Source: Loigolactobacillus coryniformis subsp. coryniformis KCTC 3167 = DSM 20001 (GTDB lineage: Bacteria; Bacillota; Bacilli; Lactobacillales; Lactobacillaceae). From it: 64,000 nucleotides of DNA. The notes below the pieces were generated by a model. The model was not told the origin of the DNA. It ran no database searches and was given only the letters and a program-made list of their open reading frames with translations. Both the position numbers and the translations under genes were made by a program. The stretch covers positions 2,108,001-2,172,000 of the forward strand of contig NZ_CP017713.1 in assembly GCF_002706425.1 (NCBI RefSeq). Reading direction: 5' to 3'. Positions within the stretch are counted from its first letter, which is position 1, and every line of letters starts with the position of its first letter. Positions 1 to 64,000 of the stretch are shown here, piece by piece.

Positions 1-63
1 TTTACTTTTTTTACCTTGTATTTCTTAGTAAATTCTTTTTTCCGTATGACGGTGTACAAAAAA

Positions 64-97
64 GTCGCTTCTACTCAAATCTAGAAGCGACTTTTTT
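64..97 (-). terminator. Intrinsic terminator of the ABC-FtsX gene
   Basis: A perfect 10-bp stem (64-73 with 82-91) encloses an 8-nt loop and has A/T runs on both sides. It lies 9 bp past the stop of the minus-strand ABC transporter gene. The symmetry means it could act in both directions. Confidence 0.85.
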
Positions 98-105
98 GAT
101 TAACT

Positions 106-2436
106 TTATTCTGAACGCAGCGCGATCGCAGCATCTTTCTTCGAAGCCATACGTGCTGGTAAATGACCACCGATGATCGTCAAAACCGTACTCAATACAA
201 TCAAAATTAAAGCATGAACAGGATTTAGCTGCGCAACGTTAGACAAATCAGTTAGCTTATACAGCAAACTATTGATCGGGAACGTCGCCAGATAGGCGAT
301 CACAACACCCAGGATACCGGAACCGACACCGAGAATACCCGTTTCCGCATCAAATACGCGGGTAATATCTTTTTTCCGTGCGCCAAGTGCTTTTAAGACC
401 CCGATTTCCTTGGTCCGTTCTAACACTGAGGTATACGTTAAAATACCGATCATGATCATACTAGTTACTAACGAGATACCAGCAAAGGCCACTAGAACAT
501 ACGTGATAGCGTCCATTAAACCACCCGTTAAATCAGTCATCGTTCCCGCCAAGTCGGTGTAAATAATCTTGTCAGCTTTATCTTTGCCCTTATTATATTT
601 GTCCAAATAAGTCAAAACATGATCTTTATCCTTAAAATTATTCGGATAAATTAGGATACTGTAAGGAATGCCACTGCCACCCAAAGTAGCCATTAACTGT
701 GATTTAGTCTGTGCCGTTAGCGTCTCGCCAGTCAGCACATTAGTGTTGCTCTGCTTTTGTGCTTGCACGATCGCTGAGTTTTTATTATCTTGAATAATTT
801 GTCGAACTAACTTGTCCGAATACGCGATTCCTGGTGCCAACAGCCCCATATTAGTGCTCTTTTTAGCACGGATCACCCCAACGATCTTCAGCTGGTGTTT
901 GCTATTGTTATAAGCGCTGGTCAAGTTTTGATTAGGAATGAAGTTATCAGACGGTAATTTTTGATAATAATCATCATTGCTGGCAACTTTGATCGTTGTC
1001 CCAATAATTTTACTGAAATCAACTTTTTGACCATTTTTTACGTCAAAGCCTAGATTTTTCAATGCATTGATATTCGTATGGTTTTTACTGTCCACAACGA
1101 CCACAATATCTGTTGCGGTTTTGGGATAAGCGCCTTTAAGTAATTTGTAATTAGATTGCAGGAAATTATTTTTACCGGCCGTCAACGGTTCTGGAAATGA
1201 AGAAACGCCCACGCCTGACGATGAAGATAGACTTTGCTGAATGCTTTGTGTATCGCCGTCTGAGTTAGAGAATTTAACGGCCGTCACTTTACCCTCTACT
1301 TGACGTAACAAATTCATCCCAGTTAATCGAGTATAGCCAATATTATTGCTATACTCAGGATCAATATTTTTAACATAATTCAAAAATTTAGTATTGATCT
1401 TATTGACATGCTGGGCACTTTCACTTTGATCTTTAGCCGCGACTAAATAACCCCTATTTTTAGCCGTTTTATCGGAATCACTCATACTACTTTGTGCTTT
1501 AGATTGATCGGTGGTCACTTGCGAAATTGTAATTGGAAACTTGGACAGTGTTTCCGTTTGCGTATCATTGATTTGCTTTTGGAAACCGTTGGATAAACTT
1601 AAAACGATCGCGACACCAATAATTCCAATACTTGAAGCAAATGCGGTCAGGAACGTCCGCCCTTTTTTCGTCCGAATATTGTTAAATGATAACTTGATGG
1701 CGGTGGCAAAAGTCATTTTAGTTCGCTTTAATGTAAACGCACTGCTAGTTGCACTTTCCTGGTATGGATCAGAATCTTGCTGAATTTTACCATCAGCAAA
1801 TTCAACGATCCGATCAGCGTACTGGTGCGCTAATTCAGGATTATGCGTGACCATTACGACTAAGCGTTCATGCGATAATTCTTGGATCAATTGCATGATT
1901 TGCTCGCTAGTGACCGTATCCAGTGCCCCAGTTGGTTCATCACACAATAGAATATCTGGATCGTTAACGATTGCGCGAGCGATTGCGACACGCTGCATTT
2001 GACCACCAGATAATTGATTAATCGCTTTATTGATGTGTTGGCCCAAGCCAACGCGCTCCAGTGCAGCTACCGCCTTTTGCTTTCGCTCCGCCTTACCAAC
2101 GCCGCTCAGTGTCATCCCCATCTCGACATTATCGATAATGCTTAAATGACCGATCAGATTGTAACTTTGAAAAATAAAACCAACTGTATTATTGCGGTAG
2201 GCATCCCAGTCCGTCTCTTTAAATTTCTTAGTCGAAGTACCGTTAACGATCATATCACCGGAATCATACCGATCAAGACCACCTAAAGCATTCAACATCG
2301 TTGTCTTACCAGAACCGCTAGGCCCCAATATTGCAACAAATTCTTTTGGCCGAAAAGCAATCGAAACGTCATCTAGTGCTTTAGTCAGCGTATCACCGAC
2401 TTGATAATACTTTTTTACGTGCTGTAATTCGAGCAT
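106..2436 (-). CDS. ABC transporter, fused ATPase and FtsX-type permease (MacB-like)
   Basis: A 776-residue fusion of an ABC ATPase (about residues 1-225) and an FtsX/MacB-type permease. The ATPase has Walker A GPSGSGKT, signature LSGGQ and Walker B ILLCDEPTGALD. The permease has one membrane segment near residue 265, a large extracellular region of roughly 350 residues, and three more membrane segments in the last 130 residues. MacB-type proteins do not move substrate through the bilayer; they use ATP to drive extracytoplasmic conformational changes, often for export of peptides or lipid-like compounds. No accessory membrane-fusion protein is adjacent, and the substrate cannot be read from the sequence. 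A MarR gene lies divergently about 400 bp away and is a possible regulator. Confidence 0.9.
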   Translation of the reverse strand: MLELQHVKKYYQVGDTLTKALDDVSIAFRPKEFVAILGPSGSGKTTMLNALGGLDRYDSGDMIVNGTSTKKFKETDWDAYRNNTVGFIFQSYNLIGHLSIIDNVEMGMTLSGVGKAERKQKAVAALERVGLGQHINKAINQLSGGQMQRVAIARAIVNDPDILLCDEPTGALDTVTSEQIMQLIQELSHERLVVMVTHNPELAHQYADRIVEFADGKIQQDSDPYQESATSSAFTLKRTKMTFATAIKLSFNNIRTKKGRTFLTAFASSIGIIGVAIVLSLSNGFQKQINDTQTETLSKFPITISQVTTDQSKAQSSMSDSDKTAKNRGYLVAAKDQSESAQHVNKINTKFLNYVKNIDPEYSNNIGYTRLTGMNLLRQVEGKVTAVKFSNSDGDTQSIQQSLSSSSGVGVSSFPEPLTAGKNNFLQSNYKLLKGAYPKTATDIVVVVDSKNHTNINALKNLGFDVKNGQKVDFSKIIGTTIKVASNDDYYQKLPSDNFIPNQNLTSAYNNSKHQLKIVGVIRAKKSTNMGLLAPGIAYSDKLVRQIIQDNKNSAIVQAQKQSNTNVLTGETLTAQTKSQLMATLGGSGIPYSILIYPNNFKDKDHVLTYLDKYNKGKDKADKIIYTDLAGTMTDLTGGLMDAITYVLVAFAGISLVTSMIMIGILTYTSVLERTKEIGVLKALGARKKDITRVFDAETGILGVGSGILGVVIAYLATFPINSLLYKLTDLSNVAQLNPVHALILIVLSTVLTIIGGHLPARMASKKDAAIALRSE

Positions 2437-2571
2437 GGTATCCCTCTTCTCATCTAAACCACTGTTAAACTGACTTTGATTTTACCAAAACACTTTACAA
2501 TCGTCAAATATTCATTATAATTAATAATTGACGATATGAATAGACAGAAGCAATCTTAAACGCAAAGTAGA

Positions 2572-2625
2572 ACCATGCTTCCTGCGGCAAGATTTTTGCC
2601 ACGAGAATGGCATCATCCGTAACAT
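2572..2625 (+). repeat. Dispersed copy of the 98-bp repeat core
   Basis: This stretch matches the reverse complement of the core of the tandem repeat at 23988-24350. It shares CCATG, TGCGGCA, TTTGCCAC and the exact word TCCGTAACATC, with scattered substitutions. It directly abuts the 111-nt structured element at 2634-2744. It also contains a short imperfect hairpin around TGCGGCA / TTGCCAC. The origin is unknown; it may be a decayed intergenic repeat. Confidence 0.7.
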
Positions 2626-2633
2626 CGAAGAGA

Positions 2634-2744
2634 GTGTGACATAAGGTGCCCAACTTTTGAGCATTAGCCTAGAGCGGCGAATAATTCACTGCGTGAATTA
2701 TTTGACGATCGTAGCTAAGCGGAAAAAGTTGCCTTATGGAACAC
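2634..2744 (+). repeat. 111-nt structured intergenic element, copy 1
   Basis: The segment can fold nearly end to end. Outer arms CATAAGG/CCTTATG and CAACTTTT/AAAAAGTTG are followed by a conserved zone (TTAG/CTAA, CTA/TAG pairing), then a perfect 10-bp inner stem at 2680-2689/2693-2702 with a TGC loop. A second copy of identical length lies at 29071-29181 on the other strand. The blocks TTTTGAGCATTAGCCTAG and CGTAGCTAAGCGGAAAAA are shared exactly, while the outer and inner arms differ in sequence and still pair. That pattern suggests selection on RNA or DNA structure. I do not recognise a named family. Confidence 0.75.
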
Positions 2745-2779
2745 GTTTTAACTATATTATTCGGAAGTGTGAAGAAGGT

Positions 2780-2807
2780 GTTGGACATAAACAACTTATG
2801 TCACAAC
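2780..2807 (+). promoter_or_regulatory. Candidate MarR operator (palindrome)
   Basis: An inverted repeat with arms GACATAA/TTATGTC, extended by GTTG/CAAC with one bulged base, sits 35-62 bp upstream of the MarR start codon. MarR proteins commonly autoregulate through palindromes of this size. TGACATAA also occurs at 2638-2644 in the left arm of the 111-nt element. Assignment to this MarR protein is inference from position. Confidence 0.5.
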
Positions 2808-2841
2808 TCCTAACCTTAATCGTGGAGTAGAGGAGTTAACT

Positions 2842-3285
2842 ATGGCAGATGAACAAAAAAATTTAAACACGTTGTTTGAATTGATCACCATTTTAAATCA
2901 ATTGATTTTTGAACCAAAAATGATCCAGAAAATAAAATTATCTAAAAATGAAATTCTAATTCTAGGTTTGATCAAAGAAGGTAGCCAACCAGCAATGTCA
3001 GAATTGGCCAATAGATTAGGTACCTCTCCTGCTCAGATTACGCGTTCAGTTACCAGTTTAGAAAAAAAATCACTGGTCAAACGGATAATTAATCCAACTA
3101 ATCGACGTATAATCAACGTTAGGTTGACGCCAGCAGGTAATCAATTAATTGGACAGCATGAACAAGCGGTACGTACTAAATTACAAAAACAACTTGCCGC
3201 CGTTTCCGCTGCTGACTACAACGAACTAGATCACGCACTGCAACAAGCTGTGACTATTTTAAAACGAACGACTTTAGGAGGTTAA
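2842..3285 (+). CDS. MarR-family transcriptional regulator
   Basis: A 147-residue protein of normal MarR length. The winged-helix DNA-binding region covers about residues 45-115, with helix-turn-helix around SELANRLGTSPAQITRSV and a wing near NPTNRRIINVRLTP. Flanking helices would form the dimer interface. An ATG start is preceded by GGAGTAGAGGAG. A 40-codon open frame with its own Shine-Dalgarno starts 6 bp after the stop, so the regulator was probably once the first gene of a two-gene operon whose second member has decayed. The ligand is unknown. Confidence 0.9.
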   Translation: MADEQKNLNTLFELITILNQLIFEPKMIQKIKLSKNEILILGLIKEGSQPAMSELANRLGTSPAQITRSVTSLEKKSLVKRIINPTNRRIINVRLTPAGNQLIGQHEQAVRTKLQKQLAAVSAADYNELDHALQQAVTILKRTTLGG

Positions 3286-3291
3286 CCGCTG

Positions 3292-3760
3292 ATGCACAAA
3301 ACGGCTTTAAAACAGCAATTACAGTTAGACTTGGCTTCAGCCGAACAACTTAGCAATAAATGCAATTTGATTTATCAAAGCGAGCAGTCAGCAACTTCGC
3401 TTACCCAAGTTTAAAGACATTGCCTAAAAAGCAACGTGATCAATGGATGCTGTGCTAACCCACCAACCAATATTTTTTAGTCGCACGCATAGTTCAGAAA
3501 AGAATCAAACATTTCTTAGAAACAAATTTCAATGGTACCTATCAATATGTGGATACATTATTGACAGCACCGGCAGCACTGCCATTTGTTTGGTCGTTAA
3601 CTACTAATCAAACAGGGTGACCGTGTTGACAGATTCACGTGGTCATTATCATTATTTATGACCCTAATTTGATCAGAAGAACCAGCGAATCAAGTTTTAT
3701 TGGTGCCAACACGCTGCTAAGCTATTACAAATTATTTTAGTTCACTAAATCATTTTCACA
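3292..3760 (+). pseudogene. Decayed gene downstream of MarR regulator
   Basis: An ATG at 3292 follows a good Shine-Dalgarno (AGGAGG, 3276-3281) and opens a 40-codon frame (3292-3414). The frame is then closed by a stop, and coding-like stretches continue in shifted frames, for example KRIKHFLETNFNGTYQYV around 3500-3560 and SLTTNQTG near 3600, with further stops. No family is recognised. The spacing to marR suggests a former co-transcribed partner. It could be translated as a 40-residue peptide, but no membrane segment or known motif supports function. Confidence 0.5.
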
Positions 3761-3761
3761 T

Positions 3762-3807
3762 AAAAAAGCTGTGCTAAGATTCTTAACAATCCAGCAACAG
3801 CTTTTTT
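3762..3807 (-). terminator. Terminator of the VOC gene
   Basis: An imperfect stem (AAAAAAGCTGT...GCT with AGC...ACAGCTTTTTT) lies just past the stop of the minus-strand VOC gene at 3815. A/T runs on both sides make it potentially bidirectional. Confidence 0.6.
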
Positions 3808-3814
3808 AATACAG

Positions 3815-4213
3815 TTACATCGCCATCCAAGCAGCAGAGAGAATATTGCCGTCGGGATCTTTGATTTCTAACTCATACATTTGATCTTCGGGAATGCCGA
3901 GCTCAACATGATAATATGAACCACCATTGGCTGCTGCTTCAGCTGCGAATTCTTTAACTGCCGCAACACTATCGAAACTAAATGCCGTCATGCTGCCGCT
4001 GATTTTTTGCGTATCGGCCACTATTTGTCCTTGCAGAAATTTATTATAAAAGTCATGCGTTAGTAGCATGATCCAGATCGTATCACTCCACATCATACCT
4101 ACACCGCTTTCATCCGAAAAATCCTTATTCTGCTTAAAACCTAATGCCTCATAAAACTTGATTGAACGCTGCATATCTGTAACTGGTAAGTTCACAAAAA
4201 TCATTTTTGCCAT
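3815..4213 (-). CDS. VOC family protein (glyoxalase/bleomycin-resistance fold)
   Basis: A 132-residue protein with the vicinal-oxygen-chelate fold. The first beta-alpha-beta module begins MIFVNLPVTDMQRSIKFYEALGF, and the second ends YELEIKDPDGNILSAAWM, typical of extradiol dioxygenase/glyoxalase-like proteins. Such single-module proteins work as dimers. Family members range from metalloenzymes to antibiotic-binding proteins, and the substrate cannot be assigned. The gene is monocistronic, with terminator-like structure downstream and a Shine-Dalgarno AGGAGGTGCAC upstream. Confidence 0.85.
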   Translation of the reverse strand: MAKMIFVNLPVTDMQRSIKFYEALGFKQNKDFSDESGVGMMWSDTIWIMLLTHDFYNKFLQGQIVADTQKISGSMTAFSFDSVAAVKEFAAEAAANGGSYYHVELGIPEDQMYELEIKDPDGNILSAAWMAM

Positions 4214-4309
4214 CGTGCACCTCCTGATTTTTTTGAATACATCATCATTATCGCAAGCATGATCATAAATGGCAATCGATATACTTTCTCAGTATACTTG
4301 GGTTAGGGG

Positions 4310-4757
4310 GCTTTCATGCCAGCCACTGCAAATGCGCAAGTGCTCGGTTTTCGTTTACAAAATTAGCAACTAGCGCAACCACAACCAACAAGCGCCCTAG
4401 CGATAATCGTTGGTACCTGTGGCTTACAAACATGCTCCCTGATGCTTGGTCAACAGCTAACTATAATCAGTTGTCCGCCATCAAACGGGCACAACTCACA
4501 CAAGCTTTAGAATCGAACAAGCTACTATTGTAGACTTCGAGTTACCGTGGTGCGCCCGTTATTTTTCCGACTGAACAAGCCAGTATTTTTCTAACCGCCT
4601 TAATTCCAGAAACAGATGAGCAGCCGTGGATCATACTCGCGGCTGATTGCCTACTTTGCCGGAACTCGCCCTTACTTTTGAGCAAGCACTACATTACGTT
4701 AGCACTGCTTACCACCAATTACAGCAACAATTGGGCAAATTAGGATTTGAGCACTAA
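4310..4757 (+). pseudogene. Decayed unidentified gene
   Basis: Coding-like sequence is spread over several frames with stops. Readable pieces include AIKRAQLTQALESNKLL near 4480-4530, then PTEQASIFLTALIPETDEQPW near 4560-4625, and a C-terminal piece LPELALTFEQALHYVS ending at a TAA near 4757. At least two frame changes are needed to join them. I do not recognise the family. The rest of 4214-4929 contains no convincing gene; 4758-4929 is AT-rich and presumably holds the sstT promoter. Confidence 0.45.
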
Positions 4758-4938
4758 TTCAGTTTGCTAGAGCTTTATCAAATAAAGTCAAAAATTATAC
4801 TGAAAGTTCTATTGAATCCCTTGATGGCACGCTTCATCCCCCTTAATAACCTCGTTTTAATATTAAAATCAGTTTATTTTTCTCTCATAATCCTTTATAC
4901 TTTTAAAAATAAGTAAAAAAGATTGTGAGTTGAAAGTT

Positions 4939-6234
4939 ATGTGGGAACGTATTACTAGAATTTCGCTGATCAAGCGGATCTTGATTGGGATCATCATTGG
5001 TGCCATTCTCGGTGTTGCCATACCAAGTTGGACTTGGTTAGAAATTCTGGGTGATCTATTCGTGAATTCATTGAAAGCTATTGCCCCGTTGTTAGTCTTC
5101 ATGTTGATTATGTCATCAATGTCAAAACATGAAAAAGGCGCACAAACGCATATGCGTTCGATCGTTGTTTTGTATTTAATGGCAACTTTTGTCGCTGCTT
5201 TGGTCGCTGTTGGTGCCAGCTACTTATTCCCAGTCGACATTATTTTGCCTAAAGGAACTGCTAGTGCAGCGGCTCAAGCCCCAAAAGGCCTAGCACCCGT
5301 TATCAAAAATTTATTTAATAGTGCCATCGAAAACCCAGTCAAAGCACTGACTGAAGGTAACTACCTCGCTTTATTAGTTTGGGCTAGCCTGATTGGGATT
5401 GGTTTACGTCCGTTTGCCGGTACGACTAAAAAATTAGTCAGCGACTTTTCTAGTGCGATCACCAATGTTGTTCAATTCATTATTCAATTGGCTCCAATTG
5501 GGATCGTTGGTTTAGTTTTCCGCTCAGTTGCCGAAACTGGACTTAGTGGTTTAGCTCGTTATGGCCAACTAATCTTGCTGGTCGTCGGTACAATGGCCTT
5601 TGTTGCTTTGATCGTTTACCCAGCAATGGTGTTATTAATGACCCATCAGAATCCCTATCCACTGACCTTATTTACATTACGAGAAAGTGGAATTCCGGCA
5701 TTCTTCACCCGTAGTTCCGCGGTCAATATTCCAATCAATATGGATCTTAGTCGTCGTCTAGGCTTAAATGAAAAAACTTATGCGATCTCAATTCCGTTAG
5801 GCGCCTCTGCTAATAGTGGTGGTGCAGCAATGACTATTTCAATTATGACACTAGCGACTGCGCATACATTAGGAATCAGCGTTTCTTTCCCGATGGCCTT
5901 CCTGCTATGTTTATTGTCAGCAATTTCCGCCACCGGTGCATCCGGCATTGCTGGCGGTTCACTTCTGCTAATTCCGCTAGCCTGCAGTTTATTCGGCATC
6001 TCGAATGATATCGCGATGCAAGTGGTCGGTGTTGGTTTCATTATCGGTGTCATCCAAGACTCAGTTGAAACTGCCGTTAATGCCGCCAGCGATATTTTAT
6101 TTACCGCTACTGCTGAATTTGCTGACCTACGCCGTGCCGGTACACCCGTTAACATTACCGAGCGCGTGCGCAAAGCAAAACAAATGGAAGCCGGCGACGT
6201 TACAACGATCATTGAAGAACATCATGAACAATAA
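4939..6234 (+). CDS. sstT: Serine/threonine:Na+ symporter SstT
   Basis: A DAACS-family transporter closely resembling SstT, which imports L-serine and L-threonine with sodium. Characteristic stretches are LFVNSLKAIAPLLVFMLIMSS, the serine-rich SSAVNIPINMDLSRRLG and the glycine-rich SGGAAMTISIMTLA re-entrant region. Eight membrane helices plus two hairpins are expected over about 430 residues. The frame is open from a TTG at 4930, but ATG 4939 is preferred: GTGAG at 4925-4929 is then correctly spaced and the product begins MWERI. A strong terminator follows. Confidence 0.92.
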   Translation: MWERITRISLIKRILIGIIIGAILGVAIPSWTWLEILGDLFVNSLKAIAPLLVFMLIMSSMSKHEKGAQTHMRSIVVLYLMATFVAALVAVGASYLFPVDIILPKGTASAAAQAPKGLAPVIKNLFNSAIENPVKALTEGNYLALLVWASLIGIGLRPFAGTTKKLVSDFSSAITNVVQFIIQLAPIGIVGLVFRSVAETGLSGLARYGQLILLVVGTMAFVALIVYPAMVLLMTHQNPYPLTLFTLRESGIPAFFTRSSAVNIPINMDLSRRLGLNEKTYAISIPLGASANSGGAAMTISIMTLATAHTLGISVSFPMAFLLCLLSAISATGASGIAGGSLLLIPLACSLFGISNDIAMQVVGVGFIIGVIQDSVETAVNAASDILFTATAEFADLRRAGTPVNITERVRKAKQMEAGDVTTIIEEHHEQ

Positions 6235-6241
6235 CTTGAGA

Positions 6242-6271
6242 AATACCGCTAACTTATGCGGTATTTTTTTA
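6242..6271 (+). terminator. Terminator of sstT
   Basis: An 8-bp perfect stem AATACCGC/GCGGTATT (6242-6249, 6258-6265) is followed by a T run and begins 7 bp after the sstT stop codon. Confidence 0.9.
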
Positions 6272-6286
6272 TGAAAAGAACTAAAC

Positions 6287-7843
6287 CGTGAAAGTTCAAA
6301 ACCCAGCTAAACCCTGATTGCACTAAGTTATTTTAGCCCAAAATTAAACACAAGCAGCTCCTTGAAGTATACTTGAGTCGTCTAAACCACGATACAAAGG
6401 AGTGCTTGTGCTATGGCTAGTATACCGCAAAATAAAATTGAAAAATCAAGTTTTAAAATAATTACCCAATTTTGTGCCTTGGCGCACCTACCAGCTTTGG
6501 TCCGCTTGCTCAATGATCACCGCCATTCTAACGTTTCACTAACTGCAATCTTGATTTGGTTACTCAAGGTTATTTTCCAGCGGCGGACACTTTACCGAGC
6601 AGAAGCACCAGGCATGTGTACCAAACGCACGGTCTACAATATCTTGAATGACGGTCGGATCAATTGGCAACGGCTTAGTTGTTTATTGGCACAACGGGTG
6701 ATTACTGGCCTAGCACAGTGGCTCGACGCCCGCAAAAGTGGTGCGCTGATCATTGATGACACCCTGATCTCACGACTGAATGCGAAACAAACCGAGCTTT
6801 TAGCCAACACCTTCGATCATGATCGGCAACGCTACTTAAAAGGTTACCGTGGTTTGACCTTGGCTTGGAGTAACGGCCAGCTCGTGTTGCCAGTCACGAC
6901 GGCAGTTTTGTCGTCACAGAAAGCACGTAATCGGGTGGGCACACCAGCTAAAACTTTAGATCAACGCACCTTAGCCGGACAACGGCGGGCCCAAGCGATG
7001 CGGCCAATGCCAGCGGTCGCACTAGAACTGATCAAGCAAGCGCGGGCAAATGGGCTCAAAGCTAAATATGTGCTATTCGATAGTTGGTTTACCTCGCCTA
7101 AAATGTTTGCGGCGTTAAACGACCAAAAGTTGATCGGTATTGGCATGCTTAAACGGACCAAGAAGATCTATTACCGCTATCGTGGCCGCCAATACACCGT
7201 CAAAACGCTCTATCAGTACTTACGTCAGTCGCATCGTCAATCACGAGCCGACTATTTATATAGTTGCGTGGTTCAGGCCGCTACCGCAAAGTTACCGTTA
7301 CGCTTAGTTTTTGTCGCTAAACGCCATTGCGCCAACGACTACCTGGTGTTAGCGACTACAAAAACCAATCTGACCCCGGCAGCGATCATTCAACTTTATA
7401 GTCGCCGTTGGCAGATTGAGAACTATTTTAAGGCCGCCAAACAATATTTACGCCTTGATCAGACTCAGATCCAGGATTATGACGGGCTTTGTGCGCATAT
7501 GGCTGTGACCATGATGACCTATGATCTGTTGGCTTGGCAACAGCGGCGCCAACCAGGCGACCCAACGATTGGCGATATTTTCTATCAATTGGATACCTTA
7601 CTGCCGATCATTGATCTGGCGACTGCAATCGGCCAGTTACTAGGTGAGTTGACTAACCTAAAGGTGACTAAATCACCTGCAAAAATGACTGCGCAGATCA
7701 AGACACTGATTGACCAATTTTTAAATGGCTTATCGATTCAAACTTCGGCGCTGATCACGCTGAGCATGAGCAATAGTTGAAGGTTAATTTTTAGGCTGTA
7801 AAGCTTGGTGGACTAAGGGATTACTCGAATTGGAACTTTCACG
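6287..7843 (+). mobile_element. IS4-family insertion sequence (about 1.56 kb)
   Basis: Terminal inverted repeats CGTGAAAGTTC (6287-6297) and GAACTTTCACG (7833-7843) bracket one transposase gene. I could not find a matching target duplication, so it may be old or have been involved in a deletion. The right flank is the 3' truncated minus-strand frame at 7844-8017, whose continuation is not found beyond the left end, which is consistent with a deletion. Confidence 0.75.
6413..7780 (+). CDS. IS4-family transposase
   Basis: A 455-residue DDE transposase. The first catalytic Asp is in LIIDDT (near residue 117), the second in VLFDSWF, and the Glu is in the IS4 YREK signature YSRRWQIENYFKAAK (Y-2-R-3-E-6-K). 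Start ATG 6413 is preceded by AAAGGAG at 6398-6404. The frame is intact, so the element may be mobile. It is not closely related to the transposase at 8729 beyond the shared family fold. Confidence 0.9.
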   Translation: MASIPQNKIEKSSFKIITQFCALAHLPALVRLLNDHRHSNVSLTAILIWLLKVIFQRRTLYRAEAPGMCTKRTVYNILNDGRINWQRLSCLLAQRVITGLAQWLDARKSGALIIDDTLISRLNAKQTELLANTFDHDRQRYLKGYRGLTLAWSNGQLVLPVTTAVLSSQKARNRVGTPAKTLDQRTLAGQRRAQAMRPMPAVALELIKQARANGLKAKYVLFDSWFTSPKMFAALNDQKLIGIGMLKRTKKIYYRYRGRQYTVKTLYQYLRQSHRQSRADYLYSCVVQAATAKLPLRLVFVAKRHCANDYLVLATTKTNLTPAAIIQLYSRRWQIENYFKAAKQYLRLDQTQIQDYDGLCAHMAVTMMTYDLLAWQQRRQPGDPTIGDIFYQLDTLLPIIDLATAIGQLLGELTNLKVTKSPAKMTAQIKTLIDQFLNGLSIQTSALITLSMSNS

Positions 7844-8194
7844 ACTTAGTGAAAAGAATAAAAAAATAGCGATTAAACTCAGATATAGTTTCTCTGGCAT
7901 TTGTGCCAAAATAGCCCGTGCCTGCCGAAATAAACGCCTTGCTGTTGGCATTATTCCATGATAATCCGTAGCGTCTTTATACTCGGGCCGTAACAAGTAA
8001 GTATATAAAATTGCCAATCAAATATTTCCTGTGTTCGTTAAATAAGGTGTATACACAACTGAACTGATCGCCGCTACCTCCCTTAGGCATCAACAAAACC
8101 GTTATCCAAAGCCTTTTTTTCATAATATAATGCCACATTGTTATATTTGGATAAGCAAATCCATAGCATGTGCTGTCCGCATTAGAAAGCTCTT
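7844..8194 (-). pseudogene. Gene remnant truncated by the IS4 right end
   Basis: A minus-strand frame (8017 down to the IS end at 7843) encodes TARRLFRQARAILAQMPEKL followed by a hydrophobic segment, then runs into IS sequence. It opens at a TTG directly after an in-frame stop, and coding-like sequence continues upstream in another frame (for example GGSGDQFSCVYTLFNEHRKY near 8040-8090). It therefore looks frameshifted as well as truncated. No family is recognised. Confidence 0.45.
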
Positions 8195-8575
8195 TTAAAT
8201 AAATTCTGCATGTTTGATCGCTGCTAAAACTAACCAGATGATCTTTTGCTCGGCTGTTTGAATACCAATCTCGTTATCCGCCATTCCAACCACTGTCCCC
8301 GTCACCGCAACAACTCGTTCACCAACTTCCAATTGATTTAACTGCAGATGGACTAATTGTTGTCGCTGCCAGGCACTAAATAACCGCTGACTGATCAGCG
8401 CCTGTGATTGTATCGGCAATGGTGCTTCAGCAACTTCAGCTGCATGCATTTTCTGTAAAGCACTGGTGTGATCTGACAAATAAAAGCCACCCCACTTCAT
8501 CATGCCCCGATCGTGATAATGATATTTAAAAAAATCAGCTGCCACCTGCTCATTTTTGGCTTTATGTAAAATCAT
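8195..8575 (-). CDS. YolD-like protein of the SOS polymerase operon
   Basis: A 126-residue protein with the YolD-like signature MKWGGFYLSDHTSAL near residues 28-42. YolD-like proteins are found beside UvrX/UmuC-type Y-family polymerases in Bacillota and are thought to act with them; the mechanism is unclear. ATG 8575 is preferred over GTG 8584 because GAGGTG is then well spaced. This was the third gene of the operon starting at 11680, but the IS at 8626-10109 now separates it from the promoter and the polymerase gene, so its expression is probably reduced or driven from the IS. Confidence 0.75.
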   Translation of the reverse strand: MILHKAKNEQVAADFFKYHYHDRGMMKWGGFYLSDHTSALQKMHAAEVAEAPLPIQSQALISQRLFSAWQRQQLVHLQLNQLEVGERVVAVTGTVVGMADNEIGIQTAEQKIIWLVLAAIKHAEFI

Positions 8576-8625
8576 TTTAATCACCTCGCTTGATCAATGT
8601 TTGTTTTTGCGGCCAGCGTTGCGTT

Positions 8626-10109
8626 CAGCACTTTACAGCTTTTTAAAAAAATTTGGATATAAAAAGGCACGAATGCCTATTCTTTGCTAAAATGAGTTCG
8701 ACAAAAAACCACTCAGAAAGAAGGATTCGTGTTGAACTCATTTTATCAAAAATCATCACTTTTAACCACCCTCCACGCCTATTTTTTTGATTTAAAAGCG
8801 GCTGGCTTGTCTAAGCCAATGGGCCTTAACTATTTTTGGTTGTGTCTAGCGTTGTTAGTGATCGGTGACCGCCACTCGATCCGCCACTTATTTGAACAAT
8901 TTCTGGGCCGGGTGACGAAGCATTCTTTGAACACGTTTTATCGGGCTTTGGCAGTGATCGGTGACCACTTGCCACAGTTAGAAGTGCGCAACTTGACGTA
9001 TTTACTGACCTTGATTCCCACTACTTGTCAGGACTTGCCCTTATTATTGGTTCTGGATGACACGGTCCAACCCAAGTTCGGCCACAAATTTACCGGCGTC
9101 AAATATCTATTCGATCACGCCGCACATACGGGTAAGCGGCTCGTCAATGCCCATGATTTCGTTACTTTAGGTCTGATGATCCCAACACAGCGGGACCAAG
9201 ATGACCAGCCAGTTTATACGTTCTTACCGTTAGCCACGCACCTTTATCAGGCGGAACAGGCGACCAAATACCAGCAAGCGGCGCAAATGATCAAGACGAC
9301 TTTGAAATCGATCGCCAGCGACCAACAAGTGTTCCTACTGTGTGACAGTTGGTATCCCAAAGCTGAGATCAACCAACTGGTCATGACGCAACCTAATCTA
9401 GCTATGATCGCCAATGTGCGTAAAGATACCGCCATGTTTGGCTTACCCAAACGCACCGGTAAGCGCGGCCGGCCGCGGAAATATGGTGACCAGATCCATT
9501 TGGGAAATATTGCATTAAATCTTTGTTCGGCCGGAGATCAGATCGGTATAGTGCGGTGTCTGACACGCTTGATGCCCCAGCCAGTTTACATGATCCGCGT
9601 ACAACGCAAGACGACTTGTCGTCTGTTCATGGCGACGAGCGCGCCCGAAGAATTAGCGGCGATCACAACCGAAACCCTAGCCGTTGATCCGACCCAGCTC
9701 ACCTATCGGACGCCGGAGACCAGCGCCCCTGCGCCAGCGCTACGAGCGTTGGCCTACTATCAAAAACGTTGGGCGATCGAGACCTATTTTTATGAAATGA
9801 AAACATTCTGGCACTTCGGTGATTACGCCGTGCGTTCAGTAGCCAAGATTGAAGCCGATCATCATTTATTGAATACGGCGTATACCTTGATGATCGTATT
9901 GCCATTGACCCAACCTAGTTTAGCTTTTTTGGTAACCAAAAGTTTGCGTGAACGCAAACTCTGGTTAAGTCGGCAAATTCAAGCGGCGCTGTTTTTGGCT
10001 AGTTTAGCGCGGCAAGTGCAAAGGCGGTTAAAAACAACACCGGCCAAAGTGGTGATTCAGTGGTTGGCTTCTTGTTGGTCGGGGGTCAGTGAAAAGCTGT
10101 AAAGTGCTG
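8626..10109 (+). mobile_element. IS4-type insertion sequence, 1484 bp, copy 1
   Basis: Ends CAGCACTTTACAGCTTTT (8626-8643) and its reverse complement (10092-10109) form 18-bp perfect inverted repeats. The element is flanked by the 8-bp direct repeat GTTGCGTT at 8618-8625 and 10110-10117, proof of a simple insertion. A second copy of identical length lies at 40202-41685 in the opposite orientation. The transposase proteins are identical; by eye I see two differences in the leader (8701 and 8703). The near identity suggests recent transposition. Confidence 0.95.
8729..10102 (+). CDS. IS4-type transposase (copy 1)
   Basis: A 457-residue DDE transposase starting at GTG 8729 behind AGAAAGAAGGA. 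The first Asp is in LVLDDTVQPKFG (about residue 111), the second in LLCDSWYPK, and the Glu is in the YREK-type motif YQKRWAIETYFYEMK. The stop lies 7 bp inside the right end of the element. Intact and identical to the copy at 40209-41582. Confidence 0.92.
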   Translation: MLNSFYQKSSLLTTLHAYFFDLKAAGLSKPMGLNYFWLCLALLVIGDRHSIRHLFEQFLGRVTKHSLNTFYRALAVIGDHLPQLEVRNLTYLLTLIPTTCQDLPLLLVLDDTVQPKFGHKFTGVKYLFDHAAHTGKRLVNAHDFVTLGLMIPTQRDQDDQPVYTFLPLATHLYQAEQATKYQQAAQMIKTTLKSIASDQQVFLLCDSWYPKAEINQLVMTQPNLAMIANVRKDTAMFGLPKRTGKRGRPRKYGDQIHLGNIALNLCSAGDQIGIVRCLTRLMPQPVYMIRVQRKTTCRLFMATSAPEELAAITTETLAVDPTQLTYRTPETSAPAPALRALAYYQKRWAIETYFYEMKTFWHFGDYAVRSVAKIEADHHLLNTAYTLMIVLPLTQPSLAFLVTKSLRERKLWLSRQIQAALFLASLARQVQRRLKTTPAKVVIQWLASCWSGVSEKL

Positions 10110-10389
10110 GTTGCGTTGCAAAATCAACAAAATTAAAGGTCAATTGTGTTGTTTGCCGCAACAAGTGGACGACTGTTTCTAAATAGACTAACTGGTAAAC
10201 GCGCAAACGATGTAACGGTAACGAACGTTCACGTTGATACGGTGCTTGAATATTGAGGAAGAAATTATAACTAGCACCGTAAATATTATTCACAATATCC
10301 AAGCGATAACGGTGCTGGGTACGCGGTTTAAAATAAAGTGCTAATCGTTGCTGAATCACTTTTGCCGCTTGCTGTGGTGTCTCAGTCAA
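10057..10389 (-). CDS. SOS-operon middle gene with IS-derived C-terminus
   Basis: A protein of unknown function encoded between the Y-family polymerase and the YolD-like gene; no named domain is recognised. The likely start is TTG 10389, which overlaps the polymerase TGA and has GGAGG upstream; TTG 10416 or ATG 10404 are alternatives. The IS inserted near the 3' end, so the frame now runs 17 residues into the element (PALYSFSLTPDQQEANH) and stops. Removing the IS and one GTTGCGTT copy restores a native tail RWPQKQTLIKRGD and a stop overlapping the yolD-like start. The native protein is therefore changed only at its last 13-17 residues. Confidence 0.7.
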   Translation of the reverse strand: MTETPQQAAKVIQQRLALYFKPRTQHRYRLDIVNNIYGASYNFFLNIQAPYQRERSLPLHRLRVYQLVYLETVVHLLRQTTQLTFNFVDFATQPALYSFSLTPDQQEANH

Positions 10390-11680
10390 AACTATTACCT
10401 CCATTGTGTCCGCCAACGAGCGCGGCCCGCGCTAACAGGGTACCGCCTTTCAATAAGCTGCTAGCAGGAAATAGCGCCGTAGTACCAAACCGTGCCCGGA
10501 CTTGATCGAGTACGCGCTCAAAACGATCATCCTTTAATTGTCGTTGCGGATCTTGAAACAAATCAAGTTGTAATCCAGTATTAGGAACCAACTGTGAAAG
10601 CGAAACTGCAATGTACCGCACGGCTTGGCCTGACCAAGCGTCACGAAATAACGCCAACAGGTGACCAATTATTTCATGCTGACTATCCGTTGGCTCAATA
10701 CGCAGAGAATGACTAAATCCAGCACGGCCATCCTCTTGTGCTGCAGCATGGGCAAAGCCGATCCCTAAACTAACACAGCCAGCTTTTTGCTGATGGCGAC
10801 GCATCCGCGTACCTACTTGCAGCGCAATTTCGCGTAGTACCAATTCGATCTCCGCCTGTTTTAAATAATCACGCGGTAAAACTTGTGAATTGCCCCAACT
10901 TTTATCCTTCGGTGCAACTAAGTCATGGAGCTGACTGCGATCGATCCCCCACGCCAATGCATATAATTGTGCCCCAATGATCCCCATTTCTTGTTTTAGT
11001 TCATAGGGATCAATCTGTGCCAGGTCCCGAATACTGTGAATACCTAACCGTTGTAAATGTGCTGCGGTGCGGTGTCCAATGCTCCAAACTTTGGTTAAAT
11101 CAGTGATTGGCCAAACTTTAGCCGCCATAGTTGCATAGGTTAATGTTCCTAACAATTCATGATCGTGTTTAGCAAATAGGTCAAGCGCCAGCTTAGCTTG
11201 CAGCGGATTTTCGCCGATACCCACAGTCGTATAAAGTCCAAGCTGCTGCCGCACTGTACATTGAATTTTTCGTGCAACCTGCAATGGCGTCTTCCCAAAT
11301 AAACGCCAAGAATGAGTCATGTCTAGAATCGATTCATCGATCGAGTAAGGATAGCAATCTTCATCCGCAACAAAGGAACGAAAAATTTGGTTGATCGCCA
11401 AGTTTTTCTCAATGTAAAGATTCATTCGTGGTGGCACCACTAATAATTCTGGCGTCATTGGTACTTCATATTGACGCGAAACATTACTGATACCAAAGCG
11501 TTGCTTGGCCTGTGGCGAAGCAGCCAATACCAAACCGCTGCCGGTATTGTCTGCTTCTGACATGACAACTAGTACTGAACGCAACGGATTCAATCCGCGT
11601 TCAACACTTTCAACACTGGCATAAAAGGACTTATTATCGATCATAAAAAAGACACCACGCGGTTCATCGGCATAATCCAT
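10382..11680 (-). CDS. Y-family DNA polymerase (UvrX/UmuC-like)
   Basis: A 432-residue ImpB/MucB/SamB-type translesion polymerase. The catalytic carboxylates lie in FFMIDNKSFYASVES (Asp15) and in YSIDESILDMT (about residues 114-124). A helix-hairpin-helix-like part (HRTAAHLQRLGIHSIRDLA) and little-finger domain follow. ATG 11680 is preferred over GTG 11689 because GAGGTGGG then serves as Shine-Dalgarno. A LexA box lies 36 bp upstream, so the operon should be induced by DNA damage. It is first in an operon with the gene ending at 10057 and the YolD-like gene at 8195. Confidence 0.88.
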   Translation of the reverse strand: MDYADEPRGVFFMIDNKSFYASVESVERGLNPLRSVLVVMSEADNTGSGLVLAASPQAKQRFGISNVSRQYEVPMTPELLVVPPRMNLYIEKNLAINQIFRSFVADEDCYPYSIDESILDMTHSWRLFGKTPLQVARKIQCTVRQQLGLYTTVGIGENPLQAKLALDLFAKHDHELLGTLTYATMAAKVWPITDLTKVWSIGHRTAAHLQRLGIHSIRDLAQIDPYELKQEMGIIGAQLYALAWGIDRSQLHDLVAPKDKSWGNSQVLPRDYLKQAEIELVLREIALQVGTRMRRHQQKAGCVSLGIGFAHAAAQEDGRAGFSHSLRIEPTDSQHEIIGHLLALFRDAWSGQAVRYIAVSLSQLVPNTGLQLDLFQDPQRQLKDDRFERVLDQVRARFGTTALFPASSLLKGGTLLARAALVGGHNGGNSFD

Positions 11681-11715
11681 TCGACCCACCTCACCATCAC
11701 ATAATCCTATTATAG

Positions 11716-11727
11716 GAACATACGTTC
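11716..11727 (-). promoter_or_regulatory. LexA (SOS) box
   Basis: GAACATACGTTC matches the Gram-positive LexA consensus core GAAC-N4-GTTC exactly. It is placed where it would overlap the promoter of the Y-family polymerase gene. Confidence 0.85.
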
Positions 11728-11761
11728 TTATTTAGCAAGTTTTTTATGCCATTGACAAACA

Positions 11762-11806
11762 AAAAACCGAGTTATAGCTGCTCTAACACAGCTGTAACTC
11801 GGTTTT
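11762..11806 (-). terminator. Terminator of dmkA
   Basis: A 15-bp near-perfect stem (11766-11780 with 11789-11803) with a T run on the minus strand lies just beyond the stop of the prenyltransferase gene. It insulates dmkA from the SOS operon. Confidence 0.9.
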
Positions 11807-11816
11807 ACTAACTTTT

Positions 11817-12797
11817 CTAGCCAAATACTTGAGTTCGCAGAATAGCCACCACTAGTGCCAAAATTTGAACCCCTTGAAAAAGCATTAAATTCTGAATCGC
11901 CGTTTCAAATGTGGTTTCCTTGATCTGCTCTCGATGAAAAATACGACTGTTCTTGCGAATTTGTGGTAGAACTAACCAAACCAATAAACTTTCCGGCGGT
12001 AAAAGACGTAAGATTGCGCTAACCGTGACACTAGCAAAACATAAATATAACAACGCATCATACAGCCACAGCGCCCGTTTTATGCCTAGGTAGTACGGCA
12101 ATGTATAACGTTGATTGCGAATATCCTGCGGCAGATCCGACATATTATCGGCAAACATGACATTTGCCACCGTGAAAATATTCGGTAACCCGACCAAAAC
12201 TAAAATAATCAACGTTAATAAATTGCCATTGATCATGAAACGCGGCCAATCAAAAAATAACCCTAGCAATCGCTCCGGCGCAACATTGACGTAGATCGTG
12301 ATGAAAAAAACACCAAACCCTTCAGCTACACCAGAAAGCAATTCACCTAAGGGAAAACGAGAAAATGGGATCGGCCCAAAAGTATAAAAAATGGTTACAA
12401 AAATACCAGCGCCGCCCATAAATAGTAATAGTAAATTAGTTCGCCAAACCAAAATTAGGCCTAAGCCACACGCAACTACTAAAAAAGCCAGCATTAAGTT
12501 TAAAGCCCGCCGTGGCGATAAATGTTCGCGACCAATAATGTTATAAGTATCGCGATAATGTTGATCAACCGCCAATTTATAGTCCTGCACATTATTAAAG
12601 CCAGTCACAAAAAAAGCAATCGCCATCTGCGCAATAAAATAAATCAGTGAATTCAGCCAGTCAACACTTTGAAAATAATAAATCGAATACAATAAGCCTA
12701 GTATAAATGGTATTGCACTCGCAGTTTTTGCGTTCAACCGAATGAACTCTAAAAACAATTTAAAGGTCATCGGTTTAACGGTGGTTTCGTTATTCAT
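11817..12797 (-). CDS. dmkA: UbiA-family prenyltransferase, demethylmenaquinone synthesis (DmkA/MenA-like)
   Basis: A 326-residue membrane prenyltransferase with about 8-9 helices and the two Asp-rich motifs of the UbiA family: NNVQDYKLAVD (around residues 68-78) and ADNMSDLPQD (around 220-229). MenA attaches a polyprenyl chain to 1,4-dihydroxy-2-naphthoate. In the Listeria electron-transfer locus the equivalent DmkA makes a demethylmenaquinone reserved for extracellular electron transfer. Placement beside pplA, ndh2, eetAB and dmkB supports that role. No DHNA-synthesis genes are in the window, so the substrate would come from elsewhere. It is separated from pplA by a terminator. Confidence 0.85.
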   Translation of the reverse strand: MNNETTVKPMTFKLFLEFIRLNAKTASAIPFILGLLYSIYYFQSVDWLNSLIYFIAQMAIAFFVTGFNNVQDYKLAVDQHYRDTYNIIGREHLSPRRALNLMLAFLVVACGLGLILVWRTNLLLLFMGGAGIFVTIFYTFGPIPFSRFPLGELLSGVAEGFGVFFITIYVNVAPERLLGLFFDWPRFMINGNLLTLIILVLVGLPNIFTVANVMFADNMSDLPQDIRNQRYTLPYYLGIKRALWLYDALLYLCFASVTVSAILRLLPPESLLVWLVLPQIRKNSRIFHREQIKETTFETAIQNLMLFQGVQILALVVAILRTQVFG

Positions 12798-12822
12798 TTA
12801 TTTGCTTATGCCCCTTTGCGCT

Positions 12823-12868
12823 AAAAAATAAGAATAGGAACGCGGCAATATCGCCACATTCCTATTCT
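12823..12868 (-). terminator. Terminator of pplA
   Basis: A stem AGAATAGGAA/TTCCTATTCT (12831-12840, 12859-12868) with inner GC pairing is followed by a T-rich tract on the minus strand. It lies between pplA and dmkA, suggesting separate transcripts or partial readthrough. Confidence 0.8.
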
Positions 12869-12896
12869 ATTAAGTCAACATGAAAAGTACAACTAA

Positions 12897-13802
12897 TTAT
12901 TCAGCATAAACGTAGTTGCTGACCTTGATCGTACCTTTATCGCCATTTTGTGCCGCATTAACTAACTGAGCACTATACAACTTAAACGTATTTGAAGATT
13001 CAGTTGCCCCAGAAACGACCTTCACATTTTGATAAGTTGTTGCAGTCTTGCCCTTTAAAGCCTTGTTCAAATCAGGGATGTATTCCTTAGGACCAACTTT
13101 AACCTTGGACTTCATTGATTTTTCGTAAGCAGCATCCTTGGTCTTGGATTTACCATTTTTATTAACATAGTCCATATTAGACTTAGTGATCTTACCATTC
13201 TTAACGGTGATCGCCATCTTCATCCGGTAGCCATGCGAATAATTTTGTTCAGCTAACTTATATGTTCCGTTCTTCATCTTTTTACCGTTGTTAACAACAA
13301 TCGTCTTAGTGTCTCCAGCTTGTGCTGCTTGAACTAATTGTTGTGCATAGTTCTTGAAGTCGTTAGAAGATTCAGTTGCTCCAGATACAACGGCAATGGC
13401 ACCAGTATCAGAACCATTCTTCTTAAACGAATCATTCAACTGTGGAATATATTCAGCCGGACCAACCCCGCTTTTAGCCTTCATAGACTTTTCGTAATCA
13501 GCGTCTTTGGTCTTTGAATTACCATCTTTATCCACATAATCGTAACTGGTATTAGTGATCTTACCGTCATTACCAACCGTCATTGACATTTTTACCTTGT
13601 AACCATGACTGAAATTCTTTTCTTCCAGTTTATAAGTACCTGCTTTCATCGTCTTACCAGCAGTCACTTTCTTCTCAGTTACTGAACTGGATTCTGCCGA
13701 TGAACTAGACGAATCAGCAGCCTGAACTGGCATTGCTGAAGCCAATGTTAAAACTGACATCGCAACGACCGACAAGCTTGTGACAAATTTATTTAATTTC
13801 AT
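12897..13802 (-). CDS. pplA: Extracellular FMN-binding-domain protein (PplA-like), two flavin repeats
   Basis: A 301-residue secreted protein. A signal peptide (about residues 1-28) ends at VQA-A, a signal peptidase I site. After a Ser-rich linker come two homologous FMN-binding domains (about 54-160 and 177-286). Each carries a VVSGATESS motif (SGAT at 140-143 and 264-267), the type of site where a threonine is covalently flavinylated by an ApbE/FmnB enzyme. In Listeria, PplA is a lipoprotein; this protein has no cysteine at all, so it cannot be lipid-anchored that way, and no LPXTG is present. ATG 13802 follows a GGTGGGGGAAA ribosome site; an upstream in-frame ATG at 13844 is unlikely. No flavin transferase gene is nearby. 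Confidence 0.85.
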   Translation of the reverse strand: MKLNKFVTSLSVVAMSVLTLASAMPVQAADSSSSSAESSSVTEKKVTAGKTMKAGTYKLEEKNFSHGYKVKMSMTVGNDGKITNTSYDYVDKDGNSKTKDADYEKSMKAKSGVGPAEYIPQLNDSFKKNGSDTGAIAVVSGATESSNDFKNYAQQLVQAAQAGDTKTIVVNNGKKMKNGTYKLAEQNYSHGYRMKMAITVKNGKITKSNMDYVNKNGKSKTKDAAYEKSMKSKVKVGPKEYIPDLNKALKGKTATTYQNVKVVSGATESSNTFKLYSAQLVNAAQNGDKGTIKVSNYVYAE

Positions 13803-13851
13803 AATATGTTTCCCCCACCCATAAATATTTGTGTTTGACTTCACATAAATT

Positions 13852-13879
13852 AGTATATTACATTTTAAATCATAATCAA
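13852..13879 (-). promoter_or_regulatory. Predicted pplA promoter
   Basis: Minus-strand -35 TTGATT (13874-13879) and -10 TATACT (13852-13857) are 16 bp apart, giving a leader of about 45 nt. A weak cre-like palindrome GAAAACGTTTT (13900-13910) lies just upstream. The remaining 13911-14160 of this 480-bp divergent region shows only AT-rich sequence. Confidence 0.6.
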
Positions 13880-14167
13880 GCTAAAGACAGACTGCATTAG
13901 AAAACGTTTTAATTGCCATGAGTCTTTTTTAATTTAGCCATCCCTATTTTACACAAACAATAAGTTTTATATTTACAGAAACTGTAATCAACTAATTAAT
14001 TTGTCCAATGCCAAAATGAATCATAAAGTCGCTTATTATACTAATTTATTCTGAATCAAGGTGACAAAAATCAATTCGTCATTGGCATAATTTTTGTTTT
14101 ATTTCAAATAATTTGTTTTTTTGTGCTTGCACTTTAAATTTGTTCTGACCACATTTGTATATACCGA

Positions 14168-14196
14168 TGGACAAAGCGATTGCGATTCTGTATAAT
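14168..14196 (+). promoter_or_regulatory. Predicted ndh2 promoter
   Basis: -35 TGGACA (14168-14173) and a perfect -10 TATAAT (14191-14196) are separated by 17 bp. The start codon lies about 80 nt beyond the expected transcription start. Confidence 0.75.
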
Positions 14197-14283
14197 TTAC
14201 CTGATATAAGCTTTGCATTTTTTTTAACTTTATCTTTTTTGTGAAATTTTTATTCTACTGCAATTATTAAGGGGTGTTCATCT

Positions 14284-16164
14284 ATGGCTGAGAAAAATAT
14301 TGTAGTGGTTGGGGCTGGCTTTGCCGGTGTTTCTGCTACAAGACGCTTGGCAAAACGATTCAAAAAGAATCATGACGTGCATATCACACTCATTGATCGT
14401 CATTCTTACATGACTTATATGACTGAACTGCACGAAATTGCAACTGATCGTGTACCACTGGAATCTGTTCAATACGACTTAGGTCGCTTATTTGCACATA
14501 AAAAGAATGTTTCAGTGGTCACTGACAACGTTACAAAAGTCGATCACGATAAAAATGTGGTCAAAACTGAACATGGTCGTTACGACTATGATTATTTGAT
14601 TTTAGCAATGGGTGCTGAATCTAATGACTTTGGCACACCTGGGGTTAAAGAACATGGCTTTAGCCTTTGGTCCTTTGAAGATGCGGTTAAAATCAAAGAA
14701 CACATTAAAGCTACCGTTGCTGCGGCAGCATTAGAACATGACGAAGCCAAGCGCAAAGCAATGTTAACGTTTGTCGTTGTTGGTGGCGGCTTTACTGGGG
14801 TCGAGACCATTGGTGAAATGATCGATTGGCGGCCAATCTTAGCTAAGGAAAACAAGATTGATCCAAGCGAGATCACTTTGATCTTAGACGAAGCAGTCCC
14901 AACGATCCTTAACATGTTGGACCGTCCTGATGCGGATCTGGCCCTACGTTTCATGAAGAAAAAAGGCGTGGATGTTCGTACTAGTGCGCCAATCACTGAA
15001 GTCGGTGCCGACTACATGACGTTGAAGGATGGTACGCATGTGCCTACGCATACGGTCATTTGGACGGCTGGCTTAAAGGCTAACACCGATACTGCTGAGT
15101 TTGATATGGAACAAGGTCGCGCAGGTCGTTTAGTAACTAACGAATACATGCAATCCAAGCAATATCCTAATACTTATGTTGCTGGGGACCTGTCCTTAAA
15201 TACCAATGAAGGCGATCGTGGGACACCACAAATTGTTGAAGCAGCTGAACAAACTGGGAATACTGCTGCAGAACATATCGTCGCTACGGTTAACGGCACT
15301 ACACCTAAGCCTTTGAAGAGTAGTTATTCTGGCTTTGTCGTTTCGATTGGCTCCCATTACAGTGTTGCTAACGTTTTTGGTAGCATTCACCTTAGCGGTT
15401 GGCTGGGCACCATGATGAAGCACATGATCAACTTGTTGTACTTCTTTACAACTTTTGCTGGCTACTATATTTTCCAATACAGCATGCATGAATTCTTCCG
15501 TAACCGCAATGGTCGTAATCCTTTCTGGGGCCATATTTCTCGCTACGGTAACGTTTTATGGAGTGTTCCCGCGCGGATCTTCTACGCTTCTATGTGGTTA
15601 GTCGATTGCTGGTACAAGATTCAAGGTAGTGGCTCATGGTTTAACGGCAAGCTCCGGCTACCGTTCACTTGGCTCTATCCCAAGGTAACTACTAGTGGTG
15701 CTTCTGAAGCAGCTGGCACAGCCAAAAAAGCAGTTGAATCAGCTGCGGCAGCGCCAACTAATGAATTTTTCAGTCTATCATATGATTACGGTAAACAACC
15801 AATGATGATCTTCAAGCACTTACCAAAGTGGTATGAAAGTGTAACTAAGTTCTTCATTCCTAACAAGCAAACAGCGCTTTTCATGCAAGAATTCATGACG
15901 ATCGTTGAAATTGGTTTAGCACTGTGTATTTTGTTTGGTTTGTTCACTTGGTTAGCCAATGCAATCACAATTGGTTTAGTGGTGGTCTTCTGCTTATCCG
16001 GTATGTTCTACTGGGTCAACATGTGGATGCCATTTATGGCCCTCGCCTTGATGAACGGCTCCGGTCGTGCATTTGGTCTCGACTTCTGGGTTGTGCCGTG
16101 GTTACAAAAACATCTTGGTCACTGGTGGTACGGCGACTTGAAATCAATTTATGGTAAACATTAA
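14284..16164 (+). CDS. ndh2: Type II NADH dehydrogenase with C-terminal membrane domain (Ndh2)
   Basis: A 626-residue flavoprotein. Residues 1-370 form a NADH:quinone oxidoreductase with the FAD Rossmann motif VVVGAGFAGVSA (GxGxxG near residue 10) and the NADH motif VVVGGGFTGVE (near 164). The longer C-terminal part has hydrophobic segments near 377-405 and 535-590, absent from ordinary NDH-2. This architecture is that of Ndh2 from the Listeria and Lactiplantibacillus electron-transfer locus, which passes electrons from NADH to a demethylmenaquinone pool. GGGGTG precedes ATG 14284. It diverges from pplA and is separated from eetA by a terminator. Confidence 0.9.
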   Translation: MAEKNIVVVGAGFAGVSATRRLAKRFKKNHDVHITLIDRHSYMTYMTELHEIATDRVPLESVQYDLGRLFAHKKNVSVVTDNVTKVDHDKNVVKTEHGRYDYDYLILAMGAESNDFGTPGVKEHGFSLWSFEDAVKIKEHIKATVAAAALEHDEAKRKAMLTFVVVGGGFTGVETIGEMIDWRPILAKENKIDPSEITLILDEAVPTILNMLDRPDADLALRFMKKKGVDVRTSAPITEVGADYMTLKDGTHVPTHTVIWTAGLKANTDTAEFDMEQGRAGRLVTNEYMQSKQYPNTYVAGDLSLNTNEGDRGTPQIVEAAEQTGNTAAEHIVATVNGTTPKPLKSSYSGFVVSIGSHYSVANVFGSIHLSGWLGTMMKHMINLLYFFTTFAGYYIFQYSMHEFFRNRNGRNPFWGHISRYGNVLWSVPARIFYASMWLVDCWYKIQGSGSWFNGKLRLPFTWLYPKVTTSGASEAAGTAKKAVESAAAAPTNEFFSLSYDYGKQPMMIFKHLPKWYESVTKFFIPNKQTALFMQEFMTIVEIGLALCILFGLFTWLANAITIGLVVVFCLSGMFYWVNMWMPFMALALMNGSGRAFGLDFWVVPWLQKHLGHWWYGDLKSIYGKH

Positions 16165-16182
16165 CAATTACAGTCAATAACG

Positions 16183-16226
16183 GGGATGGTTCTGGGGTGA
16201 CTTACCCAGGGCCATTTCTTTTTTTC
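16183..16226 (+). terminator. Terminator between ndh2 and eetA
   Basis: An 11-bp stem with two G-U pairs (ATGGTTCTGGG with CCCAGGGCCAT) and an 8-nt loop is followed by a long T run. Only 34 bp remain before eetA, so downstream genes may depend on readthrough. Confidence 0.88.
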
Positions 16227-16259
16227 AAAGCAAATCGGCAATAGAATGGAGTCAAGTCT

Positions 16260-16703
16260 GTGGCTAAGAATAAGTATTTGAAAATGATTCGTCCGTGGGA
16301 CATCATTATTGTGGTTTTGCTAGTGATCGGCTCGTTCACTCCGCTTGTCATTTTTGCGTTGCATGAAAAGAATCAGGTTGCAACTGATAAACAGGCACCA
16401 ACGACGCAGGTACGCACTGCTGTTATCAGCCATAATGGCAAAAAAGTGTATTCGATCAAACTAACCGGTCACAAAGGTTCGACTAAATACCGTTATCAGG
16501 CCGCCGATGGTGACTACAATGATGTCGAGATCAAAGGTGATCGAATCGCCATCGTTGGTGCCAATTGCCGTGATCAAGTCTGTGTGCGCCGTGGATGGAT
16601 CTCAAAACCTGGACAAACGATCGTCTGTTTGCCACATAAACTCTTGATCGAGATCAAGGTCAACCACGGCTCACAAACCCAAGGTGGGATGGTCACCGAA
16701 TGA
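16260..16703 (+). CDS. eetA: EetA, NusG-domain-II membrane-anchored protein
   Basis: A 147-residue protein starting at GTG 16260 behind GGAG. One membrane helix (about 15-34) is followed by an exported NusG domain II-like fold with three cysteines: Cys103 and Cys108 in NCRDQVC and Cys123 in IVCLPHK. In electron-transfer loci EetA and EetB assist electron passage from quinone to extracellular flavoproteins; the exact role is unresolved. It overlaps eetB by 4 bp (ATGA). Confidence 0.85.
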   Translation: MAKNKYLKMIRPWDIIIVVLLVIGSFTPLVIFALHEKNQVATDKQAPTTQVRTAVISHNGKKVYSIKLTGHKGSTKYRYQAADGDYNDVEIKGDRIAIVGANCRDQVCVRRGWISKPGQTIVCLPHKLLIEIKVNHGSQTQGGMVTE

Positions 16704-17317
16704 GTGAGGAAAAATTAATGACCCAACCTAAAATTCAAAAATATGTATTCATTGCCTTATTAGTTGCACAAGGTGTCATTATTGGCCTACTAGAACGGAT
16801 GATTCCCTTTCCCTTCGCATTTGCCCCCGGCGCTAAACTAGGCTTAGCAAATCTGATTACGATCGTTGCCCTATTTACAATGCCTTTTCGCGATAGCTTT
16901 TTGCTACTATGGATGCGTTTGATCCTAACTACCTTGCTGGGCGGTACACTATCAACTTTTCTATATTCAGCAGGTGGTGCAGTACTTAGTTATTTGGGGA
17001 TGTTATTGATCAAACAGCTGGGACCCAAGCGCGTTAGCATTATTGGTATTTCCAGTGCTGGTGGCGTCCTGCACAACGTCGGTCAATTATTAGTTGCTAG
17101 CCTAATTGCTCAGAGTTGGACGGTAATGCTCTACTTACCAATCTTATCCTTCATTGGTATTCTTGCGGGAATTGCAATTGGTATCTCTGCTAATTATTTA
17201 TTCGAGCACGTTCGTACCCTAAATTATTTAAAGGCCAATTATGCGCATATGCAAACGCAAAAGAAACGTCAACGACACGTGAGACACTTAAAGGAGTCGC
17301 ATTATGACAAAAATTAA
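16700..17317 (+). CDS. eetB: EetB, Gx/ECF-like integral membrane protein
   Basis: A 205-residue hydrophobic protein with about five membrane helices, of the family annotated as heptaprenyl diphosphate synthase component I or Gx transporter. The N-terminal motif IPFPFAFAPGAKLGLANLI is typical. In electron-transfer loci this is EetB. ATG 16700 overlaps the eetA stop; an ATG at 16718 has a better-spaced GAGG and may be the true start. A basic C-terminal tail (KKRQRHVRH) faces the cytoplasm by prediction. It overlaps dmkB by 14 bp. Confidence 0.85.
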   Translation: MSEEKLMTQPKIQKYVFIALLVAQGVIIGLLERMIPFPFAFAPGAKLGLANLITIVALFTMPFRDSFLLLWMRLILTTLLGGTLSTFLYSAGGAVLSYLGMLLIKQLGPKRVSIIGISSAGGVLHNVGQLLVASLIAQSWTVMLYLPILSFIGILAGIAIGISANYLFEHVRTLNYLKANYAHMQTQKKRQRHVRHLKESHYDKN

Positions 17318-18284
17318 TGCAATGTGGCAACAATACCCGCGCCTAGCGCCAGAGTTAACTGCCACACTGACTTTGATTGAAAAAAATATTAAAGCCCATG
17401 ATCCAGAAGTCACTGCGGCTATTATCGATATGATCCATGCTGGTGGTAAATTGCTGCGCCCGGCTTACTGCCTGTTATTCGCCCAATTTCACGAAACTGA
17501 TCGTAAAAAGATGATTGCGTTAGCTGCTGCAGTCGAAACATTACACACAGCAACATTGATTCATGACGACATTGTTGATGAATCCAATCTACGCCGTAAT
17601 CAACCAACGATCCAAGCACGCTTCGGTAAAGACACCGCTGTATACGCGGGTGATTATCTCTTTGTCGTGTGTTTTAAACTACTGGCGCACTATACCAGTG
17701 ACCTCCGCAGTATCCAAGTTAATTCGAATAGCATGGAAAGAATTCTTAACGGTGAGATCCACCAAATGAAGATGCGCTATCAGCTATCGATGAGCTTAGA
17801 TGATTATTTATTGCAAATCAAAGGTAAAACGTCTCAGCTTTTCAGTACTGCTTGCTTTATTGGCGCTTATGAAAGTGGTAATACTCAAAGTTTTGCACGT
17901 CAAAGTGAACAGATCGGTATGGCGATCGGAACTGCTTTTCAAATTGTTGATGATATCCTTGATTACCAACAAAGTAGTGCTACTTTGGGAAAACCAGTTT
18001 TAGAGGACGTTCGTCAAGGTGTCTATTCCGCGCCACTAGTTTTCGCCCTGCAAAACGCGAACCCCGAATTAGTCGCATTACTAAAAAAACGAACCGCTTT
18101 AACACCAGCGGAATGTGAACAGATTCGCCAATTGGTTGTGGCGGCTGGTGGGGTCACAGCCGCACAAAAATTAGCTGCTGACTATACGCAACAAGCACTA
18201 ACTGCGATCCACAAGTTACCGGCTGGCGCGGCACGGGATGACTTGGAACAATTAACGCAACAGTTGCTGACCCGTAAATATTAA
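17304..18284 (+). CDS. dmkB: Polyprenyl diphosphate synthase (DmkB)
   Basis: A 326-residue trans-isoprenyl diphosphate synthase. The substrate region GGKLLRP is at 47-53, the first Asp-rich motif is HDDIVDESNLRR (Asp88, Asp89, Asp92), and the second is QIVDDILDY (Asp216, Asp217, Asp220). It makes the long prenyl chain attached by DmkA. The three-gene eetA-eetB-dmkB unit with overlapping ends is a single operon. Confidence 0.9.
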   Translation: MTKINAMWQQYPRLAPELTATLTLIEKNIKAHDPEVTAAIIDMIHAGGKLLRPAYCLLFAQFHETDRKKMIALAAAVETLHTATLIHDDIVDESNLRRNQPTIQARFGKDTAVYAGDYLFVVCFKLLAHYTSDLRSIQVNSNSMERILNGEIHQMKMRYQLSMSLDDYLLQIKGKTSQLFSTACFIGAYESGNTQSFARQSEQIGMAIGTAFQIVDDILDYQQSSATLGKPVLEDVRQGVYSAPLVFALQNANPELVALLKKRTALTPAECEQIRQLVVAAGGVTAAQKLAADYTQQALTAIHKLPAGAARDDLEQLTQQLLTRKY

Positions 18285-18291
18285 AACATGC

Positions 18292-18336
18292 AAAAAGCAT
18301 ATCTAACGACAAAATTTATCGTTAGATATGCTTTTT
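18292..18336. terminator. Bidirectional terminator between dmkB and the LDH2-type gene
   Basis: An 18-bp perfect stem (18292-18309 with 18319-18336) with A and T runs sits between convergent genes. Confidence 0.92.
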
Positions 18337-18379
18337 ATATAGAATCTAAATTAATTGAGGTGCTTAAAAACGACCTAAC

Positions 18380-19489
18380 CTATTCCCAGGCAAATTTAAA
18401 ATCAATGGCATATTTATCCCGCACGGCTGTTAGTGAATCGCGCACAGCTGGATTTAATGGAACGCCCGTTTCTGAACGCTCTAGGAAGGCTAAATATTCC
18501 TTTTCACCACCTGTATAAATTCGTGACTGGCCTTTTGCTTTCTTCGAAGCACGCAGAGCCCGCAAAATATCACCAGCGGTTTTTTCAAAAGCTGAAAGTT
18601 CAGTAAATGCGTTAACGTCAATGGCAATGAAGAAGTGACCTAAATGATACGGTTGTTTTTTACCATGCACATCAAAGCCACTTAATTGATGTAAGAAACT
18701 ACCTCCCTGTAATGCAGCTGATAAGACTTCAACTACAGTTGCGTAATCGTACCCCTTATAACCAGCTAACTCTTCGCCAATACCACCCAGTGGCGCCAAT
18801 GCACAAGTACCATCCACTAGTCCTTTAAGTGCAATATCTGGATCAGTGACGCCTTCCCCATTTTCATCGATCACCCATCCATAAGGCATGGTTTTATGGA
18901 TACGTGCATAATGTTCAATTTTCCCCCGCTGGGTAATTGAAGTTGCTGCATCGATCATAAACGGAAAGGCTTCATCAGTTGGAAAACCAATTGTTAATGG
19001 GTTGGTTCCAAGCATATTTTCTACTCCAAAAGTTGGCGCGATCGATGGCCGAGCATTGGTACCAGTCATCCCGATCATCCCATTCTTAGCTGCCATGATT
19101 GGATAATAACCTGCGATTCCATAATGAGTTGAATTACGAACTGCAACCATGCCCATGCCATACTCTTTAGCCTTATCGATTGCCATTTGCATTGCTTGTG
19201 TACCGATAACATGGCCCATACCGTTCCCACCATCAAGTACAGCGGTTGTTTTGGTTTCACGCACAACTTCCACCTTAGTGATCACGTTCTGGATACCAGC
19301 TTCGATCCGATCAATATAGATTGGCTTAAAACGGCCAACACCGTGAGAATCAATACCACGTTTGTCGGATTCAATCAGTACTTGTGCACAAGTCTGTGCA
19401 TCGGTGGCGGGGACACCAACGGCTTCAAAACCGAGCTCCATAAATTTCTGCAAGTTCGCGAAAGTCTCATACTGGATATCTTGTGCCAT
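18380..19489 (-). CDS. Malate/L-lactate dehydrogenase family oxidoreductase (LDH2 type)
   Basis: A 369-residue member of the LDH2/MDG family, NAD(P)-dependent 2-hydroxyacid dehydrogenases unrelated to classical LDH. Typical segments are SDKRGIDSHGVGRF near residues 47-60 (with the catalytic His region), VRNSTHYGIAGYY, GTNPLTIGFP and AGYKGYDYA. Substrate could be malate, L-lactate, ureidoglycolate or a sulfonated analogue; context does not decide. It is monocistronic with a full-match cre site 57-74 bp upstream of the start, so catabolite repression by CcpA is likely. Confidence 0.88.
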   Translation of the reverse strand: MAQDIQYETFANLQKFMELGFEAVGVPATDAQTCAQVLIESDKRGIDSHGVGRFKPIYIDRIEAGIQNVITKVEVVRETKTTAVLDGGNGMGHVIGTQAMQMAIDKAKEYGMGMVAVRNSTHYGIAGYYPIMAAKNGMIGMTGTNARPSIAPTFGVENMLGTNPLTIGFPTDEAFPFMIDAATSITQRGKIEHYARIHKTMPYGWVIDENGEGVTDPDIALKGLVDGTCALAPLGGIGEELAGYKGYDYATVVEVLSAALQGGSFLHQLSGFDVHGKKQPYHLGHFFIAIDVNAFTELSAFEKTAGDILRALRASKKAKGQSRIYTGGEKEYLAFLERSETGVPLNPAVRDSLTAVRDKYAIDFKFAWE

Positions 19490-19545
19490 GTCGCTACTTC
19501 CTTTCTGTTAAAAAAATAAACCTCAGCTTTAGCGTAATTACTATA

Positions 19546-19563
19546 TTTGCAAGCGGTTACATA
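19546..19563 (-). promoter_or_regulatory. CcpA cre site
   Basis: TTTGCAAGCGGTTACATA fits the degenerate cre consensus WWTGNAARCGNWWWCAWW at all 18 positions. Its position near the promoter of the LDH2-type gene suggests carbon catabolite repression. Confidence 0.8.
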
Positions 19564-19636
19564 TAGAGGATATCACATTTTTTCACAGGGAACAATCTAA
19601 ATCAGTTGTCACCCTAACTTTTCACGCTAAATAAAA

Positions 19637-19660
19637 AAAGAGCCCATTACTAGACTCTTC
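19637..19660 (-). terminator. Terminator of the tagE-like pair
   Basis: A 6-bp stem (AGAGTC/GGCTCT on the minus strand) and 7-T run lie just after the stop at 19668. Confidence 0.65.
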
Positions 19661-19667
19661 TGCACGG

Positions 19668-21173
19668 CTATAATTCTAAAAGTTGCTGCCATAACGGCCA
19701 AACTTTGTTCTCGCTATATTGGCGTGCACTGCGATAAGCGTTTTGACTCAATTGGCGCCAACGTTTTTGATTCACCAATGCTTTAGTGATCGCACTCGCT
19801 AATGCTTTAACATTCCCTGATGGCACTAAGTAGCCATTATTGCCATCAGTAATGATCTCTTTTGGCCCATAATTAACGTCATAACTAACAACGGGTACCC
19901 CATGAGATAACGCCTCAACCAAAGCTAACGATTGGCCATCACTTTCTGCCGGATAAACAAATAATTGTGCCTGATCGTACGTTGCCTTTAAGTCTTGATG
20001 ATACGGTACAAAGGTGACCACATTTTTCAAATTAAGCTGCGTAACTTGCCGTTGTAAATTATTGACCTCACTACCATAACCATGGATCGCCAAGGTCGTA
20101 TCCGTCAAGCGCTGATGAACTTGGCTAAAAGCTTCGATCAATTGATTGAGCCGCTTAGTTTGATCAACGCGACCCACAAAAATAATTTTACCTGGTGTCC
20201 GTTGACTAGCCGCAACTTGTTTGGCCTTTAATCTTGTTTCACTGACAACTGCTGCAGGGATTGCTGTGATCGGTCGAGCTGGCTTGCCCCCTAACCAGCG
20301 AGTCAAGTCGGCTTGCTGTTGCTTTGTTGCTGTGATCACGCCATCTAATTGCACTAAATGATCATGCAATGCATAGACATAAGCACCATTCATATTACTG
20401 AAGACTTGGTCCTGTGGATCATTAGCATGAGTTGTTGGCAACCAAGCAAACTTCCGCGCTGCTGTTTGCATATTGATCACTGGCCAATCAGCAGCTAATG
20501 GTCGGTCAGCAATAAAGGTCCCGGGAGTACGCTGATTCAATTCGTCGAGAAAGAAACGCATCAACTCATCCTCAGAATTAAATTGCCATTCACGACCATG
20601 ATAAGCCAGCAAACGAATTGACGAGATATAATTATTATTTGCGTCATTATGAGCGTAATAACGCTCAAACAAACGACTGCCGTCAACATTATAAATGATC
20701 TCAGTGATCACTTCGCCAGCTGGTGAAAAGAATTGATCACTGGCTTTAAACCCACGCGAATCATAGTAAGTTCGCTGCACAACATTAGTAAGAGCATCAA
20801 AATAATTAACATAATAAAGGTGGCCTACTGTTCCTGGACTGAAATAAACATCGGCAATAACCTGATCACCATCACGGACATGACTAACATTCGCCCCAGG
20901 ATCAACATTATACGCTGGCGCTAATTTAAGGTCCTGAATCTTTAACACACGTTCAGGCAGTTCCTCGCTACCACGGAAAAAATCGTATAAGTTGACCATA
21001 TCCGTTGCTGCCAACCCAAAATGAGTCATATTTTGATGTAGTAAAACATCAAAATCACGGGTTACAAGCTTAGCCGGTTCTTGATGTTGTTTAAATAGCG
21101 CGATCCGTTTAAATTCAGCATGTTCAACACCTGAATTCAACGCCATTAAATATTGGTTAACAAAATAGATCAT
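19668..21173 (-). CDS. TagE-like GT4 glycosyltransferase (second of pair)
   Basis: A 501-residue glycosyltransferase. Residues 1-230 hold the lactobacillar TagE-type N-terminal region (YFVNQYLMALNSGVEHAEFK). About 230-501 is a GT-B domain with the donor-binding segment SDGQSLALVEALSHGVPVV. TagE proteins add glucose to poly(glycerol-phosphate) teichoic acid using UDP-glucose. The first acidic residue of the usual E-x7-E signature is Asp here (DGQSLALVE), unlike its neighbour. The 4-bp overlap with the upstream paralogue indicates translational coupling. Glycosylation of another surface polymer or protein is possible. Confidence 0.82.
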   Translation of the reverse strand: MIYFVNQYLMALNSGVEHAEFKRIALFKQHQEPAKLVTRDFDVLLHQNMTHFGLAATDMVNLYDFFRGSEELPERVLKIQDLKLAPAYNVDPGANVSHVRDGDQVIADVYFSPGTVGHLYYVNYFDALTNVVQRTYYDSRGFKASDQFFSPAGEVITEIIYNVDGSRLFERYYAHNDANNNYISSIRLLAYHGREWQFNSEDELMRFFLDELNQRTPGTFIADRPLAADWPVINMQTAARKFAWLPTTHANDPQDQVFSNMNGAYVYALHDHLVQLDGVITATKQQQADLTRWLGGKPARPITAIPAAVVSETRLKAKQVAASQRTPGKIIFVGRVDQTKRLNQLIEAFSQVHQRLTDTTLAIHGYGSEVNNLQRQVTQLNLKNVVTFVPYHQDLKATYDQAQLFVYPAESDGQSLALVEALSHGVPVVSYDVNYGPKEIITDGNNGYLVPSGNVKALASAITKALVNQKRWRQLSQNAYRSARQYSENKVWPLWQQLLEL

Positions 21174-22717
21174 TTATTCGCCCCACCTTTCTGTGAATAA
21201 TACTGCTCGGCTGCAGTGATCAATTGTTGCCAGGCATACCAAACTGCGTTTTCTGAATACCGCTGACTATCTTGATAAGCCTGTTTACTGTAAGCCTGTA
21301 ATTTGGCTGGATCACTCAATAATGTATAGATAGCTTCGGCTAACGCATCAATGTCGTTTAAAGGTACCAATAGCCCATCTTGCTGGTCACGAATAATTGC
21401 TTGGGGCCCATATTTAATATCATAAGCTACTTGGGGTAACCCATGCGCCTGACCTTCTAATAAAGCTAGGGCAAAGCCTTCAGCACGACTAGTCAGCACC
21501 GCCAACTGAGCATGATCATACACTTGACCAACATCAGTGGTGTAATCATTGAATTTAACATAGTCACCGACACCCAGTTCAGTCACTAATTGATGTAACT
21601 TGGTCCCGGTATCACCGTTGGCATAACCCCAGAAATCTAACGAGACTTGGGGAAATTTAGCATGAACTTTTTTAATTGCTTTGATCAATTGATCCTGTTG
21701 CTTTTCTTCCGATAAACGAGCAACCATAACGACTTTACCTGGTGTTCGTTTTGACCATTTAACCGGTGGCTGAGCACTTAATTCATCGGCCACCACCCCC
21801 ACTGGGATCGTGAAGATCGGTGTAGTCGTGCCATAACGGGCCGTAAAATCATCGGCTTGCTGTTGAGTTGCAGCGATCACACCATTCCAATCAGCTAAAT
21901 TATTCAAGGCCAACTCGTAATTATAATTTAAAGCGGAGTGCCGTGGGTCAGCTGGGTCATTAACGTGATTACTGTGTAAATGCATCACGCGAAACGGTCG
22001 CGTGTGCATTCGTAGCGTTGACCAAGCTAATTCATAAGTCCGATCAACCACAAATACATTCCGGCCATTATCGACTTGATTTAATTCATCCAAGAAGAAG
22101 CGCATCATCGCCTCTTCACCGTTAAACGACCAATCACAGCCGTGATAGTCAATAAAGCGATAAAGTGAGTTCTTCACCTTGCCCTGCTTATTTTGCATAT
22201 GGAACGTCTGATAAACAACTTTGCCTTGCGGATCAAAAACCTGTTCACTAGCGACTTGACCATCAAAGGTATAGAACTGCTCTAACCCTTTAAAGCCACG
22301 AGTGTCATACCACTCAGTCTTCGTCAATTTACCGTTGCGGTCAAAATACTGAACATTATTTAACCGTGAGTCAGTAGCGCTGATCGTATTGACCCGCATC
22401 CGCAACTGATCATCTTGCTCTACCTTATAATTATGCGCATCTGCAGTCACTTGGTATTCTGCCGGCAGGTTCAGATCAGCGATCGTCAATTTTCGTGGTT
22501 TAAAGCCAGTTGAATTTTGAATAAAATCGAATAAATTGATTTGATTATTCTCCGCGATTCCGGCAGCAGCTAAGGTTTCGTGGAGACTTAAAGAAAAGAA
22601 GCGGGTCACGATCTTAGCGGGAACACCATGTTTATTGAATAAAGCGAGGCGCTTCATTTCTGCGTGCTCAATTCCAGATTTTTTTAAATTCATACTGGTA
22701 TTTACAAAATAAAACAC
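21170..22717 (-). CDS. TagE-like GT4 glycosyltransferase (first of pair)
   Basis: A 515-residue paralogue of the next gene, with the same N-terminal region (SGIEHAEMKRLALFNKHG) and a GT-B C-terminal half carrying an intact E-x7-E motif (EGFALALLE) followed by GQAHGLPQVAYDIKYGPQ. Likely role is glucosylation of wall teichoic acid or a related cell-surface polymer. Tandem tagE-like pairs in lactobacilli may act together or on different acceptors. The gene is preceded by GGAGCTGGC. Confidence 0.82.
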   Translation of the reverse strand: MFYFVNTSMNLKKSGIEHAEMKRLALFNKHGVPAKIVTRFFSLSLHETLAAAGIAENNQINLFDFIQNSTGFKPRKLTIADLNLPAEYQVTADAHNYKVEQDDQLRMRVNTISATDSRLNNVQYFDRNGKLTKTEWYDTRGFKGLEQFYTFDGQVASEQVFDPQGKVVYQTFHMQNKQGKVKNSLYRFIDYHGCDWSFNGEEAMMRFFLDELNQVDNGRNVFVVDRTYELAWSTLRMHTRPFRVMHLHSNHVNDPADPRHSALNYNYELALNNLADWNGVIAATQQQADDFTARYGTTTPIFTIPVGVVADELSAQPPVKWSKRTPGKVVMVARLSEEKQQDQLIKAIKKVHAKFPQVSLDFWGYANGDTGTKLHQLVTELGVGDYVKFNDYTTDVGQVYDHAQLAVLTSRAEGFALALLEGQAHGLPQVAYDIKYGPQAIIRDQQDGLLVPLNDIDALAEAIYTLLSDPAKLQAYSKQAYQDSQRYSENAVWYAWQQLITAAEQYYSQKGGANK

Positions 22718-22808
22718 GATTGCGCCAGCTCCTTTGTTTTAAATTTATTTTTTTGCTTATCACTGATTAGAAATACCCCCTTAGTATAACAAAATCTTAC
22801 TTACAATG

Positions 22809-22845
22809 AAAAAAGTGGCGCATTGGCCATCGCCGTTGCCCCACT
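22809..22845 (-). terminator. Terminator of the DUF1002 gene
   Basis: On the minus strand, AGTGG...GCA/TGC...CCACT stem pairing is followed by six T residues, about 100 bp after the stop at 22947. The 22846-22946 stretch otherwise shows nothing recognisable. Confidence 0.65.
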
Positions 22846-22946
22846 AATTTAACTTGTCTTTGGAAAAAATCGTAACATTAATTTTTATCATTGGTTTGGC
22901 ATAAACGTGATTGAACAAGTTGCCTTTTCAATTCACGCTACATTAT

Positions 22947-23975
22947 TTAACCAAAAATACTTTGCCAAACGCTTTTGACCCAATTAGTGAATTGCTGCCA
23001 CCAACTACTGTTTTGGGCATTCTTTAACGCGCCACCAACCTTATCTAGGGCTGAGCCAATACTACTTTTAGCTTTATCTAACTGATTCATCGTTGATTTA
23101 TCTAACACGCCTGATGTGGTTTGATATTTACCAGCTAAATTAACTAACTGTTTAATATTGTTTTGACTGATTTTCCCAGATAAATTATTATCTTTGATCG
23201 AGTTATTGACGATCGTTGTGATTTGCGTGGTATTCGCGGTCTTGCCTTGCTCTTTCAGATCAGCTAGTTGTTGTTTGATATCGGTCAACGCATTAGCCAA
23301 TTGTAATTTGATCTTATTAGCGTCTTCTTTACTTTCAGAACTGCTCTGGTCAGGGTTGTCGGTTGCATTTTGTTTGACCGCATCTTGTGCGACTGAATTA
23401 GTCGTTTCCAATTCTTCTTGCCCTAACGCTGCTCGATCAGGATCAACGGTTTCGCCGTTAGCTTCAAAAGCTTTATAAACCCCAGTTAAGGCACTTTCAC
23501 CCGTTACTGGTTTTACACTTGCTACCTCGATTGTTGCATCAGTGATTCCAGCAGTGATCAGTGGATTTTTATATTCGTTAGCTGTGATCTGTGTAATATT
23601 AGATGGTGTATCAATTTTGACAGTGATCCCATGACCACTAGACTCACGAGTCACTAAAACGGACGAGATCATTACACTAGTATCGCCGGAACCAGAACCT
23701 AAATATTTAACTAAGTCCTGTCCAGTTACACTACTAGTGGTGACGTCGTTACTATTAATATGCATGATATTCATCGTCTCTTGAATTTGGCTTTGATTCA
23801 ACCCGCCACCATAAATAAATGTTGGTTTGCCCCAGCGTTCATTGACCACACTCTCGCTACTGCTACTAGAATACGTATCAGCGTGGGCAGCAACTATCCC
23901 ACTACCAAAAAAGACACCCGCTAATACAAGCACAACTACTGCACGGCGACTAATTTTTTGCCAAGTTTGTTTCAT
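22947..23975 (-). CDS. Secreted DUF1002 family protein
   Basis: A 342-residue exported protein. A signal peptide (about 1-32, basic MKQTWQKISRR then a hydrophobic core) ends near AAHA-D. A DUF1002 region follows (about 45-290: GKPTFIYGGGLNQSQIQETM, then the stretch around NEYKNPLITAGITDATIEVASVKP). A helical C-terminus ends WWQQFTNWVKSVWQSIFG, an amphipathic Trp-rich tail that might bind membrane or wall. The function of DUF1002 is unknown. ATG 23975 with GAGGGG is the true start; the longer open frame upstream merely reads through tandem repeats. Confidence 0.85.
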   Translation of the reverse strand: MKQTWQKISRRAVVVLVLAGVFFGSGIVAAHADTYSSSSSESVVNERWGKPTFIYGGGLNQSQIQETMNIMHINSNDVTTSSVTGQDLVKYLGSGSGDTSVMISSVLVTRESSGHGITVKIDTPSNITQITANEYKNPLITAGITDATIEVASVKPVTGESALTGVYKAFEANGETVDPDRAALGQEELETTNSVAQDAVKQNATDNPDQSSSESKEDANKIKLQLANALTDIKQQLADLKEQGKTANTTQITTIVNNSIKDNNLSGKISQNNIKQLVNLAGKYQTTSGVLDKSTMNQLDKAKSSIGSALDKVGGALKNAQNSSWWQQFTNWVKSVWQSIFG

Positions 23976-23987
23976 TATATAAAACCC

Positions 23988-24350
23988 CTCTACTCCACAA
24001 CAGTGGATAATTTTTATATCAAAAATTTCTGATGTTACGGACGATGACCATTCTTGTGGCAAAGGTCGTACCGCAAGAAACATGGCTCTACTCCACAATA
24101 GTGGATAATTTTTGTGCCAAAAATTTCTGATGTTACGGACGATGACCATTCTTGTGGCAAAGGTCATGCCGCAAGAAACATGGCTCTACGCCACAATAGT
24201 GGATAATTTTTATACCAAAAATTTTTGATGTTACGGACGATGACCATTCTTGTGGCAAAGGTCATGCCGCAAGAAACATGGCTCTACGCCACAACAGTGG
24301 TTAATTTTTATACCAAAATTTTCTGATACTACGACCTAGCCATGCTCATT
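23988..24350 (-). repeat. 98-bp tandem repeat, about 3.7 units, ahead of the DUF1002 gene
   Basis: Units begin at 23988, 24086, 24184 and 24282 (period exactly 98), each opening CTCTAC(T/G)CCACAA(T/C)AGTGG. The first three are complete and about 95% alike; the fourth fades after about 65 bp. Each contains a CCAC/GTGG mini-hairpin, an AT-rich part and a TGCGGCA/TTGCCAC hairpin. The unit next to the gene merges into its Shine-Dalgarno, so the array is the promoter or leader region. A diverged copy of the core lies at 2572-2625. 24351-24550 holds the pepI promoter region and nothing else recognised. Confidence 0.9.
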
Positions 24351-24550
24351 TTTAATTAAACACCAGATTCTTGATAACTTTGCTAGTAAAAAATTTCCAT
24401 AATCAACTCTAGCTTACTCATTTTACCTAATTTAGTCATCAAAAGCGATTTCTTCCACTAAATTTAAACTTATATTTAGCTTTGCTGATGCTTTAGGTTA
24501 GCCGCTGAAAATGCTAGAATGAAAGTATCTTATTAGAAAAAGGTGAGCGT

Positions 24551-25450
24551 ATGAAAAACGGAACCAACATCATTACCTTAGATAACGGTTATCATTTGTG
24601 GACCCGCACTGATGGTACCGGCGATATTCAACTATTGACCTTGCATGGTGGCCCTGGTGGTAATCATGAGTACTATGAAAATTTTGCTGATAAGTTGGCA
24701 CCACTTGGGGTCCGCGTTTCAATGTATGACCAATTAGGTTCATGGTATTCTGATCAACCTGATTTTTCTGATCCCGCGATCCGCGATCGCTTTTTAACTT
24801 ATGATTATTATTTGGATGAAGTTGAAGAAGTTCGGCAAAAATTAGGTTTAGACAATTTCTATTTGATCGGCCAATCTTGGGGTGGCGCTTTAACCATGCT
24901 TTATGCTTTGAAGTATGGCCAACATTTAAAGGGTGCGATCATCTCCAGTATGGTCGACAACATTGATGAATATGTCGTCAACATCAATAAAATCCGTGAA
25001 GAAGCCCTACCGGCCGACGCAGTAGCTTATATGAAGGACTGCGAGGCCCGCAACGATCTTGATAATGAGCGTTATCAAGGTTATGTTGACATTTTAAACG
25101 CTGGCTACGTTGATCGTAAGCAGCCACCGGCGATCTCTCATTTGGTCAGCACGATGGCAACTCCAGTTTACAATGACTTCCAAGGCAATAACGAATTTGT
25201 TGTTACCGGCAAGTTGAAGTCATGGGATATTCGCGATCAGATCAAGAATATCAAGGTTCCAACTTTATTGACTTTCGGTGAACATGAAACGATGCCACTA
25301 GCAACTGCCAAACGAATGGCGGAACAGATTCCTAACTCACGATTGGTCACCACTCCTGATGGTGGACATCACCATATGATTGATAACGCCCCAGTTTACT
25401 TCGATCATTTAAGTCAATTCATTCAAGACGTTGAAAACGGCACATTTTAG
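24551..25450 (+). CDS. pepI: Proline iminopeptidase-type alpha/beta hydrolase
   Basis: A 299-residue serine peptidase of the PepI family, which releases N-terminal proline from peptides. The oxyanion segment is HGGPGGNHEYY (32-42), the nucleophile elbow is GQSWGG (Ser109), and the C-terminal His is in DGGHHHM. The acid position reads GEHETMP, with Glu where many family members have Asp. Length matches lactobacillar PepI. AAAAAGGTGAG precedes the ATG. It is followed after 17 bp by a histidine phosphatase, probably in one operon. Substrate preference is inferred from family only. Confidence 0.85.
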   Translation: MKNGTNIITLDNGYHLWTRTDGTGDIQLLTLHGGPGGNHEYYENFADKLAPLGVRVSMYDQLGSWYSDQPDFSDPAIRDRFLTYDYYLDEVEEVRQKLGLDNFYLIGQSWGGALTMLYALKYGQHLKGAIISSMVDNIDEYVVNINKIREEALPADAVAYMKDCEARNDLDNERYQGYVDILNAGYVDRKQPPAISHLVSTMATPVYNDFQGNNEFVVTGKLKSWDIRDQIKNIKVPTLLTFGEHETMPLATAKRMAEQIPNSRLVTTPDGGHHHMIDNAPVYFDHLSQFIQDVENGTF

Positions 25451-25467
25451 CGTAGGAGGGGTCACTT

Positions 25468-26139
25468 ATGACAAAAACGACCGTTTATTTCGTGCGTCAC
25501 GGTCAAACTTATTTTAATCGGTATAATCGTATGCAAGGCTGGGCGGATTCACCGTTAACTGAACAAGGTATTCTGGATGCGAATAAGGTTGGCCAGCGGT
25601 TAGCACAGATCAAATTTGATCAAGCCTATTGCAGCGATACTGGTCGTGCACGGAGTACGGCACGCTTGATTCTCAAGGCCAACGCTGTCAGTAGTTTGAA
25701 CGAACCGATAGAAACGCCGTTTTTCCGCGAAGAATTTTATGGCTACTTTGAAGGTATGAATTCGCCAGAAGCCTGGTACCTTACTGGTGCTGGTCATGAC
25801 AGTAAAACTTATGCCGAAATTATTAGTAACTATTCGATCGATGCCTCCAAAGATTTTATGAAGCAAGCTGACCCTTTCCACGATGCTGAAAACAGTACTG
25901 AATACTGGAATCGCCTTTTGTTAGGCTTCGATATGTTGCGTCGTGACAATCCAGCTGGTGCTAAGATCTTACTAGTTAGTCATGGCACCACAATGCGCAG
26001 TATCGTCGGTAAATTTGGCCAGGAACACTTTGATCTGACTAAAAGTCCACGCAATGGTAGCGTCACTAAACTTCTTTTAGAAGGTAGCGAAGTTCACGTT
26101 GAGTACTATAATCGAATCGATGAAGGTCCTTTAGAATAA
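25468..26139 (+). CDS. Histidine phosphatase family protein
   Basis: A 223-residue phosphoglycerate mutase-like phosphatase. The phosphorylated His lies in VRHGQTYFNRYNRMQGWAD near residue 10, and a second catalytic His in LVSHGTTMRSIV. Members range from broad phosphatases to sugar-phosphate phosphatases; PhoE/GpmB-like lactobacillar homologues are common. Good Shine-Dalgarno GTAGGAGGGG. Probably co-transcribed with pepI. Confidence 0.88.
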   Translation: MTKTTVYFVRHGQTYFNRYNRMQGWADSPLTEQGILDANKVGQRLAQIKFDQAYCSDTGRARSTARLILKANAVSSLNEPIETPFFREEFYGYFEGMNSPEAWYLTGAGHDSKTYAEIISNYSIDASKDFMKQADPFHDAENSTEYWNRLLLGFDMLRRDNPAGAKILLVSHGTTMRSIVGKFGQEHFDLTKSPRNGSVTKLLLEGSEVHVEYYNRIDEGPLE

Positions 26140-26145
26140 GCATAT

Positions 26146-26178
26146 AAAAAACCGGTTCCAGTGCGGAATCGGTTTTTT
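26146..26178. terminator. Bidirectional terminator
   Basis: A stem AAACCGGTTCC/GGAATCGGTTT with one G-T pair and T runs on both strands sits between the convergent phosphatase and ABC permease genes. Confidence 0.88.
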
Positions 26179-26183
26179 GTGTG

Positions 26184-27992
26184 CTATTTTTTCAGCACGA
26201 TACTTTGATACAGCTTAACCGTCAACAAATAATATAAACCATATAATACTAAGAAGATCAAAAATGGTAGCCATAAATCATGGTACGCATTCGGTAACAA
26301 ACTGGTTGTGGTGAACATTTGCAGACCAAATAAGACATGAATAACACCGACCACACCAGGTAATAAGAATAAAACGCCGATCTCTTTAGCGATGGCACTA
26401 CGTAATAATCGCTGGCGGGTACCAATCTTATCCAACATCCGGTAACGTAGCCGATCACTAGCAGCCCCAGATAGGATCTTAAACATTAGACAACTAGCTA
26501 ACATTGCTAAGAAAGCCACTCCGAGGAAGAAACCCATAAATTCAAAACCAGATAGTAAACCGTTCATCATTTGGTAAGCATCGTACTTGGTTGTGCCCAT
26601 ACTATAATTTATTGATACTTTATTCTGCCGTTGATCTAACTGCGTAACCCGCTTGATTGCCGCCAAATTTGCAAAGAAATCATGTGCGATCAGCGTCGTT
26701 AACTGATGCGTCGGTGCATTAATTTGCGTAAAAGCAGCCTGATCAACCAACGTGATCGTCTTTTCACTATCCTGTGGTAACAGCAACGCTTGTAGTGACG
26801 ATTGCCAACGTAATGGGCTTCGTGCAGTCATTTGCTTGCCAGTGATCAACTGATATTCAGCAGTCACTTGCTTCTTCTGCCATGGCTTTTGCGCATAAAT
26901 TGGTTGCGCATCAAATTGTTCACGAACAAAATAAACGGTCGTCCCAGTGACTTTATAAGTGTAATGATCCTGTTGCTTCACCTTTATTTTAGCCGCAGCT
27001 TGATTAACTTTAGCAGTAGGGTCATGCAAGACAACATCATAAGGCGCACTCTCAGTAAAGAGACGGATATTCTTTTGGAAGCCCATCCCCGTCGTGATCG
27101 CGCCTAATGCCAAGGCAAACAACAAGGTTACCATTGCCAACATCCGATTATAATCAAAAATCCGAAAATTCAATTGTGCCAAGGTAAAGTTGTTTAATCC
27201 CCGACTAGCAAAATTCTCGTGCCGCTTAAGCCGGGTTAATAACCATGTAAATAATGAATCAAAAACCAAATAGGTCCCTAAAACGATAGTAACCAGTGCT
27301 ACAGCAATACCGAGAATCTGCAATGTCCCGATCATATGCATCGTAATGTAACCTACAACCAAGCAGGCTAAGCCGAAAATAATTTGGATAACCGTTTTAA
27401 TGGGGTTAACTTGAACGTGTATTGGTTGCGCCGCACTTTTTAACAAAGCTAACACCGGTGTTTTACGCAGAACCCGCTGATTCAACAACGCTGCTAAAAC
27501 AAACAAAATTAAGAAGAAGATCACGGTGACCAACATGGCTGGCAAATAAAATGCATTAAAGTGGGCCGCAGTGGCATCCAAACGCTGAATCAACAGTCCA
27601 CCAACTAAAGCAGTCAACCCCACCCCAACCAATAAACCAATCACTAAGGATAAAGCACCGATAGCTACAGTTTCGAGAAAAATCAATTGCCCTAGTTTAC
27701 CAGACTTTGCGCCCAGCATCATGAATAGACCATAATCACGTTTTCGCATACTGAGTAAAAATGAATTAGCGTACAAAATATAAACGAACGTGATGATCGC
27801 CAACAAAACCGAACCAAATTGAAAAACAAAAGGTGCTAACGAAAACGTGCTATTGGCTTTGATAAAACTATTGTTAGTCGCCAAAGCTTCGAACATATAA
27901 AATATTGCCGCCGCCATGACTAAACCAGAAAATAAAACCAAATAGTCTTTGAAGCGGCTTTTGATCCCGGTCAGTGATAATTTAAATAGCAT
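26184..27992 (-). CDS. BceB-like ABC transporter permease
   Basis: A protein of about 602 residues with two FtsX-type permease modules and roughly ten membrane helices, plus an extracellular domain of about 190 residues between helices 7 and 8 (approximately 305-500). This is the BceB-type architecture of transporters that sense and remove peptide antibiotics acting on lipid II-cycle intermediates. ATG 27992 (MLFKLSL) is favoured by AGGAGG spacing over the GTG at 28001. It is 5-14 bp from the ATPase gene. No histidine kinase or response regulator is adjacent, so control would come from elsewhere. Confidence 0.85.
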   Translation of the reverse strand: MLFKLSLTGIKSRFKDYLVLFSGLVMAAAIFYMFEALATNNSFIKANSTFSLAPFVFQFGSVLLAIITFVYILYANSFLLSMRKRDYGLFMMLGAKSGKLGQLIFLETVAIGALSLVIGLLVGVGLTALVGGLLIQRLDATAAHFNAFYLPAMLVTVIFFLILFVLAALLNQRVLRKTPVLALLKSAAQPIHVQVNPIKTVIQIIFGLACLVVGYITMHMIGTLQILGIAVALVTIVLGTYLVFDSLFTWLLTRLKRHENFASRGLNNFTLAQLNFRIFDYNRMLAMVTLLFALALGAITTGMGFQKNIRLFTESAPYDVVLHDPTAKVNQAAAKIKVKQQDHYTYKVTGTTVYFVREQFDAQPIYAQKPWQKKQVTAEYQLITGKQMTARSPLRWQSSLQALLLPQDSEKTITLVDQAAFTQINAPTHQLTTLIAHDFFANLAAIKRVTQLDQRQNKVSINYSMGTTKYDAYQMMNGLLSGFEFMGFFLGVAFLAMLASCLMFKILSGAASDRLRYRMLDKIGTRQRLLRSAIAKEIGVLFLLPGVVGVIHVLFGLQMFTTTSLLPNAYHDLWLPFLIFLVLYGLYYLLTVKLYQSIVLKK

Positions 27993-28006
27993 TCCCATCA
28001 CTCCTC

Positions 28007-28768
28007 CTACTGTTCAGTACGGCTAAGTACGCCGAGAATATCTTGGTAGAAGGCTTCTTTACTGCGATCACCACGTTTTAATTCTTGACCGATCTGGCCA
28101 TCTTTGATGAATAAAATACGCTGGCAGTAGCTTGCTGAAAATGGATCATGGGTCACTAACAAAATTGAGACTTGCTGCTGTTGATTCAACTTTGTCATCG
28201 TGTCTAACAAGCTTTTAGCACTTTTAGAATCCAACGCTCCAGTTGGTTCATCGCCCATCAGAATACTAGGTTGATGGACCAAAGCTCGTGCCGATGCTAC
28301 CCGCTGCTTTTGCCCACCAGAAATTTCCGTTGGATAATTATTTAAAATTTCACTAATACCTAAGGTTGCCGCAATCTTTTCGATCAACGGCCGCGCCTTC
28401 TTGGCAGAGATATTTTGTAATGAGAGTGGTAAAGCGATATTTTCATAAGCAGTCATATTTTCTAACAAATTAAAATCCTGGAAAATAAAGCCGATCTCCT
28501 TAGCACGAAAATCCGCTAATTGATTGCCGCGCAAATGCGTAATTTCCTGTTGATTAATTTTTACCGAGCCACTAGTGGGTTGATCTAAGGTAGATAAAAT
28601 ATTTAATAACGTAGTTTTACCTGAACCAGAGGCGCCCATAATGCCGACAAATTCTCCAGCCTGAACTTGAAAACTAACATCGTGCAGTGCTTCATATTGT
28701 TTTTCGTTGGCCTTACCGTAAACTTTGCGTACATCGGTGACCGCAACGATCGTTGATTGTGTTGTCAT
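28007..28768 (-). CDS. BceA-like ABC transporter ATPase
   Basis: A 253-residue ABC ATPase with Walker A GASGSGKT, signature SGGQKQRVASARAL and Walker B ILMGDEPTGALD, of the MacB/BceA subclass that pairs with the adjacent BceB-like permease. Expected role is peptide antibiotic detoxification or a related membrane-stress function. Start ATG 28768 follows GAAAGAAGGATC. Confidence 0.9.
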   Translation of the reverse strand: MTTQSTIVAVTDVRKVYGKANEKQYEALHDVSFQVQAGEFVGIMGASGSGKTTLLNILSTLDQPTSGSVKINQQEITHLRGNQLADFRAKEIGFIFQDFNLLENMTAYENIALPLSLQNISAKKARPLIEKIAATLGISEILNNYPTEISGGQKQRVASARALVHQPSILMGDEPTGALDSKSAKSLLDTMTKLNQQQQVSILLVTHDPFSASYCQRILFIKDGQIGQELKRGDRSKEAFYQDILGVLSRTEQ

Positions 28769-29070
28769 AGTGATCCTTCTTTCAGCTAACTTGTTGGCTT
28801 AATTTTAGCAAATCATTAGCGGCAACGCCTGCGAATCAACTAACAACCACCTAACAAAATTGTAAGCTGGGGAAGAAATGCAATCAGGCTAGTATTTTCA
28901 CGGCTTTTTCATTATACTAGATAAGGTTGAATTTTAATAAGTATCACGATTATGAATAAGAAAGGACGGTTGTCATGTGTGCAGCTGGCTTTTGCCAAAA
29001 TAACCCGCCGATAATACTGAAGTAGACAATTGACTAGAATGTCGCTTTATGGCGATATTTTAGTGGAAAC
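28769..29070. other. Intergenic region with a possible 16-codon leader frame
   Basis: A -10-like TATACT at 28914-28919 on the plus strand is followed by AAAGGA and an ATG at 28975 opening a 16-codon frame (28975-29025, MCAAGFCQNNPPIILK). No family or pausing motif is recognised, and it may be a remnant or chance. Confidence 0.3.
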
Positions 29071-29181
29071 GTGCCAAAAAAGCATGTTTTTCCGCTTAGC
29101 TACGCCAGTCAAACGCATCACTGTGTGCTGCTTATTGCCTGGCTAGGCTAATGCTCAAAACATGAACGCTTTTTTAGGCAC
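29071..29181 (-). repeat. 111-nt structured intergenic element, copy 2
   Basis: This is the same element as 2634-2744 on the opposite strand and of identical length. Outer arms GTGCC/GGCAC and AAAAAAGC/GCTTTTTT differ from copy 1 but pair. The central hairpin is GCATCAC-TGT-GTGCTGC. Conserved blocks AAAACATG-free core TTTTGAGCATTAGCCTAG and CGTAGCTAAGCGGAAAAA are exact. It ends 9 bp before the Shine-Dalgarno of the APC permease, so it would be in the transcript leader if transcription starts upstream. Confidence 0.75.
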
Positions 29182-29200
29182 TCTATTTTAGGAGGTTATC

Positions 29201-30835
29201 ATGGAAAAACTAGAATTAGAAAGTGCTAATCGCAATTATTTAAAATGGCCGGTGGTTGCTTTAATGGATTTTGTCACCGTCATTGGTTTCGACGATATTA
29301 TTTATAATTTTCAGAATCAAGGTCTCGGTGTTGTCACATCTTGGGTCGTTATGCTTTTTATCTATGTCTTACCTTATTCATTGATGGTTGGTCATCTCGG
29401 CTCTGTTTTCAGTTCTGAAGGTGGCGGTTTAACTTCTTGGGTCCGCGGGACTAGCGGCGACAAAGTTGGTTATTTCGCAGCTTGGTTCTATTGGGTCGTT
29501 GGCTTACCGTACATCGTGGATGTCGCTAACTCAGTGGTTATCGCCTTTGGTTGGTTGATCCACGGTAATGGTAACGTTGACGCTTATATGTCTAAAGCCA
29601 TGTTCGGTGTTTTGACTACGATTGTCTTCGTTGGTTTTATCTTCTTTGAGCATTTATTTAAAAATAAATCATTAGCGATCATGAGTGTTATCGGTGGTAG
29701 CGCCATGTTTATCATGACGGTCTTGTTTGTGATCATGACCGTTGTGGCACTGACAACAGGTGGTCACATTGCAACACAACCATTTACACCCAAAGCGTTT
29801 ATCCCTAAAATTGACGGCCATTTCTTTACTACATTAGGGCTGCTTATTTTTGCCATGAACGGTTCGGAATTAGTCGCACCATACGTGACTGATATGAAAA
29901 ACCCACGTAAGGATTTCCCGAAAGCAATGATCATGATTGCAGTGATGACGGCCTTCCTGACTGTCTTCGGCTCCTTCTCATTAGGTGTTTTCTTTAACGC
30001 TCATCACCTACCCGGCGATTTAAAAATGAACGGTTCCTACTATGCGTTCCTCGCTTTAGGCCAGCATTTCGGCTGGGGTAAAATTTTGATGTACATTTTT
30101 GCAGTGACGCAAGCGATCTATATGTGCGCACAACTAGCTGTCTTATTGGACGCCGGTACCCGTGTCTTCCTTGGTGATATCAGTAAGAAATATATGCCGA
30201 AACAATTATCTAAGCTTAACGCTGATGGTTTGCCGATCAACGGTTATTGGATGACTACTGCAATTTGTGCAGTCATCATGTTCTTAGGCGGCTTGCTACC
30301 CGAGATCAACGATATTTTCAACTGGTTATTAAACTTAAACGGTATTGTTTCACCATTCGCAACTTGCTTCTTATTCTGGGCATTTATGATGGTTCGCTTA
30401 CATAGTGACCGTTACCCAACGCCAGCATATAAATATATCAAAAATGATCGATTAGGCTTTAGCGTCGGAGTTTGGATGTTCGTTGTCACCTTTTTCTCCG
30501 CTTTTGCTGCATTCTTCCCAACGGACGCAAAGCCCGGTACTAGTTTATGGACAGATTCATTGATCATGAATATCGTAGTAACAATCGGTCTATGTGCTAT
30601 CGGTTTGATCATGCCAATTATTGCTCGGCGGCAACGCGAAAATGCTGGCAACGCCTTTACTGGCAGTCAGTGGACTCTAAATTTAGTTCTGCTCGTTATC
30701 GCCGTAGCACTTGGTTACTGGATCTCACGCCTACACAGTATTGACGTGCTGATTCGTTTAGTTCTAATTCTGTTAGTGATTGCCCTATTTAGCCTCTGTT
30801 TACGCCTGATTTATCGGCGACCAACTAAGGCATAA
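29201..30835 (+). CDS. APC-family amino acid permease
   Basis: A 544-residue transporter with about 12-13 membrane helices and the APC fold. The first helix region is LMDFVTVIGFDDIIYNFQNQ, and helix 6 is near LLIFAMNGSELVAPYVTDMK. Length and the GSELVAPY region place it near glutamate/GABA-antiporter or YjeM-like subgroups, but the substrate is not determined. AGGAGGTTATC precedes ATG 29201. The 111-nt structured element lies directly upstream. Confidence 0.85.
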   Translation: MEKLELESANRNYLKWPVVALMDFVTVIGFDDIIYNFQNQGLGVVTSWVVMLFIYVLPYSLMVGHLGSVFSSEGGGLTSWVRGTSGDKVGYFAAWFYWVVGLPYIVDVANSVVIAFGWLIHGNGNVDAYMSKAMFGVLTTIVFVGFIFFEHLFKNKSLAIMSVIGGSAMFIMTVLFVIMTVVALTTGGHIATQPFTPKAFIPKIDGHFFTTLGLLIFAMNGSELVAPYVTDMKNPRKDFPKAMIMIAVMTAFLTVFGSFSLGVFFNAHHLPGDLKMNGSYYAFLALGQHFGWGKILMYIFAVTQAIYMCAQLAVLLDAGTRVFLGDISKKYMPKQLSKLNADGLPINGYWMTTAICAVIMFLGGLLPEINDIFNWLLNLNGIVSPFATCFLFWAFMMVRLHSDRYPTPAYKYIKNDRLGFSVGVWMFVVTFFSAFAAFFPTDAKPGTSLWTDSLIMNIVVTIGLCAIGLIMPIIARRQRENAGNAFTGSQWTLNLVLLVIAVALGYWISRLHSIDVLIRLVLILLVIALFSLCLRLIYRRPTKA

Positions 30836-30840
30836 ACATT

Positions 30841-30871
30841 AGCGTGGTGCATTTTGCATCACGCTTTTTTT
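30841..30871 (+). terminator. Terminator of the APC permease gene
   Basis: An 11-bp stem (AGCGTGGTGCA/TGCATCACGCT, one G-T pair) with a 3-nt loop is followed by a T run directly after the stop. Confidence 0.92.
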
Positions 30872-30932
30872 GTCCCATTCAAAATATATCTACACAACGC
30901 TAGCTATCAAGTTTCTGAGATGATAAAATTTT

Positions 30933-30950
30933 AATGGAAACGATTAAATA
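30933..30950 (+). promoter_or_regulatory. Possible cre site upstream of the TetR gene
   Basis: AATGGAAACGATTAAATA fits the cre consensus except for A in place of the conserved C near the 3' end. Functionality is uncertain. Confidence 0.35.
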
Positions 30951-30954
30951 TGAT

Positions 30955-30970
30955 TACGTAGTTCTACGTA
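30955..30970 (+). promoter_or_regulatory. TetR operator palindrome
   Basis: TACGTAGTTCTACGTA is a perfect 7-bp inverted repeat with a 2-bp centre. It is positioned 38-53 bp before the preferred TetR start codon, as expected for autoregulation. Confidence 0.65.
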
Positions 30971-31007
30971 TAAATAAGTTGCAATAATGAATAAAGGATG
31001 GTTGCTT

Positions 31008-31565
31008 ATGACCTCAACGACACAACGACAGATTGCTGCTGCATTTAAAACTTTAATGTTAACTATGCCTTTTAAGCAGATCAGTGTCACTTTGATCATG
31101 AAGCAAGCGCAGCTCCGGCGACAAACCTTCTATGAATATTTTCAAGATAAATATGATTTGTTAGCGTGGATCTTTAACGCTGAGGCCGGCACCGATCTGG
31201 AAGAAAGTGTTAATTACGAGCATTGGACTTCATCACTATTAGACTTATTAAATTATCTAGAAACTAATCGTGCGTATTATCGTAACGCCTTAGCGATCAG
31301 CGAACAAAATTCATTTGATCAATATTTTCTTGCTCACACCAAACAACTAACCGATATTATCGTTCGTGACTTGTTGAAAACTAAAAATATTCCTTTAACG
31401 GGTGAATACATCAGCTTTTTACGCGAATACTTCTCACGAGCCGTAGTCAGCGTGATCGTCGACTGGCTACAAGATGATCAACCAACCAGCCCACAATACT
31501 TAAGTCACCAATTACAAACAGTTATTGAAGATACGATCAGCGGCTTTTTGATTCGAGTGCAATAA
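31008..31565 (+). CDS. TetR-family regulator (DhaS-like)
   Basis: A 185-residue regulator. The N-terminal HTH covers about residues 5-50 (QISVTLIMKQAQLRRQTFYEYF), and the rest is the ligand/dimer domain, resembling the DhaS/TetR_C_8-type proteins of lactobacilli. ATG 31008 is chosen because AAAGGA sits correctly upstream; the in-frame ATG at 30987 has no ribosome site. The palindrome at 30955-30970 is a likely operator. The target genes could include the neighbouring APC permease; this is not shown. Confidence 0.85.
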   Translation: MTSTTQRQIAAAFKTLMLTMPFKQISVTLIMKQAQLRRQTFYEYFQDKYDLLAWIFNAEAGTDLEESVNYEHWTSSLLDLLNYLETNRAYYRNALAISEQNSFDQYFLAHTKQLTDIIVRDLLKTKNIPLTGEYISFLREYFSRAVVSVIVDWLQDDQPTSPQYLSHQLQTVIEDTISGFLIRVQ

Positions 31566-31571
31566 AAATTA

Positions 31572-31628
31572 AAATAGCGAAATAAATCGAATTAGGTCTC
31601 CCTAGTCTGATTTATTTCGCTATTTATT
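31572..31628. terminator. Bidirectional terminator between tetR and terC
   Basis: A stem of about 17 bp (AAATAGCGAAATAAATC with GATTTATTTCGCTATTT) has a 20-nt loop. It contains the stop codon of terC. Confidence 0.88.
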
Positions 31629-32351
31629 TATGCTATATCGCTTTAAATAATGAATTAACAATGTCGCGCCAATCGTTAATGTGACAATCATCAAAAATAA
31701 GCTAGCTGGTATTTCAATACCAATCTGTGGAATCGTCATAAATAGTTTAACTGCGATAATAGCAATCAAAAAATAGGCCATGGGTTCTAATTCTGGAATA
31801 CTTTGCATCAACTTCATAATAATTTCGGCGACACCACGCATCATTAAAATTCCTACCAGCCCGCCAAGTAAGACAATAATAGGATTTGTTGAAATTGCTA
31901 ACGCAGCGATAATTGAATCAACTGAGAAAATGGCATCCATAAAGACCATCTGCCAGACTACCGACCAAAAATTTTTAACTAGTTTAACCACTCGTTCATT
32001 AGTTCGTTTCTGGTGATAATGGTGAAAGAAATTAATTGCCAAGTAAATTAGATATAAGGAGCCGGCTAACTTTACTTCCCAAATATGGATCATAAAAGTG
32101 CCGATGCCGATCATTAAAAATCGCAATAAATATGAGCCCCATAATCCATACAGTAAAGCACGAGTTTGTTGCTTTTTCTGCGATAAGTTTTGCGTCTGTG
32201 CGGCTAAAACAACGGCATTATCCACTGACAATAAACATTCAAGTAAAATCACTGAAAAAATGATCGACCAATCAGTCCATGATGTTACCACTTCACGCCA
32301 AGCTGCCAAATCAAAGAATGGCCCATATAAATTTGCAATAAGATGGAACAA
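31620..32351 (-). CDS. TerC-family membrane protein
   Basis: A 243-residue protein with about seven membrane helices and the two TerC Asp motifs SVDNAVVLA and SVDSIIAALA (acidic residues within membrane helices). TerC relatives in Bacillus (MeeF/YkoY type) export manganese, or supply it to secreted enzymes. It starts 22 bp after the oadA stop and is probably read through from the decarboxylase operon. No yybP-ykoY riboswitch fits in that gap. The link to a divalent metal required by the operon enzymes is speculation. Confidence 0.85.
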   Translation of the reverse strand: MFHLIANLYGPFFDLAAWREVVTSWTDWSIIFSVILLECLLSVDNAVVLAAQTQNLSQKKQQTRALLYGLWGSYLLRFLMIGIGTFMIHIWEVKLAGSLYLIYLAINFFHHYHQKRTNERVVKLVKNFWSVVWQMVFMDAIFSVDSIIAALAISTNPIIVLLGGLVGILMMRGVAEIIMKLMQSIPELEPMAYFLIAIIAVKLFMTIPQIGIEIPASLFLMIVTLTIGATLLIHYLKRYSINK

Positions 32352-32373
32352 TTAGTCGACTTCCTTCCATAAT

Positions 32374-33762
32374 TTACGAAAACAAAATTTGAATATGTTG
32401 CACCGGCACATCATAAAATGGATCTTCGCGCCGGCCCAGAAAGTCTTTCGCTTGCTCCGGAAACAAAGCATACATTAATACATCCTCAGTTGAATGAGCG
32501 TAAGCACCGATGGCTTTGCGGAACTGTGCCATTTGTGGCTTGATCAGATCAGCGGGTCTGACTGTGATCACGTCGGTATCATCGCCAATGATCTGCTGAC
32601 GAATTTCATCTGAAACCGGAACTGGTGGGCGACCATAATAACCTTTGACGTATTCTTTGATCTCTTTGGGGACCAATTTGTAACGTTCACCGCTGATGAC
32701 ATTCATCACCGCTTGGGTACCGACCATTTGTGACAGCGGCGTAACGAGTGGCGGATAACCAAGATCGGCGCGGACGTTGGGTACTTCTTCCAACACTTCT
32801 TGATAACGATCTTCTAGGCCCTGTTCTTTTAACTGATTTAACAAATTAGATAACATACCGCCTGGCACTTTATACAACAGTGTCCGTGGCTCAGTGTCCT
32901 TCACTTTAGGGTTAAGTAACCCTGCTTTACGAAAACGGTCGCGAACCGGGTTGAAGTGTGCGGCGATTTTCGACAATTTGGTTACGTCTAAGTTCGTGTT
33001 GTAGCCAAGATCCGACAGGGCGATCGCCATCGATTCCGTACTTGGTTGACTGGTGCCGCCAGAAAAAGACGAAATTGCCGTATCGATAATATCGGCGCCA
33101 GCTTCAACGGCTTTTAGATAAGTCATTTCGGCGATCCCGCTGGTGGCGTGAGTATGCACCTCGAGGGGTACACTGACTGCCGCCTTAATTTCACTGACTA
33201 AGTCGTAAGCATCATGCGGCGTTAAGACACCGGCCATATCTTTAATGGCGATCGAATCCGCGCCGAGTTTTTCAAATTCTTGGGCGAGTTGTACAAAGTA
33301 GGGGATCGTGTGGAAGTCGCTAGTGGTATACGAAATTGCGGCTTGCGCTTCACCGCCAGCGTCTTTAGTCGCGGTGATCGCCGTTTCCAGATTACGCGGG
33401 TCATTTAAGGCATCAAAAATACGGATAATATCGATGCCATTTTCAACTGATTTATGTACAAACTCAGTCACGACGTCGTCAGCGTAATGTTTATAACCTA
33501 GTAAGTTTTGCCCACGTAGGAGCATTTGTAATTTAGTTTTTTTAACGTGTTGGCGAATGGCACGCAGTCGTTCCCAGGGATCTTCGTTCAAGAAGCGCAG
33601 CGCAGAATCAAAGGTCGCCCCACCCCAAACTTCGAGGGCATGGTAGCCAGCCTGATCCATCGTTTCTAAGATCGGCTGCATGTCACTAAACGGCATCCGG
33701 GTGGCAATTTGACTTTGTTGGCCATCACGTAAAACTGTTTCCATAAAGCGAATGTTTTTCAT
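32374..33762 (-). CDS. oadA: Oxaloacetate decarboxylase alpha subunit (carboxyltransferase)
   Basis: A 462-residue carboxyltransferase. The TIM-barrel metal site includes ETVLRDGQQS near residues 8-17 and VHTHATSG. Family enzymes move the carboxyl of oxaloacetate to biotin. The C-terminal biotin domain of longer OadA proteins is absent; it is supplied by the separate OadD. Products are pyruvate and carboxybiotin. Pyruvate carboxylase-like alternatives lack the membrane subunits seen here. It is downstream of oadH-oadD-oadB-oadG-like. Confidence 0.92.
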   Translation of the reverse strand: MKNIRFMETVLRDGQQSQIATRMPFSDMQPILETMDQAGYHALEVWGGATFDSALRFLNEDPWERLRAIRQHVKKTKLQMLLRGQNLLGYKHYADDVVTEFVHKSVENGIDIIRIFDALNDPRNLETAITATKDAGGEAQAAISYTTSDFHTIPYFVQLAQEFEKLGADSIAIKDMAGVLTPHDAYDLVSEIKAAVSVPLEVHTHATSGIAEMTYLKAVEAGADIIDTAISSFSGGTSQPSTESMAIALSDLGYNTNLDVTKLSKIAAHFNPVRDRFRKAGLLNPKVKDTEPRTLLYKVPGGMLSNLLNQLKEQGLEDRYQEVLEEVPNVRADLGYPPLVTPLSQMVGTQAVMNVISGERYKLVPKEIKEYVKGYYGRPPVPVSDEIRQQIIGDDTDVITVRPADLIKPQMAQFRKAIGAYAHSTEDVLMYALFPEQAKDFLGRREDPFYDVPVQHIQILFS

Positions 33763-33784
33763 GAGTTCATTCAGTCCTTATTTT

Positions 33785-33907
33785 TTATTTAGCCGGGAAA
33801 ATTTTAATCAACAGTTGGGAGATCAGGTAAAGTAGGAATAAAACCAAGAAAACGCCGACCATCCCGAAAAGCATTAATTCACCTGCTTGGATCAGTGCAT
33901 TGTTCAT
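33785..33907 (-). CDS. 40-residue OadG-like membrane subunit
   Basis: A short gene between oadB and oadA: ATG 33907 with GGAG 7 bp upstream, stop TAA at 33785. The peptide (MNNALIQAGELMLFG to FPAK) is one membrane helix whose GELMLFGMVGVF start matches the N-terminus of OAD gamma subunits, which normally run about 80 residues. The cytoplasmic tail is missing and may be supplied by OadH. Gamma subunits hold the alpha and beta subunits together. Too short for many gene finders, but translation signals and position support it. Confidence 0.8.
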   Translation of the reverse strand: MNNALIQAGELMLFGMVGVFLVLFLLYLISQLLIKIFPAK

Positions 33908-33921
33908 ATTTTGCTCCTTTA

Positions 33922-35043
33922 CTAACTAAAGAATGACAACAGTAAGCCGCCAGCGACGACCGAAGCAATCTGCCCGGAAACGTTAGCGCCTACCGCATAC
34001 ATCAAGACAAAGTTTTGCGGATCTTCATCAGTGGCCATCCGTTGGATCACCCGACTGGACATGGGAAAAGCCGAGATCCCAGCGGCCCCGATCATCGGGT
34101 TGATCTTCTTTTTGCGGAATAGATTCAATAACTTAGCGAATAACACGCCACCGATCGAATCCATCACAAATGCAACTAGGCCAAAGGCAATGATCATTAA
34201 CGTTTGGACGTTTAAGAATTGATCGGCTACGAGTTTAACGGAGATGGTTAGGCCTAATAGGATCGACACGATATTCACTAATTCGTTCTGGGCTGATTGG
34301 GATAATCGATCAAGCACCCCACATTCACGAAGTAAGTTACCAAACATCAAAAAGCCCACCAGGGGTAACGAAATTGGGGCAATGAAGCCAGCGACGATCG
34401 TGATCGCGATTGGAAAGAGGATCTTAACGGTTTTCGAAACATCCTCAGATTTATAAGTCATCCGGATCTGGCGTTCCTTTTTTGTCGTAACGGCTTTGAT
34501 CGCGGCTGGTTGAATAATCGGCACTAACGCCATATAAGAATAGGCGGCCACGGTGATCGGCCCCAAGAGTTTCGGTGCCAGTTGACCCGAAACGAAAATG
34601 GAAGTGGGCCCATCGGCGGCACCGATGATCCCGATTGAAGCGGCCTCTTTAATGTCAAAACCGAATAAAACGGCGACGATCACGGTGAAGAAGATCCCAA
34701 ATTGCGCTGCAGCACCGAACAATAACATAAAGGGATTTTGTAATAAGGGTCCAAAATCGATCATGGCGCCGATACCGATAAAAATCAATAAGGGAAACAG
34801 TTCCGTGCTGATACCGGCACTGAATAAAATATCCAGTACCCCTTTAGATTCATGACCGCCAACGATCTGAGTCAATACCCCGGTCCCAGGAATATTGACT
34901 AGGATCGCACCTAGCCCCATTGGGACTAATAAGGTTGGTTCATATTCTTTTTTGATCCCCAGATACATCAGTAAGCCACCGATGAGCATCATCACCAGCT
35001 CTTGCCAAGTAATTGAGGTGATTCCTTGTAGTAGTGTTTCCAA
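33922..35043 (-). CDS. oadB: Na+-translocating oxaloacetate decarboxylase beta subunit
   Basis: A 373-residue membrane protein with about 9-11 helices and the hallmark GAADGPTSIFVSGQLAPKL, whose Asp takes part in sodium transport and decarboxylation of carboxybiotin. It converts the free energy of decarboxylation into a sodium gradient. Conserved AFPMSSRVIQ near the C-terminus also matches the family. It lies 14 bp upstream of the OadG-like gene. Confidence 0.93.
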   Translation of the reverse strand: METLLQGITSITWQELVMMLIGGLLMYLGIKKEYEPTLLVPMGLGAILVNIPGTGVLTQIVGGHESKGVLDILFSAGISTELFPLLIFIGIGAMIDFGPLLQNPFMLLFGAAAQFGIFFTVIVAVLFGFDIKEAASIGIIGAADGPTSIFVSGQLAPKLLGPITVAAYSYMALVPIIQPAAIKAVTTKKERQIRMTYKSEDVSKTVKILFPIAITIVAGFIAPISLPLVGFLMFGNLLRECGVLDRLSQSAQNELVNIVSILLGLTISVKLVADQFLNVQTLMIIAFGLVAFVMDSIGGVLFAKLLNLFRKKKINPMIGAAGISAFPMSSRVIQRMATDEDPQNFVLMYAVGANVSGQIASVVAGGLLLSFFS

Positions 35044-35075
35044 ATTATAAACGCCTCTTCCCCAAAATATAATGC

Positions 35076-35480
35076 CTACTGAATCGTGATCAAGGCGTCG
35101 CCAGCATTGACATTTTCGCCCACCGCCACATTAATGGCGCTTACTTTCCCTGCATGATTGGCTACCACTTCGTTTTCCATTTTCATGGCTTCCAAAATGA
35201 TCAGCGGCTGATTTTCTTTAACGTCATCGCCAACCTTGACCAAGAGCTTTAAGATCGAGCCGGGCATTGGTGCGGGTAAGGTGGTGCCAGCAGTCGTGGA
35301 TGTTGTTGCCGCAGCTGGCGCAGTGGGTTGTGGCGTTGGTGCTGTAGCTTGTGGGGCTGGGGCTACTGGCGCGGGCTGCGGTGTGGGTGCCACTGCCGTT
35401 GGCGCCGGTGTGCCACCAATTTCTTCCATTTCAACTAAGTACTCCGTACCATCGATGGTGATTTTAAATTTACGTAACAT
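35076..35480 (-). CDS. oadD: Biotin carrier subunit (OadD)
   Basis: A 134-residue protein. A short N-terminal region is followed by an Ala/Pro-rich flexible linker (about 26-62) and a biotinyl domain with the biotinylation motif LEAMKMENEV, Lys near residue 98. This arm carries carboxyl groups from OadA to OadB. The separate carrier matches the arrangement of the Enterococcus faecalis enzyme. ATG lies 10 bp after the oadH stop. Confidence 0.9.
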   Translation of the reverse strand: MLRKFKITIDGTEYLVEMEEIGGTPAPTAVAPTPQPAPVAPAPQATAPTPQPTAPAAATTSTTAGTTLPAPMPGSILKLLVKVGDDVKENQPLIILEAMKMENEVVANHAGKVSAINVAVGENVNAGDALITIQ

Positions 35481-35489
35481 AATATTCTC

Positions 35490-35825
35490 CTAATCTATTT
35501 TGCGTTTGATTGACTGCACAATGAATTGCTTTTCTGGTGCATCCCCAGCCGCGATACTGGTCGCAATTAAAGCGACACATTTAAATTCTGGGTTCAACTG
35601 TTGAGTCCGGGTAACGGTAAACTGGCTAGTTTTATTTTCACCAGCGGCAATCGCGGTAGCAATGATAGCGACTATTTTGTTTTTAGCTGGTTCACTGATG
35701 GGGATAAATTTAGTGATAGGCACCCAACTGACTGGCGGCACTGATTGTGCTACTTTTTTATCGGCGCGGGGAGCCACAGCAACAGTTCCTGATTCCTTTC
35801 CAAATAATTTTTTAAAAAACCCCAT
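35490..35825 (-). CDS. oadH: OadH-like subunit of oxaloacetate decarboxylase
   Basis: A 111-residue soluble protein with a basic N-terminus (MGFFKKLFGKE) and two repeats, IVAIIATAIAAGENKTSQFTV and CVALIATSIAAGDAPEKQF, ending in VQSIKRKID. The repeats resemble the C-terminal tails of OAD gamma and methylmalonyl-CoA decarboxylase small subunits. Enterococcus faecalis has an OadH in its OAD operon. Together with the 40-residue membrane peptide it may replace a full gamma subunit. It is the first clear gene of the operon, with CCGGAGGTG upstream. Confidence 0.75.
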   Translation of the reverse strand: MGFFKKLFGKESGTVAVAPRADKKVAQSVPPVSWVPITKFIPISEPAKNKIVAIIATAIAAGENKTSQFTVTRTQQLNPEFKCVALIATSIAAGDAPEKQFIVQSIKRKID

Positions 35826-35869
35826 ATCATCACCTCCGGGTAAGAATGATAACTAAATTATCCTAGTAG

Positions 35870-36019
35870 TTACGATTGTATAGTCGCACCTGAATTGATT
35901 TTTACAGTCATATTTATTTTCAAATACATCACAATTAGTATTAAAATGCTACTCAAACTCATTTCTAATACAAATAGCAACATTTTTCTATGACTTTCTG
36001 TGCTTTTGTTATCCGGCAT
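35870..36019 (-). CDS. Uncertain 49-residue membrane peptide upstream of oadH
   Basis: An open frame from ATG 36019 encodes MPDNKSTESHRK, a hydrophobic helix (LLFVLEMSLSSILILIVMYL) and a short tail. It has no good ribosome site of its own. The same frame extends upstream to ATG 36067, which follows a perfect AAAGGAG, but its second codon is TGA. It may be a small gene inactivated at codon 2, a gene started at a rare codon, or chance. The rest of 35826-36273 is the AT-rich operon leader. Confidence 0.3.
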   Translation of the reverse strand: MPDNKSTESHRKMLLFVLEMSLSSILILIVMYLKINMTVKINSGATIQS

Positions 36020-36109
36020 CGGTGCAAAATGATTAAATACAAAGGTATCATGTGTACTAATTCACATTTTTACTCCTTTTATTTCATAGAAGAAGTAAAT
36101 CGTTGGTCT

Positions 36110-36129
36110 CTGTAAAATCTATTTTACAG
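36110..36129 (-). promoter_or_regulatory. Palindrome in the oad operon control region
   Basis: CTGTAAAATCTATTTTACAG has perfect 9-bp arms. Its right half plus flank, TTTTACAGTCATA, recurs at 35900-35912. Such paired sites suit a GntR- or MarR-type regulator controlling oadH-oadA, similar in concept to CitO sites of citrate operons. Confidence 0.45.
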
Positions 36130-36273
36130 TCATAATTTCACCAGCAGTCACTTTTATTCTGTCACTATTCTTAGCTATAATTTTTCAACTGTATGCGTTT
36201 TTAATATCGCTGATTATGCTACATTTTCCGTATTCTAAAATAGTATTATAATTAGCATCACTATTTTGATTAT

Positions 36274-37527
36274 TCAAGACCGCTTAACAATTTTAGGTTT
36301 GGCTGCTAATTTTAGATTAAGTTCCCCTTCAGATTTAGCAACCAATACCGATGTCGAAATATCCGCTGTCACATTAGGAATAATTCTACCCATATTCAAA
36401 ATACGGTCAACACCGGCCAATAATCCAACTGCTTCTATTGGTAGACCAGCTGTTTGTAATACAACCGAAACTGCAATCAAGCCTGAGCCAGGAACACCGG
36501 CCAATCCAAGTGAAGTAATAGCGGCCATAAGCATGATACGTAAAAGCTCAATAGTTGAAAAATGAACACCGTATACTTGTGCTGCAAAAACAACTGCTAC
36601 ACCTTCATAAATTGCAATACCATCCATACTCATGTTAGAACCAATTGTAATAATAAAATTACCAATTCGATCCGATACACCAAGTTTTTTAACTGATTGT
36701 AATGCAAGTGGAATTGTTGCGACACTTGAAGTAGTAGAAAAGGCAAAAGCCAAGGTCTCTCTTGATGACTTAAAAAACTTCTTGATTGGTACCCTACAAA
36801 TTAATCCACAAACAATAATACTGTGAATCACGATAGTTTGAATACCAGATGCCGTATAAACTGCACCAATAGTTTTTAAATACGGCCAAATAATTGCAAT
36901 GCCACTTTTCCCAATGACACTAGCCATTAAACCGAAAACACCAATTGGCGTAAAGCCTAATACAATATTAACGAATTTTTTCATTGTATCCGCTAGTGAT
37001 TTGCATAATGTTAACATTGGTTTTCCTTTTTCCCCAATAGCTAATAAGGCAAAGCCAAAAATAACAGCAAAGAAAATAACTTGCACCAAATTAGTACTTG
37101 TTAACGATTTAAATATATTACTGGGAATAAAGTTTAAAATCGTGTCACTTATAGATAATTTAACCGGTTTTTGAATTGCAGCATTTGCTGTTTGAATATT
37201 TGCACCTTGCCCAACATTAAATAACCGACCCATTCCCAGTCCCAGACCGGTTGCAATCAATGTAAAAACAACATACGTTCCAACCGTTTTTAATGCAATC
37301 TTACCGAATTGTTGCATATCATCAATATCCGCAATAGCAACGACCATTAAAGAAAATACTAATGGAGCTACAACTACCTGTAACAGACGAATTAGAATAT
37401 CCCCCAAAACGGCAAATATTGTTGCCTGTTTTCCTAATAAAATTCCAGCAATAATTCCAAGTGCAAAACCTATCATAATCTTGGTAAATAAACTCATATT
37501 TCTAATCTTATTAATTATTTTTAGCAT
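36274..37527 (-). CDS. Dicarboxylate/amino acid:cation symporter (DAACS)
   Basis: A 417-residue GltP/DctA-family transporter with eight helices and two re-entrant loops: serine-rich FSTTSSVATIPLALQ and the SNMSMDGIAIYEG substrate/sodium motif. Family members import glutamate, aspartate, or C4-dicarboxylates such as malate and succinate. Located between tarD and the oxaloacetate decarboxylase operon on the same strand, it is a reasonable candidate for tartrate or dicarboxylate uptake. GGGGATG precedes the ATG; GTATAC at 37530-37535 overlaps this leader. Confidence 0.88.
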   Translation of the reverse strand: MLKIINKIRNMSLFTKIMIGFALGIIAGILLGKQATIFAVLGDILIRLLQVVVAPLVFSLMVVAIADIDDMQQFGKIALKTVGTYVVFTLIATGLGLGMGRLFNVGQGANIQTANAAIQKPVKLSISDTILNFIPSNIFKSLTSTNLVQVIFFAVIFGFALLAIGEKGKPMLTLCKSLADTMKKFVNIVLGFTPIGVFGLMASVIGKSGIAIIWPYLKTIGAVYTASGIQTIVIHSIIVCGLICRVPIKKFFKSSRETLAFAFSTTSSVATIPLALQSVKKLGVSDRIGNFIITIGSNMSMDGIAIYEGVAVVFAAQVYGVHFSTIELLRIMLMAAITSLGLAGVPGSGLIAVSVVLQTAGLPIEAVGLLAGVDRILNMGRIIPNVTADISTSVLVAKSEGELNLKLAAKPKIVKRS

Positions 37528-37646
37528 CAGTATACATCCCCTCGTATTACGATGAATTGCATAGACAAGATCAAAATCAGCTTACCATTTGATAAAAACT
37601 CAAGTAGCATTATATATCTACTATAATTAAGCATAATAATTTCATA

Positions 37647-37715
37647 AAAAGCGCCAACAATTCACTCATCCGTCATTAAAGCCTTCGAATGTTTTTTTAG
37701 AATTGTGGCGCTTTT
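37647..37715 (-). terminator. Terminator of the tarD-like gene
   Basis: Arms AAAAGCGCCAACAATTC and GAATTGTGGCGCTTTT (one bulge) are separated by about 36 nt. They lie 130 bp past the tarD stop. The rest of 37528-37844 is AT-rich with no gene. Confidence 0.7.
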
Positions 37716-37844
37716 ATGCCAAAATAAACTTGATTATCAGGACCTTCAAAGAATCCATATATATTTACACTACACTTATATTTTATAGCTCCGTGCCTAT
37801 ATTTCTTACTACTAAATTTTATGTCAAAATATATAGACGCGATT

Positions 37845-39008
37845 CTATTTAGCTACTGAATACAATACTTTCATTAGTTTAGCTTTAGTCTCAAACCCAA
37901 TACCTGGAATATCTGGTAAACCAACATATCCATTTTCGACCGCAATATCATCAGCAAATCCACCAAAAGGTTCAAAGATGCCAGGGTAAGATTCATTCCC
38001 ACCAAGCTTTAGTCCTGCAGCAATATTTAATGACATTTGATGTCCGCCATGTGGAATGCAACGACGTGATGACCAACCATATTCTTTAAGCATTTTTAGT
38101 GTCTTCATATACTCAACTAATCCATAGCTTAAAGCACAATCAAATTGGAGATAATCAGTATCCTTCCTCATTCCCCCATAACGAATCAAATTGCGGACAT
38201 CTTGCATTGAAAATAAATTTTCACCAGTGGCCATTGTTTTCTTATAATGTTTAGATAATTCAGCCTGTAATTCAAAGTCTAATGGATCGCCAGGTTCCTC
38301 ATACCAAAACAAATCATATCTTTCTAAAGCCTCTCCGTATTTAATAGCTGTCTTCAAATCAAGGCGTCCATTAGCATCAACTGCTAAATTTTTACCAGAT
38401 GGAACTACCTCTAGTGCAGCTTCAATACGACGAATATCTTCTTCTAATGAATTACCAATCTTCATCTTAACTACAGAATAGCCCATATCTAAATAGCCCT
38501 TAAGCTCTTCTTGTAACTGCTTATCATCCTTACCCGGCTGGTAATATCCACCGGCAGCGTACACAAATACCTTATCATCTGGCTTACCATCACCATAGCG
38601 TTCCGATAGTAATTGATATAGTGGCTTATCTTCGATCTTTGCTACAGCGTCCCAGATAGCCATGTCAATTGTCCCAACTGCAACGGAACGTTCCCCATGT
38701 CCACCAGGTTTTTCGCCAGTCATCATAATTTTCCACAATTTAAACGGATCAAGGTTTGTCCCATCTTCATTTAAATAATCAATCGGTTTAGCATCCATAA
38801 TACGTGGAATCATACGTTTATTGATAATACCACTTGGTGCATATCGACCATTGGAATTAAATCCGTATCCAATAACAGCCTTACCATTTTTAACAACATC
38901 AGTTACTACGGCAACAACAGATACGTCCATCTTAGAAAAATCTATATAAGCATTTTGAATACTAGAGCTGATAGGTACTGGCTTCTCTTTAATTTCCAGA
39001 ATTTTCAT
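37845..39008 (-). CDS. tarD: D-tartrate dehydratase-like enolase-superfamily enzyme
   Basis: A 387-residue mandelate racemase-subgroup protein that resembles D-tartrate dehydratase along its length. Key residues visible: general base Lys183 in VVKMKIG, metal ligands Asp211 (AVDANGR), Glu237 (WYEE) and Glu263 (TGEN), and His320 in IPHGGHQ. These fit the Lys184/Asp213/Glu239/Glu265/His322 set of the Bradyrhizobium enzyme with a constant small offset. The reaction is D-tartrate to oxaloacetate plus water. The neighbouring symporter and oxaloacetate decarboxylase complete a pathway. Other sugar-acid dehydratase activity cannot be excluded. Confidence 0.82.
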   Translation of the reverse strand: MKILEIKEKPVPISSSIQNAYIDFSKMDVSVVAVVTDVVKNGKAVIGYGFNSNGRYAPSGIINKRMIPRIMDAKPIDYLNEDGTNLDPFKLWKIMMTGEKPGGHGERSVAVGTIDMAIWDAVAKIEDKPLYQLLSERYGDGKPDDKVFVYAAGGYYQPGKDDKQLQEELKGYLDMGYSVVKMKIGNSLEEDIRRIEAALEVVPSGKNLAVDANGRLDLKTAIKYGEALERYDLFWYEEPGDPLDFELQAELSKHYKKTMATGENLFSMQDVRNLIRYGGMRKDTDYLQFDCALSYGLVEYMKTLKMLKEYGWSSRRCIPHGGHQMSLNIAAGLKLGGNESYPGIFEPFGGFADDIAVENGYVGLPDIPGIGFETKAKLMKVLYSVAK

Positions 39009-39037
39009 AAATATGATACCTCCACTTTAATTTGATA

Positions 39038-39052
39038 TGTAAGCGCTTAACA
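39038..39052 (-). promoter_or_regulatory. cre-like palindrome upstream of tarD
   Basis: TGTAAGCGCTTAACA is near-palindromic and close to the cre consensus, with one extra base before the terminal CA. It overlaps the probable tarD leader or promoter, suggesting catabolite control. Confidence 0.5.
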
Positions 39053-39070
39053 CAGTTATTATTATATTTA

Positions 39071-39143
39071 ATGTATACGTAAAAGTCAATTAAAACTTCT
39101 AAATTTTACAAAAAGCCACCATAACGTCATTTTATGTATACAT
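39071..39143 (-). promoter_or_regulatory. Paired TGTATAC operators for the GntR regulator
   Basis: ATGTATACGT (39071-39080) and the perfect palindrome ATGTATACAT (39134-39143) are 63 bp apart, six helical turns. FCD-type GntR regulators often bind TNGTATACNA-like palindromes. A third GTATAC lies in the leader of the symporter gene (37530-37535). Confidence 0.55.
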
Positions 39144-39182
39144 TGTTTAGGATGATTCAATCATGACAAAATATCCATAAAC

Positions 39183-39229
39183 AAAGAGTGGCATGACCCT
39201 GTAGAATACAAGAATCATGCCACTCTTTA
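39183..39229 (-). terminator. Terminator of the gntR gene
   Basis: A perfect 14-bp stem (39183-39196 with 39215-39228) lies about 60 bp past the gntR stop. The T tract on the minus strand is short, so efficiency is uncertain. Confidence 0.75.
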
Positions 39230-39286
39230 CCTAATTCAAAACAAGCCTTGTGCAAATTTTTATTATACTTCAAACTTTATTAAAAG

Positions 39287-39994
39287 CTAGGACTTTTTCT
39301 TTATAATATCCGCTATTTCCAAACTGCCCCGATGCCTATGTCCTTGCATAAGCTCACGAGCTGCTATCTTATTTTTAGCACGTATAGCAGCAACAATTGC
39401 TCGATGTTCTTGAATAGATTGAATTGGCAATTTACGTGCATTAATCGTGTAAAGGCGAGCTCGGTACAACTGATCAGAATAGTTTGCCATTGCTTTTATT
39501 AATCGATTGTTACGCGATTGATCAACAATTAAATTATGGAACTCCTGATCAACAGCTACGTAGGTTTTCAGATTTTTATTATACATCGCTTCTTCTTGTT
39601 TATCGATTAACCTATCTAACCTATCTAACTCTTCATTACTAATGATATTAGTTGCAAGTTCTACAGCTAGCCCATCAAGTACCTCTGTAATTTCAGATAT
39701 TTCAATAATAATCCTTCTCAGGATTGGTTCAACCTTAAAACCCTTTCTGGGAATAACTTTGAGCCAGCCCTCCATTTCTAGGCGTATTAATGCTTCATGT
39801 ACTGGTGTTCGACTCATTTCTAATAAATCTGTTATTTCGCGTTCTAAAAATGACTTTCCCGGTTCTAGATAAAGATTACGAATGGCTTTTAAGATGACAA
39901 GATATGCCTGCTGTGTTAAAGAATTACTTGCTACTTCATTTTTATACCCTAATAACACTAGTCTCAAATACTCTCCATGGCCATCTTCCATCAT
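39287..39994 (-). CDS. GntR-family regulator, FCD subfamily
   Basis: A 235-residue regulator. The N-terminal winged helix (about 20-90) contains FLEREITDLLEMSRTPVHEAL, and the C-terminal all-helical FCD domain (about 95-230) has the metal-binding His pattern (VDQEFHNLI, QEHRAIVAAI, MQGHRHRG). FCD regulators sense organic acids or sugar acids. Position upstream of tarD and paired TGTATAC sites make it the likely regulator of the tartrate genes. GAGGAGGAG precedes the start. The IS copy at 40202-41685 is about 200 bp upstream and reads toward it. Confidence 0.88.
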   Translation of the reverse strand: MMEDGHGEYLRLVLLGYKNEVASNSLTQQAYLVILKAIRNLYLEPGKSFLEREITDLLEMSRTPVHEALIRLEMEGWLKVIPRKGFKVEPILRRIIIEISEITEVLDGLAVELATNIISNEELDRLDRLIDKQEEAMYNKNLKTYVAVDQEFHNLIVDQSRNNRLIKAMANYSDQLYRARLYTINARKLPIQSIQEHRAIVAAIRAKNKIAARELMQGHRHRGSLEIADIIKKKS

Positions 39995-40201
39995 CTCTCC
40001 TCCTCGTTGATACTATTGTAGCTAATCATACACTAAATTATTAATTTTCCTAGCCCTATAATTAATTATGACTAAAGTAATTAAAAAATGATTCTACCAT
40101 TACCGCAGTATTTATTTTAAGTTTAGTAGCTACCTTATCAATAGATTTATTTTATCACGTATATCGTACAAATAGGATTTTATCAGGCTTTAATATTTCT
40201 A

Positions 40202-41685
40202 CAGCACTTTACAGCTTTTCACTGACCCCCGACCAACAAGAAGCCAACCACTGAATCACCACTTTGGCCGGTGTTGTTTTTAACCGCCTTTGCACTTGCC
40301 GCGCTAAACTAGCCAAAAACAGCGCCGCTTGAATTTGCCGACTTAACCAGAGTTTGCGTTCACGCAAACTTTTGGTTACCAAAAAAGCTAAACTAGGTTG
40401 GGTCAATGGCAATACGATCATCAAGGTATACGCCGTATTCAATAAATGATGATCGGCTTCAATCTTGGCTACTGAACGCACGGCGTAATCACCGAAGTGC
40501 CAGAATGTTTTCATTTCATAAAAATAGGTCTCGATCGCCCAACGTTTTTGATAGTAGGCCAACGCTCGTAGCGCTGGCGCAGGGGCGCTGGTCTCCGGCG
40601 TCCGATAGGTGAGCTGGGTCGGATCAACGGCTAGGGTTTCGGTTGTGATCGCCGCTAATTCTTCGGGCGCGCTCGTCGCCATGAACAGACGACAAGTCGT
40701 CTTGCGTTGTACGCGGATCATGTAAACTGGCTGGGGCATCAAGCGTGTCAGACACCGCACTATACCGATCTGATCTCCGGCCGAACAAAGATTTAATGCA
40801 ATATTTCCCAAATGGATCTGGTCACCATATTTCCGCGGCCGACCGCGCTTACCGGTGCGTTTGGGTAAGCCAAACATGGCGGTATCTTTACGCACATTGG
40901 CGATCATAGCTAGATTAGGTTGCGTCATGACCAGTTGGTTGATCTCAGCTTTGGGATACCAACTGTCACACAGTAGGAACACTTGTTGGTCGCTGGCGAT
41001 CGATTTCAAAGTCGTCTTGATCATTTGCGCCGCTTGCTGGTATTTGGTCGCCTGTTCCGCCTGATAAAGGTGCGTGGCTAACGGCAAGAACGTATAAACT
41101 GGCTGGTCATCTTGGTCCCGCTGTGTTGGGATCATCAGACCTAAAGTAACGAAATCATGGGCATTGACGAGCCGCTTACCCGTATGTGCGGCGTGATCGA
41201 ATAGATATTTGACGCCGGTAAATTTGTGGCCGAACTTGGGTTGGACCGTGTCATCCAGAACCAATAATAAGGGCAAGTCCTGACAAGTAGTGGGAATCAA
41301 GGTCAGTAAATACGTCAAGTTGCGCACTTCTAACTGTGGCAAGTGGTCACCGATCACTGCCAAAGCCCGATAAAACGTGTTCAAAGAATGCTTCGTCACC
41401 CGGCCCAGAAATTGTTCAAATAAGTGGCGGATCGAGTGGCGGTCACCAATCACTAACAACGCTAGACACAACCAAAAATAGTTAAGGCCCATTGGCTTAG
41501 ACAAGCCAGCCGCTTTTAAATCAAAAAAATAGGCGTGGAGGGTGGTTAAAAGTGATGATTTTTGATAAAATGAGTTCAACACGAATCCTTCTTTCTGAGT
41601 GGTTTTTAGACGAACTCATTTTAGCAAAGAATAGGCATTCGTGCCTTTTTATATCCAAATTTTTTTAAAAAGCTGTAAAGTGCTG
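40202..41685 (-). mobile_element. IS4-type insertion sequence, 1484 bp, copy 2
   Basis: The same 18-bp inverted repeats as copy 1 flank the element, which has its own 8-bp target duplication TATTTCTA at 40194-40201 and 41686-41693. Length equals copy 1 exactly, in opposite orientation. It sits in the upstream region of the GntR gene, and its transposase transcript points toward gntR. Confidence 0.95.
40209..41582 (-). CDS. IS4-type transposase (copy 2)
   Basis: A 457-residue transposase, identical in protein sequence to that at 8729-10102, with the same DDE and YREK-type motifs and GTG start. The stop is 7 bp inside the IS end. Both copies look functional. Confidence 0.92.
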   Translation of the reverse strand: MLNSFYQKSSLLTTLHAYFFDLKAAGLSKPMGLNYFWLCLALLVIGDRHSIRHLFEQFLGRVTKHSLNTFYRALAVIGDHLPQLEVRNLTYLLTLIPTTCQDLPLLLVLDDTVQPKFGHKFTGVKYLFDHAAHTGKRLVNAHDFVTLGLMIPTQRDQDDQPVYTFLPLATHLYQAEQATKYQQAAQMIKTTLKSIASDQQVFLLCDSWYPKAEINQLVMTQPNLAMIANVRKDTAMFGLPKRTGKRGRPRKYGDQIHLGNIALNLCSAGDQIGIVRCLTRLMPQPVYMIRVQRKTTCRLFMATSAPEELAAITTETLAVDPTQLTYRTPETSAPAPALRALAYYQKRWAIETYFYEMKTFWHFGDYAVRSVAKIEADHHLLNTAYTLMIVLPLTQPSLAFLVTKSLRERKLWLSRQIQAALFLASLARQVQRRLKTTPAKVVIQWLASCWSGVSEKL

Positions 41686-41730
41686 TATTTCTAGAGAACC
41701 CCAATTAATTAAGAGCCGGATTTACAATGT

Positions 41731-42015
41731 AAGTGCAACACCTAAATAACTAGACCAAAAAGGCCATGAAGCCTTAAACTTATAAGTGACAAAACCAATA
41801 AGTTAGGACGGACTTCATGACCCAATCTAAAGATATAAAGGTCAATCAATTACCCATTTCAGTGATGACCATATTAAGCAAGCGACCACGGCACTTAACC
41901 AACGGCCACGTAAACTATTTGGTTATAAATCAGCCAATGAATTCATGGCTGAACAGCTACTCGCATGACCACCACCTAGACCACTTATAAGTGAAGTTTA
42001 GCAAGTGTTGCACTT
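41731..42015 (+). mobile_element. IS30-family internal-deletion derivative (mini-element)
   Basis: Inverted ends AAGTGCAACAC (41731-41741) and GTGTTGCACTT (42005-42015) enclose only 285 bp. Inside, an ATG at 41818 gives a short N-terminal frame, and in another frame the C-terminus of an IS30 transposase is readable (NQRPRKLFGYKSANEFMAEQ, then stop). Most of the transposase gene is deleted, so it could move only with help from a full-length relative. Confidence 0.75.
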
Positions 42016-42215
42016 GATTTGACAATTCGGGGGAAAAATAATCCCCAAAGTTATGATTCTTACTGATTGTAATCGATTCTAATCTTTGCTAAAATTACAG
42101 GCGAAAAGAAAAGGTTAATATTATTAATTTGCTCATTCAATATAATTATTATTGGACACGACCCAGACTTGAGAGAGACAAGTGTGGGTCGTTTTATTTT
42201 TTGGAGGAAAAGCTT

Positions 42216-42884
42216 ATGCTATGTTTCTGGGGACAACCAAGATTTTCACGAAAACCTTTTTCTGCATTTGGCTATGAACTGTTTTTGCGTGAAGGCGAAC
42301 CAGGTAAATGGCGCGTGCCAAATGATTTTAGCCAGTTTTCTGCACAGCAAATTATCGACTTGTTAGTTAAAACGGTGCCACAACTGGCACCGAAGATACC
42401 AAATATTTCGATCAATGCAGATGTCGATCAATTTATTGACCCGGCGTTTTATCAACCATTTTCCCAGGTCAAACAACTGCTGCCGATGATCAATTTAGCT
42501 ATTGAATTGACTGAGCATCCATCTGCTCAGCGGATCACAGCAACTAAGTTAGTGACCGCTGCGGCAAGTTTCAACCAGTTTGGTATGCGCGTTATTCTTG
42601 ATGATGTCGGTTCAGGTAATAACCAGTTAGCGCGTGTACAGTTATTAAATCCTTATGTCCATGAATATAAATTTGCGATTCAAAACTTTCGTCCAGCCTC
42701 TACATTGGAAGATATTTTACCGCAATTGGCTTATTGGCATAGTCTGGCCCAGAAAAACCATAAAGCACTGACAATTGAAGGCGTAGAATCAGTAACCGAT
42801 ATTGCGCTTTTATCGCGTTATAAAATTGATATGTTACAAGGCTATTTTCTTGGCCGCCCCGAATATCTACCTACACAGCATTAA
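42216..42884 (+). CDS. EAL-domain protein (c-di-GMP phosphodiesterase fold)
   Basis: A 222-residue stand-alone EAL domain. Landmark residues are present in altered contexts: YELFLR (Glu21 in place of EAL), SINADVDQF (Asn), IELTEH (Glu), ILDDVGSG (tandem Asp, normally DDFGTG), EYKFAI (Lys), IEGVES (Glu) and LQGYFLGRP. All main metal-binding positions seem filled, so hydrolysis of cyclic di-GMP is possible, but many lactobacilli lack the nucleotide and such proteins may have another role. ATG 42216 follows GGAGGAAAAGC. Confidence 0.8.
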   Translation: MLCFWGQPRFSRKPFSAFGYELFLREGEPGKWRVPNDFSQFSAQQIIDLLVKTVPQLAPKIPNISINADVDQFIDPAFYQPFSQVKQLLPMINLAIELTEHPSAQRITATKLVTAAASFNQFGMRVILDDVGSGNNQLARVQLLNPYVHEYKFAIQNFRPASTLEDILPQLAYWHSLAQKNHKALTIEGVESVTDIALLSRYKIDMLQGYFLGRPEYLPTQH

Positions 42885-42899
42885 GTTAATCATGAAGCA

Positions 42900-42940
42900 A
42901 AAAACCACTGAAAAATAATTGCATTTTTCAGTGGTTTTAA
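42900..42940. terminator. Bidirectional terminator between the EAL gene and smpB
   Basis: A perfect 15-bp stem (AAAACCACTGAAAAA/TTTTTCAGTGGTTTT) with a short loop lies between convergent genes. Confidence 0.92.
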
Positions 42941-42941
42941 T

Positions 42942-43412
42942 TTAGCCATGATTTTTCATGACCCGCTGTAACTCACGGTCTTGATCACGTCGCTTTAACG
43001 TTTCTCGTTTATCGTAAGTGTGCTTCCCTTTAGCCACGCCAAGTAATAACTTAGCGAAACCATGCTTAAGATAAACACGTAATGGTACTAAGGTTATCCC
43101 TGAGCCTTGAGTAGCCCCTAACAATTTACCGATCTCTTTTTTACGCAATAATAACTTTCGATTACGTAACGGATCAACGTTAAACTGATTGCCCTGTTCA
43201 TAAGGACTGATGTGGACATTTTCCAGCCAAACTTCGCCATTACGGACTCGGGCGAAACCGTCTTTCAAATTGATCCGCCCATTACGGACTGATTTTATTT
43301 CAGTACCGGTTAAAACGATCCCGGCTTCATACGTTTCTAATATGGTGTAATCGTGACGCGCTTTTTTATTCTGCGCTAAAACATTATCTGCTGACTTTGC
43401 TTTTTTTGCCAC
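42942..43412 (-). CDS. smpB: SsrA-binding protein SmpB
   Basis: A 156-residue tmRNA-binding protein for rescue of stalled ribosomes. Typical regions are [32 protein letters not shown] and a basic C-terminal tail ([19 protein letters not shown]). GTG 43412 (VAKKAKS) is the probable start, with GAGGTG upstream. The tmRNA gene itself was not seen in this window. It is downstream of rnr in the conserved secG-rnr-smpB order. Confidence 0.95.
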
Positions 43413-43470
43413 TCCAATCACCTCTACTTCACGAATATAGGTTGTTGACTAGCTTGATACATTTCACACC

Positions 43471-45948
43471 TTATTTATGCTCGCCATGACTTTGGTTGTT
43501 ACGGATCGTAAATGGGTGGTTGCTGTTGCCGCTACCGCCACGGCGATTGCGGTTACGATTAGCACTTGCACCCGAATGGTTACGATTACCATTGCTTGCG
43601 CCCTGACGATTATGACTGTTGCCATTGCTTGAACTATTTCGGTTACCCCGGTAACCACCGCGACTATTGCCACCAGGTCGACGATTATTACCACCTTCAC
43701 GCCGCTGGAAATTCCGGCTTGGTTTTGGCCGCTCAACTAAATCACCTAAGTCACTGGTTGGTGTATTTTCGTCTGGTAATAACTTGAAATTGATTTGGCT
43801 TTGATCCATATCAACATCGGTCAAAGTCACCTTAACTGGCTGACCAACCCGATAAGTCTTCTTTGTGTGCTCCCCAACCATTGCCATATAACTCTCGATA
43901 AAGTTGTAATAGTCATCGCCCATAGTTGAAATATGGACTAAACCTTCAACCGTATTTGGTAGTTCAATAAACAAACCAAACTTAGTCACTGAGCTAACTA
44001 CAGCATCAAAATCTTCACCAACGTGCGGCAACATAAATTCTGCTTTCTTCAAATCGTCGGTATCGCGTTCAGCATCGATCGAACGCCGTTCCATTTCAGA
44101 ACTGTGTTTAGCAATTTCATCCAACTGATCGCGATATTTATCTTGCGCTTCTTCATCGGTCCCATTTTCCATGTACCAATGGATCAAGCGATGCACCATC
44201 AAATCAGGATAACGACGAATTGGTGACGTAAAATGCGTATAGTATTTAGCAGCCAAGCCAAAGTGGCCTAACAACTGATCCGCATATTTAGCTTGTTTCA
44301 TACTGCGCAACATCATGATCTGGATCACCGGTTGTACCGGTTGACCTTCAATTTTAGCCAAAACAGCCTGTAGCATCCGTGGCTTAATGTTCTGGCTATC
44401 ACCTTTAGCCACGACCCCAATATTATTAATAAATTCATAGAAGGCGCGCATTTTTTCGCTATCAGGTGTTTCATGAACACGATATAAGAATGGTACATGT
44501 AACTTGTTATAGTGTTCAGCAACAGTTTCGTTAGCAGCCAACATAAAGGATTCGATCATCCGTTCACTAGTCCCGCGATCACTGACCACAATGTCAGTCG
44601 GATGGCCTTCACTATCAACAATAATTTTCGCTTCTGGCTTATCAAAATCGATGGCACCACGATCATGTCGCATTTGCCATAGGATTTTGTGCAAGGCACC
44701 CATTTGTTCAAACATTGGTACTAATTCAGCATATTCTGCTCGGACCTCAGCATCGTTGTCGTCCAAAATTTGGTTGACCGCTGTATAAGTCATCCGTGCA
44801 GCGCTCTTAATGACCGCTGGGAAAATTTCGTGCTTAACAATATTCCCTTTAGCATCGATCTCCATTTCGCAAGTCATCGTCAACCGCTCAACTTGCGGAT
44901 TCAAGGAACAAATGCCGTTAGACAAGCGTTCTGGTAACATTGGTAAAACACGATCAGTCAAGTAGGTACTCGTCCCCCGTTCAAAAGCCTCATCGTTCAA
45001 GGCGGTCCCTGGGGTAACATAATGGGCAACATCGGCGATACTAACCCCTAAATGATAATGCCCATTATCCATCTTCCAAACAACAACGGCATCATCAAAG
45101 TCTTTTGAAGTTTCACCATCGATGGTCACAAAGTTTTGGTCAGTTAGGTCACGCCGCCCTTGCTTTTCTTCTGGCTGGACTTCACTAGGAATTTCGTTAG
45201 CTTCCTGCATCACTGCATCAGGAAATTCAGTTGGAATGCCATGGCGGTAAACAATTGATAGAATATCGACACCAGGCGCATTTTTATTACCAAGATCTTG
45301 TTTAGCGATTCCTAACATACTCTTAGGATTTTCAACACTTGGGAACTTGGTAATATCAACAACGACCATATCACCATCTTGAGGTTGGACACCGTCATCG
45401 GTAATAAATACAGGAACATCCTGCAGACTGCGCTGTGTCAAGCTAACATAACCAAATTGACCTGAGCTCTTTACCTGACTGGTTGGGAAGCCAGTAAACT
45501 CACCCACAACCGTCGTAAAGTTACGCTTGATGATATTAACAATCTTACCTTCAGGACCCTTACCGCTGTTCGGTACAGCTTCCTTGATCACCTCAGCTTC
45601 AACTTCATCACCATTTAAGGCAAAAGCGGTGTTATCTGCTGAAACGTAAACATCAGGTAGTTCAGGATCGTAGCTAATAAAACCAAAACCGCGATCGTTA
45701 GCGTGAAAAACACCACTGACCTTTTGTCGCTCAACTGCGACACCAAAATGACCGCTACCGTTTAATTTAATTTTTTTATCTTGTTCTAATTGAGTCAAGG
45801 TTTGCACCAAGACTTTAAAAGCAGCTGCATTGCGCAACTTTAATTGTTGATCTAGCTCCTCCGCCGTAAAATAATGGTTGGCGTGTTCAGTTAGAAAATT
45901 TAATACTTCAGCTTGAAATAATTCAGCGTTTTTCAAAGTAAACCTCAT
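43471..45948 (-). CDS. rnr: Ribonuclease R
   Basis: An 825-residue 3'-5' exoribonuclease: N-terminal winged helix, cold-shock domains (about 70-220), RNB catalytic domain with TIDGETSKDFDDAVVV (Asp cluster near residues 272-281), S1 domain (about 635-715) and a 75-residue tail extremely rich in Asn, Arg, Gly and Ser. It degrades structured RNA and works with SmpB-tmRNA, in line with its neighbours. A TTG 12 bp downstream of the assigned ATG 45948, with TGAGG ahead of it, may be the real start. Confidence 0.95.
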   Translation of the reverse strand: MRFTLKNAELFQAEVLNFLTEHANHYFTAEELDQQLKLRNAAAFKVLVQTLTQLEQDKKIKLNGSGHFGVAVERQKVSGVFHANDRGFGFISYDPELPDVYVSADNTAFALNGDEVEAEVIKEAVPNSGKGPEGKIVNIIKRNFTTVVGEFTGFPTSQVKSSGQFGYVSLTQRSLQDVPVFITDDGVQPQDGDMVVVDITKFPSVENPKSMLGIAKQDLGNKNAPGVDILSIVYRHGIPTEFPDAVMQEANEIPSEVQPEEKQGRRDLTDQNFVTIDGETSKDFDDAVVVWKMDNGHYHLGVSIADVAHYVTPGTALNDEAFERGTSTYLTDRVLPMLPERLSNGICSLNPQVERLTMTCEMEIDAKGNIVKHEIFPAVIKSAARMTYTAVNQILDDNDAEVRAEYAELVPMFEQMGALHKILWQMRHDRGAIDFDKPEAKIIVDSEGHPTDIVVSDRGTSERMIESFMLAANETVAEHYNKLHVPFLYRVHETPDSEKMRAFYEFINNIGVVAKGDSQNIKPRMLQAVLAKIEGQPVQPVIQIMMLRSMKQAKYADQLLGHFGLAAKYYTHFTSPIRRYPDLMVHRLIHWYMENGTDEEAQDKYRDQLDEIAKHSSEMERRSIDAERDTDDLKKAEFMLPHVGEDFDAVVSSVTKFGLFIELPNTVEGLVHISTMGDDYYNFIESYMAMVGEHTKKTYRVGQPVKVTLTDVDMDQSQINFKLLPDENTPTSDLGDLVERPKPSRNFQRREGGNNRRPGGNSRGGYRGNRNSSSNGNSHNRQGASNGNRNHSGASANRNRNRRGGSGNSNHPFTIRNNQSHGEHK

Positions 45949-45977
45949 TTCTTCTCATAGAATTCCTATAAATCAGC

Positions 45978-46008
45978 AAAAAACCTCCTGCAATAATAAC
46001 AGGAGGTT
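45978..46008 (-). terminator. Terminator after secG
   Basis: A stem AACCTCCTG/CAGGAGGTT with a T run on the minus strand lies between secG and rnr. rnr is probably reached by readthrough or has its own promoter. Confidence 0.85.
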
Positions 46009-46013
46009 GGCGA

Positions 46014-46250
46014 CTAGTGCGATGACACGTAAGCTAAAGCTAACGAAAATACAAAAAATAAAACGCCGAGTACGATCGTTACTTTTTGCATGAACGCTTC
46101 AAAACCGCGTGCCTTTTGTTTACCGAATAGGTCCTGTGCACCGCCGGATAAGGCGCTCAATGCATCTTGCTGCTTGCTTGGCTGCATTAAGACCGCAATT
46201 ACGATTAGTACAGAAACAATCAACAGCAGGGTTAAGATAGTGTTGTACAC
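46014..46250 (-). CDS. secG: Preprotein translocase subunit SecG
   Basis: A 78-residue protein with two membrane helices and the SecG-type linker (MQPSKQQDALSALSGGAQDLFG) between them. It assists SecYEG-mediated export. GTG 46250 (VYNTILTLL) is preferred because the longer ATG frame would translate the Shine-Dalgarno AGGAGGA as Gly-Gly. Confidence 0.93.
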   Translation of the reverse strand: MYNTILTLLLIVSVLIVIAVLMQPSKQQDALSALSGGAQDLFGKQKARGFEAFMQKVTIVLGVLFFVFSLALAYVSSH

Positions 46251-46400
46251 CCTAGTTCCTCCTAACATTTAAACATGTTCATATGTGCTATTTTAGTCAC
46301 TAAGTTAGTGTTCAATGACTGGCCAACTTACTGTGACCAACCGTTTTTGTTCAATATTAGTATTATACCATTGATTTATATAGAACAAAACCTAAAACAA

Positions 46401-47981
46401 TCAAGTTTGCAGATTTTTGCGCTTTGCCGCAACCTGCATTAACTTCCGTCGAACTATACCTCGTCGCTCATGGGCAGTCAAAACGATCAACGTATCACCA
46501 GCGCGTAATAAGGTATCACCATGAGGGATCACTTCACGATTTTGCCGCCGTATTGCGATCAACAAACTTTCCTGTGGCCATTTTACATCACGGACTTGCT
46601 TATCCTCCAGCGGACTGCCAGCAAAAACTGGCATCTCGAGGCGATCATTTTTGCCGCTCATCCGCGCTAAGGTATTACCGAAGTTTAACCGCGATAATAG
46701 CGATTCATAGATTGGCGCACCACCCAACACATCAACAACGATATAGGCCACTAGTGAAACTAGTGCCAATGGCATTAAATGACGTAGATCACCGACCATT
46801 TCCGTGATCAATAAAATCGCCGTAAACGGTGCCTTACCAATGCCAGCAAAATAGCCAGCCATGGCAAAAATAACGAAGTTCATGATATAGATTTGGGGCA
46901 TCCACTGCCATTGAGTAAACAATGTCCCTAACAATGCACCAATCAACGCGCCTAAAGTCAGAATAGGCAGAAAAATCCCCCCAGGCAAACCTGAGCCATA
47001 GGAAATCATGGAAAAGATAAACCGCAATAAAAACAACGCTAATAATGGCCAAAATGAAGGTAGCTTAATTGCTAATCCAAGTATCACTAGATTACCGCCA
47101 CCTAATGCATGCGGCCAAAAATAGCCAATTGGGATCACTAGCAATAACGGAATCACACCTTGGAAATATCGTGGTAGCCACTTGAGCTTACTGTACCATT
47201 TAGGTAAGGCCAGCAGCACCCGTTGATAGAAAAAGCCCGCCAAGCCCAACACAATTCCTAAAATAATCAGTTGCCAGTATAACGCCAGTGGAAAGCTGTA
47301 AGCATAATGAATATGTAAAACTGGCGTCAGACCAAAAAAGTTTAACGAAATAAAATCAGCCGCGATCGCGCTGGCTAATGAAGTCATCCACACTAACGGC
47401 GAAAAATTATGATAAATTTCTTCCAGTACGAATAACGTTCCGGCAATTGGTGCGCTAAAGGCAGCTGATAATCCAGCGGCGGCGCCACTAGCCAGTAAAA
47501 TTCGTTTTTCCGAATCTGAACGACCTAACCGAGTCGCCACACCCTGTCCAACAGCGGCGCCTAATTGAATCGAAGGCCCTTCACGGCCAAGAAACAAACC
47601 TGGCCCAATGCCTAATACACCAGCGACGAATTTACGCCATAAAACCGGCCACCACGGAATCGTTAAGTCACCAGCTAGTTGACCTTCAACCTGTGGAATG
47701 CCTGAACCCATAATATTCGGCTCTCCTTTGACCAACATTCCGATCAACCAGGCCAACGCAATGCTAATAACCGGCAAAGCTAACAACCAAACTGGCTGGA
47801 AATGCAGCCACTGAAACAACTGAATTGCTTGTTGTAAACTGATCTCGATCAGCCAACGAAACATACTCACCACTACACCACTTAATAAACCGACTAATAG
47901 CCCTTTTAAAATAAATTTTAAGCGTGTATTATCAAATTGTTTTAACCTTTGCAAGTAATACACCTCTTCTAAAAAATACAT
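46401..47981 (-). CDS. clcA: ClC-type chloride channel/antiporter with TrkA-C domain
   Basis: A 526-residue ClC protein. The anion-selectivity segments GSGIPQVEG and GREGPSIQLGAAVGQ (the Glu of GREGP being the gating glutamate) are present, followed by GIGKAPFTAILLITE and a C-terminal TrkA-C-like regulatory domain (about 440-520). In bacteria these usually exchange chloride for protons and help acid resistance. The probable start is TTG 47954 behind AGAGGTG rather than ATG 47981. Confidence 0.92.
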   Translation of the reverse strand: MYFLEEVYYLQRLKQFDNTRLKFILKGLLVGLLSGVVVSMFRWLIEISLQQAIQLFQWLHFQPVWLLALPVISIALAWLIGMLVKGEPNIMGSGIPQVEGQLAGDLTIPWWPVLWRKFVAGVLGIGPGLFLGREGPSIQLGAAVGQGVATRLGRSDSEKRILLASGAAAGLSAAFSAPIAGTLFVLEEIYHNFSPLVWMTSLASAIAADFISLNFFGLTPVLHIHYAYSFPLALYWQLIILGIVLGLAGFFYQRVLLALPKWYSKLKWLPRYFQGVIPLLLVIPIGYFWPHALGGGNLVILGLAIKLPSFWPLLALFLLRFIFSMISYGSGLPGGIFLPILTLGALIGALLGTLFTQWQWMPQIYIMNFVIFAMAGYFAGIGKAPFTAILLITEMVGDLRHLMPLALVSLVAYIVVDVLGGAPIYESLLSRLNFGNTLARMSGKNDRLEMPVFAGSPLEDKQVRDVKWPQESLLIAIRRQNREVIPHGDTLLRAGDTLIVLTAHERRGIVRRKLMQVAAKRKNLQT

Positions 47982-48048
47982 TACTAAACTAATATAACAT
48001 TTTAACTAACAACTTAAAACCTGAATTATTCACCATAAGTTCTCCAAG

Positions 48049-48093
48049 TACAGTGTCACCCCGGTATCATGGGCGGTACTGTGTTTTTTATTT
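48049..48093 (+). terminator. Terminator-like hairpin in the IS1380 left end
   Basis: ACAGT/ACTGT and CCC/GGG pairing with wobble pairs between is followed by a T-rich run. It lies inside the element, upstream of its transposase. Confidence 0.6.
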
Positions 48094-48184
48094 TTCACCT
48101 TTTTAGTGCAGAAAAAGAACCTCCGATTTGGTATAGTTGATTCACCACAAGTCAGCTATCCACCAAAAGAAAGAGGTCCTTCTC

Positions 48185-49495
48185 ATGGCAACTTTACCGG
48201 AAAAACGAGTTAATTTCAATCCTAAATTACATATTTCGCACACTGGTGGTGAACTTTCCACTGATGCTGGGCTAGTGTTGGTCAAAGAATTAATGGCGCA
48301 ACTCAATTTCACGACCTTAGCGTATCAATTAGTCCATTTTGATGACCAGCGCCATTACGCTCGTTACAGCAACGTTAGTCTACTAGAACAGGTCGTGCTG
48401 CAGTTGATCGCCGGTTACCCGGCCGATCTAGCTGCCACCAGTTTGCGCGATGACCCCACATTTAAATTACTATTGGCACAACCGCAATTGGCCTCACAAC
48501 CGTCATTATCCCGTTTTTGGCAACGCTGTGACGAGCAGACCATCACCTCATTACAAACGTTGAATCAAGCATTGCTTGACCAAGCGTGGACTGGCGCCAA
48601 GCAACAACAGCTGATCCTCGATATTGACTCGACTCACGCCGATACTCATGGTCATCAGGAAAAAACGGCCTTTAATGCGCATTACGGTACCACGGGTTAC
48701 CATCCGCTGGTCGCTTTTGACGGGCAAACGGGCCACTGTTTAAAGGCTCAATTGCGCCCAGGTAATGTTTATACCAGTACGGATATTGCCCCCTTTATCA
48801 CACCACTACTACAGCACTATCATCAAGTCAAACCGAACGCTGATATCTTGGTCCGCGGGGATAGTGGCTTTGCGACTCCAGAATTATACGAAACTTGTGA
48901 AGCCAACGACACTTTTTACTTGATCCGCCTGAAAGCCAATCGGCGGCTGAACCAACTGGCTGAACGTTTTGTTCAGATCAGTGATGAGCAGAATTGGACT
49001 GAGACCGAGGTCCATTATTATCGCGCGTCTTATCAAGCCCGATCATGGCCTAAGCCGCGCCAGATCTATATTAAATCAACTCGACCAGCTGGTGAATTGT
49101 TATTTCAACATGAATACCTTGTGTCCAATTTAACGAGTTTTGTCGCCGAAGATGCGTTTCAAGCCTATCATCAACGGGGCCAAATGGAAAATTATATCAA
49201 GGAAGCCAAGGCTGGCTTTTACCTGGATAAAATGACTAGCTCGCAATTTATACCAAATTATGCCCGCATGATGTTCAGTGTCCTCGCTTATAATTTAGTC
49301 AGCTTGATGCGCCAATTGTTGCCTGTACAACATCAGCGATTACAGGTTACAACCTTGCGCTTATGGCTGTTTAAAGTAGCGGGTAAGCTGGTGACCAGCG
49401 GCCGGCAACTTTATCTAAAATTAAGCCGCCACCACGTCTATCAGGATTTGTTTTATCAACTGTTAGCTCGAATCCAAGCGCTACAGTGGGGCTAA
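48185..49495 (+). CDS. IS1380-family transposase
   Basis: A 436-residue DDE transposase with the typical N-terminus (HTGGELSTDAGLVLVKELM), first Asp in LILDIDSTHADTHGHQE, second in ILVRGDSGFATPELYE, and Glu in HQRGQMENYIKEAK. ATG 48185 follows AAGAAAGAGGTCC; the frame is also open upstream from 48137 but without a suitable ribosome site. Intact. Confidence 0.92.
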   Translation: MATLPEKRVNFNPKLHISHTGGELSTDAGLVLVKELMAQLNFTTLAYQLVHFDDQRHYARYSNVSLLEQVVLQLIAGYPADLAATSLRDDPTFKLLLAQPQLASQPSLSRFWQRCDEQTITSLQTLNQALLDQAWTGAKQQQLILDIDSTHADTHGHQEKTAFNAHYGTTGYHPLVAFDGQTGHCLKAQLRPGNVYTSTDIAPFITPLLQHYHQVKPNADILVRGDSGFATPELYETCEANDTFYLIRLKANRRLNQLAERFVQISDEQNWTETEVHYYRASYQARSWPKPRQIYIKSTRPAGELLFQHEYLVSNLTSFVAEDAFQAYHQRGQMENYIKEAKAGFYLDKMTSSQFIPNYARMMFSVLAYNLVSLMRQLLPVQHQRLQVTTLRLWLFKVAGKLVTSGRQLYLKLSRHHVYQDLFYQLLARIQALQWG

Positions 49496-49929
49496 ACTGG
49501 TGCAATAAATCAAAAAAAGTCGGTTCGGCCAAGGGGCAAGTATGCTCAAAATTGAGGATCAAAAATTTATCCAGCCCCATAATTTGGTAGCCTTTAGCAA
49601 AAACAGTACATCTTGGTTTGACTACACCATAGCAGCACGAGAATTGGTCCAAAATTGTGCGGTATGCCGATATTAAACCTCGTATGAATAATTCGGGTAA
49701 AAATGTGTTTGGATCAACTAAACAAATTACCTACGGTCATCTTTTTAGCAATCAACCTATTTTATAGCAAAAACAAAAAAAGCTGAAAACTTTTTTTATT
49801 GCGCAATGCCTTAATTAGCGGGCTTTATGCCACTAATTTCTCATCTAAATTCATTATTTTTTCATTTTACTATTTATTATCACAGCAAATAATGTTAATC
49901 TTTTAATTAATAACTAAAAGATAATAAGA

Positions 49930-50188
49930 AAGACAAGTACGATTCGTCGTCCTGACAGTGAGTCGAGATCAGTGGAAACTCGATAAGGCAACAGCGTTTT
50001 GGAATAACCCTTTCTTTGATCGCGGGCTGAACGATAACTAGTAGGCTACGCCGTGACCGGTACGTTACCATCCGGAGGCGCATGATTGTGCGCTTAGTAA
50101 GGTGGCTCGTTTAGCGAGCAACTTGGGTGGTACCGCGAAAATAGTCCTTTTCGTCCCTTGATCGGGGATGAAAAGGACTATTTTTTTC
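49930..50188 (+). promoter_or_regulatory. T-box riboswitch, probably Asn-specific, ahead of asnA
   Basis: Stem I begins near AAGAAAG (49928) and pairs with CTTTCTT (50010-50016). An AAC at 50006-50008 is a candidate Asn specifier. The T-box GGGTGGTACCGCG (50125-50137) is followed by a terminator AATAGTCCTTTTC...GAAAAGGACTATT (50140-50188). Uncharged tRNA-Asn would favour the antiterminator and allow asnA expression. The 49698-49929 stretch between the IS and T-box shows only AT-rich sequence. Confidence 0.88.
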
Positions 50189-50349
50189 GCCACGAAATCA
50201 GGTTAAAAAGTAAGTCATTACGTTATTTGGTTAATATTTATCGGCCGAAGCCAAATAAATAATGTACTTACACACAATTAAAAATTAAGCAAGCTGCTTA
50301 AGCGGCTTTTCACTTAAGTTAAATTAATACCCGACAAGGAGATACTAAT

Positions 50350-51357
50350 ATGCATTTAATTATTCCAACTGAATATGATCCAAAATTATCTGTCCGCCAA
50401 ACCCAAGAAGCCATTCGCTATATCCGTGAGACCTTTCAAGATGAATTCGGTAAACAACTCAACTTATCCCGCGTTTCAGCACCAATGATGGTTGATCGTG
50501 CCACCGGTCTAAACGATAACTTAAATGGCATCGAATCACCAGTTTCATTTACCATGAAAGACATGCCAACTAAAACTATGGAAATCGTGCATAGTTTAGC
50601 TAAATGGAAACGTAACGCTCTAGGTCGTTTTGGCTTTCAACCTGGCGAGGGTCTTTACACTAACATGAACGCCATTCGTAAAGATGAAGACCTCGACAAT
50701 TTTCATTCAATCTACGTTGATCAATGGGATTGGGAAAAAGTAATTACAAAAGAGGAACGTACAATTGCGACCCTTCAACAAACGGTTCGCCAAATCTTTA
50801 AAGTAATCAAGCATATGGAGCACGAAGTTTGGTATAAATACCCTAACGCTGTTCATCACCTACCCGATGAAATTCATTTCGTTACAACGCAAGAGCTAGA
50901 GGATCGTTGGCCTGATAAGACGCCAATGGAACGTGAAGACCTTATTGCCAAGGAATTTGGTTGCGTCTTTATTATGCAAATTGGTGGGGCCTTAAAATCT
51001 GGCAAGCGCCATGACGGCCGCGCTCCTGATTACGATGACTGGTCACTTAACGGTGATCTGATTTTCTGGTACGAACCCTTAGACTGCAAGCTAGAAATAT
51101 CTAGTATGGGTATCCGGGTCGATGAAGTCGCAATGGCTAAGCAATTAAAAATTGCTGGCGCAGAAGATCGGCTACATTTGCCTTTCCATCAAAAAATTAT
51201 GCATGGTGAATTACCTTACAGCATTGGCGGTGGGATCGGTCAATCACGCTTATGTATGCTGCTATTAGGCAAAGCACACGTTGGTGAAGTCCAAGCTAGT
51301 GTCTGGCCACAAGAAATGCTGGATGAATGTGCTGCGCACGACATTCACATCCTGTAG
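50350..51357 (+). CDS. asnA: Aspartate-ammonia ligase (asparagine synthetase A)
   Basis: A 335-residue class II synthetase-like enzyme making asparagine from aspartate, ammonia and ATP. Typical segments are [26 protein letters not shown] and [26 protein letters not shown] precedes ATG 50350. Control by the upstream T-box is expected. Confidence 0.95.
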
Positions 51358-51379
51358 TCCTTGCTTCAGGCTATCATAT

Positions 51380-51424
51380 TAAAAAGGGAGTTACGACATA
51401 AATATTGCCGTAACTCCCTTTTTA
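51380..51424 (+). terminator. Terminator of asnA
   Basis: A perfect stem AAAAGGGAGTTACG/CGTAACTCCCTTTT is followed by T residues. Confidence 0.92.
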
Positions 51425-51443
51425 TTGTGCCTTTAAGTAAAAA

Positions 51444-51470
51444 AAAGAAGCAGGCGTCCCTGCTTCTTCG
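51444..51470 (-). terminator. Terminator of tpiA
   Basis: A stem AAGAAGCAGG/CCTGCTTCTT with a short loop and a T tract on the minus strand lies 13 bp past the tpiA stop. Confidence 0.88.
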
Positions 51471-51482
51471 TAAAAGCTTAAA

Positions 51483-52238
51483 TTAGTCTTGGTAATGTAC
51501 CAATTCCAAGAATGATTCAGGTTGTAAGCTAGCGCCACCAACAAGGCCACCGTCGATATCAGGTTGTGCCATTAATTCTTTAACGTTAGCTGGTTTCATT
51601 GAACCACCATATTGAATCCGTACGTTTTCAGCAGTTGTTTGGTCATAAAGGCCAGCAACTGTTTCACGGATCAAATGGCAAACTTCTTGTGCTTGTTCTG
51701 GGGTAGCTGTTTCGCCAGTACCGATTGCCCAGATTGGTTCGTAAGCAATAACTGCAGAAGCAACTTGTTCAGCTGATAAGCCCTTCAAAGCAGCTTTGAT
51801 TTGACCAGAAACCCATTCGTCAACCTTGCCGGCTTTACGAGTTTCTAAAGTTTCGCCACAGCAGATAATTGGTGTAACCCCATTTTTGAACAAAGCGTGT
51901 GCTTTTTTGTTGATGTCTTCATCTGTTTCATGGAAATATTCGCGGCGTTCGCTATGGCCGATAATGCCGTAGTTAACACCCATTTCAGCTAAAACTTTTG
52001 GTGAAGTTTCGCCAGTGAAAGCACCAGCATCTTCAAAGTAGTTGTTTTCAGAAGCAACTTTTAAATCAGTACCTTTAGCAGCATCGATCAAAGTTTGTAA
52101 GTCAACGGCAGGAGCACCGATAACAGCTTCAACTTTAGTAGCGTCAGCTAACTTGCCTTTAATGCCAGCAACAAATTCAGCAGTTTCTTTAGGGTTCTTG
52201 TTTAATTTCCAGTTACCCGCAATGATTGGTTTACGCAT
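51483..52238 (-). CDS. tpiA: Triosephosphate isomerase
   Basis: A 251-residue TIM. Substrate and catalytic residues are in AGNWKLNK (Lys), GHSERR (His), [11 protein letters not shown] (Glu) and VGGASL. It interconverts dihydroxyacetone phosphate and glyceraldehyde 3-phosphate. ATG 52238 behind AAAGGATG is the true start; the open frame upstream to 52286 is not native. Last gene of the cggR-gap-pgk-tpiA cluster in this window. Confidence 0.97.
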
Positions 52239-52300
52239 TTGTAACATCCTTTCATGTCTGTTATGTAAACCTGGTGCCAGATACACCAGATTTGTTAAAT

Positions 52301-53512
52301 TTATTTATTAGAAATAGCAGCAATACCAGGTAATTCTTTACCTTCAAGGTATTCAAGTGAAGCACCGCCACCAGTTGAGATATGAGTCAATTGGTCGCCA
52401 ACGCCTAATTGTTTAACTGCTGCAGTTGAATCGCCACCACCGACGATGGTTGTTGCATCAGTTAAAGTACCTAAGAACTTGCCGATTTCCAAAGTGCCTT
52501 TAGCGTAGTTGCTCATTTCGAACACACCCATAGGGCCGTTCCAAACAACTGTCTTAGCGTCTTTAAGCACATCTTTAAATTCAGCAATTGACTTTTCGCC
52601 GATATCTAAAGCCATGTAGCCATCAGGAATGTTACCTTCAACATCCTTGCTAGGTACATCGTTATTGAATTCTTTAGCCACAATATTATCAACAGGCAAG
52701 ACTAACTTGTCGCCAGCTTTGTCGATGATTTGTTTAGCTAAATCAATTTTATCTGTTTCAACCAATGACTTACCAATGCTTAAACCTTTAGCAGCATAGA
52801 ACGTATAAGTCATACCGCCACCGACGATAACTTTGTCAGCTTTGCTTAATAAATGATCGATCACACCGATCTTATCAGAAACTTTGGCACCACCTAAGAT
52901 GGCAACAAATGGGTGCTTAGGATTGTCAACGGCATCACCTAAGAACTTGATTTCTTTTTCCATTAAGAAGCCGGCAGCCACTTTTTGGCCTTTAGCTTTC
53001 ATAGCAGTTGCGATACCAACGTTTGAAGCATGGGCACGATGAGCAGTACCAAATGCATCATTAACAAAAACATCGCCTAATGAAGCCCAGTATTCGCCTA
53101 ATTTAGGATCGTTTTTGCTTTCGCGCTTGCCAAAGTCATTGTCGATGTCTTGGAAACGAGTGTTTTCCATAACAAGTACTTGACCAGCAGTCATTGCATT
53201 AACAGCATCTTCAAGCTTCTTACCTTCGTTAACAGGAACAAAAGTAACTGGTTGGTTCAATAATTCAGCCAAGCGAGTTGCAACAGGTTGTAAGCTTAAT
53301 TCTTTTTTATCTTCGTCAGATTTGATCCGGCCTAAGTGAGAAAGCAAGATTGCTTTACCGCCATTTTCAACCACATATTTGATAGTTGGTAATGCAGCAA
53401 CAATCCGGTTATCGTCACCAATAACGCCACCTTTGATCGGTACGTTAAAGTCTACACGGATCAACACTTTTTTATCTTTAACATCTAAATCAGAAACGAT
53501 TAATTTAGCCAT
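52301..53512 (-). CDS. pgk: Phosphoglycerate kinase
   Basis: A 403-residue glycolytic kinase with substrate motif RVDFNVP near residue 19, SHLGR, and nucleotide-binding [10 protein letters not shown] and GGGDSTAAV. It makes ATP from 1,3-bisphosphoglycerate. A terminator separates it from gap, so expression is by readthrough or its own promoter. Confidence 0.97.
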
Positions 53513-53581
53513 AGTGAATAGCCTCCTATTTTAACTATTTAGTCGTTGCCAGCCCGCGGGCCCTGCGCGCTGACCAACAAA

Positions 53582-53616
53582 AAAAGCAGAGGGAGTCAAC
53601 CTCCCTCCGCCTTTTT
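53582..53616 (-). terminator. Terminator between gap and pgk
   Basis: On the minus strand, stem GCGGAGGGAG/CTCCCTCTGC with a 5-nt loop is followed by seven T residues. Partial termination here would give excess gap over pgk mRNA. Confidence 0.9.
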
Positions 53617-53657
53617 TAAAGCATTATGCGGTTTTGAAACCTACTAGTTCTAACGGA

Positions 53658-54680
53658 TTAGAGAGTAGCGAATTTCAATAAAGTACGAACCATTTGGCAA
53701 GTGAAGCCATATTCGTTGTCGTACCAAGCAACAGTCTTAACTAATTGCTTGTCGCCAGCAGTTGTAACTTCTGTTTGAGTTGGGTCGAAGATTGAACCGT
53801 AAGTTGTGCCAATGATGTCACTTGATACGATTTCGTCAGCGTTCCAGCCAAAGCTTTCGTTACCTTCAGTATGCTTCTTGATAGCTTCGTTAACTTCGTC
53901 AGCAGTAACCTTTTTGTCAAGGATAGAAACTAATTCAGTTAATGAACCGTCAACAACACCAACACGTTGTGCATGGCCTTGTAATTTACCTTGTAATTCT
54001 GGGATAACCAAGCCAATAGCTTTAGCAGCACCAGTTGAATGAGGAATAGTGTTAACACCAGCTGCACGAGCTGCACGTAAGTTACCGCCACGAACAGGGC
54101 CGTCTAATAACATTTGTGTAGAAGTGTAAGCATGGATAGTTGTCATAGTACCAACTTCAACGCCAAATTCTTTGTTCAAGAAGTAAGCCATAGGAGCTAA
54201 GCAGTTAGTTGTGCATGAACCAGCTGAAACAATTGTGTCATCAGCAGTCAATACATCGTCGTTTACGTTGTAAACAACTGTCTTCAAATCGCTACCAGCT
54301 GGAGCTGAGATCAAGACACGTTTTGCACCTGCATCCAAATGAGCTTGTGATTTAGCTTTGGATGTGTAGAAACCAGTACATTCAAGGACGAAATCTACGC
54401 CGTCATTTTTAACCCAAGGAATATCTTGTGCTTTAGGTTCAGCATATACACGGTATTCTTTGCCGTTAACAACGATACCATTGTCAGTAGCGCTAACTTC
54501 GCCAGCAAAAGTACCATGTGTTGAATCATATTTCAATAAATGAGCTAACATAGCAGGTGAAGTTAAGTCGTTGATTGCGACAACTTCGATATCGTTAGAT
54601 TTAGCACCTAATTCGAAGATACGACGGAAAGCTAAACGGCCGATACGTCCAAAACCATTAATACCAATTTTTACAGTCAT
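53658..54680 (-). CDS. gap: Glyceraldehyde-3-phosphate dehydrogenase
   Basis: A 340-residue NAD-dependent GapA-type enzyme with Rossmann motif [11 protein letters not shown], catalytic Cys in [13 protein letters not shown] and conserved WYDNEYGF. It makes 1,3-bisphosphoglycerate. It follows cggR by 37 bp, with AAGGAGGAA upstream. Confidence 0.97.
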
Positions 54681-54717
54681 GCCTAAATTTCCTCCTTTAG
54701 GAAATAAAAAATTTATT

Positions 54718-55755
54718 TTAAAGGGTTACCCCTTTTAAAATCAAGTTTGCGGCACCTTCATCCGTGATCAACCACGTCTGATGGGGTGCTAGTTGTGTGT
54801 ATGCCTTGATAGCAGCTGCTTTATTTGCGCCACCAGCAACAGCAATCACACTGGGAATTCTTTCAAGGTCGCGAAGTTGTAAACCAATTCGAGGAATCTT
54901 ATAAACGACTTCTCCCGCTTGATTAAAGAAATAACCAAACGCTTCGCCAACCGCCTGTCTTTGTTGCAACATGGCTATCGTTTCAGCAGACATATCCCGG
55001 CGTTTTGCCATTGGAATTGCCTCACCAATACTATGAACCACCGCCGAACTTTTGTCAACTAACTGTAACACTTCTTTAACCGCAGGCTCGGCTAACAAAG
55101 GTTTATAAGTCTGTTCGCTGACATGTTCAGGGATATACAACACACGATGTTCGCCGCCAGTATGGACCGCCATACGCGCACAAACTGCATTTGCTTGAAT
55201 ATCAACTGCTTCACCTAAGCCGCCACGAGCAGGTACAAAAGTCAAATGCCGCTGCTGCGATAATTTTGGCGTCAACGAATTAGCTACATTAGCCATTGTT
55301 GTGCCACCCATTGCCGCAATAACGTTCTCACCTTTGGGCAAAATAACGTCCAGCGTTTCATTAACTAACTTGCCCATATCGGTCAGAACTTTCGGTAACT
55401 TGGTGGAATCGCCAGCTACGATCAAGCAATGATCGATACCGAGCACTTTACTCAGTTGTTTTTCTTTCGAATGTACACCGAGCAAACGCTCCATGACAGT
55501 TGTTAAGCTTTGATACGCTTCTTCACCTTGAGTGGTCAAAATCATACCAGACTTAGAAGTTGTGATCAAACCGTGTAACCGTAAAAAATCAGTTTCGGTT
55601 CGTAATGCACGCTCGCTCATGTTGAGTTCTTGGGCTAATAACCGCCGACCAATTGGTGCCAGCCAATAAATGGACTGCAACACTTGGTAACGCTGTTTAA
55701 CCACGTCGATCAAGTCCGGCGCCAAAATTTCTAGCCAGGCTAATTCCTGATGCAT
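54718..55755 (-). CDS. cggR: Central glycolytic genes regulator CggR
   Basis: A 345-residue SorC-family repressor. The N-terminal HTH (about 30-60) has [20 protein letters not shown], and the sugar-phosphate-binding domain includes [13 protein letters not shown] and [12 protein letters not shown]. CggR represses its operon until fructose 1,6-bisphosphate accumulates. It is the first gene of the glycolytic operon, with a candidate operator just upstream. Confidence 0.95.
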
Positions 55756-55773
55756 GCTGATCCTCTTCCTTAG

Positions 55774-55812
55774 TGGGACTATAATCGTCCAACTATGTCG
55801 TATAATGACCCA
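55774..55812 (-). promoter_or_regulatory. Candidate CggR operator
   Basis: Two related blocks, GGACGATTATAGTCCC and GGGTCATTATACGAC on the minus strand, lie directly ahead of cggR. Their GGGAC/GTCC-type half-sites resemble known CggR operators. A minus-strand TATACG could be the -10. Confidence 0.55.
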
Positions 55813-55924
55813 TCATGGCCAAAAAGTAAAGTGCACAGTCAATCTGTCCACTCCTCAAGCACAAAAATATTATAACAAGACCACTGCTGAAATGCAAGGC
55901 TCAACCCCCGATAAATCAAGGATA

Positions 55925-57226
55925 TTAATCGAAGCGCTTTCGCTTTGATGAGGCTGCAATACCAAGACTTTCGCGATACTTGGCAACCGTTCTTCGCGAG
56001 ATTGTCACTCCAGCTTTACCCAATAAAGCTACCAGATGTTGATCCGATAATGGCTTATGCTTATCTTCTGCTGCAATCAGATCCTGTAATTGTTGTTTAA
56101 CACTAGCTGCGGAATCGGCTTGTTGGTTGCCGACAGCATTGGTAAAGAAATGCTTTAATTCAAAAATGCCAAAGTCAGTCTGCAAGTATTTCCCATTCAC
56201 CGTGCGACTGACCGTTGACTCGTGAACACCTAGCTTGGTCGCTACATCGCGTAATAATAACGGCTTCAGTGGTCGTTTTACATTGAAAAAGAACTCATGC
56301 TGCCGTTGAATGATTTCTTGGCCGACACGAAGGATCGTGTTTCCGCGCTGCCCAACACTTTTTCGTAACCATTCAAACTCCTGCTTTTTTTCTTTCATAT
56401 ACTCAGTCACTTCGCGGTCATTGGTTTTCAGCATACGATCAAAATAATGCTGCTGAAAAACTAGCTGTGGCTGTGATTCATTAGTTAAATTTAACTGTAG
56501 CTCATCCCCTTGTGCGTGAACCACCAACTCAGGACGCACAAAATTGTTTTGGGTTTGGCTAAAGGCAGCACCCGGCCGTGGGGTCAACGTCTGCACGTAA
56601 TCGAAAATATGCTGAATCTCAGCAATATCAACACGATATTTGGTCGCGATCACATTCCACTTGCGTTCGACAAAATTAGTGAAATCTTCCTCCAAAACAA
56701 TATAAGCCAAGTTAGGCGCACTATTATCACTTTCTGTCTGCAACAATAAGCTTTCTTGTAAGTTACGTGCACCTACACCAGGCGGATCTAACTGCTGTAA
56801 TAATGTGATGGCATCTAAAATCTGCACCGCATCAGCACCCGTTTTAGCACTGATCTCTTCATTGGTGATCCGTAAGTAGCCGTTAAGATCGACATATTCT
56901 AATAGAAACAAGACTAGATCACGCAACGGCGTATCGCGCATGGTCAAATGAACTTGTTCTAATAAATAGTCGAATAACGATTGCGTCGTGTCCGGAATTG
57001 CATTCATAAAATTATCAACGCGGCGCTGACTACCACTTAAATTAGCTTGGCCCTGTGTTGTGTGGCGTACTGCTAACAACGGATTTTCTAAACTTTTTTG
57101 CTGTAAGAACTGTTGTAACCCATCGGCATTGTATTGCAAAATCTGGATCGATTGTTGCAATTGCTGCGTCATCGCAAGCTTTTGGACTTGTTTTTGTTGC
57201 TGACTAAGTCCCTGTTGGTATGCCAT
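55925..57226 (-). CDS. rpoN: RNA polymerase sigma-54 factor RpoN
   Basis: A 433-residue sigma-54. Region I is Gln-rich (QQQKQVQKLAMTQQLQQSIQIL), followed by the core-binding domain, the HTH near KLGVHESTVSRTVNGKY, and the RpoN box SRRTVAKYRESLGI close to the C-terminus. In lactobacilli it usually drives mannose-class PTS operons with a LevR activator; none is in this window. Next to cggR, as in other lactobacilli. Confidence 0.95.
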   Translation of the reverse strand: MAYQQGLSQQQKQVQKLAMTQQLQQSIQILQYNADGLQQFLQQKSLENPLLAVRHTTQGQANLSGSQRRVDNFMNAIPDTTQSLFDYLLEQVHLTMRDTPLRDLVLFLLEYVDLNGYLRITNEEISAKTGADAVQILDAITLLQQLDPPGVGARNLQESLLLQTESDNSAPNLAYIVLEEDFTNFVERKWNVIATKYRVDIAEIQHIFDYVQTLTPRPGAAFSQTQNNFVRPELVVHAQGDELQLNLTNESQPQLVFQQHYFDRMLKTNDREVTEYMKEKKQEFEWLRKSVGQRGNTILRVGQEIIQRQHEFFFNVKRPLKPLLLRDVATKLGVHESTVSRTVNGKYLQTDFGIFELKHFFTNAVGNQQADSAASVKQQLQDLIAAEDKHKPLSDQHLVALLGKAGVTISRRTVAKYRESLGIAASSKRKRFD

Positions 57227-57368
57227 GTTGACCGTTCCTTTCGTTTGACCGTGCTAAGTTACTCTCTATTTTAGTCAACTTACTTTAATTTGGCTATAGA
57301 TTATTTTTTCTGTATTAGGACTTGTTTTTTATGCAGATTTCCGGTAAGATTATTTATGTTGTTCAGAT

Positions 57369-57440
57369 GCGCCTGTAGTGTAATGGATATCACGTGAGAT
57401 TCCGGTTCTTGAGATGGGGGTTCGATTCCCTCCAGGCGCA
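57369..57440 (+). tRNA. tRNA-Arg (anticodon CCG)
   Basis: Acceptor arms GCGCCTG (57369-57375) and CAGGCGC pair perfectly. The anticodon loop TTCCGGT gives CCG, and the T arm GGGGG-TTCGATT-CCCTC is canonical. The discriminator is A, and CCA is not encoded. Confidence 0.93.
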
Positions 57441-57459
57441 TAAATAATTTCGAGTTCGG

Positions 57460-57485
57460 CGCCTTGTTGATGCAAGGCGTTTTTT
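57460..57485 (+). terminator. Terminator of tRNA-Arg
   Basis: A perfect 7-bp stem CGCCTTG/CAAGGCG with a 6-nt loop and six T residues follows the tRNA by 19 bp. Confidence 0.9.
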
Positions 57486-57534
57486 AATTATCGCGATAAA
57501 ATTTGAAGCTCCCACTTGATGATTTAATACCAAA

Positions 57535-57575
57535 AAAGTCACCCGACTGTGCATTTTTGCATAAGTCGGGTGATT
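57535..57575 (-). terminator. Terminator of the SDR gene
   Basis: A stem of AGTCACCCGACT with AGTCGGGTGA, with A/T runs, lies 6 bp past the SDR stop on the minus strand. Confidence 0.85.
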
Positions 57576-57580
57576 TTGTT

Positions 57581-58429
57581 TTATCCAGGAAAGGTGCCGC
57601 CGTTGACATGAATAGTTTGACCAGTGATGAAACTACTGTCCACTGCAGCTAGGAATACGTAGCTTGGTGCCAATTCATAAGCTTTGCCACCGCGTCCCAT
57701 TGGGGTTTTACCCCAATTTTCTAATTTATCTGGCGGAAAAGTTGCGGGAATTAATGGTGTCCAAATCGGTCCCGGTGCAACTGCATTAACTCGGATATCA
57801 CGTTTTAATAGTTCTTCGTTTTGCGCTAAGGCACGGGTCCAAGAAACAATTGCACCTTTGGTCGATGAATAATCTAACAAAAGTGGATTTCCTTTGAAGG
57901 CCGTCACTGAGGTCGTATTGATGATTGCGCTATGATCCGCTAAATATGGTAGCGCTGCTTTGGTCAGATAAAACTGACCAAAAATATTCGTTCGAAAAGT
58001 ACGCTCAAACTGACTATCAGTTAGTGCACCCACTTTTTCTTGGACATGCTGTTCCCCTGCATTATTGACCAAGATATCAATGTGTTGAAAAGTTTGCATC
58101 GTTTGATCCACCACTTGCTGGGCAAAAGTTGGTTCGCCAATATCGCCTTGGCAAACTAACACACGCCGCCCTAATGCAGTGATCTTATCCTTGATTGCTT
58201 GAGCATCGTCAGTTGATTCATAATACACGATCACGATATCTGCCCCTTCGCGCGCATACAATAATGCCACTGCGGCACCAATACCGCTATCACCACCAGT
58301 AACAATGGCAACTTTGTCTTTAAGTTTATCCGCTGGTCGATAAGTGGGATGGTCGATCTCAGGTGTTGGCGTCACATTTTTACTACTGTCATTGATCAAG
58401 TAATTTTCTTTGGGCTGCCGTTCTGTCAT
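57581..58429 (-). CDS. SDR-family oxidoreductase (general-stress-protein type)
   Basis: A 282-residue short-chain dehydrogenase of the YdaD/YhdF (GSP39-like) group with an N-terminal extension of about 35 residues. The cofactor motif is TGGDSGIG, followed by NNAGEQH, and the catalytic Tyr-Lys is in DYSSTKG. The substrate is unknown; Bacillus relatives are general-stress proteins. Good Shine-Dalgarno AGAGGTGG. Confidence 0.9.
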   Translation of the reverse strand: MTERQPKENYLINDSSKNVTPTPEIDHPTYRPADKLKDKVAIVTGGDSGIGAAVALLYAREGADIVIVYYESTDDAQAIKDKITALGRRVLVCQGDIGEPTFAQQVVDQTMQTFQHIDILVNNAGEQHVQEKVGALTDSQFERTFRTNIFGQFYLTKAALPYLADHSAIINTTSVTAFKGNPLLLDYSSTKGAIVSWTRALAQNEELLKRDIRVNAVAPGPIWTPLIPATFPPDKLENWGKTPMGRGGKAYELAPSYVFLAAVDSSFITGQTIHVNGGTFPG

Positions 58430-58511
58430 CTGTGAACCACCTCTTTATTAGGATTAAGTTCAAAATAACAAGTCCGGCGTAGCAAAACAATAAATACGCA
58501 TGCGCTTATTT

Positions 58512-59084
58512 TCAGCGGAATTCCTGCTCAACGCGCCGATTAGGAATAAACCACAGAATCGAAACCACAATGCTAGCTACCAGGCCAGCTGGCGGCCAAA
58601 CCAAGGTCAATAAGCAGCCGATGAAATAAATCAACAGCGATAACCAGCGTTTATGATCATGTTGTGAAATGACTGCCACCCGTGAATTTTGTCCATTGGC
58701 ATGAATTAAGCAGCAATCAAGTAAATTATAGGTCAATCCGCACATAAACGAGACAATTGCATAGCTCAATTCGGGCAACATCGCAGTCAAATTTTCGCCG
58801 ACCCAGGCAGTCGCAAATGGCAACAAACTAAGCCAAAATAATAAGGCGGTGTTAGCCCACAATACAATGCCATCAATCCTTTTGACGGTTTGATAGAGAT
58901 GATGATGGTTATTCCAGTAGATAGCGATCGCGACAAAACTAACCACATACGCTAAAAAAGGTTCGATCAACTGATGTAACGCTGACCACGATACACCTTC
59001 TGGTGGCCGTAGATCTAACACTAAAATGGTGATCAAAATGGCGATTACGCCATCAGTAAAAGCTTCCACACGACTTTTAGACAT
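58512..59084 (-). CDS. TMEM175-family potassium channel (DUF1211)
   Basis: A 190-residue protein with about five to six membrane helices and the N-terminal family motif RVEAFTDGVIAILITILVLD, close to the FSDGV signature of bacterial TMEM175 channels. These form tetrameric, weakly selective K+ channels. AAGGAG precedes the start. Confidence 0.88.
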   Translation of the reverse strand: MSKSRVEAFTDGVIAILITILVLDLRPPEGVSWSALHQLIEPFLAYVVSFVAIAIYWNNHHHLYQTVKRIDGIVLWANTALLFWLSLLPFATAWVGENLTAMLPELSYAIVSFMCGLTYNLLDCCLIHANGQNSRVAVISQHDHKRWLSLLIYFIGCLLTLVWPPAGLVASIVVSILWFIPNRRVEQEFR

Positions 59085-59219
59085 TTAACCTCAACTCCTT
59101 GAATTTAATACTTACGATATTTTTTCAAACATAGAATAGCATGTTCACCATAAATGAGCTCAGGAGTTGTTTCGCTTACTTGTGCTATACTTTTAGTCAG
59201 TGATTAATTAGAAAGTAGT

Positions 59220-60215
59220 GTGATCAAAATGCAGGCACTGTATGTAAATTCAGCTACTGCCCATGAACTCAATGCGCTAACACTCGGGGAACAGCCTCAA
59301 CCACAGCCCGCTGCAGATGAAGTTCTTGTCCGCGTCCACGCCGTTGGTTTAAATCCAGTGGACTACAAATTAGTGGAAGAAGGTAATACAAATTGGCAAT
59401 TCCCGCATATTTTTGGCTTGGATGTTGCTGGTGAAGTCGTCACAACTGGTGCTGCCGTCACTGGCTTTAAAGCTGGCGAACGTGTTTTTTATCACGGTGA
59501 CCTGACTAAAAATGGCGGCTTTGCCGAATACGCGGTGGTCAAAAGTTATGCCGTCGCCAAAATGCCCACCGGATTAAGTTATGAGCAAGCCGCCGCCCTA
59601 CTTTGTGGCGCCATGACTGCCTATGCCGCTGTCTACCGTAAAGCTAATCTGACCAATCGGCATTCCGTTTTGATCCACGCCGGTGCTGGTGGTGTCGGCG
59701 GAATTGCCATTCAATTGGCCAAACAAATTGGTTTGACCGTTTATACCACGGTTTCGGCGCGTAAACGCGCTTTTGTACAAAGCTTACAGCCAGACCATAT
59801 TATCGATTATCAAACCACTGATGTGACCGCAACGATCAAAGAATTGACTCAGGGACTCGGCGTTGATCTGATCATCAACACGATTGGTTCTACCGAGGCG
59901 ACTGCTGATCTACAGCGGTTGGCTTACAATGGCGCGCTAGTCACGATCGTCGGTGAACCTGATCTAAGTCATTATGATCTCGGTCGTTATGGTCAAAGTG
60001 TCCTTAGTGTTAACTTAGGTGGTGCTCATCAAAGTCATAATCCACAGCAACAAGCGGATTTAGCAACAATGGCAACTGCTTTAGGTGAACTCGTTGTGAC
60101 TAAAAAACTTGATCCAATGATCGATCATGTCTTGTCCTTCGAACAGATTCCCCAAGGCCTACAGGCGCTCAAACAACATTTAATCAGTGGCAAGCTTGTG
60201 GCAAGAATCGATTAA
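59220..60215 (+). CDS. Zinc-type alcohol dehydrogenase-like / quinone oxidoreductase family protein
   Basis: A 331-residue MDR-superfamily enzyme. The GroES-like fold (1-120) contains RVHAVGLNPVDYK, and the Rossmann domain has HAGAGGVGGIAIQLAKQ. No structural zinc cysteines are visible, so it belongs to the zinc-free quinone oxidoreductase-like group (NADPH-dependent). The frame is open from GTG 59220; ATG 59229 (MQALYVN) is an alternative start. Substrate unknown. Confidence 0.88.
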   Translation: MIKMQALYVNSATAHELNALTLGEQPQPQPAADEVLVRVHAVGLNPVDYKLVEEGNTNWQFPHIFGLDVAGEVVTTGAAVTGFKAGERVFYHGDLTKNGGFAEYAVVKSYAVAKMPTGLSYEQAAALLCGAMTAYAAVYRKANLTNRHSVLIHAGAGGVGGIAIQLAKQIGLTVYTTVSARKRAFVQSLQPDHIIDYQTTDVTATIKELTQGLGVDLIINTIGSTEATADLQRLAYNGALVTIVGEPDLSHYDLGRYGQSVLSVNLGGAHQSHNPQQQADLATMATALGELVVTKKLDPMIDHVLSFEQIPQGLQALKQHLISGKLVARID

Positions 60216-60241
60216 TTTTTCAAATATTTAGCAACTAAATA

Positions 60242-60258
60242 TTTGACCTTTTTTGACC
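60242..60258 (+). promoter_or_regulatory. CtsR box upstream of clpP
   Basis: TTTGACCTTTTTTGACC is the reverse complement of a perfect tandem heptad GGTCAAA-N3-GGTCAAA. It overlaps the -35 TTGACC (60243-60248) of a promoter with -10 TAAACT (60266-60271) at 17-bp spacing. CtsR would repress clpP without heat or protein stress. Confidence 0.9.
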
Positions 60259-60332
60259 AATAGTCTAAACTAGCATTACACTTAATTGAGTGCTAAAATT
60301 AATTTAAACTTGAAACTTTAGGAGGTCACACT

Positions 60333-60914
60333 ATGTTAGTTCCTACAGTCATTGAACAATCTTCACGAGGCGAACGTGCTTATGATATTTATTCACGTCT
60401 GTTAAAAGACCGTATCATCATGTTATCTGGTGAAGTTAACGACCAAATGGCCAACTCGATCATCGCCCAACTACTATTCTTGGACGCCCAAGATTCTGAA
60501 AAAGATATTTCAATCTACATCAACTCTCCTGGTGGCTCAGTTTCAGCCGGCTTAGCAATCTACGATACAATGAATTTCGTTAAATCCGATATTCAAACGA
60601 TTGCTATGGGGATGGCTGCTTCAATGGCCAGCGTTTTACTTACAGCTGGTACTAAAGGCAAGCGTTTTGCTTTACCTAACTCAACTGTCTTGATCCATCA
60701 ACCTTTAGGTGGTGCTCAAGGTCAGCAAACTGAAATTGAGATCGCTGCACGCGAAATCTTGAAGACCCGTAATCGTTTAAATAAAATTTTGGCTGAATCC
60801 TCTGGTCAAGATCTTGAAACGATCCAAAAAGATACCGACCGTGACCATTACTTAACTGCGCAAGAAGCTAAGGATTATGGTTTGATCGACGATATCATGG
60901 TTAATCAAAAATAG
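60333..60914 (+). CDS. clpP: ATP-dependent Clp protease proteolytic subunit
   Basis: A 193-residue ClpP with catalytic triad Ser97 (GMAASMAS), His122 (LIHQPLGG) and Asp171 (TDRDHYL). It forms the tetradecameric protease core used with ClpX, ClpC or ClpE. TTTAGGAGG precedes ATG 60333. CtsR control is expected. Confidence 0.97.
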
Positions 60915-60922
60915 TTTATTTC

Positions 60923-60957
60923 TGTACCCTACCGGCAATTGTTGGTAGGGTATTTTT
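60923..60957 (+). terminator. Terminator of clpP
   Basis: A 9-bp stem TACCCTACC/GGTAGGGTA with an 8-10-nt loop is followed by a T run. Confidence 0.9.
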
Positions 60958-60990
60958 AGTAGTAGACATTCAAAAATGGAGGTACTGATT

Positions 60991-61503
60991 ATGGATACAT
61001 CTGCGATCGATTTAACTAAGATCAGTCAGCGCGGGTTAGTTGTCGGCGATATTAATGCGCCGATCACTGTGATTGAATTTATCAATCTGCGCTGCCCCTA
61101 TAGCAAAACCTGGTTTAAAAAGGCCGCCCCCATTTTAGAACCTGCAGTGGCCAGCGGCCGAATCAAACGAGTTTTCAAACTTTTCGACAAACCTAAAGTG
61201 ACCCTAAGAAAAGGTAATCTAGCCCAACATCACTTACCCTATGACCAACCGGAACAAGCCTACGCCGCAATTAAAATTTTATTTGCACAACAAACCGAGT
61301 GGGGCGAACAATTAAACGACACCCAAATTGAAGCTTACATTAAACAACATTTTGGTTTTAAATTGCAGCCAAACCAAGCAATGATCGATTTAGTTTTAAA
61401 TGAAGCCGCAGCCGCTAACATTCAATTTGTCCCAACTGTGATTATTGGAGAAGCGATTTTTGACGAACACATTACAACTGAAGAATTAGCCAAATTGATC
61501 TAA
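60991..61503 (+). CDS. DsbA-like thioredoxin-fold protein with CPYS active site
   Basis: A 170-residue DsbA/thioredoxin_4-like protein. The active-site region reads NLRCPYSKTW (near residues 39-48), with Ser in place of the second cysteine of CXXC, so it cannot form an internal disulfide there. A cis-Pro segment FVPTVIIG is present. No signal peptide, so cytoplasmic. Monothiol thioredoxin-fold proteins can act as isomerases, bind glutathione or act as adaptors such as SpxH/YjbH. ATG 60991 follows GGAGG. Confidence 0.8.
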   Translation: MDTSAIDLTKISQRGLVVGDINAPITVIEFINLRCPYSKTWFKKAAPILEPAVASGRIKRVFKLFDKPKVTLRKGNLAQHHLPYDQPEQAYAAIKILFAQQTEWGEQLNDTQIEAYIKQHFGFKLQPNQAMIDLVLNEAAAANIQFVPTVIIGEAIFDEHITTEELAKLI

Positions 61504-61505
61504 TC

Positions 61506-61547
61506 AAAAAGCCGACCAAACTAATAAAATAGTTTGATCGGCTTTTT
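61506..61547. terminator. Bidirectional terminator before whiA
   Basis: A 17-bp stem (AAAAGCCGACCAAACTA with TAGTTTGATCGGCTTTT, one wobble pair) with a short loop lies between convergent genes. Confidence 0.92.
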
Positions 61548-61551
61548 CAGC

Positions 61552-62508
61552 TTACGAAGTGACTTTACCCGCCCGTAAGTTATCGGCAATTTGCATTAAT
61601 TTACGTAAGCGGTGGTTGATTCCTGACTTAGAGATTGCGCCACTAGGAACCCGCTCACCTAATTCTTTTAACGTAATATCAGGATTAGCTAAACGTAAAA
61701 TAGCAATTTCTTGCAACTTTTGCGGCAGGCTATCTAAGCCCGCGACCTGTTCAATAAACTTAATATTCTCCACTTGATGCGTCGCCGCATCGATCGTTTT
61801 ATTCAAATTGGCAGTTTCACAGTTAACTAAGCGATTCACCGAATTACGCATATCACGAACGATTCGGATATCTTCAAATTTCAGCATCGCACTAGTCGCA
61901 CCGATCAGCTGTAGGAAATCAGCGATCTTCTCGCCTTCCTTTAAGTAAACGATATAGCCGCCACGACGTTCGGTCACCCGAGCATTCATTCCAAACTGGT
62001 TGATCATCGCGGCAATCTGTAGATTATGTTCCTCATATAATGAATAGATCTCCAAATGATAGCGACTCGTTTCAGGATTATTAACGGAACCACCAGCTAG
62101 AAAGGCCCCACGTAAATATGAACGCATTTTCTGGTCGGACTCCTTAACTTCTGTAGAAGGTAAGGTTGATAACGTCGATGCACCAGTTAAAATATGCAGA
62201 TCATTGAGCACTAATGTACTGCCATGTTTTAAGCGGACAATGTAAAGATTATTCTTTTTTAATTTCATTTTACGCCGAACCAATAACTCAGCTTCAATTG
62301 AATAATTATCACGCAACAAGGCGTAAATGCGGCGAGCAATTGCTGGATTTTCTGTTTGCACGTTTAAAACAAATTGATGATTGGCAATACTTAATGAACC
62401 ATTCATCCGAATTAAAGCTTCTAATTCAGCGCGTGCGTGTTCACGGTGGACCTCCAGCGTGGTGAGTTCTTTCTTAACTTCACTAGCATATGACCCCAAA
62501 TCCGCCAC
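61552..62508 (-). CDS. whiA: DNA-binding protein WhiA
   Basis: A 318-residue WhiA: N-terminal LAGLIDADG-like homing-endonuclease fold (about 1-200, with [14 protein letters not shown]) and a C-terminal HTH (about 225-305, containing [25 protein letters not shown]). In Bacillota it influences chromosome segregation and cell division. Third gene of rapZ-yvcK-whiA, 11 bp after yvcK. Confidence 0.95.
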
Positions 62509-62519
62509 CTACTTTCTAA

Positions 62520-63521
62520 TTAATCGTGTGGTTGAAAGGCTAAATGCAATAATTCTTGTGCCACTTTATCGCCATCATGAAAGACACCACGATCGTGGAG
62601 CGACAAGAAATTATCTGAGATCACGCGACAACCAAGTTCGCGCAAGCCCTTAAAATCGTGTTCAACTTGAACTAAGTACTCATCATATTTTTGATGATCC
62701 ATATAGTTAGGTGGAACTGGTTCAGTATTGACCAATACCGTATTAACGAATTGACTACCTAAATGTTTAGCCAAAACACGAACGTGATCAGCATCAGTAA
62801 AATGCTCCGTCTCACCTTTTTGCGTCATGATATTGCAGACATAAGTTACATCAGCCTTGGTTTGGCGCACTGCCTCCCCGACGTTACTGATCATTAAGTT
62901 GGGTAGAATGCTGGTGAACAAACTCCCCGGCCCTAACACCACTGTGTCGGCGTCCATAATCGCCGCAATGACTTCATCTACTGCTTGCGGCGCAGCATGA
63001 GTCGGATCTGCTGGGGTGACCCACACACGATCAATACTTTTACCGGCAGCTGTAATTTCTGCTTCTCCAGCAAGTTCAGTACCATCACTAAAATGCGCGT
63101 TTAATACCAATGGATCATCACTGGCCGGATAAACATGGCCATCGATCTCCATCATGTTTGACAACTCTTGGACCGCACCAAAAATACCTGAGCGCATTTC
63201 GGATAACGCCGCAATGATCAAATTACCGATCGCATGACCGGCTAAAAATGAATCATCACTATTGAAACGATATTGAAAAATATCCAAATAAAGTTGCGGT
63301 AAATTAGATAATGCCACCAAGACATTACGGATATCACCAGGTGGAACCACGTTAACGTAATTCCGAATGGCGCCTGACGAACCACCGTCATCAGCCACAG
63401 TCACCACAGCCGTAATATCAGTATTCTGCTTATGCAAACTTTTTAAAATAACCGGTAAGCCAGTGCCACCGCCGATGACAACCATCTTCGGCCGTCGATA
63501 ATTTCTGGGCGATCTTGTCAT
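62520..63521 (-). CDS. yvcK: YvcK/CofD-like gluconeogenesis factor
   Basis: A 333-residue protein with [26 protein letters not shown] and [14 protein letters not shown] motifs. YvcK binds UDP-GlcNAc and couples central carbon flow to peptidoglycan precursor synthesis and cell shape. ATG 63521 overlaps the rapZ stop by 4 bp. Confidence 0.95.
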
Positions 63522-64000
63522 GAGCGATTCACAGTCTCCTTCCGCTTATTCATATCGCGATGGGTCGTGTCAACCGGATAGTGTTGCCCCAGATCCTTAC
63601 CTAATCGTTCCGCCAACGCAACTGAACGATGTTGCCCACCAGTACAGCCGATTGCGATCGTTAAACTCGTTTTACCTTCTTTTTCATAGCCAGGCATGAT
63701 GAAATGTAGCATACTGCTAAACCGTTCATAGAAGTCTTCCGTAGCCGGTTGTTGCATAACGTAATCATAAACAGCCTGATTCAAGCCAGTTAACTTTTTA
63801 AATTCAGGCACATAATATGGATTAGGCAAGAAACGAACATCCATCACAATATCCGCATCGATCGGTACACCATATTTAAAGCCAAACGACATCACTTCAA
63901 TATGGAACGTCGTGGTTTCTGCGGATTTAAAGTTATTAAAAATCTCCTCACGCAGTTGCCGTGGCGTCAATTCAGTCGTATCAATGATCAATTGTGACCG
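63518..64000 (-). CDS. rapZ: RapZ/YvcJ nucleotide-binding protein, C-terminal part (runs off the window)
   Basis: Only the last 160 or so residues are in the window; the N-terminal P-loop domain lies beyond 64000. The visible part has the RapZ C-terminal domain with [20 protein letters not shown] and the conserved [16 protein letters not shown]. In Bacillus YvcJ binds and hydrolyses GTP; in E. coli RapZ steers an sRNA to RNase E. First of the rapZ-yvcK-whiA operon here. Confidence 0.93.

What the first reader, a model, noticed from the sequence alone, without database searches (positions are those of the whole stretch)
2634..2744. A 111-nt structured element present twice with covarying arms
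Seen directly: this segment and the reverse complement of 29071-29181 have exactly the same length, share the blocks TTTTGAGCATTAGCCTAG and CGTAGCTAAGCGGAAAAA without a mismatch, and fold into the same long hairpin, yet their outer arms (CATAAGG/CCTTATG versus AAAAAAGC/GCTTTTTT) and the arms of the inner hairpin differ while still pairing. Compensatory change in stems around invariant blocks is the mark of a conserved structure. I do not recognise a named RNA or MITE family. It may be a small RNA, a cis-regulator, or a non-autonomous mobile repeat.
Basis: partly seen in the sequence, partly recalled or inferred. Interest (0 to 1): 0.75.

Follow-up and report, generated by a model that had tools for sequence, protein, structure and literature searches.

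The report
Lactobacillales-wide structured hairpin mobile repeat
The two 111-base hairpins are copies of a very abundant family of small, probably mobile DNA repeats spread through lactobacilli and their relatives; their paired arms keep changing together while key internal bases stay fixed, and a related repeat in Enterococcus faecalis appears to have been described before.

Summary
In detail: both segments fold into one long hairpin with fixed internal blocks and different but paired arms. They are copies of an interspersed repeat. A covariance model gives 72 hits in this Loigolactobacillus-type genome (about 50-60 distinct places), hits in 119 of 251 Lactobacillaceae genomes (20 of 40 genera) and, more diverged, in five other Lactobacillales families. 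In 106 copies 93.5% of paired positions still pair (shuffled 67.6%) and 40 of 43 pairs covary. A G-U excess over A-C shows that the GAGTG...CACGTTT strand is the one that folds. No Rfam family matches. Many copies continue into a linker and a second, often terminator-like hairpin; the 5' end usually lies just outside a gene. Sister genomes have empty sites, two of them plain intrinsic terminators. Best reading: a non-autonomous miniature mobile element of the BOX/EFAR type, constrained to keep its single-strand fold, moved by an unknown enzyme; Y1 transposase and reverse transcriptase are missing from several copy-rich genomes. An E. faecalis locus matched by the model is a 171-nt two-hairpin unit like the published Efa-1/EFAR repeats. 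The kind is known; its Lactobacillaceae branch, order-wide spread and covariation appear undescribed in the papers I could search.

The parts
2632..2749 (+). copy 1, main hairpin (GAGTG...CACGTTTT)
   Evidence: R1 match 120.4 bits, E 7e-30; fold z -6.6
2655..2672 (+). invariant 5' block TTTTGAGCATTAGCCTAG (copy 1)
   Evidence: conserved internal-loop columns in 106 copies
2710..2727 (+). invariant 3' block CGTAGCTAAGCGGAAAAA (copy 1)
2750..2774 (+). conserved linker AACTATATTATTCGGAAGTGTGAAG (copy 1)
   Evidence: same position and similar sequence in other own copies and in other genera
2775..2811 (+). second hairpin AAGGTGTTGGACATAAACAACTTATGTCACAACTCCT (copy 1); its 3' arm is an inverted repeat of the element's left end; no U-run here, so not a good terminator in this copy
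29066..29183 (-). copy 2, main hairpin; its 5' end lies 17 nt from the start codon of the divergent ORF 29201-30835; no second hairpin recognised
   Evidence: R1 match 108.7 bits, E 1.4e-26; context; fold

Best explanation
It is a non-autonomous miniature mobile repeat (BOX/EFAR-like) of Lactobacillales. SHOWN: the unit is a ~118-nt hairpin with five helices and fixed purine-rich internal loops; in many copies it is followed by a ~25-nt linker and a second, often terminator-like hairpin. It is repeated dozens of times per genome, keeps its fold by compensatory change on one strand, is absent from orthologous sites in sister species, and usually starts within ~25 nt of a stop codon or ~40 nt of a start codon. 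INFERRED: an enzyme supplied in trans recognises the folded single strand (ssDNA or RNA) through the fixed loops and boundary motifs (AGAGTG / CACGTTT) and inserts it next to genes, at some sites in place of an intrinsic terminator, where the second hairpin can take over termination. Stems vary freely because only pairing and loops matter to the machinery. Old copies are then lost by internal deletion across the hairpin.
For: 72 model hits in the own genome; 119/251 Lactobacillaceae genomes, 20/40 genera; 55/295 Lactobacillales genomes including five other families. Covariation: 93.5% of cells paired versus 67.6 +/- 0.4 shuffled, 40/43 pairs changed on both sides, covariation score 0.691 versus 0.200 shuffled and at most 0.125 when slid. 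G-U 260 versus A-C 60, so one strand is selected. Filled versus empty orthologous sites: nrnA-helicase site filled only in the own genome, empty in four sisters; leuC-leuD site empty in three; sites L102 and L109 are plain terminators in a sister species. Near-identical copies at many sites of one genome, G071. 5'-end abutment: 69% of co-oriented left genes end within 25 nt, versus 10% on the right side. Decay by deletion at the pyrG site and in-place compensatory change at ilvN-ilvC.
Against: No mobilising enzyme was found; Y1 transposase and reverse transcriptase are absent from several copy-rich genomes. Target-site duplication is not consistent: one possible AAATAG(A) repeat at site L105 only. 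Two of the informative empty sites (L105, L110) hold no hairpin. Some insertions are old and shared by several species (groESL, ilvN-ilvC), so selection for a host function at those sites is not excluded.
Confidence: 0.74

Rival explanations
1. A host-retained RNA element of 3' untranslated regions: the hairpin right after the stop codon plus terminator protects or tunes mRNA, and is copied to many genes because it is useful.
For: Sense-strand fold selection; 55 of 96 classified single copies follow a co-oriented gene, 69% of these within 25 nt of the stop codon; terminator hairpins downstream in 16/29 convergent sites; conserved in place at ilvN-ilvC and groESL for several species.
Against: 41 of 96 single copies lie antisense upstream of a gene start, 12 of these between divergent genes; orthologous genes in sister species do without it; no shared gene function at the sites was apparent.
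Confidence: 0.15
2. A REP/REPIN-type element moved by a RAYT (Y1 HUH transposase), which cuts hairpin ssDNA.
For: Hairpin with fixed mismatches, inverted pairs (L117/L118, pyrG) and tandem arrays resemble REP/BIME clusters.
Against: Y1_Tnp (PF01797) is absent from G000, G007, G006, G071, G121, G184, G138, G219, G236, G091, G393 and G368, all with many copies; the element is several times longer than a REP.
Confidence: 0.04
3. A retro-element: the folded RNA is copied by a reverse transcriptase.
For: RNA-like G-U tolerance; the own genome holds about 20 RVT_1 matches, mostly group II intron-like by size.
Against: No RVT_1 match in G071, G121, G184, G138, G219, G268 or G091, which are rich in copies; no tail or 5' truncation pattern was seen.
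Confidence: 0.03
4. Pairing is kept by a DNA process alone (template switching in long palindromes) without selection on the fold.
For: The outer stem shows no strand preference: in its 14 pairs G-U about equals A-C; stems change fast and jointly at one locus (ilvN-ilvC).
Against: Fixed asymmetric internal loops and a bulge persist in 106 copies, and the inner helices show a strong G-U excess on one strand, which palindrome correction would not give.
Confidence: 0.04

Closest known systems
Efa-1 / EFAR repeats of Enterococcus faecalis
   Same: Intergenic, ~163-170 bp, two adjacent stem-loops (Efa-1: 163 bp, 65 copies, pair of adjacent SLSs, PMC2267715). A locus on an E. faecalis record (NZ_CP143580.1, nhaC-pcp) matches the model end to end (39 bits, E 1.1e-9) and is a 171-nt two-hairpin unit. 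From memory only, the 2007 EFAR paper (Venditti et al.) reports variable module assembly and insertion at sites able to form stem-loops; here some empty sites are terminators.
   Different: The published EFAR/Efa-1 sequences could not be read, so identity is inferred from size, shape and host. The Lactobacillaceae form has its own fixed blocks GAGCATTAGCC...GTAGCTAAGCGGAA, and some of its insertions had no target hairpin.
BOX elements of Streptococcus pneumoniae / S. suis (PMC3049150)
   Same: Modular, dispersed, intergenic, strong fold when transcribed, variable inner modules between fixed ends, judged parasitic by the authors.
   Different: No sequence comparison with BOX was made; BOX is built of boxA/B/C modules, and whether any BOX module is related is open.
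REP / BIME / REPIN with RAYT
   Same: Hairpins with conserved mismatches, near stop codons, in inverted pairs and arrays.
   Different: Much longer unit; no Y1 transposase in most copy-rich genomes.
ERIC and other stem-loop MITEs
   Same: Long intergenic hairpin of ~110-130 bp without coding capacity.
   Different: No sequence relation tested; different phylum; ERIC is a single hairpin (PMC2267715).

Membership tests
Efa-1/EFAR repeats | two adjacent stem-loops in a ~163-170 bp intergenic unit | tested here: met
   E. faecalis locus L300:1985-2155, 171 nt, two hairpins; window copy 1, 2632-2811, folds the same way. Copy 2 lacks the second hairpin.
Efa-1/EFAR repeats | sequence/structure homology to the E. 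faecalis family | tested here: inconclusive
Efa-1/EFAR repeats | insertion at sites able to form a stem-loop (recalled from the 2007 abstract) | tested here: inconclusive
   Empty sites L102 and L109 are intrinsic terminators; L101 has a weak hairpin (z -1.3); L105 and L110 have none.
Efa-1/EFAR repeats | length variation by modular assembly (recalled) | tested here: met
   Variants with inserted modules: L008, L011, L012, L019, L028, L063, L075, L087.
REP/RAYT | associated Y1 (RAYT) transposase in the host | tested here: not met
   PF01797 absent from 12 of the 14 copy-rich genomes tested.
classical TIR MITE | terminal inverted repeats matching an IS and a fixed-length target-site duplication | tested here: inconclusive
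   Left end and end of hairpin 2 are inverted repeats in Loigolactobacillus copies; no IS with these ends was sought exhaustively; only one possible duplication.
Rfam RNA family | match above gathering score | tested here: not met
   No match for the element in the window or in further loci with copies.
BOX element | boxA/boxB/boxC sequence modules | not tested
   No BOX sequence was fetched for comparison.

The most novel reading that the evidence does not exclude
The fold itself is the transposition substrate: an order-wide family of two-hairpin elements moved as single strands by an enzyme class other than Y1 transposases or reverse transcriptases, preferentially replacing intrinsic terminators and carrying its own.
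Probability: 0.2. Interest if true: 0.8.

Novelty: new member of a known kind. Interest (0 to 1): 0.56.

Why it matters
These repeats occur by the dozen in genomes of food and probiotic bacteria, sit at the edges of housekeeping genes (groES-groEL, ilvN-ilvC, leuC-leuD, pyrG), and are unannotated in the records seen. They form a large natural set of covarying hairpins in bacteria, could alter 3' ends and operon read-through, and pose a clear open question: what moves them, given that the usual single-strand enzymes are missing from copy-rich genomes.

Tried and rejected
Rfam at gathering and at lax thresholds: only weak unrelated hits. A MarR-gene search of genome contigs found nothing. Phage records: no match. 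Literature searches for the motif letters, Loigolactobacillus repeats, LOOT RNA and EFAR found no description of this family; an apparent letter match in an L. pentosus CRISPR table (TTAGCTACG) was coincidence. Integron attC sites were considered (hairpin, after stop codons, arrays with fixed spacers), but the R-box motif GTTRRRY is absent by eye; not tested further. A resemblance to BOX letters recalled from memory was not tested. The idea that the second hairpin is always part of the element was dropped: downstream terminators depend on gene context (16/29 convergent sites, 1/29 '--' sites), although in some genomes it clearly travels with the element. The idea of a long autonomous copy was looked at only through BLAST half-matches in the own genome, which showed none with a coding insert.

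Full report
CHECK OF THE OBSERVATION. The two segments are as described: equal length, two blocks shared without mismatch, different outer and inner arms that pair. Both fold into one long hairpin far more stable than shuffled sequence (z -6.6 and -4.8).

IT IS A LARGE FAMILY. BLAST of copy 1 against the own genome gave 32 matches. Alignment of 26 copies from several genomes gave 43 consensus pairs, 35 of them with changes on both sides. A covariance model (R1) gives 72 hits in the own genome; some are the reverse reading of the same palindrome, so the number of distinct places is roughly 50-60 (my count). Named carriers include Loigolactobacillus binensis and zhaoyuanensis, Pediococcus ethanolidurans and Lapidilactobacillus and a Latilactobacillus curvatus plasmid. 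Across the order 55 of 295 genomes match, including five other families, where the ends and stem 1 (GAGTG...AAAAGGCG.TTAG / CTGCCTTTT..CACGTTTA) are kept and the middle differs. The genome is therefore a Loigolactobacillus or a close relative (inference and kinship).

STRUCTURE UNDER SELECTION. In 106 distinct copies 93.5% of cells pair (shuffles 67.6 +/- 0.4; slid controls 35-43%), 40 of 43 pairs carry double changes, and the covariation score is 0.691 against 0.200. That alignment was fitted to the model, which leans towards the structure, and related copies inflate counts; but the margin is very large and the MAFFT-only alignment A2 agrees. G-U pairs outnumber A-C 260 to 60; the excess lies in the inner helices, while the outer stem is neutral. 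So the GAGTG...CACGTTT strand folds, as RNA or as single-stranded DNA. Fixed unpaired positions include GA before and GGA/GCA after the TTAGC helix, a bulged A, and GTTT at the 3' end.

ANATOMY BEYOND THE HAIRPIN. In many copies a linker resembling CTATAnnnTTCGGAnnnCAAA follows, then a second hairpin. In Loigolactobacillus the 3' arm of that hairpin (CTTATGTCACAACTCCT) is an inverted repeat of the left end (GAGTGTGACATAAG). Copy 1 of the window has it (2775-2811) without a U-run; copy 2 does not. Longer variants carry extra modules (such as GACGTTGACCATTCTTGTGGCAAAAATCTTGCCGCAAGAAACATGGC) inside the hairpin. In other genera head-to-tail arrays occur in which every unit has different stems but the ~10-nt spacers are nearly identical; inverted pairs also occur.

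CONTEXT. With a crude ORF caller, 98 single copies were placed. The 5' end abuts genes: 69% of 55 co-oriented left genes end within 25 nt, and 49% of 41 divergent left genes start within 40 nt; on the right side the figures are 10% and 5%. Orientations are mixed (29 convergent, 26 ++, 29 --, 12 divergent). Terminator-like hairpins follow within 135 nt in 16/29 convergent sites but in 1/29 of '--' sites (background rate 13%).

MOBILITY. Orthologous sites were compared among eight genomes of the genus. The nrnA-helicase site is filled only in the own genome and empty in four sisters. leuC-leuD is filled in some and empty in three. ilvN-ilvC and groES-groEL copies are shared by several species; at ilvN-ilvC stem 1 differs by several compensatory pairs between orthologous copies (GACAAAGGGC/GCCCTTTGG versus GACGGTAAGC/GCTTACCGG). 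At pyrG an inverted pair seems to have decayed differently in each species by deletion inside the hairpin. Sites L102 and L109 are ordinary intrinsic terminators in a sister species; L101 has a weak hairpin; L105 and L110 have none. In G071 many copies are nearly identical, which suggests recent spread. Gene names here are mine, from reading the translated flanks, not from annotation.

WHAT MOVES IT. Unknown. Y1_Tnp is absent from 12 of 14 copy-rich genomes tested and RVT_1 from 7 of them, so a resident RAYT or reverse transcriptase is not a general explanation. How the element moves, and whether as RNA or DNA, is inference.

RELATION TO KNOWN KINDS. E. faecalis Efa-1 (163 bp, 65 copies, pair of adjacent stem-loops; PMC2267715) and, from memory, EFAR (Venditti et al. 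2007) are the closest. An element between nhaC and pcp on an E. faecalis record matches R1 end to end (39 bits, E 1.1e-9 for 4 kb, filters off) and is a 171-nt two-hairpin unit. The default whole-record search did not report it, so the link is remote. BOX elements (PMC3049150) share modularity and parasitic character but were not compared by sequence. I therefore file it as a new, very widespread member of the EFAR/BOX kind of miniature structured repeats, not as a proven EFAR.

LIMITS.

Noticed in passing
L192, L194, L195, L206, L097: Head-to-tail arrays of 2-4 hairpin units whose ~10-nt spacers (e.g. TTTAAAAGAA) are nearly identical while all stems differ; how such arrays form is unexplained.
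   Followed up: partly
L008, L011, L019, L028, L053, L075, L087, L123: Longer variants with a shared inner module ending GACGTTGACCATTCTTGTGGC...GCCGCAAGAAACATGGC, conserved across species; function unknown.
   Followed up: partly
L107; groES-groEL region in eight genomes of the genus: A copy sits antisense between groES and groEL and is kept, in varying decay, in at least four species; one species (G005) has an empty site.
   Followed up: yes
G000 whole genome, e.g. G000:C1:154946-155569: At least 13 near-identical 469-aa reverse transcriptase ORFs (group II intron-like by size) in the own genome.
   Followed up: no
window 6413-7780: ORF of 455 aa that looks like an IS4-type transposase (by eye).
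   Followed up: no
L271, L272: Enterococcus and Lactococcus plasmids carry related hairpins (about 110 plasmid records), with no annotated feature under the matches listed.
   Followed up: partly
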